Shown: positions 1 to 42,986 of the stretch, one piece after another | Layout of the letters: every line of letters begins with the position of its first letter | How positions within the stretch are numbered: position 1 is the stretch's first letter | DNA from: Polyangiaceae bacterium | GTDB taxonomy: Bacteria > Myxococcota_A > Polyangia > Polyangiales > Polyangiaceae | Direction: 5' to 3' | Assembly: GCA_029261965.1 (NCBI GenBank) | Contig: JAJDAH010000178.1 | Location: 1 to 42,986, forward strand | Length of the DNA: 42,986 nt | Notes under the pieces: model-generated | What the model was told of the DNA's origin: nothing | Databases searched by the model: none | Seen by the model: only the letters and a program-made list of their open reading frames with translations | Translations under genes and position numbers: made by a program

Positions 1-108
1 TCGTGAAACGACTGCCACACGGATCGAGCGCTGACGTCACAGTCGTGCCGCTCGTGCATCAGGATATGGCCTCGACACCACAAGAATCGCTGGAACGGAT
101 CGTGCTGA

Positions 109-1365
109 GTGCGCTCAGTGAGCATCTCGCGCTGGCACGCAGCGCAATCGGCTGCGCGTTCGCTCGCCGGGCGCGGCTCGGTTGCCGCGCTGAGTGTGCT
201 GTTCAGCGCGTACCTCGCGAGGGAGCTTGGAAAGGAAACGCTTGGACTAGTCGCCGTTCACGCCATCGCAGTTACGACCAGCCAAGTCGTTTTCGACCTC
301 GGACTCAGCTCCGCCGTAGTTCGAGAGGCGACGCCGCTCTTGGCGCGGTACGAACACCAACGAGCGGCGGAAACGATCGTGGGCGCTGCGACGCTGGCGC
401 GTCTACTGATCAGCGCGCTCGGCGCGCTCGCCTATCTCGGTGTCGCGCTAGCGCTGAGCGAGCGGCTCGGGTCGACCTTCAGCGACATCGAATTCAGTAT
501 CGTCGCGCCGTCAGCCGCACTCCATCTGTTTGCGGTTGCTCTCCAGCACATCCTCGGTCCTGTCTTCTTCGCGCGCGGCCAGTTCGCGGTGCAATCGACT
601 CTGGACTCGACCGGTGCGCTGGTCGAGAAGCTCTGCGCGGTACCGCTCTACGTCTTGTTCGGCATCGACTATTTTTTTCTCGGGCTGGCCGCTGGGCGAC
701 TCGTCGTCGCCAGTGTGGCCATTTTCGCCCAACGCTCGACCCTGCGGCACATGAAAATCGAGCGCTCGACACCCCAAAAAATGCTCGCACTAGTGAAGGA
801 GTACCGGGCGCACTATCAGCGTGTCCTCTACCGCCAGGGACTTCGGCAGGCCGACCGCATGCTCATCGCTTTACTCCTGCCTCTCGAGTCGCTCGCGACC
901 CTCCACGTCGCACGCCAAGCGTCAACGTATCTGCGTTACGTCGCACGCGCGTTCACCGACCCGTTTTCGGCGAGCCTAGCCGCCGCGCCCACCCTGCATC
1001 GCCACCAACGCACGACGGCGGCGTTCGTCGTCGGCATCCCGCTCGTCGTCGCGGCACTCAGCCCGTGGGTGATTGAGCTCGTCGGTGGTGAGCGCTACAA
1101 AGACGACTGGCCCATTCTGCTGGTGCTCTGCCTGAGCTACGCATTCTACGGACTCAGCGAGCTCCAACTCGGGATCATCACCATGCTCGGCCAGAAGGAC
1201 GAACGCGCCGGCGGTGACGCGATCGCTGGGGTGCTCGGGCTCTTGGCTACGGCGACGCTGGTCGCCTGCTTCGGGGAGATTGGCGCGCCGTTCGGCCAGC
1301 TCGCAGCATTCACGTTTCTGTACTTGGGCGCGCGACGCAGGGCGCGCCGGATCTGTCAGGCGTGA
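109..1365 (+). CDS. Wzx-like polysaccharide flippase
   Basis: Predicted inner-membrane lipid-linked oligosaccharide flippase of the MOP/polysaccharide biosynthesis superfamily. The 418-residue protein is almost wholly hydrophobic, with roughly ten or more membrane segments separated by short Arg/Lys-rich loops. The first segment region reads 'SVAALSVLFSAYLARELGKE', like the N-terminus of Wzx proteins, and the length fits the family. An in-frame TGA lies directly upstream, so translation starts at the GTG at 109 or the GTG at 118; 109 has a GGA-containing stretch about ten bases upstream. The 3' end overlaps the oppositely oriented adenylate-forming enzyme by 56 bp. With that neighbour it suggests the edge of a capsule or exopolysaccharide locus continuing to the left. 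The substrate cannot be told from sequence. The family assignment rests on hydrophobicity pattern and local resemblance only. Confidence 0.8.
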   Translation: MRSVSISRWHAAQSAARSLAGRGSVAALSVLFSAYLARELGKETLGLVAVHAIAVTTSQVVFDLGLSSAVVREATPLLARYEHQRAAETIVGAATLARLLISALGALAYLGVALALSERLGSTFSDIEFSIVAPSAALHLFAVALQHILGPVFFARGQFAVQSTLDSTGALVEKLCAVPLYVLFGIDYFFLGLAAGRLVVASVAIFAQRSTLRHMKIERSTPQKMLALVKEYRAHYQRVLYRQGLRQADRMLIALLLPLESLATLHVARQASTYLRYVARAFTDPFSASLAAAPTLHRHQRTTAAFVVGIPLVVAALSPWVIELVGGERYKDDWPILLVLCLSYAFYGLSELQLGIITMLGQKDERAGGDAIAGVLGLLATATLVACFGEIGAPFGQLAAFTFLYLGARRRARRICQA

Positions 1366-2758
1366 TCTCGGATCGAAACTCCTCGAACTTGCCGCTCGGA
1401 TCTCGCGGGACATGGTCGACGTACTCGATGCGCAGCTCGAACGGGTGTTGGAGCGTCTGCCCAATCGAACGCTCGAGGACACGCTCGTCGGACGAAGAGA
1501 GCGGCGCGGCGACGGCAACGCGGACATCGACTCGCTGGAGGCTGAGTTGAACGACTTGCAGCTGCCGGATGCCCAACGAGAAAGCGAATTCCTCCGTCAA
1601 GAAGCGTGGGCAGAACCGTTCTCCCGAGGGCAACGTCAGCAGACCACGGGTTCGGCCCTGGATGCGATGAATGACTGGCAGGCCTCTGCCGCATCCACAG
1701 TCGTGACCCCACTCGGCGAAATCCCCAACCTCGTAGCGGATCAACGGAGTGGCGAAGTTGTGAAGATCCGTCACGAGCACGCGACCGAGCGAGCCGGGCT
1801 CGCAGGGAGCGCCGGCACTGTCGACAATCTCGACGAGAACGTTCTCGGACTGCACGTGATAGTGCGGCGCTGTTGGGCACTGGAAAGCAATGGCGCCAAT
1901 CTCCTGCGCCGAGTACGAATCGACGAGCGGTGCTCCCCAGAGGTCTTCGCAGGCCGGACGCAAGGCCTCCGGTACGACCTCGCCATAGGTGATGACCTGA
2001 TGAAGCGACTCTGGTTTGCTGCCCGTCGTCTTCGACTCGGCAAGAAGCCCCCACAGGTTCGACGGATAGGTGAGCAGATAGCGGGCTCGCTGGTCGACGA
2101 GCCACGCGAGCTGTTCACCGAACGTTGCGCCGACGTCGAGACTCACCATGGGCCCGGTGGTGTACCCGGGCGCCCACGGCTGGGGGCCCTCTCCGCCAGG
2201 CTTCTTGTGCACCCGACGCAGCGCCGCAACCTTCGCGCGTAGGTCCCGCGCGTGCCACGAGTGGTAGCGTAGATTGAGCGCGCCGTGGAAAAGTCGACAA
2301 AGCGTCGTCGTCTGCACGCGCACCGGCCGACCTGTGGAACCAGACGTGCTGACCGTCATCTTCGCCCCATGGGCGGCGGGAAGGGCCGAGCTCATGTGGG
2401 TATTGCCGGCCTCTTGAACGTCGGTGCGCGTGAGCACCGGCAAACGACGGAATCGATCGAGCGTCAGGGCCCCCGGCTCGAGGCCTCGGACCTCATCGAG
2501 GCGATCCTCATAAAGCGGCACTGACGTCATCGCATGCACCAGCAGCTTCTCGAGCTGCAGGAGCTGATTGCACAAGAGCGACTGAGGATCCCACCACTCG
2601 GACTGCTCGAACTGGAATGCCAACGCGAACAGCGCGGCATCCGCCGGCTTCGATATGGCCGGCCAAACGACCTCGTTCACTGCCGAGGGCGGAACGAGCG
2701 CGATACGCGGTCTACGTTCGCTCAGATGACGCCCTCGAAAACGCAACCGACCGTCCAC
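1310..2758 (-). CDS. PaaK/CapK-type adenylate-forming enzyme
   Basis: Member of the phenylacetate-CoA ligase (PaaK)/CapK branch of adenylate-forming enzymes, which activate a carboxylic acid with ATP. Seen: the phosphate-binding loop 'TSGSTGRP' near residues 138-145, the 'YSAQEIG' motif in the middle, and 'LIRYEVGD' followed by a Cys/His-bearing segment 'GHDCGCGRGLP' typical of PaaK. The C-terminal end 'VDHVPRDPSGKFEEF' carries the conserved late Lys. The length of 482 residues is slightly long for the family (about 430-450), so the true start may be internal, for example a GTG near residue 27 that would clear the upstream lipoprotein gene. The first ATG overlaps that gene's end by 37 bp. CapK-like relatives often sit in polysaccharide clusters, which matches the convergent flippase. 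The substrate is unknown; a role in decorating a surface polymer is inference. Confidence 0.85.
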   Translation of the reverse strand: MDGRLRFRGRHLSERRPRIALVPPSAVNEVVWPAISKPADAALFALAFQFEQSEWWDPQSLLCNQLLQLEKLLVHAMTSVPLYEDRLDEVRGLEPGALTLDRFRRLPVLTRTDVQEAGNTHMSSALPAAHGAKMTVSTSGSTGRPVRVQTTTLCRLFHGALNLRYHSWHARDLRAKVAALRRVHKKPGGEGPQPWAPGYTTGPMVSLDVGATFGEQLAWLVDQRARYLLTYPSNLWGLLAESKTTGSKPESLHQVITYGEVVPEALRPACEDLWGAPLVDSYSAQEIGAIAFQCPTAPHYHVQSENVLVEIVDSAGAPCEPGSLGRVLVTDLHNFATPLIRYEVGDFAEWGHDCGCGRGLPVIHRIQGRTRGLLTLPSGERFCPRFLTEEFAFSLGIRQLQVVQLSLQRVDVRVAVAAPLSSSDERVLERSIGQTLQHPFELRIEYVDHVPRDPSGKFEEFRSEITPDRSGAPCVARPSTET

Positions 2759-3594
2759 TCGGCTCCACCGTCGGGTGCGATCGCGTCCATCCCCGCATCG
2801 CCCGCATCCGACCCTGCGTCGCCACTCGAGCTGGGTGGCTCAAAGAGAAGGGCATCCATGTCGTCGAAGTTGACGAGCGGCTCGTGCTGCTGGATGTCAC
2901 CGCACTTGTCGACGAGATCGAGCGACGTGACTCGGATCCCCCGAGGAGTACCAAGAGGAACCTGGCCCGCGAGGTCCAGAATCAGTCGCTCGCCGACCAC
3001 GGTCACGGTTCCGGATATCTCCGCGACGTCCTCGAGCCCACCCTCATCGAAGAACAGATAGTCGACAGTGAACGTGCCGCGATCGATTTGCACGATGTCG
3101 GTGGCGTCGATGGTGATCTGCTGAGTCGCGGGATCGTAGCGGGTCGTCCCGAGTCGGAACTGAGAGCAGCCAAGAACCATGGTCGCGCCGTCGCTAACGG
3201 CGCAAGTTTCACAGCTGCCCGTGGCGAAATTGAAGTAGTCGCCGCTCGAACAAGTGGTCCCGGCGTCCATCGATGCGTCAACACCAGCATCGGTGGGTGC
3301 CCCGGCTCCGCCGGCCGCACCCGCCGAGCCGGAGCTACCTGCCGTACCCGCGGTACCCGCGGCACCACCGGTCGCCGCCGCACCCGCGGTTCCAGCAGCT
3401 CCGCCTCCTGTTCCACCCGTTCCACCCGTTCCACCCGCTGCGCCGGTCCCGCCGGTCCCTCCAGTGGCTGCGCCGGTGTCCATCGAGGCGTCGGTTTGCC
3501 CCCCGGCTTGGCCGCTCCCAGAGTCACCGCACGCGGGCGCAGCCAGACTCGCCGTCATCACGCCCGCCAATCCAAAACCACCCAACTTTCTCAT
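2722..3594 (-). CDS. Gly/Ala/Thr-rich linker lipoprotein
   Basis: Exported lipoprotein of unknown function. A signal peptide ends in the lipobox 'LAAPAC' (Cys22). It is followed by an approximately 90-residue low-complexity linker of GGTGG, GAAG and GSAG units, then a Cys-containing globular C-terminal region (about residues 120-255, with 'CSSGDYFNFATGSCETC' at its start) and a second Gly/Asp/Ala-rich stretch before the last residues. The linker is encoded by short imperfect repeats, including three exact copies of a 9-bp unit. The plan (signal, Gly-rich spacer, small domain) recurs in five other genes of this window. It is divergent from the vWA lipoprotein across about 90 bp and may be cotranscribed with the downstream adenylate-forming enzyme. 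No known domain was recognised in the globular part. Confidence 0.85.
   Translation of the reverse strand: MRKLGGFGLAGVMTASLAAPACGDSGSGQAGGQTDASMDTGAATGGTGGTGAAGGTGGTGGTGGGAAGTAGAAATGGAAGTAGTAGSSGSAGAAGGAGAPTDAGVDASMDAGTTCSSGDYFNFATGSCETCAVSDGATMVLGCSQFRLGTTRYDPATQQITIDATDIVQIDRGTFTVDYLFFDEGGLEDVAEISGTVTVVGERLILDLAGQVPLGTPRGIRVTSLDLVDKCGDIQQHEPLVNFDDMDALLFEPPSSSGDAGSDAGDAGMDAIAPDGGAEWTVGCVFEGVI
3411..3437. repeat. 9-bp tandem repeat, three copies
   Basis: Three exact tandem copies of TTCCACCCG lie inside the lipoprotein gene. In the coding strand they encode repeated Gly-Gly-Thr/Val-type linker residues. The period is a multiple of three, so copy-number change keeps the frame. Confidence 0.85.
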
Positions 3595-3683
3595 GGGCGG
3601 CAGCCTACCACTTCATCGGCGATGCCTCACGGCCTCGCACCAGCAGCGCTAGTGAGCGGGGGCACGGCGCGGTATCCTCGGAC

Positions 3684-5027
3684 ATGCACGCCATCATCAG
3701 AAAGACCCGGCTTCCCTTCATCGGCGCAATCGGGCTGCTCGTCTCGGCGGGTGTCGCCTGCTCGAGCTCGGGAAACGGCGACGGATCCAGCTTCGGCGGG
3801 GGCGGCGCGACAGGTAGTGGCGGCAGCGGCGGCACTCGGATGGACGGCGGGGGCGGAGTCAGCGCGGCAAGCGGCGCCGGCGGCGGTCTTCTCGGTCGAC
3901 CGTGCGTCGCTGACACCGACTGCGGCACCGACGAGTTTTGCTCGGTGACGCAAGTCTGCACACCGGACGGTTCGTGCGGAAGCGATGGCGACTGCGTAAG
4001 CGGCGAATATTGTAGCAGCACACGCGAATGCATTCCCCTCGGCACTTGCACCGCGGACGCCGACTGCGCGGAGGTCGAAACCTGCGACCCGAACGGTGCG
4101 TGTGTCCCAGGCGACGGGTGCGGTGGCCAGGAGTTCGGCATCGAAATCATCGCACCGAACATGTTCATCGTCCTCGATCGCTCGTGCTCGATGCGGCGCG
4201 ATCTCACCAACACGATCAATCTCGCTGGACCGAACAAATGGACGTTCGCCGTGGCGGCCATCAACCAGCTCACGACCAACTTCGATGGGCAAATCCGCTG
4301 GGGGCTGAGCCTGTTCCCCGACCGCACCGGTGGTGACTGCCGACAAGACGCCCCGGCGGTACCGCTTGCCGACGGCATGGAACCGACGATCCAAGGGCTC
4401 TTGAACGCAGCTCTGAACCAGAGCGATACGAACTACCCCGACGGACCTTGCGTCACCAACATCGACACCGCTGTCGAGCAAGCCAGCCAGCAACCCGACG
4501 TGATGAGCGTCACGAGACCGACCTACGTGCTTCTGATCACCGACGGCAAGCAGGCCGGGTGTAGCCGCGCCGGAGGCGACTCTGGAACCGAGATGATCCT
4601 AGCCAGCATGTTTGCCGGCGGCGTGCCCACCTTCGTGGTGGGGTTCGGCGACGCCGGCTCGGGCGGAGTCATCGATCCGGTTCAAATGGACGCGTTCGCC
4701 GTCGCCGGTGGTGTGCCGCGCAGCGGTACGCCGAAATATTTCCAAGCAGACGATGCGCTGCAGCTCGATCAGGCGCTCGCGCTGATCGCTGGAAGCATCG
4801 TGGGGTGCAACTTCACCCTCTCCGACACTCCGGCTGATCCCGCCGATGTTTTTGTGTTCTTCGACGACCAGAAGGTCACTCGGGATCCGAGCGGAGCCGA
4901 GGGTTGGGACTACGATGGCGCATCGAACTCAATCACGTTCTACGGCAGCGCTTGCGACAGTCTGAAAGCTGGCCAGGTCGTCGATGTCGACGTCGTCTTC
5001 GGGTGCGACGAGCCCACGCCTTTCTGA
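3684..5027 (+). CDS. von Willebrand factor A domain lipoprotein with Cys-rich repeats
   Basis: Surface or periplasmic lipoprotein predicted to bind ligands through a metal-dependent vWA domain. Signal peptide and lipobox 'SAGVAC' (Cys26) are followed by a Gly/Ser-rich spacer (about residues 30-70). Next come three or four short Cys-rich units of the type 'CVADTDCGTDEFC' (about 74-146), then a vWA domain (about 155-370) whose MIDAS motif is 'DRSCS' at residues 165-169 (DxSxS complete). The C-terminal region has additional Cys residues and a probable beta-sandwich character. Start: the ATG at 3684 is chosen because it opens directly on the signal peptide; in-frame codons upstream do not resemble protein. 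The 3' end stops 11 bp from the convergent CLC gene. The combination is common among myxobacterial secreted proteins; the ligand is unknown. Confidence 0.9.
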   Translation: MHAIIRKTRLPFIGAIGLLVSAGVACSSSGNGDGSSFGGGGATGSGGSGGTRMDGGGGVSAASGAGGGLLGRPCVADTDCGTDEFCSVTQVCTPDGSCGSDGDCVSGEYCSSTRECIPLGTCTADADCAEVETCDPNGACVPGDGCGGQEFGIEIIAPNMFIVLDRSCSMRRDLTNTINLAGPNKWTFAVAAINQLTTNFDGQIRWGLSLFPDRTGGDCRQDAPAVPLADGMEPTIQGLLNAALNQSDTNYPDGPCVTNIDTAVEQASQQPDVMSVTRPTYVLLITDGKQAGCSRAGGDSGTEMILASMFAGGVPTFVVGFGDAGSGGVIDPVQMDAFAVAGGVPRSGTPKYFQADDALQLDQALALIAGSIVGCNFTLSDTPADPADVFVFFDDQKVTRDPSGAEGWDYDGASNSITFYGSACDSLKAGQVVDVDVVFGCDEPTPF

Positions 5028-5038
5028 GTTCGTGCGCA

Positions 5039-6889
5039 TCATTCGTCCTCCACGGCGTCCATGCGTCGGCGCACGACCTCCTGGCTGTAGGCGCGCATCA
5101 GATCTTCGTAGCCGAGCCACCCGATGATCGCATTGGACGCGGGGTCGACCACGGGTAGCTCGGGATAGTGCGAAGAGGCGAAGCGTTCGAGCGCGAGGTC
5201 GAGCTTGTCATCGACCGTCACCGAAACGAATGGTCGCGCGCAGTCGGCGGCGATCGCGACCTTGCCGACATCCTCATCAAAGAAGAAAGCGCGCATGGTT
5301 TCGAGAGTCACGACCCCCACGACGCCACCGTCGTCTCCTCTGACCGGGAAAATCGACTGCTGACTCTCGGTGGCCTCGTGCAACATGTGATCCAGTCTGC
5401 TGGTCGCTTCGAACGTTCGCACGTCGTCGTCAGGCCTATACGCAGCGCCGACAGCAACGTGCTCGAGCGCGTCCTGCACGTATTCGCCTCGATGCGCACC
5501 TGAGTCGCGTCTGGTGGCGACCTGTTCGGGATAGATCGACCAACGGCGCATCATCATGAAAGTCGCCGCCTCGGCGAGCATGAGCGGAACGAGCAAGTCG
5601 TAGCTCCCGGTCATCTCACTCGCCATGACCAAGGTGGAGATTGGAGCCGCACACGCGCCACCGATGAAACATGCCATGCCCACGATCACGAAGGCTCCGG
5701 GCTGCGGCACGATTCCCGGTAAAATTTGATGAAACGCCAGACCGAAGGATCCACCCACCATGCCGCCGATCACGACCGACGGGCCAAACACGCCGCCCGC
5801 GCCTCCAGAGCCTACCGTCAAGGTGGTGGTGAGAATCTTCAGCAAGGCAATGCCGAGCAGCATGGCCGCACCCACCCACCCCACCCCGAGGACCTCGGAT
5901 CCCGCACGCAATTCGGGGGTGAGCGCTACCTGCAGCAAACCGTAGCCCACACCGAGCGCATGCGGTGTCACCAGGAACAACACTCCCACCCCGAGGCCAC
6001 CCAGCGCCGGAACGAGAGCTCTCGGAAGCCGGAGCTTTTGGAATTGCTCCGCTCCCCATCGGAGAGTCTTGATGTAGATGACAGCGACGAGGGCCACGCC
6101 CATCGACATCACCAGATACAGAGGCAACTGGCGTGGATCGAACTCGTAGCTCCCTTCGGTCGCGAACATCGCCGTTTCCCCGAAAATGAGCGTGAACGTC
6201 GAGTAGCCGACGACCGAAGCGAACACCGCGGGGACGAGCGCGTCGACTTCGAAGTCGTCCTGATAGAGAACTTCGACGACGAACAGGGCCGCGCCGAGGG
6301 GAGTTCGGAAGATCGCGCCGATGCCCCCCGCGGCGCCCGCAATCAAGAGCAAACGCCGCTCGCGCTCCGAAAGTTTGAAGAGGCCCCCTACGCGCAAACC
6401 GATGGCAGCCCCCATCTGAGAGATCGGCCCCTCGCGACCCGCACTCCCCCCGGTCCCGATGACGATGACCGACGCGAGCGCTTGCACGATTGGTCCGCCC
6501 AGTCGAGCTGTTCCACGATGAAAGGCTTGAATGAGCGCCTGATTCCCGAATAGGCGATCACGCGGAGCCAGGCGCGTCATGAGAATGCCCGACGCGAGCC
6601 CGCCGAGCGCCGGCGCCAGAACGATGATCCACAACCGGGGCTCCCGGACGGGCATACGACCAAAGAGGGACGCTTCGCCCGCGGGCTCGAGAACACTCAC
6701 ACCGCCGAGCCGGCCGAACACGACGTGGCGGATCGCATCAGTCCCGAGGAAGAAGAGCGCCGCGCCCAGGCCAGCGAGCACACCCACCAAAATGCCGAGA
6801 CCCACCCATCGCGAGACCGTCCGGAACTCGAACAGAGACGCGAATGCGGTGAGATCTTCGAGACCCGGCAGCCTCGCGGTTCGCTTCAT
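5039..6889 (-). CDS. CLC-family chloride channel/antiporter with C-terminal CBS pair
   Basis: Inner-membrane CLC protein moving Cl- or another small anion, possibly in exchange for H+. Seen: the selectivity/gating motif 'GREGPISQMG' with Glu153 as the gate, and the later motif 'GGVFGPSVVIGG', both family hallmarks. The usual first motif GSGIP is replaced by 'GNQALIQAF' (about residues 115-123), so the canonical central Ser is not evident. Multiple membrane segments cover residues 25-460. The C-terminal third is cytoplasmic and contains two CBS-like repeats, the second ending 'VVDPASNAIIGWLGYEDLM', suggesting nucleotide or ionic-strength control. The ATG at 6889 (MKRTARLPGL) is chosen because the 70 codons upstream look non-coding. 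Divergent from the copper-type lipoprotein. Channel versus exchanger and ion specificity cannot be settled here. Confidence 0.93.
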   Translation of the reverse strand: MKRTARLPGLEDLTAFASLFEFRTVSRWVGLGILVGVLAGLGAALFFLGTDAIRHVVFGRLGGVSVLEPAGEASLFGRMPVREPRLWIIVLAPALGGLASGILMTRLAPRDRLFGNQALIQAFHRGTARLGGPIVQALASVIVIGTGGSAGREGPISQMGAAIGLRVGGLFKLSERERRLLLIAGAAGGIGAIFRTPLGAALFVVEVLYQDDFEVDALVPAVFASVVGYSTFTLIFGETAMFATEGSYEFDPRQLPLYLVMSMGVALVAVIYIKTLRWGAEQFQKLRLPRALVPALGGLGVGVLFLVTPHALGVGYGLLQVALTPELRAGSEVLGVGWVGAAMLLGIALLKILTTTLTVGSGGAGGVFGPSVVIGGMVGGSFGLAFHQILPGIVPQPGAFVIVGMACFIGGACAAPISTLVMASEMTGSYDLLVPLMLAEAATFMMMRRWSIYPEQVATRRDSGAHRGEYVQDALEHVAVGAAYRPDDDVRTFEATSRLDHMLHEATESQQSIFPVRGDDGGVVGVVTLETMRAFFFDEDVGKVAIAADCARPFVSVTVDDKLDLALERFASSHYPELPVVDPASNAIIGWLGYEDLMRAYSQEVVRRRMDAVEDE

Positions 6890-7059
6890 GCCGGCGCAGG
6901 ATGCTCCGTTCGAACACCAGTGAACAGGGGCTCGCGCCAACGGCCGGCGGGTGCACCAAGGCCGAACACTGTGCGAAATACGAACACAGGACGTAGGTAT
7001 TTCCCCATGTTTTCGCCCCGAAGGAGTCCGGCACGAGTTTTGCGACGCACGCCAAGAGG

Positions 7060-8352
7060 ATGTTTCAGCGCTCGACTCTCTCGCTCGTGGTGCTCTCACT
7101 CACGTTCGCCTGCTCCGATGGCAGCCGGCCGGACACCGGCAGCGACACGGCTTCACCGGATCCTCTCCGGTACGAGCCCGCGCGCCGACTCGACCACGAC
7201 AACGTTCGTTACTACGGCGACGAGCCACTGCAGACTCTCGAGCTGCCCGAGCCGCCCAAGAGCGGCTTTCGGCTGATTGCGCCTCCGAAGGAAGTCGAGG
7301 CCGGGGGCGAGAGCGTCGAATGCACATCTTGGCAGGTCCCGGACCTGAAAAATCGCTGGATCTACACTTCCACGCTCCACGCCACGCCCGGACTGCACCA
7401 CGCCGTGCTCTACGGGCTGGGCATCGACGAGACTCTCGGTCCCGAGAGCTACCCGAGTTGCCGCTCGAGCGCTGACATTCGCATGTTCGCTCAGGCCGGA
7501 ACGGTGCTCAGCGAGCCTCACAGCGTCATCGAATGCACGGACCCGGTGTGCACCGAGCTGCAACGCTCCGGCAGGTCGCTACACGACGGCGCCTGCGACC
7601 TCGGCACTTGTAGCTTCGCCGGACTCACCGTTCCCGTGGTGCTCTCCGCGAACTCGACTCAAGCTCACGGGACCGAGCAATTTGCCTTCGACGATGGTTT
7701 CGCATTCGAGCTCCCGGGCGGGTTCGAAGTCGTCACGGATCTGCACCTGCAGAATACGACGCCAGATCGGCTGAGGGTCGAATCGGCGTGGGACTTCTAT
7801 ACGATGCCCGCAGACCAGGTGACGAACCCCACGGCGATGTTCGTTTGGTTCTGGAGTCAACTCTTGATCCCAGCCCGCAGCGACAAGACTCTGACCACCA
7901 CCTGTGAATGGGGCGGCGGTGAGGTCGTCGCCATCATGCCTCACACCCATCAGTGGGCCACGGGTTTCGACGTGACATTCGGCACCGCGGAGATGGACGG
8001 CAACATGCCGCAGCTGGGCACGTTTCGCGCCCAGCGCCCGGTCTACGACCGCACGAGCGTGGGACTCTCCGATAGCGACATCGAGGTCTACTACCCTCCG
8101 GTGAGCACCGAGGGCTCGAGCGCCGTCCAGTTCCGGTGCCACTTCGCCAACAGCACGGACCACGAAATGTACTTCGGTATCGGCGAAAACGAGATGTGCT
8201 TCCTGTTCGGCTACACGAGCCCGCCGGAGGGGCAGCGCATTGGATTCATCGCCGACGACTCGCCGGTCGACGAGACCGTGGCGGAACGATTGTGCGCCAC
8301 TCTGGATCCCGTGACGTTCCTCAACAATCCTCTGCTCATCGAAGCGCTGTGA
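7060..8352 (+). CDS. Lipoprotein with PHM/DBM-type type-II copper monooxygenase ligands
   Basis: Predicted exported lipoprotein (lipobox 'SLTFAC', Cys18) resembling the copper type II, ascorbate-dependent monooxygenase family (peptidylglycine alpha-hydroxylating and dopamine beta-monooxygenases). All six copper ligands of that family have a plausible counterpart in the right order. The first site is 'LHHAVLYG' (His113, His114) and 'DLHLQN' (His229). The second site is 'MPHTHQWATGF' (His295, His297) and 'GENEMCFLFGY' (Met379), the last closely resembling the 'NEMCNLYIMY' stretch of PHM. Many Cys could form disulfides. At 430 residues it is long enough for both halves of the catalytic core. An AAGAGG sequence abuts the ATG, unusually close for a ribosome site. 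Divergent from the CLC gene. The substrate is unknown; it could also be a copper-binding non-enzymatic relative. Confidence 0.8.
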   Translation: MFQRSTLSLVVLSLTFACSDGSRPDTGSDTASPDPLRYEPARRLDHDNVRYYGDEPLQTLELPEPPKSGFRLIAPPKEVEAGGESVECTSWQVPDLKNRWIYTSTLHATPGLHHAVLYGLGIDETLGPESYPSCRSSADIRMFAQAGTVLSEPHSVIECTDPVCTELQRSGRSLHDGACDLGTCSFAGLTVPVVLSANSTQAHGTEQFAFDDGFAFELPGGFEVVTDLHLQNTTPDRLRVESAWDFYTMPADQVTNPTAMFVWFWSQLLIPARSDKTLTTTCEWGGGEVVAIMPHTHQWATGFDVTFGTAEMDGNMPQLGTFRAQRPVYDRTSVGLSDSDIEVYYPPVSTEGSSAVQFRCHFANSTDHEMYFGIGENEMCFLFGYTSPPEGQRIGFIADDSPVDETVAERLCATLDPVTFLNNPLLIEAL

Positions 8353-8370
8353 TCTTCGAAGCGCTGTAGT

Positions 8371-9033
8371 CTAGCCGACTCGACGAAACACCGTTGCGAG
8401 CCAAGGCTGCTGATGCCGCGGCCGATCCGGCGGACGGTAGTAGTGCTCGATTTCTTCGAACCCGGCAGCAGTCACGAGCCCGGACCAGGTTTCGTGGTCG
8501 TGGTACGCGCCATAACGATCCCCCTGCCAACCCTCCTGATTGTCTCCGCGGGGATTCGACGAAAAAAACACGCCCCGCTCGTCTAGAGCACCGTGGAGTT
8601 CGCGAAGCACTCGCGGCAGCTCCTGCGTCGGCACGTGGAAGAGCACGGCGTTGGCAAAAACGCCGTCGAACGCTTTTCCCGGCAGGTCGAGCTCGAGCAG
8701 ATTCTGATGCAGCACCGGGCACCCAGCGAAGCCTCGCGCCATCTCGCAAAAGCGCTGCGCGCCGTCGAGTCCGGTCGGTTGGTGACCGAGCTCGCGAAAC
8801 GCGGCGAGATCCCGACCAGGTCCACAACCCAGGTCCAGAATGCGAAACGGCGGACGGCCTTCGAGGTGCCGAATCAGCGCATCGCGGTTCTGCGACACGT
8901 CGTGGCCCCGCGTACCTGCCCAAAACTCGTCGGCTCCGTCGTCGTAGTGCCCGATGGTGACATCGGTCACCTGCACCAAGTCTCGGGGTGCGAGCCTCGG
9001 CGCAGACGACCCGTGCGAGCCATGTGACCCCAT
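8371..9033 (-). CDS. Class I SAM-dependent methyltransferase
   Basis: Cytosolic methyltransferase of the small type-11/25 group. The SAM-binding motif I is 'ILDLGCGPGRDL' (about residues 65-76), followed by the acidic 'GLD' of motif II, then 'FDGVFANAVLFHV' and 'GVFFSSNPRG' as later motifs. Length of 220 residues is normal. The start ATG at 9033 gives an odd His/Gly/Ser-rich N-terminus ('GSHGSHGS'); a slightly later start is possible. It follows the Cys-rich lipoprotein gene by 19 bp on the same strand, so they may be cotranscribed. It ends 18 bp from the convergent copper-type lipoprotein gene, in a spot with a 16-bp-period duplication of GAAGCGCTGT. The substrate cannot be predicted. Confidence 0.9.
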   Translation of the reverse strand: MGSHGSHGSSAPRLAPRDLVQVTDVTIGHYDDGADEFWAGTRGHDVSQNRDALIRHLEGRPPFRILDLGCGPGRDLAAFRELGHQPTGLDGAQRFCEMARGFAGCPVLHQNLLELDLPGKAFDGVFANAVLFHVPTQELPRVLRELHGALDERGVFFSSNPRGDNQEGWQGDRYGAYHDHETWSGLVTAAGFEEIEHYYRPPDRPRHQQPWLATVFRRVG

Positions 9034-9052
9034 GGCTCATCTTGTCACGGAG

Positions 9053-9694
9053 TCACTGACAGCGGCGAATCGGTCCACCCATCTGCATGCAATTGTTGCT
9101 GCAGCAATCGACGTCGTTCGTGCACGGAATGTTCGACGGCAAGCAATTACCCCCACTGCAGCTGTTCGCGATGCAGACCCCCGCGCAACAATCCAGCGGC
9201 GACGCGCAACTCCCACCGGGCGGCGCGCAGCCGGCGTCGACACCACCACCGCCCGAGGCCCCGCCACCTGCGCCAGAAGTGCCGCCGGCGCCGCTTCCGG
9301 ACGCACCTCCAGAGCCACTGCCTGCACCACCGGAGACTCCGCCTCCACCCCCCATGGCCCCCATGCCGCCGCCGCCGCCGGTTCCGCCAGCTCCGATGCT
9401 GCTGCAACCGCTCGTGTCGAAAGTGCAGGAGGTCGAGCAGCGGAGTGTGCCCATCGGCATCGCCCCCATCGTGGCGGTGTCGCAGTCTTCGCCGTCCAGG
9501 TCGGAATCGTCACACATCTCACCGACGTCCACGGCGCCGTTACCACAATCATCGCTGGTCGCCGCGTCCGTTCCCCCCTCGCCACCGCTCCCCGCGGCGC
9601 CATCGTCGGTGCGTTCCCCATCGCTGCAAGCGGAGAAAGCCGCCGCGGACAGCGACAGCGATAGAATGATGACTAGTCCGTGGCGTTTTTTCAT
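9053..9694 (-). CDS. Cys-rich lipoprotein with CGNG and knottin-like modules
   Basis: Exported lipoprotein of unknown function, 213 residues. Signal peptide with lipobox 'FSAC' (Cys23). The first module starts 'CGNGAVDVGEMCDD', a Cys-rich repeat type common in myxobacterial secreted proteins. A Gly/Ser/Ala-rich linker of about 60 residues follows. The C-terminal part holds two short knottin-like modules with the pattern C-x6-C-x5-CC-x3-C ('SCASPLDCCAGVC' and 'PCTNDVDCCSNNC'). The ATG at 9694 is chosen because AAAGGA sits eight bases upstream; two more in-frame ATGs lie at 9703 and 9712. It lies 19 bp upstream of the methyltransferase gene. Divergent from the crotonase gene across about 170 bp, which includes a GC-rich hairpin at 9805-9819. 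Confidence 0.85.
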   Translation of the reverse strand: MKKRHGLVIILSLSLSAAAFSACSDGERTDDGAAGSGGEGGTDAATSDDCGNGAVDVGEMCDDSDLDGEDCDTATMGAMPMGTLRCSTSCTFDTSGCSSIGAGGTGGGGGMGAMGGGGGVSGGAGSGSGGASGSGAGGTSGAGGGASGGGGVDAGCAPPGGSCASPLDCCAGVCIANSCSGGNCLPSNIPCTNDVDCCSNNCMQMGGPIRRCQ

Positions 9695-9865
9695 CGAGCG
9701 CATCCTTTGCATGGCGGGCCTCGCTCGGGTCAGTGGGCTCGACGGCGCGGCGTTATGAAACGAAGCGCCGCTGACCTCCCGGGTCCCCCGACGGCGAACA
9801 TTTAGCCCGGCTACCGGGCGCAATTGCCGCTCGACCTCGGGTACCTGCGGCCCAATGCTGGATCG

Positions 9866-10642
9866 ATGAGTCACATCCGCTACGAAAAGAGCGCCCACGT
9901 CGGCCGGATCGTCATCGACCGCCCGGAAAAGAGAAACGCCTTCAACGTCGGCATGTTTCGAGAGCTCGGGGACGCACTCGCGTCGACCGAGAAGGACGAG
10001 GACGTGCGGTGCGTTCTGGTTTCCGCCGCGGGCGACGACTTCACGACAGGACTCGACTTCGGCGAGGTGGCGCCCGCATGGGCGAGCGGCGAGCGACCCT
10101 TTACGGAGGAGCAGGTCGATCCTTGGGAGGTCATGGGGATCCAACGCAAGAAGCCACTCGTCGTCGCGGTTCACGGGCGGTGCTTCACTCTCGGCACCGA
10201 GCTTGCCCTCGCCGCCGACGTCACGGTCGCCGGCCCCGACACGCGTTTCTCTTTGCGCGAGGTTCGCTACGGGATCTTTCCAGCGGGAGGTGGCACATTT
10301 CGCTTCATTCGCGCGGCGGGCTGGGGAAACGCCATGCGATACGTGTTGACTGGCGACGACTTCGGGGCCGACGAGGCGCTACGACTTCACGTCGTGCAGG
10401 AGGTTTCGAAGCCCGGCGAGCACCTCGCGCAGGCGACGGCCATCGCGGAGAAAATCGCGGGGAACGCGCCGCTGGCCGTTCGCGCCGCTCTTCGTTCGGC
10501 AAGGCTCGGCCAGGCAGAAGGCTGGCGAGCCGAAGCCGAGAGCGTACCCGACAGCATCCTCGAGCTGTTGCAAACGAGCGACGCCCAGGAAGCGATCTCG
10601 GCGTTCATCGAGAAGAGGACACCGGTTTTCCAAGGGCGCTGA
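9866..10642 (+). CDS. Enoyl-CoA hydratase/isomerase (crotonase) family protein
   Basis: Crotonase-fold enzyme acting on an acyl-CoA thioester. Seen: the N-terminal signature 'DRPEKRNAFNVGMFREL', the oxyanion-hole region 'VHGRCFTLGTELALAADVTV' with the expected Gly before a hydrophobic helix, and 'GIFPAGGGTFRFIRAAGWGN' followed by 'LTGDDFGADEAL'. The position that in enoyl-CoA hydratases carries the second catalytic Glu reads 'PAGGGT', so hydratase activity is not assured; isomerase or another crotonase reaction is possible. 258 residues, usual length. The ATG at 9866 is favoured because MSHIRYEKSAHVGRI matches family N-termini better than the upstream in-frame start. The next gene follows after 91 bp that include a hairpin. 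Confidence 0.9.
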   Translation: MSHIRYEKSAHVGRIVIDRPEKRNAFNVGMFRELGDALASTEKDEDVRCVLVSAAGDDFTTGLDFGEVAPAWASGERPFTEEQVDPWEVMGIQRKKPLVVAVHGRCFTLGTELALAADVTVAGPDTRFSLREVRYGIFPAGGGTFRFIRAAGWGNAMRYVLTGDDFGADEALRLHVVQEVSKPGEHLAQATAIAEKIAGNAPLAVRAALRSARLGQAEGWRAEAESVPDSILELLQTSDAQEAISAFIEKRTPVFQGR

Positions 10643-10706
10643 CACGCTCCGATCGAAGCCAACTGAGAACTCGAGGAGGGGCAACGGGCGCAAATCGTCC
10701 CCAACC

Positions 10707-10729
10707 AGCCCCTAAAGTGCTAGGGGGCT
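10707..10729 (+). promoter_or_regulatory. Hairpin covering the ribosome site of the MMPL gene
   Basis: The arms AGCCCCTA and TAGGGGGCT pair almost perfectly (one extra G) around the loop AAGTGC. The right arm contains AGGGGG, the only good Shine-Dalgarno-like sequence, six bases before the GTG start at 10734. Folding would hide the ribosome site. No T-run follows, so a simple terminator is less likely. A regulatory role is inference. Confidence 0.45.
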
Positions 10730-10733
10730 CATC

Positions 10734-13217
10734 GTGAAGTCGTCCTCGGGCTTCGAGCGCCTCGGCCAGTTTCAGGCTCGCCGCTCGGTCGCGGTGGTGT
10801 TGCTCGGTTTCGTGCTCGTTGGCTGCGCGGTGCCGCTCGTCATGCAGCTGGGGCTGAACAGCGCCTGGACGGCGCTCCTGCCAAAAAACAAGCCCAGCGT
10901 TCAAGACCTCGAACGGCTCGAAGGGCGCATCGGCGGGCTCGCCACGCTCACCGTCGCAGTGCAGTCGCCGAGCAAGAACGTGGAAGGCATGCAGCGCTTC
11001 GCCAAGGCGCTGGTCGAACGCCTGACCAAGCTCGAGGGCTACGGCATTCGAAGCGTCGACTGGAACGTCGCCTCGTACGAAGACTTCGTCTACGCGCATC
11101 GACACATGTACGCGGACCTCGAAGACTTGAAGGACATCGAGAAGAAGCTCGAGGAACGCCTCGACTACGAGAAATACAAGGCGAGCCCACTTTTTCTCGA
11201 TCTCGAAGAGGACGAAGCCGACGAGCCGCCGGCACCCGACAAGCTCATCGAGCGTTTCAAAGAGCGCGAGAACAAGAGGAAAGCAAAACTCGACAAGTAT
11301 CCTGGCGGTTACTACGTGCACCCGGACCGCGATCTACTCGCGATGTTCGTCCGCGCGGACCTCAAGGGGGGCGACGCCAAAGGCGGCAAGGCGCTCATCC
11401 GTGCCGTGGAGAGCGTCGTGGCCGAACTCGACCTGACAAAATACGGGTCGGATCTCGACGTGGACTTCGCCGGAGACATCGTGGTCGGCGGTGAGGAGCA
11501 CGAGGCGATTGCGGAGGAGCTGACCATCGCCACGTCGATCACGATCGGCGGCGTGTTCGTCGTTCTCTTCGTATTCTTCCGCCGGGCACGGGCTATCACC
11601 CTGATCGGCTTCGGTCTCTTTGTCCCCGTGCTCGTGACGTTCGCGTTCGCGGAGCTCATCGTCGACTACCTGAACACGTCGACCGCATTCCTCGCGAGCA
11701 TCGTCATCGGCAACGGAATCAACCCCAACATCATTTGGCTCGCCCGCTACTTCGAAGAGAGACGCGCCGGGCTCGGCGTGGAAGAGGCGCTCGTTCGCAC
11801 GCACCAACGCACGTGGCTGGCGACACTCACCGCTTCGCTCGCTGCAGCCGTGGCCTACGGCTCGCTCGTCATCACGGACTTTCGGGGCTTTCGCGATTTC
11901 GGGATCATCGGTGGGATCGGAATGGTGCTCTGTTGGTTCGGCGCGATGGGCATCCTCCCGGCCGCCACCGCATTGAGCGAACGGGTGCGCCCCCTCGAGC
12001 TGGAGAGCAGTGAAAAGAAGGCTAGCCTCTTTGGGAGAACGTTCTGGAGCGTCGTGAGCCGAGCCCCGAAGGCCGCGGTGGCAGTGTCCGTCGTTCTCGC
12101 CGTGGCCTCGAGCGCCATCGTGGCGATCGCCATTGCGCGAGATCCCATCGAGTACAACTTCAAGAACCTCAAGAGCGTGCGGGAAGGTTCGACCGATGCG
12201 CAAAAGCTGAATGGGCGGGTCGGAAAGATCGTACCGAGCTCTAAACGCGGCGACGCGATCGCCATGCTCGTTCCCAAGCGCGAAGACACCGCCTACGTCG
12301 AAGCGTTCTTGAAGAAGCAGCGCGACGAGGAGGGAGCGCCGTACGATGGCATTCGAACCATCGATTCACTCCTTCCCGGGGACCAGAAAGAAAAGAAGCC
12401 GGTCCTCGAAGGGATCCGGGAGTTGTTGCTCGACTTCAGAAAGTACGCGAAGGAAGAAGAAAAGAAGAAGATCGACGGGGAATTACCCCCGGAAAACATC
12501 GAAATCGTCGACGAGGCCGACCTGCCCGAGGACGTAGCGCGATCATTCAGCGAACGCGACGGAACTCGCGGCACCGTGTTGTTCGTCGAGAAAAAGCGAG
12601 GCGTATCCATCTGGGACGGGCGAGCGCTCGTCGCGTGGGCCGGCGCGCTTCGCGAAGTTCGAACGAAAGACGGCGAACGCCCTCCCATCGCGGGGCGGCC
12701 ACCGGTGTTCGCCGACATGATCGAGGTCATCTGGACGGACGGACCCAAGGCCATCGTGGCCTCGTTTTGCGCCACCCTGGTGCTCGTTCTTTTGGGCTTC
12801 CGGCGCCTCCGCGAACGGGTGCTGACGATGCTGGCGCTGCTTTTCGGGATCGCGTGGATGGGCGCGTGGATGGCCGTCGCTGGAATGCGGCTCAACTTCC
12901 TGAACTTCGTCGCGTTCCCGATCACATTTGGCAACGGCGTCGACTATGGCGTGAACGTGATGCGGCGCTATGCCCAAGAGCCGGACGCGGGCATCGCGGC
13001 GGTTCGCGCGAGCGTGGAGGATACCGGCGGCGCCGTCATCCTTTGTTCGCTGACGACGATCATCGGCTACAGCTCGCTCTACACGAGCGCGAACCTCGCG
13101 CTGAACTCGTTCGGAGCCGCCATGGCTATCAGCGAAATCACGTGTCTCTTGTCAGCGGTCGTCGCGATGCCGGCCGCGCTGTTGCTCATCGAACAGCGAC
13201 GCGCACGCGCCGCCTGA
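10734..13217 (+). CDS. MMPL/RND superfamily transporter
   Basis: Inner-membrane exporter of the RND superfamily, MMPL/HpnN-like branch, often moving lipids or hydrophobic compounds. The 827-residue protein has the two-half layout. Each half has a single N-terminal membrane helix (first 'VAVVLLGFVLVGCAVPLVMQ'), a large, highly charged periplasmic domain (about 35-260 and 465-660), then a block of five helices. The second half keeps the proton-relay motif 'FGNGVDYG' with Asp737. The equivalent place in the first half reads 'IGNGINPN', with Asn330 where Asp is expected, so only one half looks able to relay protons. GTG start at 10734 with AGGGGG six bases upstream, inside a hairpin. The same-strand crotonase lies upstream; substrate unknown. 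Ends before a hairpin shared with the convergent lipoprotein. Confidence 0.9.
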   Translation: MKSSSGFERLGQFQARRSVAVVLLGFVLVGCAVPLVMQLGLNSAWTALLPKNKPSVQDLERLEGRIGGLATLTVAVQSPSKNVEGMQRFAKALVERLTKLEGYGIRSVDWNVASYEDFVYAHRHMYADLEDLKDIEKKLEERLDYEKYKASPLFLDLEEDEADEPPAPDKLIERFKERENKRKAKLDKYPGGYYVHPDRDLLAMFVRADLKGGDAKGGKALIRAVESVVAELDLTKYGSDLDVDFAGDIVVGGEEHEAIAEELTIATSITIGGVFVVLFVFFRRARAITLIGFGLFVPVLVTFAFAELIVDYLNTSTAFLASIVIGNGINPNIIWLARYFEERRAGLGVEEALVRTHQRTWLATLTASLAAAVAYGSLVITDFRGFRDFGIIGGIGMVLCWFGAMGILPAATALSERVRPLELESSEKKASLFGRTFWSVVSRAPKAAVAVSVVLAVASSAIVAIAIARDPIEYNFKNLKSVREGSTDAQKLNGRVGKIVPSSKRGDAIAMLVPKREDTAYVEAFLKKQRDEEGAPYDGIRTIDSLLPGDQKEKKPVLEGIRELLLDFRKYAKEEEKKKIDGELPPENIEIVDEADLPEDVARSFSERDGTRGTVLFVEKKRGVSIWDGRALVAWAGALREVRTKDGERPPIAGRPPVFADMIEVIWTDGPKAIVASFCATLVLVLLGFRRLRERVLTMLALLFGIAWMGAWMAVAGMRLNFLNFVAFPITFGNGVDYGVNVMRRYAQEPDAGIAAVRASVEDTGGAVILCSLTTIIGYSSLYTSANLALNSFGAAMAISEITCLLSAVVAMPAALLLIEQRRARAA

Positions 13218-13233
13218 GCGGAGCCACGAGCGC

Positions 13234-13265
13234 GAGCCGCCCCGGAAACGCTCCCAGGGCGGCTC
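13234..13265. terminator. Bidirectional terminator-like hairpin
   Basis: The arms GAGCCGCCC and GGGCGGCTC are a perfect 9-bp inverted repeat around a 14-base loop. It lies between two convergent genes (ends at 13217 and 13285). No T-run follows on either strand, so it may be a weak or Rho-assisted terminator or an mRNA-end stabiliser. Confidence 0.55.
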
Positions 13266-13284
13266 TCACTCGAGGACGGTCGTC

Positions 13285-14061
13285 CTACGGACAGTTGCTG
13301 AAACTGGCCGTCACGTTGGCGGTATCGGAGGCGATGACGCCGCCCGAATCGCTCACGCTGACGCTGACACTCTCGGTCCACCCTGCGGTGACGCACGCGT
13401 CGCACAGGAAGAACACGTCGATGATCGTGCTGCTCATCGCCGGGATGCTGCCGCCCGTAGTCGGGCTACCGCCGGCGTCTTCGAACCCGAGTCGGCTCAT
13501 GTTGCTCGCCGACACCGTGTACGTCAGCGGCATCGAAGTGTTGTTGGTGAGCGTGATGGTGCCGATTTCTTGGTTGCACAGGGTCGTCTGAAAAGTGTGC
13601 GAGAAATCCAGGCTCGGAATCGAAATCATCGCGCCAGACGGAGCACCGCCCATGCCGCCCATGCCGCTCGAGCCGCTGCTCCCCGAAGCACCGGCGCTGC
13701 CGGAGGAACCACTCGTGCCGGCCATCCCGCCAGTGCCTGCGCCGGCCGTGCCGCCCGTGCCGCCGCCTGAGCCGCCCGTGCCGCCGCCTGAGCCGCCCGT
13801 GCCGCCGCCAGTACCGCCGGTACCACCACTGCCCATCCCGGCAGAACCACCGGTCGAGGGGCATTGATTGGTGCCGAGCGGGCACATGCCGCCGGTGCCG
13901 CCGGACCCGCCGGACGCACTGGACCCGCCGGTGCCTGCGCCGGCCGTTCCACCGGTGCCGTCAGAGTTGCTGCCGCTGCCGCTGTCGCCGCAAGCAACCG
14001 CGGTGGACAAAGCCATGAGCGCCGCCAATGGGGCGACAAGTAACGTCGTCTTGCTCTTCAT
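13285..14061 (-). CDS. Gly-rich linker lipoprotein with Ig-like C-terminal domain
   Basis: Exported lipoprotein, 258 residues. Signal peptide with lipobox 'STAVAC' (Cys24). A linker of more than 100 residues of Gly/Thr/Ser/Ala follows, partly encoded by a 21-bp tandem repeat, with one Cys pair inside ('CPLGTNQCP'). The C-terminal region (about 145-258) has the look of an Ig-like or ASH/choice-of-anchor beta-sandwich: 'SLDFSHTFQTTLCNQEIGTI', then alternating hydrophobic strands and 'FFLCDACVTAGW'. The ATG at 14061 is chosen because GAGGAG lies five bases upstream; a GTG two codons earlier sits too close to it. A good sigma-70-like promoter lies about 45 bp upstream. Function unknown; an anchored surface or periplasmic binding module is inference. 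Confidence 0.85.
   Translation of the reverse strand: MKSKTTLLVAPLAALMALSTAVACGDSGSGSNSDGTGGTAGAGTGGSSASGGSGGTGGMCPLGTNQCPSTGGSAGMGSGGTGGTGGGTGGSGGGTGGSGGGTGGTAGAGTGGMAGTSGSSGSAGASGSSGSSGMGGMGGAPSGAMISIPSLDFSHTFQTTLCNQEIGTITLTNNTSMPLTYTVSASNMSRLGFEDAGGSPTTGGSIPAMSSTIIDVFFLCDACVTAGWTESVSVSVSDSGGVIASDTANVTASFSNCP
13750..13810. repeat. 21-bp tandem repeat, 2.9 copies
   Basis: The unit starting GCCGCCCGTGCCGCCGCC is repeated at 13750, 13771 and (incomplete) 13792. On the coding strand it encodes the seven-residue linker unit GGTGGSG. Copy-number changes would preserve the frame and alter only linker length. Confidence 0.9.
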
Positions 14062-14102
14062 AATCACTCCTCGCCCCTAGTGAAGTAAGAGGGCCGGGCA
14101 CT

Positions 14103-14130
14103 CTTATAGCGCTCGGGCCGTAGGCGGCAA
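14103..14130 (-). promoter_or_regulatory. Sigma-70-type promoter of the Ig-like lipoprotein gene
   Basis: On the minus strand, TTGCCG (14130-14125, four of six matches to the -35 consensus) and TATAAG (14108-14103, five of six to the -10) are separated by 16 bp. They lie 42 bp upstream of the start codon at 14061. This is one of the few clear -10 elements in this GC-rich sequence. Confidence 0.5.
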
Positions 14131-14169
14131 ACTCTGACTCGGCTCCTCCGATTCGGCGACAAACAAGCC

Positions 14170-15372
14170 CTACGGAGCCACGATCATGCAGCCGAGCGCA
14201 TCCGGCTCGCCGAGCCCGACCGGCGTATCGAGGTCGCTCGACAGCCGCCGGAAGCGTTCACGAAACTCTTCGAGCAAGCGGTCTCGATCCGAACGAGCTC
14301 TGAAAGGTTCCGGAACCGGGAGCTCTCGACCGTCGATTCGGTAAGGGCAAACCTCCACGATGGAAGGTTGTCCACGAGTGGTCCGACGGAACGTCAACCT
14401 GACGAAGTAACCAATCCGCGCCCAGCTCGTCGTCCAGGGCTCGAAGACGAGATTTCCTACGCTGTAGAACGCCGGTCGGCCTTCGTCGAATTGCACGCCT
14501 CGGGGCACGTGGGCGTGGTGTCCTATGACCGCGTCGACACCAGTTCGCATGACGTGGTGGAAGAAGCGGCGCACCTCGGGCAGCGGTTGCTCGATGTACT
14601 CCCCCCGGCCGTGATAGCTGAGCAAGACGACGTCGTATTCGGTCCGCGCGCGCTTCAACCGTTTTTGCAGAGCCGGCAGGCTGGCCCAGGCCACATGGTA
14701 TCGCCCGGGATGAGCATCGAAAGGTGGTTGGTTCCAGATGTGAGTCACCGCGAACACGGCGACCGACCAGCCTAAAACCCGTATGACGGCGGGCGCGTAC
14801 CTATCAGAAGGGCGTCGACTCGCGCCCGCGTGGGCGATTCCGGCGGCGTCGAGATGCTCGATCGTTTCGAACAGTCCGGCCTTGCCGTAGTCCCAGACAT
14901 GGTTGTTCGCGAGGGATACGACCTCGATGCCCGCTTGCGAGATGGTCCGCGCACCTGCCGGCGGCCCGGTGAACACGAGATAGTTGCTCCGGCTCACCGT
15001 CGAGCCGCCGGGCTGGTCGCTGAGCGGAGATTCGAGGTTGACGAACCGCAGGTCGGCGGAAGCGAGTAAATCGCGGACCTTGCTGAACGGGTCGTAGTCG
15101 GGCTCGGTCCGGATCTTCCGTCCAAGAGCTCGACCGAGTCCGACGTCGCCGCCGCCGATGAAGACCAGCTCGTCCTTCCGACGTCGCTCCGCCTTCCCCG
15201 GTCGCACGGTCGGTGCGGGATCAGGCAAGACGGCGCTCGGCGCTACCGCTTCTCGTTCTGGCGCTCGAAGGCTCGATGCTGCGGGTGGCGGGGTGGCGTC
15301 CGCGCTTCGGCATGACGCCGCCCCGAGCGCGCAAGTGAGCGCGATGCAACAGGATCCGCGGTCGCGCCACAT
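14170..15372 (-). CDS. CapA-type metallophosphoesterase lipoprotein
   Basis: Member of the CapA/PGA_cap family (calcineurin-like metallophosphoesterase fold). Seen in order: 'GGGDVGLGRALG' with Asp76, 'NLESPLS' (112-118), 'SLANNHVWDYG' (153-163), 'SYHGRGEYIEQP' (252-263) and 'IGHHAHVPRG' (283-292). These are the expected metal and active-site motifs. An N-terminal signal peptide with a lipobox-like 'ALGAASC' (Cys21) and a Pro/Ala-rich spacer point to a cell-envelope location. 400 residues, normal. CapA proteins are named for poly-gamma-glutamate synthesis, but no capB/capC partners are seen here. Instead it ends a minus-strand run of porin, PhoU-like protein and Na/phosphate cotransporter, so a phosphoesterase that frees phosphate outside the cytoplasm is an attractive inference. 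The gap to the porin is 79 bp. Confidence 0.88.
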   Translation of the reverse strand: MWRDRGSCCIALTCALGAASCRSADATPPPAASSLRAPEREAVAPSAVLPDPAPTVRPGKAERRRKDELVFIGGGDVGLGRALGRKIRTEPDYDPFSKVRDLLASADLRFVNLESPLSDQPGGSTVSRSNYLVFTGPPAGARTISQAGIEVVSLANNHVWDYGKAGLFETIEHLDAAGIAHAGASRRPSDRYAPAVIRVLGWSVAVFAVTHIWNQPPFDAHPGRYHVAWASLPALQKRLKRARTEYDVVLLSYHGRGEYIEQPLPEVRRFFHHVMRTGVDAVIGHHAHVPRGVQFDEGRPAFYSVGNLVFEPWTTSWARIGYFVRLTFRRTTRGQPSIVEVCPYRIDGRELPVPEPFRARSDRDRLLEEFRERFRRLSSDLDTPVGLGEPDALGCMIVAP

Positions 15373-15451
15373 GGGAAGCGTCAGTACAGCACGCCTTCAG
15401 GTAATCCCGAAAACCAAGGCTGCCGCCACCGTCATTCAGAGTACGGGTGGC

Positions 15452-16741
15452 TCAGAACGCGGCCTGCAACTGAACGCGCACACGATCGTCTCCGAGGCCG
15501 ACGTCGTCTCCCCACAAGCGAAAATAATCGGCCTGCAGCTTGAGAGAGTGACGCAAAAAGTAGTAGCTCGCGCCCCCCCCAGCTTCATTGCCGTCGCTCA
15601 AGGATCCGGCTTCGTCACCGCGAATCACTCCGTAGCGCCCGGCGATCTCCAACGGGACGCGCGGAACGAGGTATCCGACCTGCATCATCGCGCCCCAACC
15701 GTCGCGCGAGTCCTCGACAGGGATGAGGACTCCCATGTCGTCGACGTCGTCTCCTGGGTTTCTGGACCCGTCTCTAACGATGGTTTCACTGAGGAAAGAG
15801 AACCCGGCGACCTTGAAGCTGATGTCCGCCGTAGCCAGCTGCATGTCGGTCGTGCCGCCGTCCGCTGGCGCGCTCCCGCGGATCCCGCGGTTCGTGTTCG
15901 CCCGGTCGAGGAAAGCGTAGGCCATGCCAACGCTGATTCGCGGTTTCCCCCGTTCGAAGTCGGGTTCGTTCAGATCGTCGAACATGCCGAGAGGCAAGAC
16001 CTCCACGCGCGCGACGTAGGCCATGCCGAAGTTGTTGTCGGAGAACGAGTTGCGCCCCTCTCCGATGAACACCCCGAGGGCGTACCTGAAGAAGTTCCCG
16101 ATGTCCTTGGTTCGCAGGTCGACGCCAATGTCTCTGTCGAGGCTGAACTCGCTGTTGACGATTGAACGCTCGACGAGCTGCATGGCTCCCGAAGAGATGA
16201 GGTTCTGGCGATTGAACGGCACCTTGTATTGGCCGACGCGCACACTGATCGGCTCGAAATGCGTGAAGTCCCAATAAAAGTCGATGAGGGGACTCGTGGT
16301 CGGCGCTCCATTCTGCGTACCGAGGTCGCGTGGTGAAAAGCCGAGCTGGAGCTTGAACTTGTTGTTCTTTCCGAACGCATTGCCGGCAAACGACAAGCGC
16401 CCCCGGCGCACGGAAAAGGACTGAACGAGTTCCTCATCCTCTTCCACGTGCTCTACGGAGTAGAGGAACTGAGCGCGGAGGCCCGTGACCAGCTTGAAGT
16501 CCCCGTCCGCACTCTCGAGCGAGAGGCCCTTGCCCGGCACGAACTGAATTTTCGACAGCTCGACCTTTCGTTTCGCCATTCTCTCGGTCTCGCCGGGGGG
16601 CACGAGCGGGTTCGGAGGATCTGCCGACGAAGCGGGGGGCACCACGACTCGGGGCGCGTCCGGCTGAGCCGCGAGCTCGGAGCTGACAAGCGCGAGGGGG
16701 AGCGCCAGAACCAACCCACGCTTCTTCCACGTCATCGTCAT
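15452..16741 (-). CDS. Phosphate-selective porin (OprO/OprP-like)
   Basis: Outer-membrane beta-barrel porin, 429 residues. N-terminal signal peptide 'WKKRGLVLALPLALVSSELAAQ' region (cleavage near residue 25), a Pro-rich periplasmic segment, then an OprO/OprP-type barrel. Seen: 'LVTGLRAQFLYSVEH', 'FSVRRGRLSFAGNAF', 'KLQLGFSPRD' and 'ISVRVGQYKVPFNRQNL', followed by alternating strands. It ends in 'VRVQLQAAF', with the C-terminal Phe typical of outer-membrane proteins. It lies 139 bp downstream of the PhoU-like gene, with its own Pho-box-like repeat close upstream. No Shine-Dalgarno sequence is visible before the ATG at 16741 or the next one at 16735, so a very short leader is possible. Phosphate selectivity is inferred from family and neighbours. 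Confidence 0.88.
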   Translation of the reverse strand: MTMTWKKRGLVLALPLALVSSELAAQPDAPRVVVPPASSADPPNPLVPPGETERMAKRKVELSKIQFVPGKGLSLESADGDFKLVTGLRAQFLYSVEHVEEDEELVQSFSVRRGRLSFAGNAFGKNNKFKLQLGFSPRDLGTQNGAPTTSPLIDFYWDFTHFEPISVRVGQYKVPFNRQNLISSGAMQLVERSIVNSEFSLDRDIGVDLRTKDIGNFFRYALGVFIGEGRNSFSDNNFGMAYVARVEVLPLGMFDDLNEPDFERGKPRISVGMAYAFLDRANTNRGIRGSAPADGGTTDMQLATADISFKVAGFSFLSETIVRDGSRNPGDDVDDMGVLIPVEDSRDGWGAMMQVGYLVPRVPLEIAGRYGVIRGDEAGSLSDGNEAGGGASYYFLRHSLKLQADYFRLWGDDVGLGDDRVRVQLQAAF

Positions 16742-16766
16742 CGGAGGCGCACGCTAGGTTCCTTGT

Positions 16767-16784
16767 GTGACGATTGCATGACGA
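16767..16784 (-). promoter_or_regulatory. Weak Pho-box-like direct repeat before the porin gene
   Basis: On the minus strand the sequence TCGTCATGCAATCGTCAC has two GTCA cores spaced exactly 11 bp, the spacing of PhoB boxes, and matches the E. coli Pho-box consensus at 12 of 18 positions. It lies only about 25 bp upstream of the porin start, so the transcript would have almost no leader. Tentative. Confidence 0.35.
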
Positions 16785-16880
16785 TCGCGCAAACCTGCGA
16801 CGACAACGCGTCTGCGGCGCGGACCGAACGTGCTTCGCTCCACCGTTCGGCGGCGGCGAGCCACCGGCCGAGGCGGCCGC

Positions 16881-17567
16881 TCAGTCTTCGACGGGAGGAA
16901 TTGCCTTCTCGTCGAAGTAGTCGAGCTTGTGTAGCGGCATGATCACCCCGGAAAGCAAGTTGAGCAGGTGGCCAGCCATTCGTTTGTAGAAGCGCGTGCC
17001 CAGAGTGAGCGACACCACGACTGGGGGCGTGTACTCCGAGGTCGCGATCTTTCGGATGAGCGAGTCACAGCGCTTCGACACGCTTCGGCCCTCGACAGTG
17101 AGCTCGACGGCCCGATCTCGGTCGCTCTTGGAAAAAACGTCCGCCGCCTCCTTGATCAACGACTCGACGCTCTTTCGAACCTCTTTCAGCTCCCCAATCA
17201 CCTCGTCCTCGGGGAACGGTCCGCTCGCGATGTCGGCGACTTCGGTCAGATTCTTGGCGTAGTCGCCGAGCCTCTCGAGATCTTTGACCAAACTCATCAA
17301 CAGCAGACAGTACGGCACGTCCGGAGGGTCTCGCAGGCTCAAATGGGCGACGAGGCGCTTGCGGATCTTGCGTTCGAGCTTGTTGACCTCGACATCCTTC
17401 TCGTAAAGCGCCGTACGCTCTTCTGGGGACTGTCGCTTCCCCCAGAAAACCGAGCTTGCCTCGAGGCACATGCCCTGGGTCAGCTCGAGCATTCGAGAAA
17501 AGTTGTCGTTGGCACGCGTCAGCGGATGGCGCTGGTCACGGAAGATTGAAACGAGTTCCTTCAGCAT
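16881..17567 (-). CDS. PhoU-like phosphate transport accessory protein
   Basis: Soluble all-helical protein of the PhoU/DUF47-like family, 228 residues. Such proteins bind metals and regulate phosphate uptake, often alongside NptA/PitA-type transporters. The three-helix-bundle repeats are visible as 'ALYEKDVEVNKLERKIRKRL', 'LLLMSLVKDLERLGDYAKNL' (the acidic, Arg-containing PhoU signature D-x2-RxxDYAxN) and, in the second half, 'LTLGTRFYKRMAGHLLNLLS'. The second repeat lacks the full acidic signature. AGGGGA lies eight bases before the ATG. The gene begins 16 bp after the Na/phosphate cotransporter ends, strongly suggesting one transcript. In some bacteria the PhoU domain is fused to the NptA transporter, which agrees with the gene pair here. 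Confidence 0.9.
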   Translation of the reverse strand: MLKELVSIFRDQRHPLTRANDNFSRMLELTQGMCLEASSVFWGKRQSPEERTALYEKDVEVNKLERKIRKRLVAHLSLRDPPDVPYCLLLMSLVKDLERLGDYAKNLTEVADIASGPFPEDEVIGELKEVRKSVESLIKEAADVFSKSDRDRAVELTVEGRSVSKRCDSLIRKIATSEYTPPVVVSLTLGTRFYKRMAGHLLNLLSGVIMPLHKLDYFDEKAIPPVED

Positions 17568-17583
17568 GTTGCATTCCCCTGCG

Positions 17584-18762
17584 TCACAGCGACCTCGAGA
17601 TGATCACCAGCAGGGCCGGCAACGCATAGAATAACCCCACGACGTAGATCAACGCCGTCTTCTTCGAGGTCACCGCGACCCCCGCGAGCCAACCGGCGAG
17701 TCTAATTGGGATCCTCCTCGTCACTTTCCAGGGAAAGATCAAGAGAGTGCCGCTCAGGTTGAACAATAAATGGACCACCGCTATTTGCACAGCCAAGTGT
17801 GCCGTTTCAGCCGGTGCCGCCATCGAGGCCAAGAGCGCCGTCACCGTCGTCCCGATGTTGGCCCCGATGGTGATGGGAAACACTTGAGCCGTCGTCACGA
17901 TTCCTGCGCCGGCCAGGGGCACCATCACCGACGTGCTGATCGAGCTCGATTGCACCATCACCGTCACGACGATGCCGACGACGATGCCGATGTATGGACT
18001 CGCGTCCAGCGAGCGCTGGACGTACGTCCGCAGGCGCGTGGCCATCAAAGTGCGCAAAGTGCGCACGATGAAAATCAAGCTCGTGAAGATGACGACCGCC
18101 GAAACGATGATCAAGAGAATCGCGACGACCCGTTTGTCGTCCGAGAGGCTCTGAAGCGCAGATTGGACCGGGGCCAGCGCGGCCTTGGTTGCGTCTTTGA
18201 CGGGATTCGGGAGCTTGCCTGGCCCGCCGGTACCGACCATCGACGCGATGGCACCTGACGCTTTTTCGAGCACGCCGGTAGCCATCTCGAGTGGCAAGAG
18301 GAGCGCAACGCTGATGTAGTTGAAAAAGTCATGCACCGTCGCCGCTCCGAAGGCTCGGCGGAACTCGTCGGGTCGGCCCATGTGAGCGAGAGAGACCACG
18401 GTATTGGTGACGGTCGTCCCGATGTTCGCTCCCATGATCATCGGGATCGCATTCGCCACGGGCAGCGGCGATCCCGGGGCTGCAACCATGGCCACGATCA
18501 TCGACGTGGTGACCGACGAGCTCTGGACGAGGGTCGTGGCGAGAACGCCAATCGTCAATCCGACGAAGGGATTGTCCGTCGCCATGAAGAACGACTCGAG
18601 AGCGTCTCTTCCGAGGCCCTTGAATCCAGTGCCGAGGCCACGGATACCCACCAGAAAGACGAACAAGAGGGTAAAAACGACGAGACCGCGCACGAGGGCG
18701 GCTTGCGTCGAGGTTGGCCCCTCGGGCGCCCGGGGCGGCGGAACCTTGGTATCCGAAGTCAT
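17584..18762 (-). CDS. Na+/phosphate cotransporter (NptA-like)
   Basis: Inner-membrane Na/Pi cotransporter of the PF02690 type. The duplicated signature is complete: 'VQSSSVTTS' (about residues 79-87) and 'VQSSSISTS' (270-278), each followed by 'GANIGTTVT' (111-119 and 300-308). The two inverted-repeat halves flank a central loop near 165-215. 392 residues from the ATG at 18762, which is preferred to an in-frame codon 21 positions earlier because the hydrophobic part begins soon after. No strong Shine-Dalgarno is visible. A Pho box lies about 90 bp upstream, so induction under phosphate limitation is likely. The PhoU-like gene follows after 16 bp. Confidence 0.93.
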   Translation of the reverse strand: MTSDTKVPPPRAPEGPTSTQAALVRGLVVFTLLFVFLVGIRGLGTGFKGLGRDALESFFMATDNPFVGLTIGVLATTLVQSSSVTTSMIVAMVAAPGSPLPVANAIPMIMGANIGTTVTNTVVSLAHMGRPDEFRRAFGAATVHDFFNYISVALLLPLEMATGVLEKASGAIASMVGTGGPGKLPNPVKDATKAALAPVQSALQSLSDDKRVVAILLIIVSAVVIFTSLIFIVRTLRTLMATRLRTYVQRSLDASPYIGIVVGIVVTVMVQSSSISTSVMVPLAGAGIVTTAQVFPITIGANIGTTVTALLASMAAPAETAHLAVQIAVVHLLFNLSGTLLIFPWKVTRRIPIRLAGWLAGVAVTSKKTALIYVVGLFYALPALLVIISRSL

Positions 18763-18851
18763 GAGCGAGAAATCTCTCGACGCTCGCAGGGGGGTGACCG
18801 TCGGACCATCCGAACTCGGCGGCATGTACCACGAGGCATTGGGGCCGCTTT

Positions 18852-18869
18852 GTTACAGTTTGGTGACAG
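18852..18869 (-). promoter_or_regulatory. Pho box upstream of the Na/phosphate cotransporter
   Basis: On the minus strand, CTGTCACCAAACTGTAAC: two 7-bp direct repeats with a 4-bp A-rich spacer, the exact geometry of a PhoB site. Compared with the E. coli consensus CTGTCATAAAACTGTCAC the mismatches are few (one in the second half-site core). It lies 90 bp upstream of the start at 18762 and points toward it. No convincing -10 element was found at the usual distance. Confidence 0.7.
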
Positions 18870-19012
18870 ACCGTCGAAGCGACGCTCGGCTCACGGAAAT
18901 CCCGGAAACGTTCCTGAAAACGACAACCCGTCGCCGTGGCCGGCGGACGCTCTCGAGCGTTCATGACCGGCCGAAGCGCCCCCCACTCACCAAAGACGGC
19001 GGAAGGAGGCTC

Positions 19013-19120
19013 ATGACGACTCGTTCGAGCGCAGCGATGGTTGGATTGGTGGGATCGGCCCTGCTTGCGGCCCCCAGTGGTGGGGCAAGGACAAGGTCGA
19101 GGACGCAGGAGTCGCGCTGA
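19013..19120 (+). pseudogene. Signal-peptide-bearing small ORF, probably a frameshifted remnant
   Basis: An excellent ribosome site (GGAAGGAGG, four bases before ATG) precedes an open frame of only 35 codons. The first 22 residues ('MTTRSSAAMVGLVGSALLAA') look like a signal peptide; the rest is Arg/Ser-rich and unlike a mature protein. Reading two bases on, the continuation would be 'QWWGKDKVEDAGVALRSLQR', which is more protein-like but runs into the 3' end of the opposite sigma-54 activator gene. The simplest reading is a decayed or frameshifted secreted-protein gene; a genuine small exported peptide is the alternative. The rest of the stretch from 18763 to 19135 holds the Pho box and otherwise nothing recognisable. 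Confidence 0.4.
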
Positions 19121-19135
19121 GGTCGCTACAGCGCG

Positions 19136-20536
<1,401 letters not shown>

Positions 20537-20561
20537 GCCAGCCAGAGGCTAATGGTGCGCC

Positions 20562-20593
20562 TCGAAAGTCGCAACGCTGCTTGTTGCTTTCGA
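20562..20593. promoter_or_regulatory. Interrupted inverted repeat between activator and persulfide dioxygenase genes
   Basis: The left arm TCGAAAGTCGCAAC and right arm GTTGCTTTCGA pair over 11 bp, with three extra bases (TCG) bulged in the left arm and a 7-base loop. It lies in the divergent 87-bp intergenic region and is a candidate operator or enhancer site for the neighbouring Fis-type helix-turn-helix protein. No binding motif is known to me for comparison. Confidence 0.4.
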
Positions 20594-20623
20594 ATTTTCG
20601 TTCGGGTTGGCATGTTTGTGACC

Positions 20624-21709
20624 ATGAGTCTCATCTTTCGCCAGCTCGTCGACGAAGAAACCAAAACCTATACCTATCTGGTCGGGGACAGCTGGAGCCG
20701 CGAGGCGGTCCTCATCGACCCGGTCAAAGACAGCGCCGAGCGAGATCTCGGTTTGCTGGGCGAGCTCGGCCTCAGACTCGTCTATGCCCTCGACACGCAC
20801 CTTCATGCGGATCACATCACCGGCAGCGGCATGTTGAGGAGTCGCACGCGGTGCAAGGTCGTCGTCCCTCTGGCGTGCGGCGTCACCGAGGGTGATGTTC
20901 AAGTGGAAGATGGCAACGCCATCCGGTTCGGACTGCAGGCGATCGAGGTGCGCGCCACGCCCGGTCACACCGACGGCTGCGTCACTTACGTGATGGCCAA
21001 CCGAGAGATGGCGTTCACCGGAGACGCCTTGCTCATCCGTGGATGTGGTCGCACCGACTTCCAGAGCGGTGACCCGAGAACGCTCTACCGATCGGTACGC
21101 GACAAGATTTTTTCGCTCCCGGACGACACGCTCATCTATCCAGCACACGACTACAAGGGACGCACCGCGAGCTCAGTTCGCGAAGAGAAGCTCTACAATC
21201 CACGGCTCGGGGGCGACAAGACCGAGGAACAGTTCGTTTCGATCATGGCCGAGCTCGATCTCGCTTATCCACGAAAGATTGACGTCGCATTGCCCGCGAA
21301 CCGCACGCTCGGTCTGGACGAAGGCGAGGATGCACCTCCCCCGTCGTCGGCCCACGATCCCTGGCCAGCGCACCGCAGCGGCACCGGGGCGCCGAACGTC
21401 GCAGCAGCGTGGGTCAGAGAGCACATCGGCGACGTGCGCCTCATCGACGTTCGAGAGGCGGAGGAGTGCTCTGGTCCGGATGGGAAGATCGAAGGCGCCG
21501 AGCTCGTGCCGCTCGGAGAGATCCTGACGAGCTGTGAAGGTTGGAGCAGAAACGATCGAATCGTCCTCTATTGCCGTTCCGGAGGACGGTCGGATCGCGC
21601 CGCCATCGACCTCGAAGGAAAGGGCTTCAGGAAGGTGGCATCGATGACTGGTGGGATCCTCAGGTGGGCCGCCCTAGGGCTCGCTCGCGCGAGCGCCGGG
21701 CAAGGTTGA
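20624..21709 (+). CDS. Persulfide dioxygenase (ETHE1-like)-rhodanese fusion
   Basis: Two-domain sulfur enzyme, 361 residues. The N-terminal metallo-beta-lactamase domain is of the ETHE1/PDO type, which oxidises glutathione persulfide to sulfite using a single iron. Seen: 'FRQLVDEETKTYTYLVGD', 'DTHLHADHITG' (His59, His61, Asp63, His64), 'TPGHTDGCVTY' (His115), 'FTGDALLIRGCGRTDFQ' (Asp134) and 'YPAHDYKG' (His175), all matching the family. A spacer of about 80 residues leads to a C-terminal rhodanese domain with 'LIDVREAEE' and the active loop 'LYCRSGGRSDRA' (Cys317). PDO-rhodanese fusions couple persulfide oxidation to sulfane-sulfur transfer. The ATG at 20624 gives the family-like N-terminus; another ATG at 20612 is possible. 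Divergent from the FisR-like activator. Confidence 0.92.
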   Translation: MSLIFRQLVDEETKTYTYLVGDSWSREAVLIDPVKDSAERDLGLLGELGLRLVYALDTHLHADHITGSGMLRSRTRCKVVVPLACGVTEGDVQVEDGNAIRFGLQAIEVRATPGHTDGCVTYVMANREMAFTGDALLIRGCGRTDFQSGDPRTLYRSVRDKIFSLPDDTLIYPAHDYKGRTASSVREEKLYNPRLGGDKTEEQFVSIMAELDLAYPRKIDVALPANRTLGLDEGEDAPPPSSAHDPWPAHRSGTGAPNVAAAWVREHIGDVRLIDVREAEECSGPDGKIEGAELVPLGEILTSCEGWSRNDRIVLYCRSGGRSDRAAIDLEGKGFRKVASMTGGILRWAALGLARASAGQG

Positions 21710-21723
21710 GCCACGCCAGCGCA

Positions 21724-22773
21724 TCATTTTTTGGGATACAAATTCGCCAGGTACTGCGAGATTTGCGCCGCGTCCTCACTACTGACCTCGGCTTCCTCCT
21801 CGCGGACCATGCGCGAAATGACTTCAGACCAGTCTTCGCGCGTGCCGCCGCCGTACTCTTCGACCTCTTCGATGCCGTGGCACTCGCTGCATCGTGCATC
21901 GAAGGCCTCCTTCGCCGCATTGGCATCGTACGGCGCGGCCACGGCTCCGGAGTCATCCACCGCCCGTTTCACGATGTTTCGCGACATCGCCGCCCGTTTG
22001 CGTTCGGTCTCCTTGCGCTGCTTCATCGATTTCTGAAGATCGGGAGTTATCGCAACGAGGTAGGCGGTAACGAACGGGACGTCCCGCTCTTCGAGCGCCT
22101 CGCCGACGATCGACGGCTTGTCGAGCATGCGCGTCGTGACGCTGTGCCAGCCATTGCCGGTTCGCGGCCGGACGAGCACCGTGCGCATGTCGTGACAAGG
22201 CGTGCACTTCTTCACGAGGATTTCACGCCCATGGCTGAAGGCCTCGCGCGTGACTAGCGACTTCGGCTCCGGCTTGCCCTGCAGATCGAGGCTTGCGAGG
22301 ATCCTTTCGACCCGCTCGATGTTTTGTGGATCGAGGGTCTTTCCCGAGATGTCGTGCGCGCGCAGTGCGTAAGGAACGCTGAGGACCGCCAAGATCACGG
22401 TGCAGAGCATGATGCCGAACCCGATCTTCGGCGTGGCCTCCTCGAAATGGCGAAAGAATCGAATGATGCCGATCTTCGTCAAGAGCAACACACCAATCGA
22501 GATGGCTGCCACCGCGTGCATGATCGTTCGAGCCGGGAGCTCGAACTGGTACTGCCAGAGCCGCGGCACCATGTTCCACATCATGACGACGTAGATGGCG
22601 ACGTAGGCGAAACCGACCGCGCGGTGCACGTTCACCCACAGCCGAGGCGCCAGCGACTTCTTCTTCTCGGCGTCCCAATACTGGGGCCCCCAAAGCCACG
22701 CCTGAAGCAACATCGCCACGAGAGCGAGCCCGAGAAACGCGATCCCGAGCCACATGCTGATTGTCGTAGTCAT
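21724..22773 (-). CDS. Membrane diheme cytochrome c
   Basis: Membrane-bound electron-transfer protein, 349 residues. Four membrane helices lie at about 6-28, 48-69, 84-104 and 118-136. His50 and His86 within or at the ends of helices could bind haem b, as in cytochrome b561-like domains. A soluble C-terminal part (about 140-349) carries two c-type haem sites, 'CTPCH' (190-194) and 'CSECH' (295-299). The region between them is charged and may be a linker. GGAG lies about ten bases before the ATG. It ends 14 bp from the convergent persulfide dioxygenase gene. Likely role: passing electrons from a membrane donor to a periplasmic acceptor; partner unknown. Whether it takes part in sulfur oxidation is only suggested by location. 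Confidence 0.87.
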   Translation of the reverse strand: MTTTISMWLGIAFLGLALVAMLLQAWLWGPQYWDAEKKKSLAPRLWVNVHRAVGFAYVAIYVVMMWNMVPRLWQYQFELPARTIMHAVAAISIGVLLLTKIGIIRFFRHFEEATPKIGFGIMLCTVILAVLSVPYALRAHDISGKTLDPQNIERVERILASLDLQGKPEPKSLVTREAFSHGREILVKKCTPCHDMRTVLVRPRTGNGWHSVTTRMLDKPSIVGEALEERDVPFVTAYLVAITPDLQKSMKQRKETERKRAAMSRNIVKRAVDDSGAVAAPYDANAAKEAFDARCSECHGIEEVEEYGGGTREDWSEVISRMVREEEAEVSSEDAAQISQYLANLYPKK

Positions 22774-22969
22774 TCGTGATGCTCCAACTTCCGTTGAATT
22801 GCCGCTGCCCGTATGGGGCGAACTCGAGGTGGCAGATACTGTCCTGTTTACGGCAAGACCGGCCAGTTTCGAGGCTGGTTACCCCACTTGTCCGGCGCAG
22901 TACGCCCAACACTGGCGCCTGGTTACGCGGCTGGCCCGAAACGGCTTGGCGATGGCATGCTCGCCCACG

Positions 22970-23791
22970 ATGCATCGACTCCACTACTCGGCTTTAGCGC
23001 TCGTCGCGGCGTGCAATCCGACCATCGGCGAGCCGGCCCTAGCCGGAGCTCCCTTGCCTTCGAACACCGCGAAGGCGAGCAGAAACGACACGGGACCTCC
23101 CGCCGCGCCGGCGACACCAACAGCGATTGCTCAGCCGACGTCCACGCCGTCGCCTCAGGCGCCGTCCGGGGCGAGCACTACGGCCGCCGCCCGAGTCGCG
23201 GTTCCTGCAGGTGAGGCGGTCGACGTGCACGAGAGCGCTCGTTGCACTTGGACCGAAACCTTCTGTGGTCCGAGCGCGAAATGCCGTGCCCCGGTGGTCC
23301 ACGACGTCGACTGCCCATCGAAGGCATGGACGCCACCATTCGAGGCTGACGCGAGAGCCGCTGCATGGATACAGTCAGGCAAGACCGGCGGGCCCCACGA
23401 ACGAGTGGAGGTGGCGCGAGGGGGCCCACGTTGTGCGGGGTTCGTCCTCCGCGTCACCTACGGCAAAGCCGCCGGCATCGCCGAGAGCATCGCCCGTCAC
23501 GAGCTCGCGCTGGACTGCGCGGAGTTCGGCGCCGTGTGGGAAGCTGCAGAGAAGAACGACATCAAACACTTCAAGCCGCTCGGCGGAAAACGCCACGTTC
23601 ATTCCAGTGGGCGTGGGGTGTTCTTGCAGTACCGCCAGAATGCCAGCGAACCGCTCGAGACCCACGAGGTCAGCTGGTCCGCCACGGCGTCGAACGAACG
23701 TCAGTTCGTCCGCTTCGTTCGCGCTCTGGGTGAGGTGGCGACGAACCACGCCGACGTTCAGCTCAGCTTGATCGTGCCGCACGCCGGTTGA
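22970..23791 (+). CDS. Putative lipoprotein of unknown function
   Basis: 273 residues from the ATG at 22970, chosen because 'MHRLHYSALALVAAC' is a compact lipoprotein signal (Cys15); an ATG six codons earlier would place a Cys in the n-region. Residues 20-75 are Pro/Ala/Thr-rich spacer. The globular part (about 80-273) has five or six Cys in its first half ('CTWTETFCGPSAKC', 'VDCP') and a mix of strands and helices with no recognised domain. No Shine-Dalgarno sequence is evident. It is divergent from the diheme cytochrome across about 196 bp that hold no other feature I can support, and ends 13 bp from the convergent glycoside hydrolase gene. Confidence 0.75.
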   Translation: MHRLHYSALALVAACNPTIGEPALAGAPLPSNTAKASRNDTGPPAAPATPTAIAQPTSTPSPQAPSGASTTAAARVAVPAGEAVDVHESARCTWTETFCGPSAKCRAPVVHDVDCPSKAWTPPFEADARAAAWIQSGKTGGPHERVEVARGGPRCAGFVLRVTYGKAAGIAESIARHELALDCAEFGAVWEAAEKNDIKHFKPLGGKRHVHSSGRGVFLQYRQNASEPLETHEVSWSATASNERQFVRFVRALGEVATNHADVQLSLIVPHAG

Positions 23792-23804
23792 GCCGGCCTC
23801 GACC

Positions 23805-25187
23805 TCAATCAGCGCTCGTGATCCTGACGGGGCCGAGCAGAAACAGGGGCCCGTCTTCCGGCGTGAGCCCGAGAGAGCCGCCGGTTTCGTCCACCCCCTC
23901 GGGCGTCACGTCTTCTCCACCGCGGGAAACCACGCGAACCGGTCCTTCTGCCTCGAGACCGAAGGTCGTGGTGTGCTCGACCCACACAGCGACGACTCGC
24001 GCGCCGTCGTCGTCGAAGACGAGACCGTGCCGCCCGTCACCGAGCGCGAGGCGACCGACACCCCGACCGACCCCGACGAGATCGCTCAGCACCTCGACTG
24101 CCCGGTGCGCGGGTTTCGGCGTGAAGTCGCCGTTCATCAACCCGAAGTGATGCTCGATGTCGCCGGGTTCAGGGGCAACGTCGTCGCGATCCTTGAACAC
24201 CACGCTTCGCTCGAGCCCAAGTGAATAGTTGTGAAGCAGCATGCGCGCCACGAAAGACGCCTGACCCTCGGGGGTCACCGCTGGCAAGTAGTTGATTCCG
24301 GTCGGTGCGGCCGCCGGATCGTAAGTGCTGTAGCCCCACTCGCCACTCCAAACGGGGACCGATAGTCCGTTGTCGTCGAGCAGCCGACGAATCGCTTCGA
24401 TGTCCTCGGACGCGGTCTCCGGCGGCTCGGAGCGATAGAGGTGTATCGTCAACGCGTCGACGTCATCGAGTCCGCCTTGGTCGATCATGATCTGCAAGAA
24501 CTCGTCGGCGGCGACTCCACCGATCGCGGTCAACAACGGAAGCGTCAACAAGGCGCCAACGGCGATCGTCGCGTCGGGATCGACGGCACGAATCGCCGGG
24601 ACGGCGGCGCGAACGAGCGCGGCATAGTCGGCGGCGTTCGGGCCGCCGGAATTCGAACTCCAGAATTGCGGGAGGTTGGGCTCGTTCCATATCTCCCACG
24701 CGTGACCGCGGCCACCGAAACGTTGGACGGCCGCTCGGGCGTACGCGGCAAACGCAGCGCGACCCGAATCGTCCACGACTGCTTGCGTCGGTCCATGAAG
24801 AGAATTGCCGTAGTCGAGGATGAATATCATCCGAAGATCGCGGTCTTCGGCGGCGGCAACGACGTCGTCGAATCCAGGTGCGGCGAAGTCGAAGAGTCCG
24901 ACTGCAGTTTCCACCGACGCCCAATCAAGATCGTTTCTGACGAAACGCGCCCCGGTTTCGGCGATTCCTTCGAACGCCTCGATTTGTAACGCCTGCCGCG
25001 GCTGACCGTAGTGCGTGTTGACGGCCACCGTTTCTCGAAAAAGTGGACGCTCGAACCTTTCCAGGCAACCGAACGGCTCGCCCATGCCATCGCAATCGAC
25101 GTCGAGCGTCGAAGCTGGCGCACCCGTGCCCGACTCACTCGAGCACGCCAGAAGCAGCATCGAGAGCACTGACGAAGGGAGCTTCAT
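23805..25187 (-). CDS. Glycoside hydrolase clan A lipoprotein (GH39/PslG-like)
   Basis: Exported lipoprotein (lipobox 'MLLLAC', Cys15) with a TIM-barrel glycosidase of clan GH-A. Seen: the acid/base motif 'AWEIWNEPN' with Glu169 and the nucleophile motif 'VWSGEWGYST' with Glu283, separated by about 114 residues. Also present are 'RNDLDWASVE' early in the barrel and 'LTIHLYRSE' before the nucleophile strand, both usual in GH5/GH39/GH30-type enzymes. A C-terminal beta-rich region (about 375-460) follows. The protein resembles PslG, which trims a self-made exopolysaccharide. The upstream glycosyltransferase-like gene ends 27 bp away on the same strand, so a synthesis/processing pair is a reasonable inference. 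Exact family and substrate unknown. Confidence 0.87.
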   Translation of the reverse strand: MKLPSSVLSMLLLACSSESGTGAPASTLDVDCDGMGEPFGCLERFERPLFRETVAVNTHYGQPRQALQIEAFEGIAETGARFVRNDLDWASVETAVGLFDFAAPGFDDVVAAAEDRDLRMIFILDYGNSLHGPTQAVVDDSGRAAFAAYARAAVQRFGGRGHAWEIWNEPNLPQFWSSNSGGPNAADYAALVRAAVPAIRAVDPDATIAVGALLTLPLLTAIGGVAADEFLQIMIDQGGLDDVDALTIHLYRSEPPETASEDIEAIRRLLDDNGLSVPVWSGEWGYSTYDPAAAPTGINYLPAVTPEGQASFVARMLLHNYSLGLERSVVFKDRDDVAPEPGDIEHHFGLMNGDFTPKPAHRAVEVLSDLVGVGRGVGRLALGDGRHGLVFDDDGARVVAVWVEHTTTFGLEAEGPVRVVSRGGEDVTPEGVDETGGSLGLTPEDGPLFLLGPVRITSAD

Positions 25188-25214
25188 GGCGCCGATGATA
25201 GCGCCGGCGGCGAC

Positions 25215-26618
25215 TCAGTGCGTGCCTCGGGCGATACGTTCGAGCGCAGTCGCGACCCGAGCGCTCGCTCCGAGCACCCCGGGACCGGTTTCGAGCTCGA
25301 CGAGCTTCTTCCTCGCTTCGCGGTCGAGAGAAGGGTCTTCGAGGTAGGCGTTGAGGTGGGTGCCGAGCTCGTCTTTAGAGCGAGCGAAACGCGCCGCGCC
25401 CAGGTCCACCACCGGGCGGTAGTGCTCGAACTGGTAGTAGACATCCCAAACTGGCCCACCGAGGACGGGCGGCGACGCGACGTCGAAAGCGAGATTGATG
25501 ACCGGCGTATCCCGCACCGAGAAATCGAGCGTCATCGTCGATGCCATGTTGATGTTGACGTCCGCGTGCTCCGTCAGGCTGACGAGAAACCTCACGTCGT
25601 CCATCGTGGGAAGCGCATTCTGCCAACCCTCGTCCGCCTGAAGCCACTTGGGCTCGGCGAAGATGATTTCTGGGTACTTGCTCCGCACTTCGTCGTACCG
25701 CCCGAAGGCATCCGCGGGCGCTGGTCGCAACAGCACCTGCGGGTTGCCTCTAACCGCGCCGCTCCGCACCAGATCCATCAGCGCCGCGACGTGCTGCGGG
25801 TCCTCGGGGCAAATCGAGATGTTCCCACCCGAGAAGCAGACCAACGGTCGCGAGGGGTCCGCGCCGGCCATCTCGAAGAACTCCGCCCGAGACATGATCT
25901 GATCCGATTCGGTCGCCGGTTCGAACTGCGGCGTCCCGACGACGTGAACGCTCTGCGGGTCCGTGTTTGGATAGTATCGGAGCAACTCGTCCCTCATCAG
26001 GTCGCTCCAAACCAGATAGTGGTCGAAGGGCGCAGCTACTCGTCCCTTCACGGTGATGTTGTCCCAACTGAAAATGAACGTCGCAGTCGGGATACGGAGT
26101 TCACGCGCGGCAAGCACCAACATCAGCGCCTCCGGCCGCCTCTGGTTCGTGAAAAAAACGACCGACGGGCGCATTTCACGGAGCAGCCGCTTGTACTCGG
26201 CGACCTCGGGGAACGTCTTCATGCGTTGCTGCAGAAGCGTGGCGATCGCATCCATCCGACGAGGCGACGACGCCATTCGCCCGGTGATACGCATCGCGCG
26301 CTGAACCGCGATCGAGCGGCGCCCTCCGGTCAGCGGCATCTCGAGCGACCTCTTCATCGCTTGGGTCCGTGCCCAGTAGACCTGGGCAAACAAGAGCGTC
26401 TGCCTCAGCAGCGACGTCAGCCGAGTATCTCGATACGGGGTGATGCGGTGAGTACGCACGTCTTCGTCGCCCAGGGCCGCGAACTCGGCCTCGTGCTCCC
26501 GGGGCATCGCGTGCATGACCTCGAGTCCACCTCGGCTGCGCACTTCTGAAGGAAAGCGACCCATCAGGAAGTGGCGAGCGCCCACGCCATCGCCGAGCAC
26601 GAGCAGAACCTTCGTCAC
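25215..26618 (-). CDS. GT-B-fold glycosyltransferase-like protein
   Basis: 467-residue cytosolic protein with a two-lobe alpha/beta layout. The N-terminal 'KVLLVLGDGVGARHFLMGRF' fits a nucleotide-fold strand-loop-helix start. The middle carries 'FIFSWDNITVKGRVAAPFDH' and 'YLVWSDLMRDELLRYYP', a pattern I associate with glycosyltransferases and CDP-glycerol-transferase-like proteins of surface-polymer pathways. Then come 'VCFSGGNISICPEDPQHVAA' and 'VNINMASTMTLDFSVRDTPVI', resembling the nucleotide-sugar pocket of GT-B enzymes. Start GTG at 26618 directly on the first strand. Followed after 27 bp by the glycoside hydrolase. The family call is by overall pattern; a non-catalytic relative cannot be excluded. 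The 196 bp upstream, to the divergent membrane protein, shows no other feature. Confidence 0.7.
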   Translation of the reverse strand: MTKVLLVLGDGVGARHFLMGRFPSEVRSRGGLEVMHAMPREHEAEFAALGDEDVRTHRITPYRDTRLTSLLRQTLLFAQVYWARTQAMKRSLEMPLTGGRRSIAVQRAMRITGRMASSPRRMDAIATLLQQRMKTFPEVAEYKRLLREMRPSVVFFTNQRRPEALMLVLAARELRIPTATFIFSWDNITVKGRVAAPFDHYLVWSDLMRDELLRYYPNTDPQSVHVVGTPQFEPATESDQIMSRAEFFEMAGADPSRPLVCFSGGNISICPEDPQHVAALMDLVRSGAVRGNPQVLLRPAPADAFGRYDEVRSKYPEIIFAEPKWLQADEGWQNALPTMDDVRFLVSLTEHADVNINMASTMTLDFSVRDTPVINLAFDVASPPVLGGPVWDVYYQFEHYRPVVDLGAARFARSKDELGTHLNAYLEDPSLDREARKKLVELETGPGVLGASARVATALERIARGTH

Positions 26619-26814
26619 GGCTTCAAGGCATCCTCTGGTACGAGACAGTCACGTTGCGTCCGAGCGCGTCGGGGTTCGCTGATAGTCGATCCCAACAGGT
26701 GCAGCAATGCAATCTCCCTTCATTTCAACGACTTGTGCACCGCCCCGTCGGGTTCCCCGATCGGGACTGAATCTGGCAGCGCGGTCTTTCTGAGTTGGGA
26801 TAAAAGGGCCTCTG

Positions 26815-29253
26815 ATGTCCGGCACGTCGAGCCCGAAGCCATCCACCTACGCCGGCCTCTTCTTCGTCACCTTGGCGACGTTGATGCACGAGATTCTGCT
26901 CACGCGGATCTTCAGCGTGGCCATGTGGTACCACTTCGCGTTCATGGCCATTTCCGTGGCCATGTTCGGCATGACGGCGGGGGCTATCGTCGTGTACCTG
27001 CGCCCGAAAACGTTCACGGTCGAGCGCGCCTCTCAACAGCTGAGCCGGGCCGCGTTCGCCTATGCCGTGAGCCTGGTGATCTGTTTCCTCATCTACCTTC
27101 AGATCCCCTTCGACCCGGCGGCAAACACCGAGACGGTGATGCTGTGGGCGCTGGGTTTCGTCGTCATCGCGATCCCTTTCGTGTTCAGCGGGATAACCGT
27201 GGCCGTCGCGCTGACGAAGTTCCCCAATCACGTCAACCGCTTGTACGCGGCGGACCTGATCGGCGCCGCCCTCGGGTGCCTGTTGCTCATTCTGACTCTC
27301 GAAGTCGCCGGCGCCTCGACGAGCCTTTTGATCGTTGCGGCTCTCGCCACCGTAGGCGCTGCCCTGTTTGCTCTGAACGCCGACAAAGGCCTCCGACGAA
27401 TCACGACCTGGTCCGCAGTAGCTTTCGTCGCGTTCGCCGGGTGGCATGGAGTGCTCGAGCGGTCGAACCGCCAGATCATCGAAATCCGAGACGTCCTGAA
27501 AAATCCCACCAAGGATCTCCATTACATTCGCTGGAACTCCCACTCGCGAGTCGTCGTCGCCGGCAACCTCGACCGGCCGACGCCCGCCACAGGCTGGGGC
27601 CTGAGCTACAAGACGAACGCCCAGCGAGCGCACATCCGCCAGCTCGTATTGGTCATCGACTCGTTCGCTGCGACGCCCATCACCGAGTTCGACGGCGACA
27701 CGGAAAAGCTCTGGTACCTCAAGGACGACGTCACCAACATGGTGCACCACATCCGAAGCGACGCCGACGTCGCCATCGTCGGTGTCGGCGGTGGCCGCGA
27801 CGTTCTCTCGGCGCTCGTCTTCGACCAGAAGTCGGTTCTCGGGGTCGAGCTAAACCAGAACGTTCTCCGAGCCATCACCGAGGATTTCGGCGAGTTCACT
27901 GGGCACCTCGACAAACACCCGAAGGTGACCCTCGCCGTCGACGAAGCACGCAGCTACATCACTAGAAGCGAAAAACGCTTCGACGTCATCCAACTGTCGT
28001 TGATCGACACGTTCGCGGCGACCGCTGCCGGCGCGCTGGTGCTGGCAGAGCATGGTCTGTACACGCGGGATGCGTGGCGCACGTTCCTCGAGCGCCTCAA
28101 ACCCGGCGGCGTCTTGACGGTCAGTCGCTGGTTTTACCCAGCACGACCAGCTGAAGCGTTGCGACTCGTCTCGCTCGCCCGAGCCGCTCTAGCCGACATT
28201 GGCGTGGAAAACCCGCGACGACACATCATTCTCGTCAAAGCACCAAAAGCCAACGGAATGCCCGGGCAGCTCGGCAGCGGGGTGGCGAACCTCTTGCTCA
28301 GCCGCGACCCGTTCACCGCCGAGGACTTGGCGATCGTCAAACGCGAAACCGCTCGCCTGGGTTTCGAAGTCGTGGTCAGCGCCGAGGAGGCCGAGCATCC
28401 TTCGTTTCAAGAAGTCGCTTGGAGTGACGACCCCAGCGATTTTTACGAATCCTATCCGCTCGACCTTTCGCCGCCCGACGACAATCGCCCATTCTTCTTC
28501 AACATGCTTCGGTTCGAAGACATCGGCGACTCCCTCGCCGCCAACATGCTCGACCCGAATCACGGGCAACTGAAAGCGGTCCGGCTCTTGGTCGGTCTGT
28601 TGATCGTGGTCGCCGTCCTGACGCTGCTGTGCATCGTGGTCCCGCTCGTGCTCGCCACGAAGAAGGGCGTACTCCGCGGGAACTGGTCTCTGTTGACGTT
28701 CTTCATGGCGATCGGGCTCGGATTCATGTTCATCGAGATGTCGCAGATGCAACGACTCATGATCATGCTCGGCCACCCGACTTACGCGCTTTCGGTCGTG
28801 CTGTTCACTCTGCTCGTCGGGACCGGAACCGGAAGCTTCCTGAGCTCTCGAGTACGCGAGGATGGACGCCTCACGCCGAGAGTGGCGCTCGGTTCGTTGA
28901 CCGCGTTCCTCGTGGCCTTCGGACTCCTCACCCCGTACTTGGTCGACGCGCTGTCGGCGTCCACGAACCTCGTACGGATCGCTACTACTGCATCGATCCT
29001 CTTCGTCGCGGGAATTCTGCTTGGGCTGCCGTTCCCCCTCGGCATGCGCGCCGCGTCGAATCGCGCCGAAGAGCTGATGCCTTGGCTTTGGGGCATCAAC
29101 GGCGCAGCTTCGGTGCTCTGCACCGTTCTCGCGGCAGTGGTTGCGCTCAGCTTCGGAATCAGCGCGTCTTTTTGGGCCGGAGTCGCGTGCTATGTGGTGG
29201 CTCTCGCGGCGCTACCAAGAACCATCACCAAGAGCGTCGCGGCAACCAGCTAG
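26815..29253 (+). CDS. Membrane-fused spermidine-synthase-like protein
   Basis: 812-residue protein with three parts: an N-terminal block of six or seven membrane helices (about 10-225), a spermidine-synthase-like Rossmann domain (about 300-560) and a C-terminal helix block (about 590-805). In the Rossmann domain 'VAIVGVGGGRDVL' (near 318-330) and 'VLGVELNQNVL' correspond to the SAM/decarboxy-SAM pocket. The catalytic Asp region of true spermidine synthases, usually an Asp-x-x-Asp-Pro type motif, here reads 'LIDTFAATAAGA', so polyamine synthesis is doubtful. AAAGGG lies six bases before the ATG. Such fused transporter/SpeE proteins are widespread but uncharacterised. The next gene, a PQQ-type lipoprotein, follows after 34 bp. 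Confidence 0.85.
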   Translation: MSGTSSPKPSTYAGLFFVTLATLMHEILLTRIFSVAMWYHFAFMAISVAMFGMTAGAIVVYLRPKTFTVERASQQLSRAAFAYAVSLVICFLIYLQIPFDPAANTETVMLWALGFVVIAIPFVFSGITVAVALTKFPNHVNRLYAADLIGAALGCLLLILTLEVAGASTSLLIVAALATVGAALFALNADKGLRRITTWSAVAFVAFAGWHGVLERSNRQIIEIRDVLKNPTKDLHYIRWNSHSRVVVAGNLDRPTPATGWGLSYKTNAQRAHIRQLVLVIDSFAATPITEFDGDTEKLWYLKDDVTNMVHHIRSDADVAIVGVGGGRDVLSALVFDQKSVLGVELNQNVLRAITEDFGEFTGHLDKHPKVTLAVDEARSYITRSEKRFDVIQLSLIDTFAATAAGALVLAEHGLYTRDAWRTFLERLKPGGVLTVSRWFYPARPAEALRLVSLARAALADIGVENPRRHIILVKAPKANGMPGQLGSGVANLLLSRDPFTAEDLAIVKRETARLGFEVVVSAEEAEHPSFQEVAWSDDPSDFYESYPLDLSPPDDNRPFFFNMLRFEDIGDSLAANMLDPNHGQLKAVRLLVGLLIVVAVLTLLCIVVPLVLATKKGVLRGNWSLLTFFMAIGLGFMFIEMSQMQRLMIMLGHPTYALSVVLFTLLVGTGTGSFLSSRVREDGRLTPRVALGSLTAFLVAFGLLTPYLVDALSASTNLVRIATTASILFVAGILLGLPFPLGMRAASNRAEELMPWLWGINGAASVLCTVLAAVVALSFGISASFWAGVACYVVALAALPRTITKSVAATS

Positions 29254-29287
29254 ACACTCCGAACCCCATTCGGGTAAGACGTCGAGC

Positions 29288-30787
29288 ATGAGGCGGGATA
29301 CGGTCTACGCCGCCGCGTTGGCGACAGCCATCTCGGGGGTAGGTTGCAGTGATGACGAGCGGGTCAGCTCCGACGGCACGATGACGCCGCCCGAGCCGGC
29401 ATCATCCGAGTGGGGATCTTTCGGCGGGGACCCGACGAACTCTCGCTCGAACGAGCTCGAGAACGTGCTCACTCGCGACAGCGTCGGGACACTGACGCGA
29501 GCGTGGGAAAGCGCCGCCCCTGGCTCGACGAGCACGCCGGCGGTCGTGGACGGAATCGTGTACTGGGGCGACTCCAAAGGCACGCTGCACGCCAACCGCC
29601 TCGTCGACGGCTCCGAAGTCTGGGCAGAAGCAATCGCCTCGGGTTTTTCGGCGTCACCGCTCGTCGCCGGCGGACGTGTTTATCTCGGCGACTCTTCGGG
29701 CGTCGTGCATGCTCGGGACGCTGCTAGCGGGGCACCAGCATGGGAAGCCAACATTGCCAACTATGCGGCGGATGACGTCGAGATCGCCGGGCTTTCGCTT
29801 TCGATCAGCACCAATCTGTTCGGATCGCCATCCATCGTGGGAGACACGATCGTGATTGGGACAGCGTCGGCCCCGTTCACGCCCACTCAAGCCTTTCGAG
29901 GCAACGTCGTCGGAATCGACAGCGCTACCGGCACCGAAAAGTGGCGTTTCGACGTCACGGAACACGAGGGCACGATCTACGGCGTCGGGGTGTCGGTTTG
30001 GTCGAGCCCTGCGGTGGACGAGAGTCGCTCCACCATCTACATCGGTACGGGGCAGAGCTACGCCGAGCCTGCCAGCCCACTGAGCGACGCTCTTTTGGCC
30101 ATCGACGCGGATTCCGGCGAGCTCGTGTGGAGCAGGCAGTTCACACCGAACGATTTCTACACGTTCGAAGTGCTCGTCGCCGCCGGCATGCAGGGGGAGG
30201 ACTACGACGTTGGCGCCGCCCCGACGCTCTTCGAAGTTTCGGGACGCGCTGCGGTCGGCGTCGGTGACAAGAGTGGAATGTTCTACGCGCTGGATCGCGA
30301 CAGCGGCGACCTCATCTGGGGCCGCGAGCTGACTCCGGGTTCAGCTCTTGGCGGAGTCATGACCGCAGCGGCATTCCACGACGGAGTGATTTTCGTCGGG
30401 TCGAACACTTGGACCAACTTCGGTGGGAACCTGAGCCTCACTGACATCCCCTTCGACGCTCCCGAGAACACGTGCGGGGTTTTTGCTCTCGACGTGAACG
30501 ATGACGGTAACACGCGCTGGAACATCGAATTCGAGTCGGTGTGCATCGGCGGCGTCGCCCACGCCGCCGGGGTCGTCTACATCGGGACCGCCAACGGAAC
30601 CGTGCACGCCATAGACGCAAAAACAGGAGAAGAAGTGTGGTCCGATCTCGCCGGTCCCGATGGCATCGCGAGCGGCACTTCCGTTTCCGGGGGTCATCTC
30701 CTGGTGACTCATGGATGGGCATTTGCCATCGGCGTCGACTCGCCGATCCTGGACGGTGGGCTGGTGGCGTACGCGCCGTCGGAGTGA
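29288..30787 (+). CDS. PQQ-type beta-propeller lipoprotein
   Basis: Exported lipoprotein (lipobox 'SGVGC', Cys20), 499 residues, with seven or eight propeller blades of the quinoprotein type. The repeated motif G-x-V/L-x-A-x-D-x2-T/S-G-x3-W is visible many times, for example 'GTLHANRLVDGSEVW', 'GVVHARDAASGAPAWE', 'ALLAIDADSGELVW' and 'GTVHAIDAKTGEEVW'. It resembles PQQ-dependent alcohol or polyvinyl-alcohol dehydrogenases but lacks a cytochrome c domain. Whether it binds PQQ or is a scaffold like BamB is open. The ATG at 29288 lies 34 bp after the upstream gene; an earlier in-frame start would lie inside that gene. A small lipoprotein gene follows after 5 bp. Confidence 0.87.
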   Translation: MRRDTVYAAALATAISGVGCSDDERVSSDGTMTPPEPASSEWGSFGGDPTNSRSNELENVLTRDSVGTLTRAWESAAPGSTSTPAVVDGIVYWGDSKGTLHANRLVDGSEVWAEAIASGFSASPLVAGGRVYLGDSSGVVHARDAASGAPAWEANIANYAADDVEIAGLSLSISTNLFGSPSIVGDTIVIGTASAPFTPTQAFRGNVVGIDSATGTEKWRFDVTEHEGTIYGVGVSVWSSPAVDESRSTIYIGTGQSYAEPASPLSDALLAIDADSGELVWSRQFTPNDFYTFEVLVAAGMQGEDYDVGAAPTLFEVSGRAAVGVGDKSGMFYALDRDSGDLIWGRELTPGSALGGVMTAAAFHDGVIFVGSNTWTNFGGNLSLTDIPFDAPENTCGVFALDVNDDGNTRWNIEFESVCIGGVAHAAGVVYIGTANGTVHAIDAKTGEEVWSDLAGPDGIASGTSVSGGHLLVTHGWAFAIGVDSPILDGGLVAYAPSE

Positions 30788-30792
30788 CGCAC

Positions 30793-31062
30793 ATGCGCTT
30801 GACGATAATCGCTCTCGCCGTACTCGCGACTGCTTGCGGGGGATCCGACGACGGCGACGGCGACGGCACCGGAGGGCGGGACGCCGGGGGCGCCGCGGGG
30901 GCTTCGGGGGCAGGCGGCCGGGACTGCAGCCAGATCGTCGGCAGCGATTGCCAGACCATGTGCCCCGAGTGTTGCCGACAGAAAGGCGCCGATGACGGCG
31001 CGTGCGTCGCCGGCAACATCGGACCTCTCAGTTGCGGTTGCGTCAGCGCACCCGGTAATTAG
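30793..31062 (+). CDS. Small Cys-rich lipoprotein
   Basis: 89-residue lipoprotein: signal 'MRLTIIALAVLATAC' (Cys15), an Asp/Gly-rich linker (about 17-43), then a tight Cys-rich end with nine Cys in about 45 residues, including 'CQTMCPECCRQKG' and 'CGCVSAPGN'. Probably a small disulfide-stabilised domain. It starts five bases after the propeller lipoprotein stops, so the two are likely cotranscribed and may be partners. Followed by a hairpin. No homologue recognised. Confidence 0.75.
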   Translation: MRLTIIALAVLATACGGSDDGDGDGTGGRDAGGAAGASGAGGRDCSQIVGSDCQTMCPECCRQKGADDGACVAGNIGPLSCGCVSAPGN

Positions 31063-31082
31063 TGCTAGTTCCCTGGATCCGT

Positions 31083-31110
31083 GATCACTTGCAAAACTCG
31101 GCGAGTGATC
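31083..31110. terminator. Hairpin between convergent genes
   Basis: The arms GATCACTTGC and GCGAGTGATC form a 10-bp stem (one G-U wobble) with an 8-base loop, followed on the plus strand by TGTCTCT. It lies 20 bp after the small lipoprotein gene and before the opposite gene's end at 31151. A plausible terminator, possibly for both directions. Confidence 0.6.
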
Positions 31111-31150
31111 TGTCTCTAGAGTAGCAATCGTAGCCGTCGGACAGGGCGAC

Positions 31151-31921
31151 TCAGTCTTTTCCGAAGATGCGACCGAACATGCCGTGGAGCCCGCTCGAGT
31201 GAGCGGATCCCTCATCCGGCGGCGTCGGTTTCGACGGCGACGCTTCTGCCTCGGCAAGAGCCTGCCTGGCGTGCTCGTCCTCGGGAGCGAGGTCGAGGAT
31301 CCGGTGCAGCGTCTTCACGTACTCTTCGTGGAGACCGACTTCTTGGTAGTACCTGGCCCGCTCGACCAGGCGATGGATTTTCTCCCGACGTTCGTGTTGG
31401 CTCAATCCCCCCGGCGCGTCCGATGCACTGAGCGCGGCCTTGCGATACGATGGAACTTCAGACGTCGGGGGCGCCAGCTCGGCGTCGAGCACTGCACGCG
31501 CGCGAATCGACGGCGGTTCGGAGTCGACCACTGGTGCTGCTGGAGCGCTCGGCGCCGAGGGTTCGTGACGAGCGTCTTCGCCCCCGGTTCGTCGAACGCC
31601 AGTCGTGATGTGCAGCTGGTCTTCGATCCGCTTCACGTGCTCTTTCGTCAGCGGTTCGAAGTCCACCCGAAGCATCTTGCCCTCTTTGCTCGACAAGAGA
31701 GTGAGAGTGGCACCGATTACGACAGCGGACTTGTCGGGAAAACCGACGCCGACGGTCGCTGCACCCCGCTTGCCGGTAGCGCTCGCTGGCAGAACCATCC
31801 TCCCCTCGCTGAGGCTGCGTCGATACAAACGATCGAGCAGCTCTCGTGTCTCGCACCGAAGCACCAGATCGGCGTCTGCCAATCGGTCTCCAGCCGACGC
31901 CCGTTTCGGCGAGGAGGTCAT
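31151..31921 (-). CDS. PilZ-like N-terminal domain with helical C-terminus
   Basis: 256-residue cytosolic protein. Residues 15-105 ('ELLDRLYRRSLSEGRMVLPA', then 'GATLTLLSSKEGKMLRVDFE' and 'LTKEHVKRIEDQL') follow the strand order of myxobacterial PilZ-like domains, but no RxxxR and D/NxSxxG c-di-GMP motif is present, so c-di-GMP binding is doubtful. A Pro/Ala/Ser-rich spacer (about 110-175) leads to a helical region (about 178-230) with a TPR-like look ('RYYQEVGLHEEYVKTLHRIL', 'LAPEDEHARQALAEAE'). The end 'GLHGMFGRIFGKD' could be an amphipathic helix. Last gene of a minus-strand run; 21 bp after the SDR gene. The PilZ assignment is tentative. Confidence 0.65.
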   Translation of the reverse strand: MTSSPKRASAGDRLADADLVLRCETRELLDRLYRRSLSEGRMVLPASATGKRGAATVGVGFPDKSAVVIGATLTLLSSKEGKMLRVDFEPLTKEHVKRIEDQLHITTGVRRTGGEDARHEPSAPSAPAAPVVDSEPPSIRARAVLDAELAPPTSEVPSYRKAALSASDAPGGLSQHERREKIHRLVERARYYQEVGLHEEYVKTLHRILDLAPEDEHARQALAEAEASPSKPTPPDEGSAHSSGLHGMFGRIFGKD

Positions 31922-31942
31922 CCGTCTAAGCCCGCGGGAAGT

Positions 31943-32974
31943 CTACGCATGCGGAGCGCGGCTGGTATCGATTTTTCGTGGCCCGTGGGCCGGGAACCCG
32001 TCCGGCCGAGCGCGCATCTCCGCCACCCCCTGCTCGAACGAGACCACGGGCCGATAACCTAGCTCTTCTCGCGCTTTCGACGTGTTCACCGTGAGCTCCT
32101 GACCGATCAGGTAGATGACCGACTCCACCAGGAGAGGCTCGCCGCCGAGTTTGAAGGCCCGCCAAATCGCCTCGCTAGAGGGGGCGATGATTCGCGCCAA
32201 CCAGGTCGGCACTTTCCGGTTTCCGGGCTCGACTCCCTGGGTTTCGAGCAGAACCGTGAGGAAATCTCGAAAATCACGCTCGGGGCCATCACTCACGAAA
32301 TACGCCTGCCCACCCCTGCCGTTCTCGGCGGCCAAGAGTAGCCCTTCCACGACGTTTCGCACGTGGGTCGTGGCGTGGGGATAGTGGCCTCCGTCGAACC
32401 ACATCCATTGCCTACGCCGGACGGCCGCCACGATCTGGGGCAATACCGAGGTATCACCGTGACCCCAGACGAAGGGCGGTCGCACGGCGACGGTGGTCAG
32501 GACCGAATCGCTGGCCTCGAGCACGAACCGTTCGGCCAGCCCCTTGCTCGACGGATACAGTCCCGCAGGATTTTTCGGATAGGGCCATGTCTCGTCGGCA
32601 TCGCGAATCGGCGGGCCACCCGCCAGCACGGCCTCGGTGCTCACGTGCACGAGACGCGGCACGCCTGCTGAGCGCGCGGCCCGGATGACATGACTCGTGC
32701 CGTCCACGTTGACGCGCTGGAACTCGTCGGGGGATCCCCAGCTCTTGACCAAGGCCCCGGCGTGGAACACGACGTCCGCTCCCGACATCGCAGTTGCCAT
32801 GGCCTCCACGCTACCGAGATCGCCCTTCACGGGCTCGGCGCCCAGCTGCCGAACCTTTCGCGCCGCGGCGGGGGACCGGGCGAGGGCGCGCACCTCTACG
32901 TTACGCCGGATGAGTTCGAGCAAGAGATTCCGGCCCACGAATCCCGAGCCGCCAGTGACGAACGCCCGTTTCAC
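31943..32974 (-). CDS. Extended SDR NAD(P)-dependent epimerase/3-beta-HSD-like protein
   Basis: Extended short-chain dehydrogenase, 343 residues from the GTG at 32974, which opens on 'VKRAFVTGGSGFVGRNLL' with the NAD(P)-binding TGGSGFVG at residues 7-14. An in-frame ATG twelve codons earlier would add a non-family extension. Other motifs: 'GDLGSVEAM' (51-59), 'HVSTEAVLAG' and the catalytic 'YPSSK' (Tyr140, Lys144). The second half carries 'RPPFVWGHGDTSVLPQIV', typical of the 3-beta-hydroxysteroid dehydrogenase/isomerase-like subgroup acting on sterols or sugar nucleotides. Sits 43 bp after RdgB and 21 bp before the PilZ-like gene. Substrate not predictable. Confidence 0.9.
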   Translation of the reverse strand: MKRAFVTGGSGFVGRNLLLELIRRNVEVRALARSPAAARKVRQLGAEPVKGDLGSVEAMATAMSGADVVFHAGALVKSWGSPDEFQRVNVDGTSHVIRAARSAGVPRLVHVSTEAVLAGGPPIRDADETWPYPKNPAGLYPSSKGLAERFVLEASDSVLTTVAVRPPFVWGHGDTSVLPQIVAAVRRRQWMWFDGGHYPHATTHVRNVVEGLLLAAENGRGGQAYFVSDGPERDFRDFLTVLLETQGVEPGNRKVPTWLARIIAPSSEAIWRAFKLGGEPLLVESVIYLIGQELTVNTSKAREELGYRPVVSFEQGVAEMRARPDGFPAHGPRKIDTSRAPHA

Positions 32975-33017
32975 TGCCGGGCGCAATAGCACAACGCCGC
33001 AAGCGCGCACCGATTCG

Positions 33018-33623
33018 TCAGCGGCGATCCAGAATCTTCTCGAGCATCGAGCGCATCGCCGCGCCGCGATGCGACCGCGCGTTCTTTTCCTCCGATGAAA
33101 GCTCCGCGCTCGTCTTGCCTACGTCTGGCAAAAAGAGCAGCGGATCGTATCCGAACCCGTTGCCGCCGCGTGGCTCACTCGTGATCTGTCCTTCGTAGGT
33201 CCCGCGTGCCTCGGCAACGATGGTACCGTCGGGTTCGGCAAGACACATGGCGCAGACGAAGCGGGCCATGCGCTGATCCGTCGACATCGAAGCGACGCGC
33301 GCGAGCAGTTTTAAATTGTTCGCACGATCGCGCTCCGTGCGAGTGCCCTGGTTGCCGGCGTAGCGCGCGGAATGCACTCCTGGTTCGCCACCCAACGCAT
33401 CGACCTCGAGCCCCGAGTCCTCGGCCAAGCAACGCATGCCTATCGCTCTGGCGTACGCAACGGCTTTGATTCGAGCATTGCCCTCGAACGTGTCCGCGTC
33501 CTCGACCGGCTCCGGCACTTCGGGCCACGACGCCAAGTCGACGACTTCGATGGATCTCGGTGAGAGGATCGCGCGCACCTCGTCCACCTTGTGCGGGTTC
33601 GACGTAGCGAAGAGAATCTTCAC
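33018..33623 (-). CDS. rdgB: XTP/dITP diphosphatase (RdgB/HAM1 family)
   Basis: House-cleaning nucleotide pyrophosphatase that hydrolyses dITP, XTP and ITP to monophosphates and keeps modified purines out of DNA and RNA. The 201-residue protein matches the family length and motifs: 'ILFATSNPHKVDEV' at the start (SNxxK), 'DTFEGNARIKA' (Glu for metal), 'CLAEDSGLEVDALGGEPGV' (the catalytic Asp and nucleobase loop), 'GFGYDPLLFLP' and 'SHRGAAM' near the end. The GTG at 33623 is inferred because homologues start at this point; no clear Shine-Dalgarno is seen, so translation may be coupled to the lipoprotein gene ending 16 bp upstream. Confidence 0.95.
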   Translation of the reverse strand: MKILFATSNPHKVDEVRAILSPRSIEVVDLASWPEVPEPVEDADTFEGNARIKAVAYARAIGMRCLAEDSGLEVDALGGEPGVHSARYAGNQGTRTERDRANNLKLLARVASMSTDQRMARFVCAMCLAEPDGTIVAEARGTYEGQITSEPRGGNGFGYDPLLFLPDVGKTSAELSSEEKNARSHRGAAMRSMLEKILDRR

Positions 33624-33639
33624 GCTGACGATGGGAGCG

Positions 33640-33978
33640 TCAGGGCGCGGGGGCCACAGCGTCGCCAGCTGGACACTCGACTGTCGTCGCCGGCTTGCAT
33701 TCGCCATCCGGATGGCATCGTTTGACCAGCTGATCTTCGATGCAGGACTTGGTTCGTGGGGGACAAACGCTACAACGATCGCCGCACTTCTTGCCTTCGC
33801 AGGCGACGTACGGTTTGGCTTCTTCTGGTGTGGGGGCGGCTGTCGCCGCGGGCGGCGGGGAGGTCGCGGGCGCGGCCGCCGAGGCGGGCGGCTGCGTTTC
33901 GCTAGGGGGACCGTTCTTGTAGATCGTGCATGACCCAATCAAGACCACCGCTCCTGCCAGAATCCAACTCCACTTCAC
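33640..33978 (-). CDS. Small Pro/Ala-rich lipoprotein with Cys cluster
   Basis: 112-residue lipoprotein. Signal 'WILAGAVVLIGSC' (Cys17), a Pro/Ala/Thr spacer (about 22-55), and a C-terminal module with eight Cys over about 45 residues ('CEGKKCGDRCSVC' to 'VECPAGD'). GTG start with GGAGGAGG six bases upstream, the strongest ribosome site in this run. 16 bp before rdgB and 32 bp after the TetR gene. No known domain recognised. Confidence 0.75.
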   Translation of the reverse strand: MKWSWILAGAVVLIGSCTIYKNGPPSETQPPASAAAPATSPPPAATAAPTPEEAKPYVACEGKKCGDRCSVCPPRTKSCIEDQLVKRCHPDGECKPATTVECPAGDAVAPAP

Positions 33979-34010
33979 TTCGGACCTCCTCCGGCTCGTT
34001 TTATCGCAGG

Positions 34011-34688
34011 TTAGCCCGGCAGCTCCAAGTCTGGCGCCGGCGTGCCCCCAAATGCTCGGATGACCAGGGCAACGAGCACCGGGGCGGCTTCGAGAATGCG
34101 GTCTTCTTCGCCGCGATCGATGTAGCGGAGCGCCACCTGCTCCATGCCGCCGACGAGGGTGTACGCCGTGAGCTCGTCCGGCGGGCGAGTGAGCACCCCT
34201 TCGGCGTAGGCCTCGGCGACCCCCTCCGTGATGAGCGCTACCCAGCGGCCGTAGGACGCGTCGCGGAGCCGAGCATATTCGTGACCAGCCCCGAAAATTT
34301 CGCGGTTGAAAACGAGCGCGAGGCGGGCGTTCCGCCCCATGTTCGCGAGGTACCCCGCGATGCCGAGCTTGAGCCGTTCGATGGGGTCCCGGATGCCGCG
34401 CAGATCCCTCTCGGCATCGCGAAACACCTTCTTGATGCCATGATCGTAGACCTTGATGAGGGCGTTCTGAGTGTCTTCGAAGTGCTCGTAAAAAGTCTGC
34501 CGGCTCACGCCGGCACGCGCGACGATGTCCGCTACGGTCGTGCTCGCAAAACCCTTGTCGGCGAAGACTTCGCCGGCGGCGCGTATCAACCGCTCGTAGC
34601 GCTCTGCCCGACGAGCCTCGCGAGTCTTGCCACGGTCATATTTGCCGCGGCCTGGGCCGGCGCCGGGGTCTTCGGCGCGCTCCGCCAT
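34011..34688 (-). CDS. TetR-family transcriptional regulator
   Basis: 225-residue repressor-type regulator. The N-terminal helix-turn-helix is 'TTVADIVARAGVSRQTFYEH' (about residues 50-69), preceded by the usual helix 'ERLIRAAGEVFADKGFAS'. A basic extension (Gly/Arg/Lys-rich, residues 1-30) precedes it. The C-terminal ligand-binding half is helical, with a cavity-type pattern. The ATG at 34688 lies 41 bp after the mutase gene's stop, on the same strand, so it may control that operon. Ligand unknown; an acyl-CoA would fit the neighbour, but that is a guess. Confidence 0.9.
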   Translation of the reverse strand: MAERAEDPGAGPGRGKYDRGKTREARRAERYERLIRAAGEVFADKGFASTTVADIVARAGVSRQTFYEHFEDTQNALIKVYDHGIKKVFRDAERDLRGIRDPIERLKLGIAGYLANMGRNARLALVFNREIFGAGHEYARLRDASYGRWVALITEGVAEAYAEGVLTRPPDELTAYTLVGGMEQVALRYIDRGEEDRILEAAPVLVALVIRAFGGTPAPDLELPG

Positions 34689-34729
34689 CGGCGACTTATC
34701 GGGTTTGTCGAAGTGGGTGTCAAGCCGGC

Positions 34730-36469
34730 TCAGAACTCGGCCGGGTCGGTATATGTGCCGAGCGTCTCGCGCAACACATCGCAAATCTCCTGCTCGGTGG
34801 CGTACGCGCGCGCAGCAGCGATGATGGGCGGCATCAGATTCCCATCTCCGCTGGCGGCCTGGCGCACTTCGCCGAGGGCCTTGTCGAGCTCGACCTTGCT
34901 CCGCCCGGCTTTGAGCTTCGCGAGATTCTCGCACTGCTTCTTCTGCACCGTCTCGTCGATGCGCAACGTGGGGATGTTGGTGCCCTCGTCGTTGACGTAG
35001 TCGTTTAGCCCAACCATGACTCGCTCCCCGTCGTTCAGCTTTCGCTCGAACTCGTAGCTCGAACGCGCGATCTCGCGCTGCGGGTAGTTTCTCTCGACGG
35101 CCTCCACCATGCCGCCCATCTCATCGATGCGACGAATGTAGTCGAGGGCTTCATGCTCGAGGCGATTGGTGAGCCACTCGACGTAGTAGCTCCCGGCGAG
35201 CGGGTCGATGGTGTTCGCCACCCCGCTCTCGTGGGCCACGACTTGTTGCGTCCTGAGCGCGATGGTCACCGCATCTTCAGTCGGCAGCGCGTAGGTCTCG
35301 TCGAGAGAGTTCGTGTGCAGACTTTGGGTTCCGCCAAGAACCGCCGCCATCGCCTGCAGCGCCACCCGGGCAACGTTATTGTACGGCTGTTGCGCGGTCA
35401 GCGAGACGCCCGCCGTTTGTGCGTGAGTACGAAGTTTCATCGAAGCGACCTTCGTCGCGCCGAAGCGTTCCTTCATGAAACGCGCCCACATGCGCCTCGC
35501 CGCACGAAACTTTGCGATCTCTTCGAAAAAGTCGTTGTGCACGTCGAAGAAGAAGCTCAGGCGCGGAGCGAACTCGTCGACCTGCATCCCCCGATCGATG
35601 CCCCACTTGACGTACTCCAAACCGTCGGCGAGCGTGAACGCGAGCTCTTGGGCTGCCGTCGCACCGGCTTCGCGAATGTGGTAGCCGCTGATCGAAACGG
35701 TGTTCCATCGCGGCACCTCGCGGGAACAGAATTCGATCATGTCGGTGACGATTCGCATCGCGGGCCGCGGAGGCACCAGCCACGCGTGCTGTGCGATGAA
35801 TTCCTTCAGGCAATCGTTCTGAACCGTACCGCCAACCTGATCCCGAGCAATGCCTCGCACGTCGGCGAGCGCGACGTAAAAGCCGAGCAGGACGATCGCG
35901 GGGCCGTTGATCGTCATGCTGGTCGTGACCTTGTCGAGCGGGATCTGATCGAACAAGACCTCCATGTCGCGAAGCGAATCCACCGCGACGCCGCACATGC
36001 CAACCTCACCAAGCGATCGAGGCGAGTCTGAGTCGTAGCCCATGAGCGTCGGGAAATCGAAAGCGGTCGAAAGGCCCGTTTGGCCTTCATTGAGCAAGTA
36101 CCTGAATCGCTCGTTCGTCTGCTCGGGTGCGCCGAAACCCGCGAACATGCGCATCGTCCACAGGCGGCCGCGGTACATGGTCGACTGCACCCCGCGAGTG
36201 AACGGGTACTCGCCAGGGAGACCGAGGTCGCGCGCGTAGTCGAGGTCTACGTCGGCGGGGGTGACCAAATCGGGCACGGGCACGCCGCTCCACGTCTCGA
36301 AGCTCTTCTGGCGAGGAGGCCACGTGCCGTAGGCCTTGGCGACCGGACCCTCGCGCCAGCGGCTGACCTGGTCTTTGAGCACCCTCAATGCTTCATCACC
36401 GAGGGCCGGAGCTTCACCGTCGGAGGTGAACGTCGGCTCGTCGACCACGTCCGGAACGCGCTGCGCCAT
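34730..36469 (-). CDS. icmA: Isobutyryl-CoA mutase-type large subunit (annotated risk: methylmalonyl-CoA mutase)
   Basis: Adenosylcobalamin-dependent acyl-CoA mutase catalytic subunit, 579 residues, TIM-barrel only; the B12-binding domain is absent and must be encoded elsewhere. The family pattern is strong: '[20 protein letters not shown]', '[13 protein letters not shown]', '[14 protein letters not shown]', 'TSMTINGPA', '[19 protein letters not shown]' (His264). Aligned without gaps to Propionibacterium MCM, using known residues from memory, Tyr89 corresponds to Phe109 and Arg207 to Gln227, with the same offset of 20 as His244/His264. Phe plus Gln is the isobutyryl-CoA mutase (IcmA) signature; MCM needs Tyr and Arg for the carboxylate. 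The usual Gln before Phe is Met here. The ATG at 36469 lies 43 bp after the preceding lipoprotein. Confidence 0.85.
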
Positions 36470-36512
36470 ACCGTCTAAATAGCGCCCGGGCGCATCGATG
36501 ACCAGCGCGGGG

Positions 36513-37406
36513 TCAGAACGTGACGAATGCCGCCTCGCAAAAGCCACCAGGGTTACACGTGGGAATCATGCTCGAGGGGTCCACGCACGCGATATCCGGG
36601 CAGCCCACGTTCTGGCAGACCGCCGGCGGTGGGGCGCACTCGTTGGGGGCGGGCTGCCCAGGAGTGATGAGACACGTATCCGAGGCGACCTGTTCGCGAT
36701 GGTAGGCGTCCGGACAGGACCCGCAGCAGTCGCCCACGAAGGTAGCGATGACGCAGTCTCCGTCGTCGTCACAGCGGGGAACGCACCGTTCGCCGAGATC
36801 GATTTCGTCCGGCTCGCAGTCATATTTCGGTTCGCACTTGCCGGCCTGACACTGGCTGCCCTTGAGCGCGGCGCAGGCGATCGCCGGGCACGCGATTTCC
36901 TCGCACGCCGGTTGGCACATCGACGTGTCCCCTATCTCCCCGCGCCCGACGATGCAGGGCTCCGCCTCGACGATGGAGCGCGGGTACGCATCTTCACAGC
37001 CGCCACAACAAACACCGACGTTGCTGCCGACGACGCAGTCCGCGTCGTTGCTACATTCGACATCGGGCCGCTTGCAATCGCAGACGGGCTGACCGCCGAC
37101 TCGTCGAAGCTCGCACGTGAGCGTGCAGTCCGAGCCGCCGGTGCCGCCGCTTCCCGCAGACCCGCCGCTGCCCGATCCTCCGCCAGCTCCACCTGTGGCG
37201 CCACCCCCGGTGCCAGCAGCCGCGCCGGACCCTGCGGCAGCGCTACCCCCGGTGCTACTGCCCGCACCGCCCCCCGCGGTCCCACCGGTTCCCGAGCCGG
37301 CCGAGCCGGCCGAGCCGTCGGAGTCGAAGGCCTGGCCACCGCAGCCAACAGCCCCGAAGCCGACCAACAACCCCGCCGACAGCGCGACTCGAAGGAGATT
37401 TTTCAT
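36513..37406 (-). CDS. Gly-rich lipoprotein with duplicated Cys-rich module
   Basis: 297-residue lipoprotein. Signal with lipobox ending 'AVGC' (Cys22), a linker of about 65 Gly/Ala/Ser/Thr residues (28-92), then a Cys-rich body with about 30 Cys. The body contains two related modules of about 75-80 residues (about 118-192 and 212-291). Both have the pattern C-x-D-x-DC-V-x7-CC-G-x-C-x-DAY, then a Cys-rich second half ending 'C-x-GxC'. This points to an internal gene duplication. A shorter Cys segment precedes the first module. The ATG at 37406 opens on the signal peptide. It lies 43 bp upstream of the mutase gene. Function unknown; the modules resemble protease-inhibitor-like or structural Cys domains of secreted myxobacterial proteins, a guess only. 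Confidence 0.85.
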
Positions 37407-37574
37407 GCTCTGAGTCGTTGCGAGGGCCGTGCCATCCCCAACCCTCGGAAATTCCTCGGTCGCGACACCTCGACCAGGACATTGGTGCCCGAGCGCCTGC
37501 GCCAATGGCACATCCGCTCAGCGAAGGGCCCCGCGCGCATTTCCCCTCTCGCGGGCGATCCGCTGGCGCTTCGG

Positions 37575-38048
37575 CTAGGGGCAGCCGGTGGCGTCGAAAG
37601 GGTCGCTGGTCAGCGACGTGTTCGACTCGGTGAACGAGTCCGATACGACCCCGATGACCTGAAGCGGCCCAGCGCAAATGGCGTCGATATCCTCCGCCGG
37701 ACGAAGACTCTGATCGTCGAGCACGAAGGTGATCCGTTTCGTTTGATCGGGCTCGACGAGCACCGGCAACTCGGATTGTGCCACCGCTTCGAACGGCGAG
37801 ACCACCGTCGATTGGTCGCTCGCACGCACCAACGAAAACGTCTCGACGGACACGCTCGTGGATTCCGGGGAGAACCTACCCAGAAACAAGACCAGCTCGA
37901 AAGATCCCAAAAGCCGCGTGCCAAGCGTCAGCTGTTCTACCTGGACGCTGGCCTCCTCGACGGCCGCGGTGAGCTCGACCGTTCGATCGCCGCAGCCCAG
38001 CACCAGAATCGAAATGAGAGGACCCAGGATGTGAGTGCGGATGCTCAT
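37575..38048 (-). CDS. Putative lipoprotein
   Basis: 157-residue lipoprotein of unknown function. Signal 'HILGPLISILVLGC' (Cys19). The mature part is acidic and beta-rich ('LLGSFELVLFLGRFSPESTS', 'KRITFVLDDQSL'), suggesting one beta-sandwich domain, with Cys near the end ('AICAGPL', 'DATGCP') that could pair. ATG at 38048. Its start is 58 bp from the divergent beta-propeller-like lipoprotein, so the two share a promoter region. No domain recognised. Confidence 0.75.
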   Translation of the reverse strand: MSIRTHILGPLISILVLGCGDRTVELTAAVEEASVQVEQLTLGTRLLGSFELVLFLGRFSPESTSVSVETFSLVRASDQSTVVSPFEAVAQSELPVLVEPDQTKRITFVLDDQSLRPAEDIDAICAGPLQVIGVVSDSFTESNTSLTSDPFDATGCP

Positions 38049-38106
38049 CGTGCGGCAATACTTACCAGCATGGTGACAAGTATGCCTGAGTTCGTAAGCT
38101 AGGGCT

Positions 38107-39639
38107 GTGCATCGTTGGCTGCCCGCGGCGCTTCTCGTCTGCCACGTCGGATGCGCCCGGCCTGAGTCTCCGCCACCGATGAATGCGCCTACGCCCCCGG
38201 CATCGACTTCGAGTCGAGGATCGCCGCCGACCACCGAGGATGCCGCCGCTCCGACGAGTCCCGACTCTGGGGCGGGCCAGAGCACTGGACGGCCACTGGC
38301 GCTAACCGCGTCCGACCCGAGTGGACGATGGTTCGTCTACTGCCAGGCGCGCGAAGACACGAATGGTGACGGCCGACTGTCGGTGGAGTCCGACCCATTG
38401 GGACGGCTGGACGGCGACACGTTCGCTCGATACCTGGCGCTATCCGACCGGGAAGTACTGATCGAACAGTGGGTGGCTCACGACCCCTCGGGCCGACACG
38501 TCGCGTACGTCGAAGCGGGCCGTCTGATGCTGCACGACGTCGACACGGGCGCGCGTGTCGACCTGAGCGCCCGCGGCGCGGACACGCGCGACGATGGCCT
38601 CGCCTTTCGTGGACATCGGGCGGCTAGCTTCGGCGATGGCGGCAAGTACATCGTCTACCTGAAGAAGAAGAAACTCCGCGGCGTCGCCGTCGTCCGTGAG
38701 CTCGCCACGGGCCACGAAGTCGAAATCGATCCGGGGCCCGTCGAGCTGTGGCGTGCCGAGCTTGGACCCGGGGCGCACTGGGTCGTCCTTCGAGTCATCG
38801 GCGACGATTCCAATGGCAACGGGCGCCTCGATTGGCCAGTCCCCCCCGCCGGAAATCGCGGGTGCGCGGGGCCGATCCCCTCCTACGATGCGTGGATCGG
38901 TCGCGGTGACAAGGTGACCACCTTGGTCGCTCGCGCGGCTGGCGGCCCGACGCGCTTTCGCCCCGAGCTCGTCACACCGCTCGGCCGTCAGTTGGTCCAT
39001 CGAAGGGCGTCTGGGGCACTCGAACTCGAATCGTTCCCCGGGAGACGCGAGGTGGTCCCAGCAGCGTGCGAAGCCAAGCTCGTTCGAGTGGATGCAGACC
39101 GCCAACGGCTTTTTGCCATCTGCACCGCAGACGGAAAGCGTGGTCCGCTGTTCGTCGTCGAACGGGGTAAGCGTCGCGACTTGCCCATCGAGCTGGCGCC
39201 GGTGGCGGTGGACTGGACCAGGGACGAGACCGAACGCCTGTGGCCAGTCTACCCCGGGCTCATGGCCGCTCTCGTCGATCTCGACGACCTCAGCATTCAT
39301 CAGCTCCGATCGGGAGACCGAGTTGCGGCGACTCACGGTACGCGAGCTCTCGTCATCCGAGGACGAGAGCTCGTGGTTTACGACGCGAGCACCAAGAAAA
39401 GCACCGGGCTCGACGCCAAAACCGATCCCATGCCGAAAACGCTCCATGCTGGCCCTGTGGTCGTCGTAACTCCGTGGATTGTCGATCTCGCCTTGCCTCG
39501 CCTGATTGGTCGCGGGCCACCCGGCCTTCTCGCCGTGAGGAGCGATGGTCATGTATTGGCACCGTCGACACCTGGCACCGCAGAGCGGTTCGCCTCCGGC
39601 CAGCTCGCTTGGGTGTCAGCCGGCAAATCGCGGAGATGA
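38107..39639 (+). CDS. TolB/WD40-like beta-propeller lipoprotein
   Basis: 510-residue lipoprotein. Signal with lipobox-like 'CHVGC' (Cys16), a Pro/Ser/Thr-rich spacer to about residue 62, then a series of TolB-like blades: 'SGRWFVYCQ', 'SGRHVAYVEAGRLMLHDVDT', 'GGKYIVYLKKKK', 'GAHWVVLRV'. Two EF-hand-like calcium loops interrupt it, 'DTNGDGRLS' and 'DDSNGNGRLD'. GTG start at 38107; divergent from another lipoprotein. It likely binds a partner or polymer at the envelope. Ends 78 bp before the response regulator gene on the same strand. Function unknown. Confidence 0.75.
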   Translation: MHRWLPAALLVCHVGCARPESPPPMNAPTPPASTSSRGSPPTTEDAAAPTSPDSGAGQSTGRPLALTASDPSGRWFVYCQAREDTNGDGRLSVESDPLGRLDGDTFARYLALSDREVLIEQWVAHDPSGRHVAYVEAGRLMLHDVDTGARVDLSARGADTRDDGLAFRGHRAASFGDGGKYIVYLKKKKLRGVAVVRELATGHEVEIDPGPVELWRAELGPGAHWVVLRVIGDDSNGNGRLDWPVPPAGNRGCAGPIPSYDAWIGRGDKVTTLVARAAGGPTRFRPELVTPLGRQLVHRRASGALELESFPGRREVVPAACEAKLVRVDADRQRLFAICTADGKRGPLFVVERGKRRDLPIELAPVAVDWTRDETERLWPVYPGLMAALVDLDDLSIHQLRSGDRVAATHGTRALVIRGRELVVYDASTKKSTGLDAKTDPMPKTLHAGPVVVVTPWIVDLALPRLIGRGPPGLLAVRSDGHVLAPSTPGTAERFASGQLAWVSAGKSRR

Positions 39640-39717
39640 AACGCCAAACACCAACCACGGACTCTCGGGGACGATTGCGCATGGCGATCTAGCCAGCGGA
39701 GGCTTAGACTGTGTCGC

Positions 39718-40146
39718 GTGAGCCGTATCCTGCTCGTCGAGGACTATCCGCCCCTCGCTACGGTGCTCGGCGTCGCGCTGCGGCGCGCTGGCCACTGCGC
39801 GATGAGGCTGGACCGCGTGGCCAAGGCGCTCGCGCTGAAAGAGGGCTTCGCAGGGGCGGTCTTGGACATCGACTTGACCGACGGTTCGGGGGTGGACCTC
39901 GCTGAGCGCTTGATCGACGAAGGACGGGTCGACTGGGTGATCTTCTTCACGGCGAACCGAACGCCGAGCGTTCTCGAACGTGCACGTACACTAGGTGTCC
40001 TGATCGACAAGGCCGCCGGCGTGCGGCCGTTGCTTGCGGCGGTGGAGAGCGCGACAGCGGCCGCGGCCAAGGTCGTGGGCGCGGAAAACGCAACACTGAC
40101 GCGCACACCGGGTCGTTCGGGCACTCGCAAACGCGTGCGCCGCTGA
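39718..40146 (+). CDS. Single-domain response regulator
   Basis: 142-residue CheY-like receiver without an output domain. The acidic pair 'VEDYP' (near residues 7-11), the phospho-acceptor 'AVLDIDLTDGSG' (Asp50), the Thr of 'FFTANRTPSV' and a late Lys ('VLIDKAAG') are all in place, so it looks phosphorylatable. The C-terminal tail is basic and low-complexity (Arg/Thr/Ala), about 25 residues beyond a minimal receiver. GTG start. No histidine kinase is nearby, so it is an orphan. Probably a shuttle or a protein-interaction switch. Confidence 0.85.
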   Translation: MSRILLVEDYPPLATVLGVALRRAGHCAMRLDRVAKALALKEGFAGAVLDIDLTDGSGVDLAERLIDEGRVDWVIFFTANRTPSVLERARTLGVLIDKAAGVRPLLAAVESATAAAAKVVGAENATLTRTPGRSGTRKRVRR

Positions 40147-40240
40147 CGCCCGCGCTTTGCGGCGTTCGTTGCACGTGCGCGGTGACCGCGCGCGCGTGGC
40201 GCATCTGCCGAACGGTGCTACGCTTCTCCATGAGGCAACG

Positions 40241-40585
40241 ATGTACTCAGTCCGACATTTCGTCGGGCTTTGGCTGGGTCTCAGCGTCGCCATCGTGGCG
40301 TATGCGTTCATCGATCTCTCGCTGACGCCGCGGCTGCTCATGGAGCAAGGTCTGTCGCTTCGGCCCGATCTGAGCCAAGTGCCCGATCTCGTCCATTGGG
40401 GAGGAAGACTTCTTCGAGAGAGTCGCGCAGCCCTCGTGGCCAACGCCATCATCATCGGTGGTCTCGGCGCCCTCGTTTTGCAGGGAGCCGCCCGCCGACT
40501 AGGTGCTCTCGCGCGGCCGAACGAGGCCAAGGCTACGCGGGTGAGCATCTACACCGCGAACAGCGGCCCGCCATCCGTCAGCTGA
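40241..40585 (+). CDS. Small two-helix membrane protein
   Basis: 114 residues from the ATG at 40241 with GAGG seven bases upstream. Two membrane helices ('GLWLGLSVAIVAYAFI' and 'LVANAIIIGGLGALVLQ') flank a periplasm-sized loop of about 45 residues; the C-terminal tail is basic. No family recognised. It ends two bases from the convergent diacylglycerol-kinase-like gene. Confidence 0.6.
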   Translation: MYSVRHFVGLWLGLSVAIVAYAFIDLSLTPRLLMEQGLSLRPDLSQVPDLVHWGGRLLRESRAALVANAIIIGGLGALVLQGAARRLGALARPNEAKATRVSIYTANSGPPSVS

Positions 40586-40587
40586 GT

Positions 40588-41613
40588 TCAATCGCCGGCC
40601 GGGACTATCAACCGAATCGCGCGGGCGCTCACCTCGATTTCCACCCGTGGTGTCGCCGGAAACTCTTCACCGTCGATTTGAGCCGCGATGGGCGTGCCGG
40701 CCGGCGGCGGCGTCAGGTCGAGCAGGATCCGACTCCCTCGGAAGCCCTTGGAGTGCTCGACGCCAATCTGCTCGAGGATCTCGGCGGTGAGTGGATTGTC
40801 CTCGTGGTCGAGAATCGCTTTGGACGTCCAATCTCGCTTTCCACGAAAAGGCACGACCTCGAAGAATCCATCGTCGTGCTTCGAGTCGTCATCGAAAACC
40901 CAAGCGCCGGCATAGATGCGAGTGCCTTTGACGATGAGGTCCGTGAGACCCGGAATGTCATGCCGCTCGCCGTCGGCCTCGACGATCGCTCGGAACTTGT
41001 CGTCGACGACGTAGGACTCGAGAAAGGTGCGAATCGCCGCGCCGGCGTACACGGCTTGGTCGCGGTAGATGGCCTGCAAAGGGCCGAGGCTACCGACGAC
41101 CTTTCGGTCACGATTGCGCGCGGCGAGAACCCGCGCGCTGAAACCCCACCCCGCGGAGTCGAAGAACCAGCTGTCTGCCACCAGCGTGCCGTCGTCCTCG
41201 AGCGCTCGGATCCTGCCCGCATCCAGCCTGGTCTCGTGACCGGCGATAGCCACGGCGACGTTTCTTTCGAGCATGTCGTCATCGGATTCGAGTCCAAAGC
41301 TCCGCCCCTGGTCGTTCGCGGTACCGGTCGGCAACATGGCCAAGGGGACGTCACCCGCGCGTCGGCTACCGAGCAATCCCGCGGCGACCTCTCGAAACGT
41401 CCCGTCGCCACCCATCGTGACGACGACCCGATAGGGATGCCCGTCGAGAGCTCTCGACACGAGCTCGATGGTCTTGCCCTCGGGTTGGGTGGAGAAAAAA
41501 TCGCAGGCGACTCCTGAATCCCGAAAGTAGCCGAGCGCTCGCTGGATCCTCGCTTGATTCTTGCCACTCTGGGCCGTCGGGTTTCCGACGAGGAGGTGGG
41601 TCGATGTGCTCAT
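40588..41613 (-). CDS. Diacylglycerol kinase catalytic-domain (LCB5/YegS-like) lipid kinase
   Basis: Lipid kinase of the DAGK/sphingosine-kinase-like family, 341 residues. The nucleotide-binding motif 'MGGDGTFREVAAGLL' (GGDGT at 68-72) and 'PTGTANDQGRSFGL' are both present. The N-terminus 'HLLVGNPTAQSGKN' is the usual first strand. The C-terminal half carries 'GFFEVVPFRG' and 'IAAQIDGEEFPATP', the pattern of the second domain in YegS/DgkB. The ATG at 41613 gives the family-like start. Predicted to phosphorylate a diacylglycerol or related lipid at the inner membrane. Ends two bases from the convergent small membrane protein gene. Confidence 0.93.
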   Translation of the reverse strand: MSTSTHLLVGNPTAQSGKNQARIQRALGYFRDSGVACDFFSTQPEGKTIELVSRALDGHPYRVVVTMGGDGTFREVAAGLLGSRRAGDVPLAMLPTGTANDQGRSFGLESDDDMLERNVAVAIAGHETRLDAGRIRALEDDGTLVADSWFFDSAGWGFSARVLAARNRDRKVVGSLGPLQAIYRDQAVYAGAAIRTFLESYVVDDKFRAIVEADGERHDIPGLTDLIVKGTRIYAGAWVFDDDSKHDDGFFEVVPFRGKRDWTSKAILDHEDNPLTAEILEQIGVEHSKGFRGSRILLDLTPPPAGTPIAAQIDGEEFPATPRVEIEVSARAIRLIVPAGD

Positions 41614-41673
41614 TGCGACGGTGGGGAGCTTAGCCCATCGCCCGACGACGGATGCCCTCACCCTGGCGGCGAG

Positions 41674-41988
41674 TCAGCGACCGTTCTTTTTGCGTGCTGG
41701 CGGCTTCTTTGGCGGCTCCGGCTTCGGCTCGTCGTCATCCCCCGGCTGGGGCGACACCTTGGGCTTCTTGCACACGACGACGCATGCGTCGACTCGCTTT
41801 CGGCACGCTTCCTCACACTTTGCTCGCCCATCGCAAGCATCGACGCAATCAGTGAAGCTCGACTGACAACGGGTCGTGCATCGCTGGACGCCGGCAGGGA
41901 AGGTTTGCGCTGGAACCGGAACCGCCATCCCCGAAAAGGCCACTCCCATCAGCAGCGCGAGCCCTATTCGAACACCCTGAGACTTCAT
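41674..41988 (-). CDS. Exported Cys-rich protein with Pro/Lys tail
   Basis: 104 residues from the ATG at 41988. A signal peptide ('IGLALLMGVAFSGMAVPVPA') ends near residue 28. The mature part has eight Cys over about 40 residues, many in a C-x3-C rhythm ('CTTRCQSSFTDCVDACDG', 'CEEACRKRVDACVVVCKK'), suggesting a helical hairpin held by disulfides. The tail is Pro/Lys/Asp-rich and low-complexity. It lies 60 bp upstream of the lipid kinase gene on the same strand. No homologue recognised. Confidence 0.7.
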   Translation of the reverse strand: MKSQGVRIGLALLMGVAFSGMAVPVPAQTFPAGVQRCTTRCQSSFTDCVDACDGRAKCEEACRKRVDACVVVCKKPKVSPQPGDDDEPKPEPPKKPPARKKNGR

Positions 41989-42030
41989 CCGCACATGCAA
42001 GAACGGCCGCCCGGGCGAAAGCTTGAGCCG

Positions 42031-42058
42031 TTGACATCCGGTTTGAACGACTCATGCT
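42031..42058 (+). promoter_or_regulatory. Possible promoter of the Spy-like/HtrA pair
   Basis: A perfect -35 hexamer TTGACA (42031-42036) is followed after 16 bp by CATGCT, only three of six matches to the -10 consensus. The leader to the ATG at 42156 would hold the GC hairpin at 42066. Weak evidence. Confidence 0.3.
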
Positions 42059-42065
42059 CGTCGGT

Positions 42066-42082
42066 GGAGCCCGGAGGGCTCC
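42066..42082. other. Perfect GC-rich hairpin in leader region
   Basis: GGAGCCC and GGGCTCC form a perfect 7-bp stem with a GGA loop. No T-run follows. It lies in the leader of the Spy/CpxP-like gene and between the two 13-bp repeats. It could be a regulatory stem or a weak terminator. Confidence 0.4.
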
Positions 42083-42155
42083 GGTTCGCGAGGCGATGAC
42101 GCCCGCGATCAGATAATCCCGCCTGGAGTGAAAGCCCGGGCGAAAGGAGCCAAGA

Positions 42156-42644
42156 ATGAATCCAGAGGTCATTTCGTGGTGGAATCGCGCGCGGCGATCG
42201 CGCAGCGGCGAAGAATGTCGCGCTAGTGCTTGTGGACCCAGTGCACGTTCGGCCCGTAGCTGGCAGCCCACCGAGAGTCGTCAGACCGCCGGGGGCGAGG
42301 GTGGCGCATTCGGCGTACGCCGGCCACTGCGCTTTTTGTCCCAGAAGCTCGAGCTCGACGAGAAACAAGTCGCGAAACTCGCGAAAATTCTCGACGAGCT
42401 GAAGACCGAACGAGCGCAAGCTGCCGTGGACGGTCGGCGCACCACATCCGCGCTCGCCGATGCGCTCGACGCTGAAACCTTCGATCTCGAGAAGGCCAGC
42501 AAGGCCACCGAGGCACGTGTGGAATCGGCGCGCAGGTTGAAATCAGCCGTGCTGGAAGCGCTCAGTCGGATGCACGAGCTGCTCGACGCCGAGCAACGCG
42601 AAACGCTCGCCTACCTGCTGCGTACCGGCGTCCTGTCAATGTGA
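42156..42644 (+). CDS. Spy/CpxP-like heavy-metal-sensor-type protein
   Basis: 162 residues. The second half is a long helical region ('FLSQKLELDEKQVAKLAKIL', 'LKTERAQAAVDGRRT', 'LLDAEQRETLAYLLRTG') of the Spy/CpxP/periplasmic metal-sensor type, with the LDxxQ-like repeats at both ends. The N-terminus ('MNPEVISWWNRARRSRSGEE') is not a signal peptide, so the protein is probably cytosolic or membrane-associated rather than periplasmic. AAAGGAG lies seven bases upstream of the ATG. The stop codon overlaps the start of the HtrA-like gene (TGATG), so translation of the two is probably coupled and they likely work together in protein quality control. Confidence 0.8.
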   Translation: MNPEVISWWNRARRSRSGEECRASACGPSARSARSWQPTESRQTAGGEGGAFGVRRPLRFLSQKLELDEKQVAKLAKILDELKTERAQAAVDGRRTTSALADALDAETFDLEKASKATEARVESARRLKSAVLEALSRMHELLDAEQRETLAYLLRTGVLSM

Positions 42645-42986
42645 TGATGACCGACGACAGCGGGCTCTTGGACAGCTATTCGCGAGCGATCACCGGCGCA
42701 GTGAAGGTGGTCGGCCCTTCGGTGGTGCAGGTCACCACCGAAGGGCGAAAGCGTCGTCGCGGGCGCGGGAACCCCGGGAGCGGGTCGGCCTCGGGATTCG
42801 TTTTTACGCCGGATGGCTTCATCCTCACCAACAGTCACGTCGTTCACCGGGCCCAGGCGGTCCGCATCCGCATGGCGGACGGCGCCGAGACGACAGCCCA
42901 CGTCGTTGGCGACGACCCCGACACCGATCTCGCAGTCGTGCGCGCCCACACGAATGGACTCGAGGCCGTGACCCTCGGGGATTCGG
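42644..42986 (+). CDS. HtrA/DegP-type trypsin-like serine protease (partial, cut by window end)
   Basis: Only the first 114 residues are in the window. They contain the start of a chymotrypsin-fold protease: 'VVGPSVVQVTTEG', 'GSASGFVFTPDGFILTNSHV' with the catalytic His65, and 'DDPDTDLAVVRAH' with the catalytic Asp95. The catalytic Ser and any PDZ domain lie beyond the end. No signal peptide or membrane helix is seen, so this copy may act in the cytosol, unlike classical DegP. Start: ATG at 42644 overlaps the previous stop (TGATG); a second ATG follows directly at 42647. Confidence 0.9.
   Translation, partial: MMTDDSGLLDSYSRAITGAVKVVGPSVVQVTTEGRKRRRGRGNPGSGSASGFVFTPDGFILTNSHVVHRAQAVRIRMADGAETTAHVVGDDPDTDLAVVRAHTNGLEAVTLGDS

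Follow-up and report, generated by a model that had tools for sequence, protein, structure and literature searches.

Positions 7060-8352 of the window, meaning the whole 42,986-nucleotide stretch of Polyangiaceae DNA analysed here, are read, with a probability of about 0.75, as the gene for a dicopper monooxygenase of the PHM/DBH superfamily that is secreted and probably anchored to the outer membrane. The ligand residues, the homology, the predicted fold, the copy number and purifying selection in three pairs of relatives were observed directly; copper binding, monooxygenation, anchoring, the electron donor and the substrate class are what we infer. PHM, which finishes neuropeptides, and DBH, which makes noradrenaline, are the textbook animal pair for an unusual two-site copper chemistry, and the family described here bears on the origin of these animal enzymes. 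Beyond the earlier note on this DNA, the analysis adds 41 strong family loci, a clade of eight copies, the loss of the PHM clamp and a possible cytochrome donor.

Among the top-ranked papers from literature searches, which left most subscription journals outside their scope, no characterised bacterial PHM/DBH enzyme was found. PHM is called widespread in eukaryotes in the portion of one study available to us (PMC8812541), and the accessible text of another, which discusses eukaryotic PAM, contains no word starting with "bacteria" or "prokaryot" (PMC6529398).

Expected copper ligands and the layout of the gene

The gene apparently stands alone, since the called neighbours on either side lie on the opposite strand; their translations, read by eye, are chloride-channel-like and methyltransferase-like. 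Elsewhere in the window, at 3684-5027, a lipoprotein-like ORF of 447 residues seems by eye to combine a Gly-rich linker with a von Willebrand-like stretch (MFIVLDRSCSM). The features of the gene under study are as follows.

7060..8352, + strand: gene for a PHM/DBH-superfamily lipoprotein of 430 residues (ORF translation, start MFQRST)
7060..7113, + strand: signal peptide and putative lipobox Cys18, SLTFAC (sequence and relaxed lipobox pattern; Cys18 invariant in a 7-row alignment)
7255..7824, + strand: N-terminal jelly roll, about residues 66-255, expected CuH domain (AlphaFold2 strands and VIA alignment of 66..413; boundary inferred)
7396..7401, + strand: His113-His114, expected CuH ligands, matching PHM H107/H108 and DBH H262/H263 (alignment, cited ligands)
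7534..7611, + strand: extra loop with four Cys, C159, C164, C179 and C184 (C-x4-C ... C-x4-C in the sequence)
7744..7746, + strand: His229, expected third CuH ligand, matching PHM H172 and DBH H333 (alignment)
7825..8298, + strand: C-terminal jelly roll, about residues 256-413, expected CuM domain (AlphaFold2 model and VIA alignment; boundary inferred)
7942..7950, + strand: His295-Thr-His297, expected CuM ligands, matching PHM H242/H244 and DBH H412/H414 (alignment, cited ligands)
8188..8199, + strand: Asn377-Glu-Met379-Cys380, with Met379 the expected CuM ligand, matching PHM M314 and DBH M487 (alignment, cited ligands)

The six ligands named in the earlier note (His113, His114, His229, His295, His297 and Met379) are found exactly in the translation, and its "NEMC" stretch is present as N377-E-M-C380. 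The parts of the sources at hand assign H107, H108 and H172 of PHM to CuH and name H242, H244 and M314 (PMC6123673), give all six copper ligands of DBH (PMC4846438), and place the two coppers of PHM about 11 A apart (PMC6123673, PMC4846438).

Proteins read from 38 loci of the same genome, chosen by homology and without use of the motif, were aligned with the window protein to give 39 rows. His occupies the positions of H229, H295 and H297 in 39/39 members. The H114 position has His in 38 and one gap, and the M379 position has Met in 38 and one gap, at a contig end. At the H113 position 37 of the 39 have His; the other two are the N-truncated L031, with a gap, and L039, with Cys, whose N-terminal part is seemingly out of frame. 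Because the same residues are kept in 37-39 of 39 members picked by homology, the ligand pattern is not a product of chance. Asn232, the last residue of an HxxN following the third CuH His, is likewise invariant (39/39). All six ligand columns are also invariant across the window protein and 25 loci from other records, a set biased toward the motif: the scan pattern contained PHxH, EMC and HH guided both the choice and the trimming of the ORFs, and 25/25 loci passed. As a separate observation, L039 (contig C125) and L031 (C436) either lack the N-terminal half or have it out of frame, which would reflect a frameshift, a pseudogene or an assembly error.

Cysteines are retained in the 39 rows nearly as well as the ligands are: C88/C134 in 37 each, C360/C380 in 38 each, and C282/C412 in 37 and 36, respectively. 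These pairs fit core disulfides, as judged from the alignment, and presumably those of PHM. Of the 39 members, only the window protein and L019, the paralogue nearest to it, have the four-Cys loop, which may form two additional disulfides or serve as a third metal site. Near the N-terminus, C18 follows a hydrophobic signal and matches a relaxed lipobox pattern, which 32/39 members match within their first 90 residues. The window protein would thus be secreted and is probably a membrane-anchored lipoprotein, most plausibly of the outer membrane.

Homology to PHM and DBH and the predicted fold

As a single query, the window protein matches no Pfam or NCBIfam family, including both PF03712 (Cu2_monoox_C) and PF01082 (Cu2_monooxygen), nor does it match any PDB sequence at a limit as loose as E 10; a 7-row family profile also gave no match in the PDB. 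A 36-row profile of own-genome members (A2) was therefore needed, and it reaches rat PHM at 8.6e-22 and human DBH at 8.1e-21 over the whole catalytic core. In the printed PHM alignments the HH, H, HxH and M of the family fall on the ligands of PHM itself. This profile and the tree described below exclude 3 of the 39 rows: L031, L039 and L050, the last lying at a contig end. One paralogue, L053, matches DBH on its own (E 1.3e-15). Circularity is avoided by a chain in which the window protein alone finds the locus on contig C222 (1.8e-14), and that locus scores 48.7 bits with PF03712 against a cut-off of 23. At E 0.01 or better, 23/36 own-genome members match PF03712 and 2/36 match PF01082.

The fold was predicted with AlphaFold2 in template-free mode from the window protein and the 25 loci of other records (A3). 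The mean pLDDT of 67 is moderate overall. The ten-residue blocks holding the ligands average 83-87, residues 121-200 are mostly poor, and residues 1-66, modelled without structure, fall below 50 together with several loops. The first 31 Foldseek matches of this model are all PHM and DBH. VIA-align superposes it on PHM 6ala_A, an H108A mutant, with Z 22.1 (262 residues, rmsd 3.5 A), on wild-type PHM 1phm with Z 19.3, and on DBH with Z 21.6 (301 residues, 3.8 A). The next family is PNGase F, with Z 8.6. Matches at Z below 8, to virus capsids among others, are of a kind common to jelly rolls and were left unused. This order of Z values is in line with the double-jelly-roll Pfam clan that PHM and PNGase F share, according to the accessible part of the source (PMC8812541).

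The earlier note had proposed comparing a predicted structure with PHM, and the comparison bears it out, in that the model has two tandem jelly rolls of PHM topology. It had also held that a fold in which the ligand residues do not form two copper sites would count against it; the predicted model gave no such fold at the level of fold and alignment, the only level at which this point is settled. Profile homology, the match of L053 to DBH and a predicted fold with Z up to 22.1 together uphold a bacterial member of the PHM/DBH fold with both ligand sets, and the kinship of the window protein to these enzymes is solid. That the His and Met residues form a chance pattern in an unrelated beta protein might be suggested by the failure of the single sequence in Pfam, NCBIfam and the PDB; with a profile E of 8.6e-22, a Z of 22.1 and conserved ligands, this candidate is refuted, and hardly any probability attaches to it.

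Copies, relatives and gene neighbours

The window protein finds 40 matching stretches in its own genome, and Pfam searches there find 25 for PF03712 and two for PF01082. The family profile finds 44, of which 41, below 1e-30, are taken as strong family loci; these E-values are not independent, because 36 of the loci built the profile. Three of the 41 are damaged, by truncation, loss of frame or the end of a contig. The paralogues are 19-63% identical to the window protein, and 13/36 members lie outside PF03712 at E 0.01. The 41 strong loci offer a source of variants and substrates, and perhaps of another electron donor as well. Five loci, on contigs C313, C406 (two), C155 and C297, were found later and are in neither the profile nor the tree. 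By eye, L095 (C313) and L096 (C406) have all six ligands, L097 (C155) has them with EMF instead of EMC, and the second locus of C406, L098, lacks the ligands.

PF03712 is matched in 39/59 genomes (the genome studied and its relatives). Among the 59, the genome studied has 22 matches, G033 has 24 and the other 57 have at most 12. G033, of the same order and another family, is a second large expansion, with 24 PF03712 matches and 85 first-look candidates from the family profile. Across the phylum, at least 185 of 283 genomes have one match or more; the census scored about eight candidates per genome, and its counts are floors.

In a tree of 71 rows (36 from this genome, 10 from relatives and 25 from other records), L019 is the sister of the window protein (support 98/92), and both belong to a clade whose eight proteins come exclusively from this genome (100/99). 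The adjoining clade (100/100) is made up of eight proteins, each from a different genome of the same family. Since the members of the eight-copy clade are only 45-64% identical to one another, the copies appear, from sequence divergence, to be old. The clade is taken as special to this lineage, because no stretch in 38 relatives exceeds 47% identity to the window protein; genomes outside this sample may differ. Purifying selection was seen in three orthologue pairs of genus g14, with dN/dS of 0.10-0.15 in these, the computable ones.

Mutual comparison of the 39 ORFs called next to members of the eight-copy clade gave a single alike pair, the methyltransferase-like genes at window positions 8371-9033 and at L022 positions 3726-4367 (29% identity, E 5.7e-14). 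Both lie immediately downstream on the opposite strand, facing the window gene and L022, respectively. Such genes are common, and the shared neighbour may be chance.

Haem-binding-type motifs recur around other members of the family. Two own-genome paralogues, L052 (C332) and L053 (C316), have an N-terminal CXXCH before the copper core, and L097 (C155:66804-67637) has a CX4CH stretch in the same place; all three are possible cytochrome-PHM fusions. L053 and L097 gave no match to Pfam cytochrome families. In the other records, 17/25 homologues have CX4CH or CXXCH after the core, and the tail of one, L063, matches planctomycete cytochrome c below threshold (E 0.0066; 17.5 bits against a cut-off of 22).

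In genus g14, a gene with two CXXCH motifs directly follows the orthologue on the same strand in 6/6 genomes, these being all the g14 genomes given by the phylum census, at a distance of 21-41 bp or with a 4 bp overlap (script-chosen starts). The six count as weak independent events, because they are close kin. In 5/6 the fetched stretch also encodes a five-CXXCH protein, directly beside the orthologue in one, and in G291 a homologue of it is on another contig. With Pfam cytochrome models, the two-CXXCH protein reaches at best 19.5 of the 27 bits required and the five-CXXCH protein 24.6 of 30. The locus of G013 (L091 3931-7875), with L099-L103, shows a cluster of a five-CXXCH protein, a PHM-like lipoprotein and a lipoprotein-like gene with two CXXCH; the tail of the G013 five-CXXCH protein is, we presume, MYXO-CTERM-like.

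The window protein itself lacks a haem motif, its gene is without a CXXCH neighbour, and only 3/170 called neighbour ORFs of the 41 stretches in its genome have CXXCH. Outside g14, the fetched stretch of the orthologue in G045 (L104) holds no CXXCH protein. In G018 (L092) the next gene downstream encodes a Cys-rich protein with a single CVCCH and no Pfam family, the sole such protein there. Both G018 and G045 have homologues of the five-CXXCH protein, at sites distant from the orthologue.

Possible function and relation to known enzymes

In the proposed mechanism, each of the two jelly-roll domains would hold one copper. The CuH site (H113, H114, H229) would pass one electron, and the CuM site (H295, H297, M379) would bind O2 and, outside the cytoplasm, hydroxylate an organic substrate at a C-H bond. 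This substrate would most likely be a small or peptide-like extracellular molecule rather than a glycine-extended peptide of the PHM type. Instead of ascorbate, c-type haem proteins of the periplasm or the cell surface may supply the electrons, a tentative suggestion with the odds somewhat against it, and one put forward with restraint because CXXCH neighbours occur regularly in just a single genus. Rather doubtful is the wider picture, in which myxobacteria would possess an arsenal of extracellular PHM/DBH-type hydroxylases running on surface c-type cytochromes instead of ascorbate, with one enzyme copied eight times here into dispersed loci. If true, it would mean that a respiratory chain feeds the hydroxylation of C-H bonds by dicopper enzymes outside the cell.

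Other roles would use the same fold and ligands. The very high copy number, and the lack of a common partner gene among the 39 neighbour ORFs save for the methyltransferase-like pair, would suit a surface protein that binds copper for storage, buffering or adhesion and catalyses nothing. However, mere binding would tolerate the loss of one site in some copies, whereas all six ligands, including the unusual Met of CuM, are kept in paralogues at 19-63% identity, which makes such a role unlikely. An extracellular oxidase, acting in predation or biomass decay by producing hydrogen peroxide or by attacking polymers as an LPMO does, would agree with the presumed secretion and with the expansion in some genomes of the order. 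It is nevertheless quite unlikely, given that the fold matches are PHM and DBH (LPMO was not among the deliberate comparisons) and that both copper sites of the known PHM/DBH enzymes serve the hydroxylation of a substrate.

It is very improbable that the protein is a genuine peptidylglycine alpha-hydroxylating enzyme involved in preparing peptide amides, even though PHM, level with DBH, is the closest solved relative by fold. In PHM, R240, N316 and Y318 form what we take to be the clamp for the peptide carboxylate. The alignment places Met293, Phe381 and Phe383 of the window protein at these positions, and among the 39 members Arg is found at the first in none, Asn at the second in none and Tyr at the third in 3. 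Because these residues are lost, a PHM-type peptide substrate is unlikely for the window protein, so far as residue identities indicate; the protein also has no Pfam match to the lyase part. Hydroxylation of another extracellular molecule by a dicopper monooxygenase is the reading we prefer.

The protein shares with PHM (rat, 1phm/1opm/6ala) the double jelly roll, the six ligands in order and the EMC motif. The identity in the fold matches is 14-16%, the third His is followed by HxxN, as in DBH, where PHM has HYGD, and the window protein has about 65 additional N-terminal residues with the lipobox, as well as the four-Cys loop. With DBH (human, 4zel) it shares the copper core fold (Z 21.6) and this HxxN. 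The DBH disulfides, including C232-C283, are described in the parts available of two sources (PMC6123673, PMC4846438), and the pair C88/C134 stands in the place corresponding to C232-C283. Unlike DBH, the window protein has no room for the dimerisation domain, no Cys at the C269 position and no Pfam match to the DOMON domain that precedes the copper core in DBH/MOXD, and it is probably a membrane-anchored bacterial form. HHMxxFxC and HxFx4HTHxxG, which we take to be the strict PROSITE patterns of animal PHM/DBH, are matched by 0/39 own-genome members.

PNGase F belongs to the same Pfam clan and has a double jelly roll, as stated in the accessible part of the source (PMC8812541), yet it is an amidase and a far weaker match (Z 8.6). 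The PF03712 and PF01082 proteins of this and related genomes are kin of the window protein, which itself falls outside both models. Because the clamp is replaced, the DOMON domain absent and the strict animal patterns unmatched, the window protein is neither PHM nor DBH, and is a distinct member of the superfamily to which both belong.
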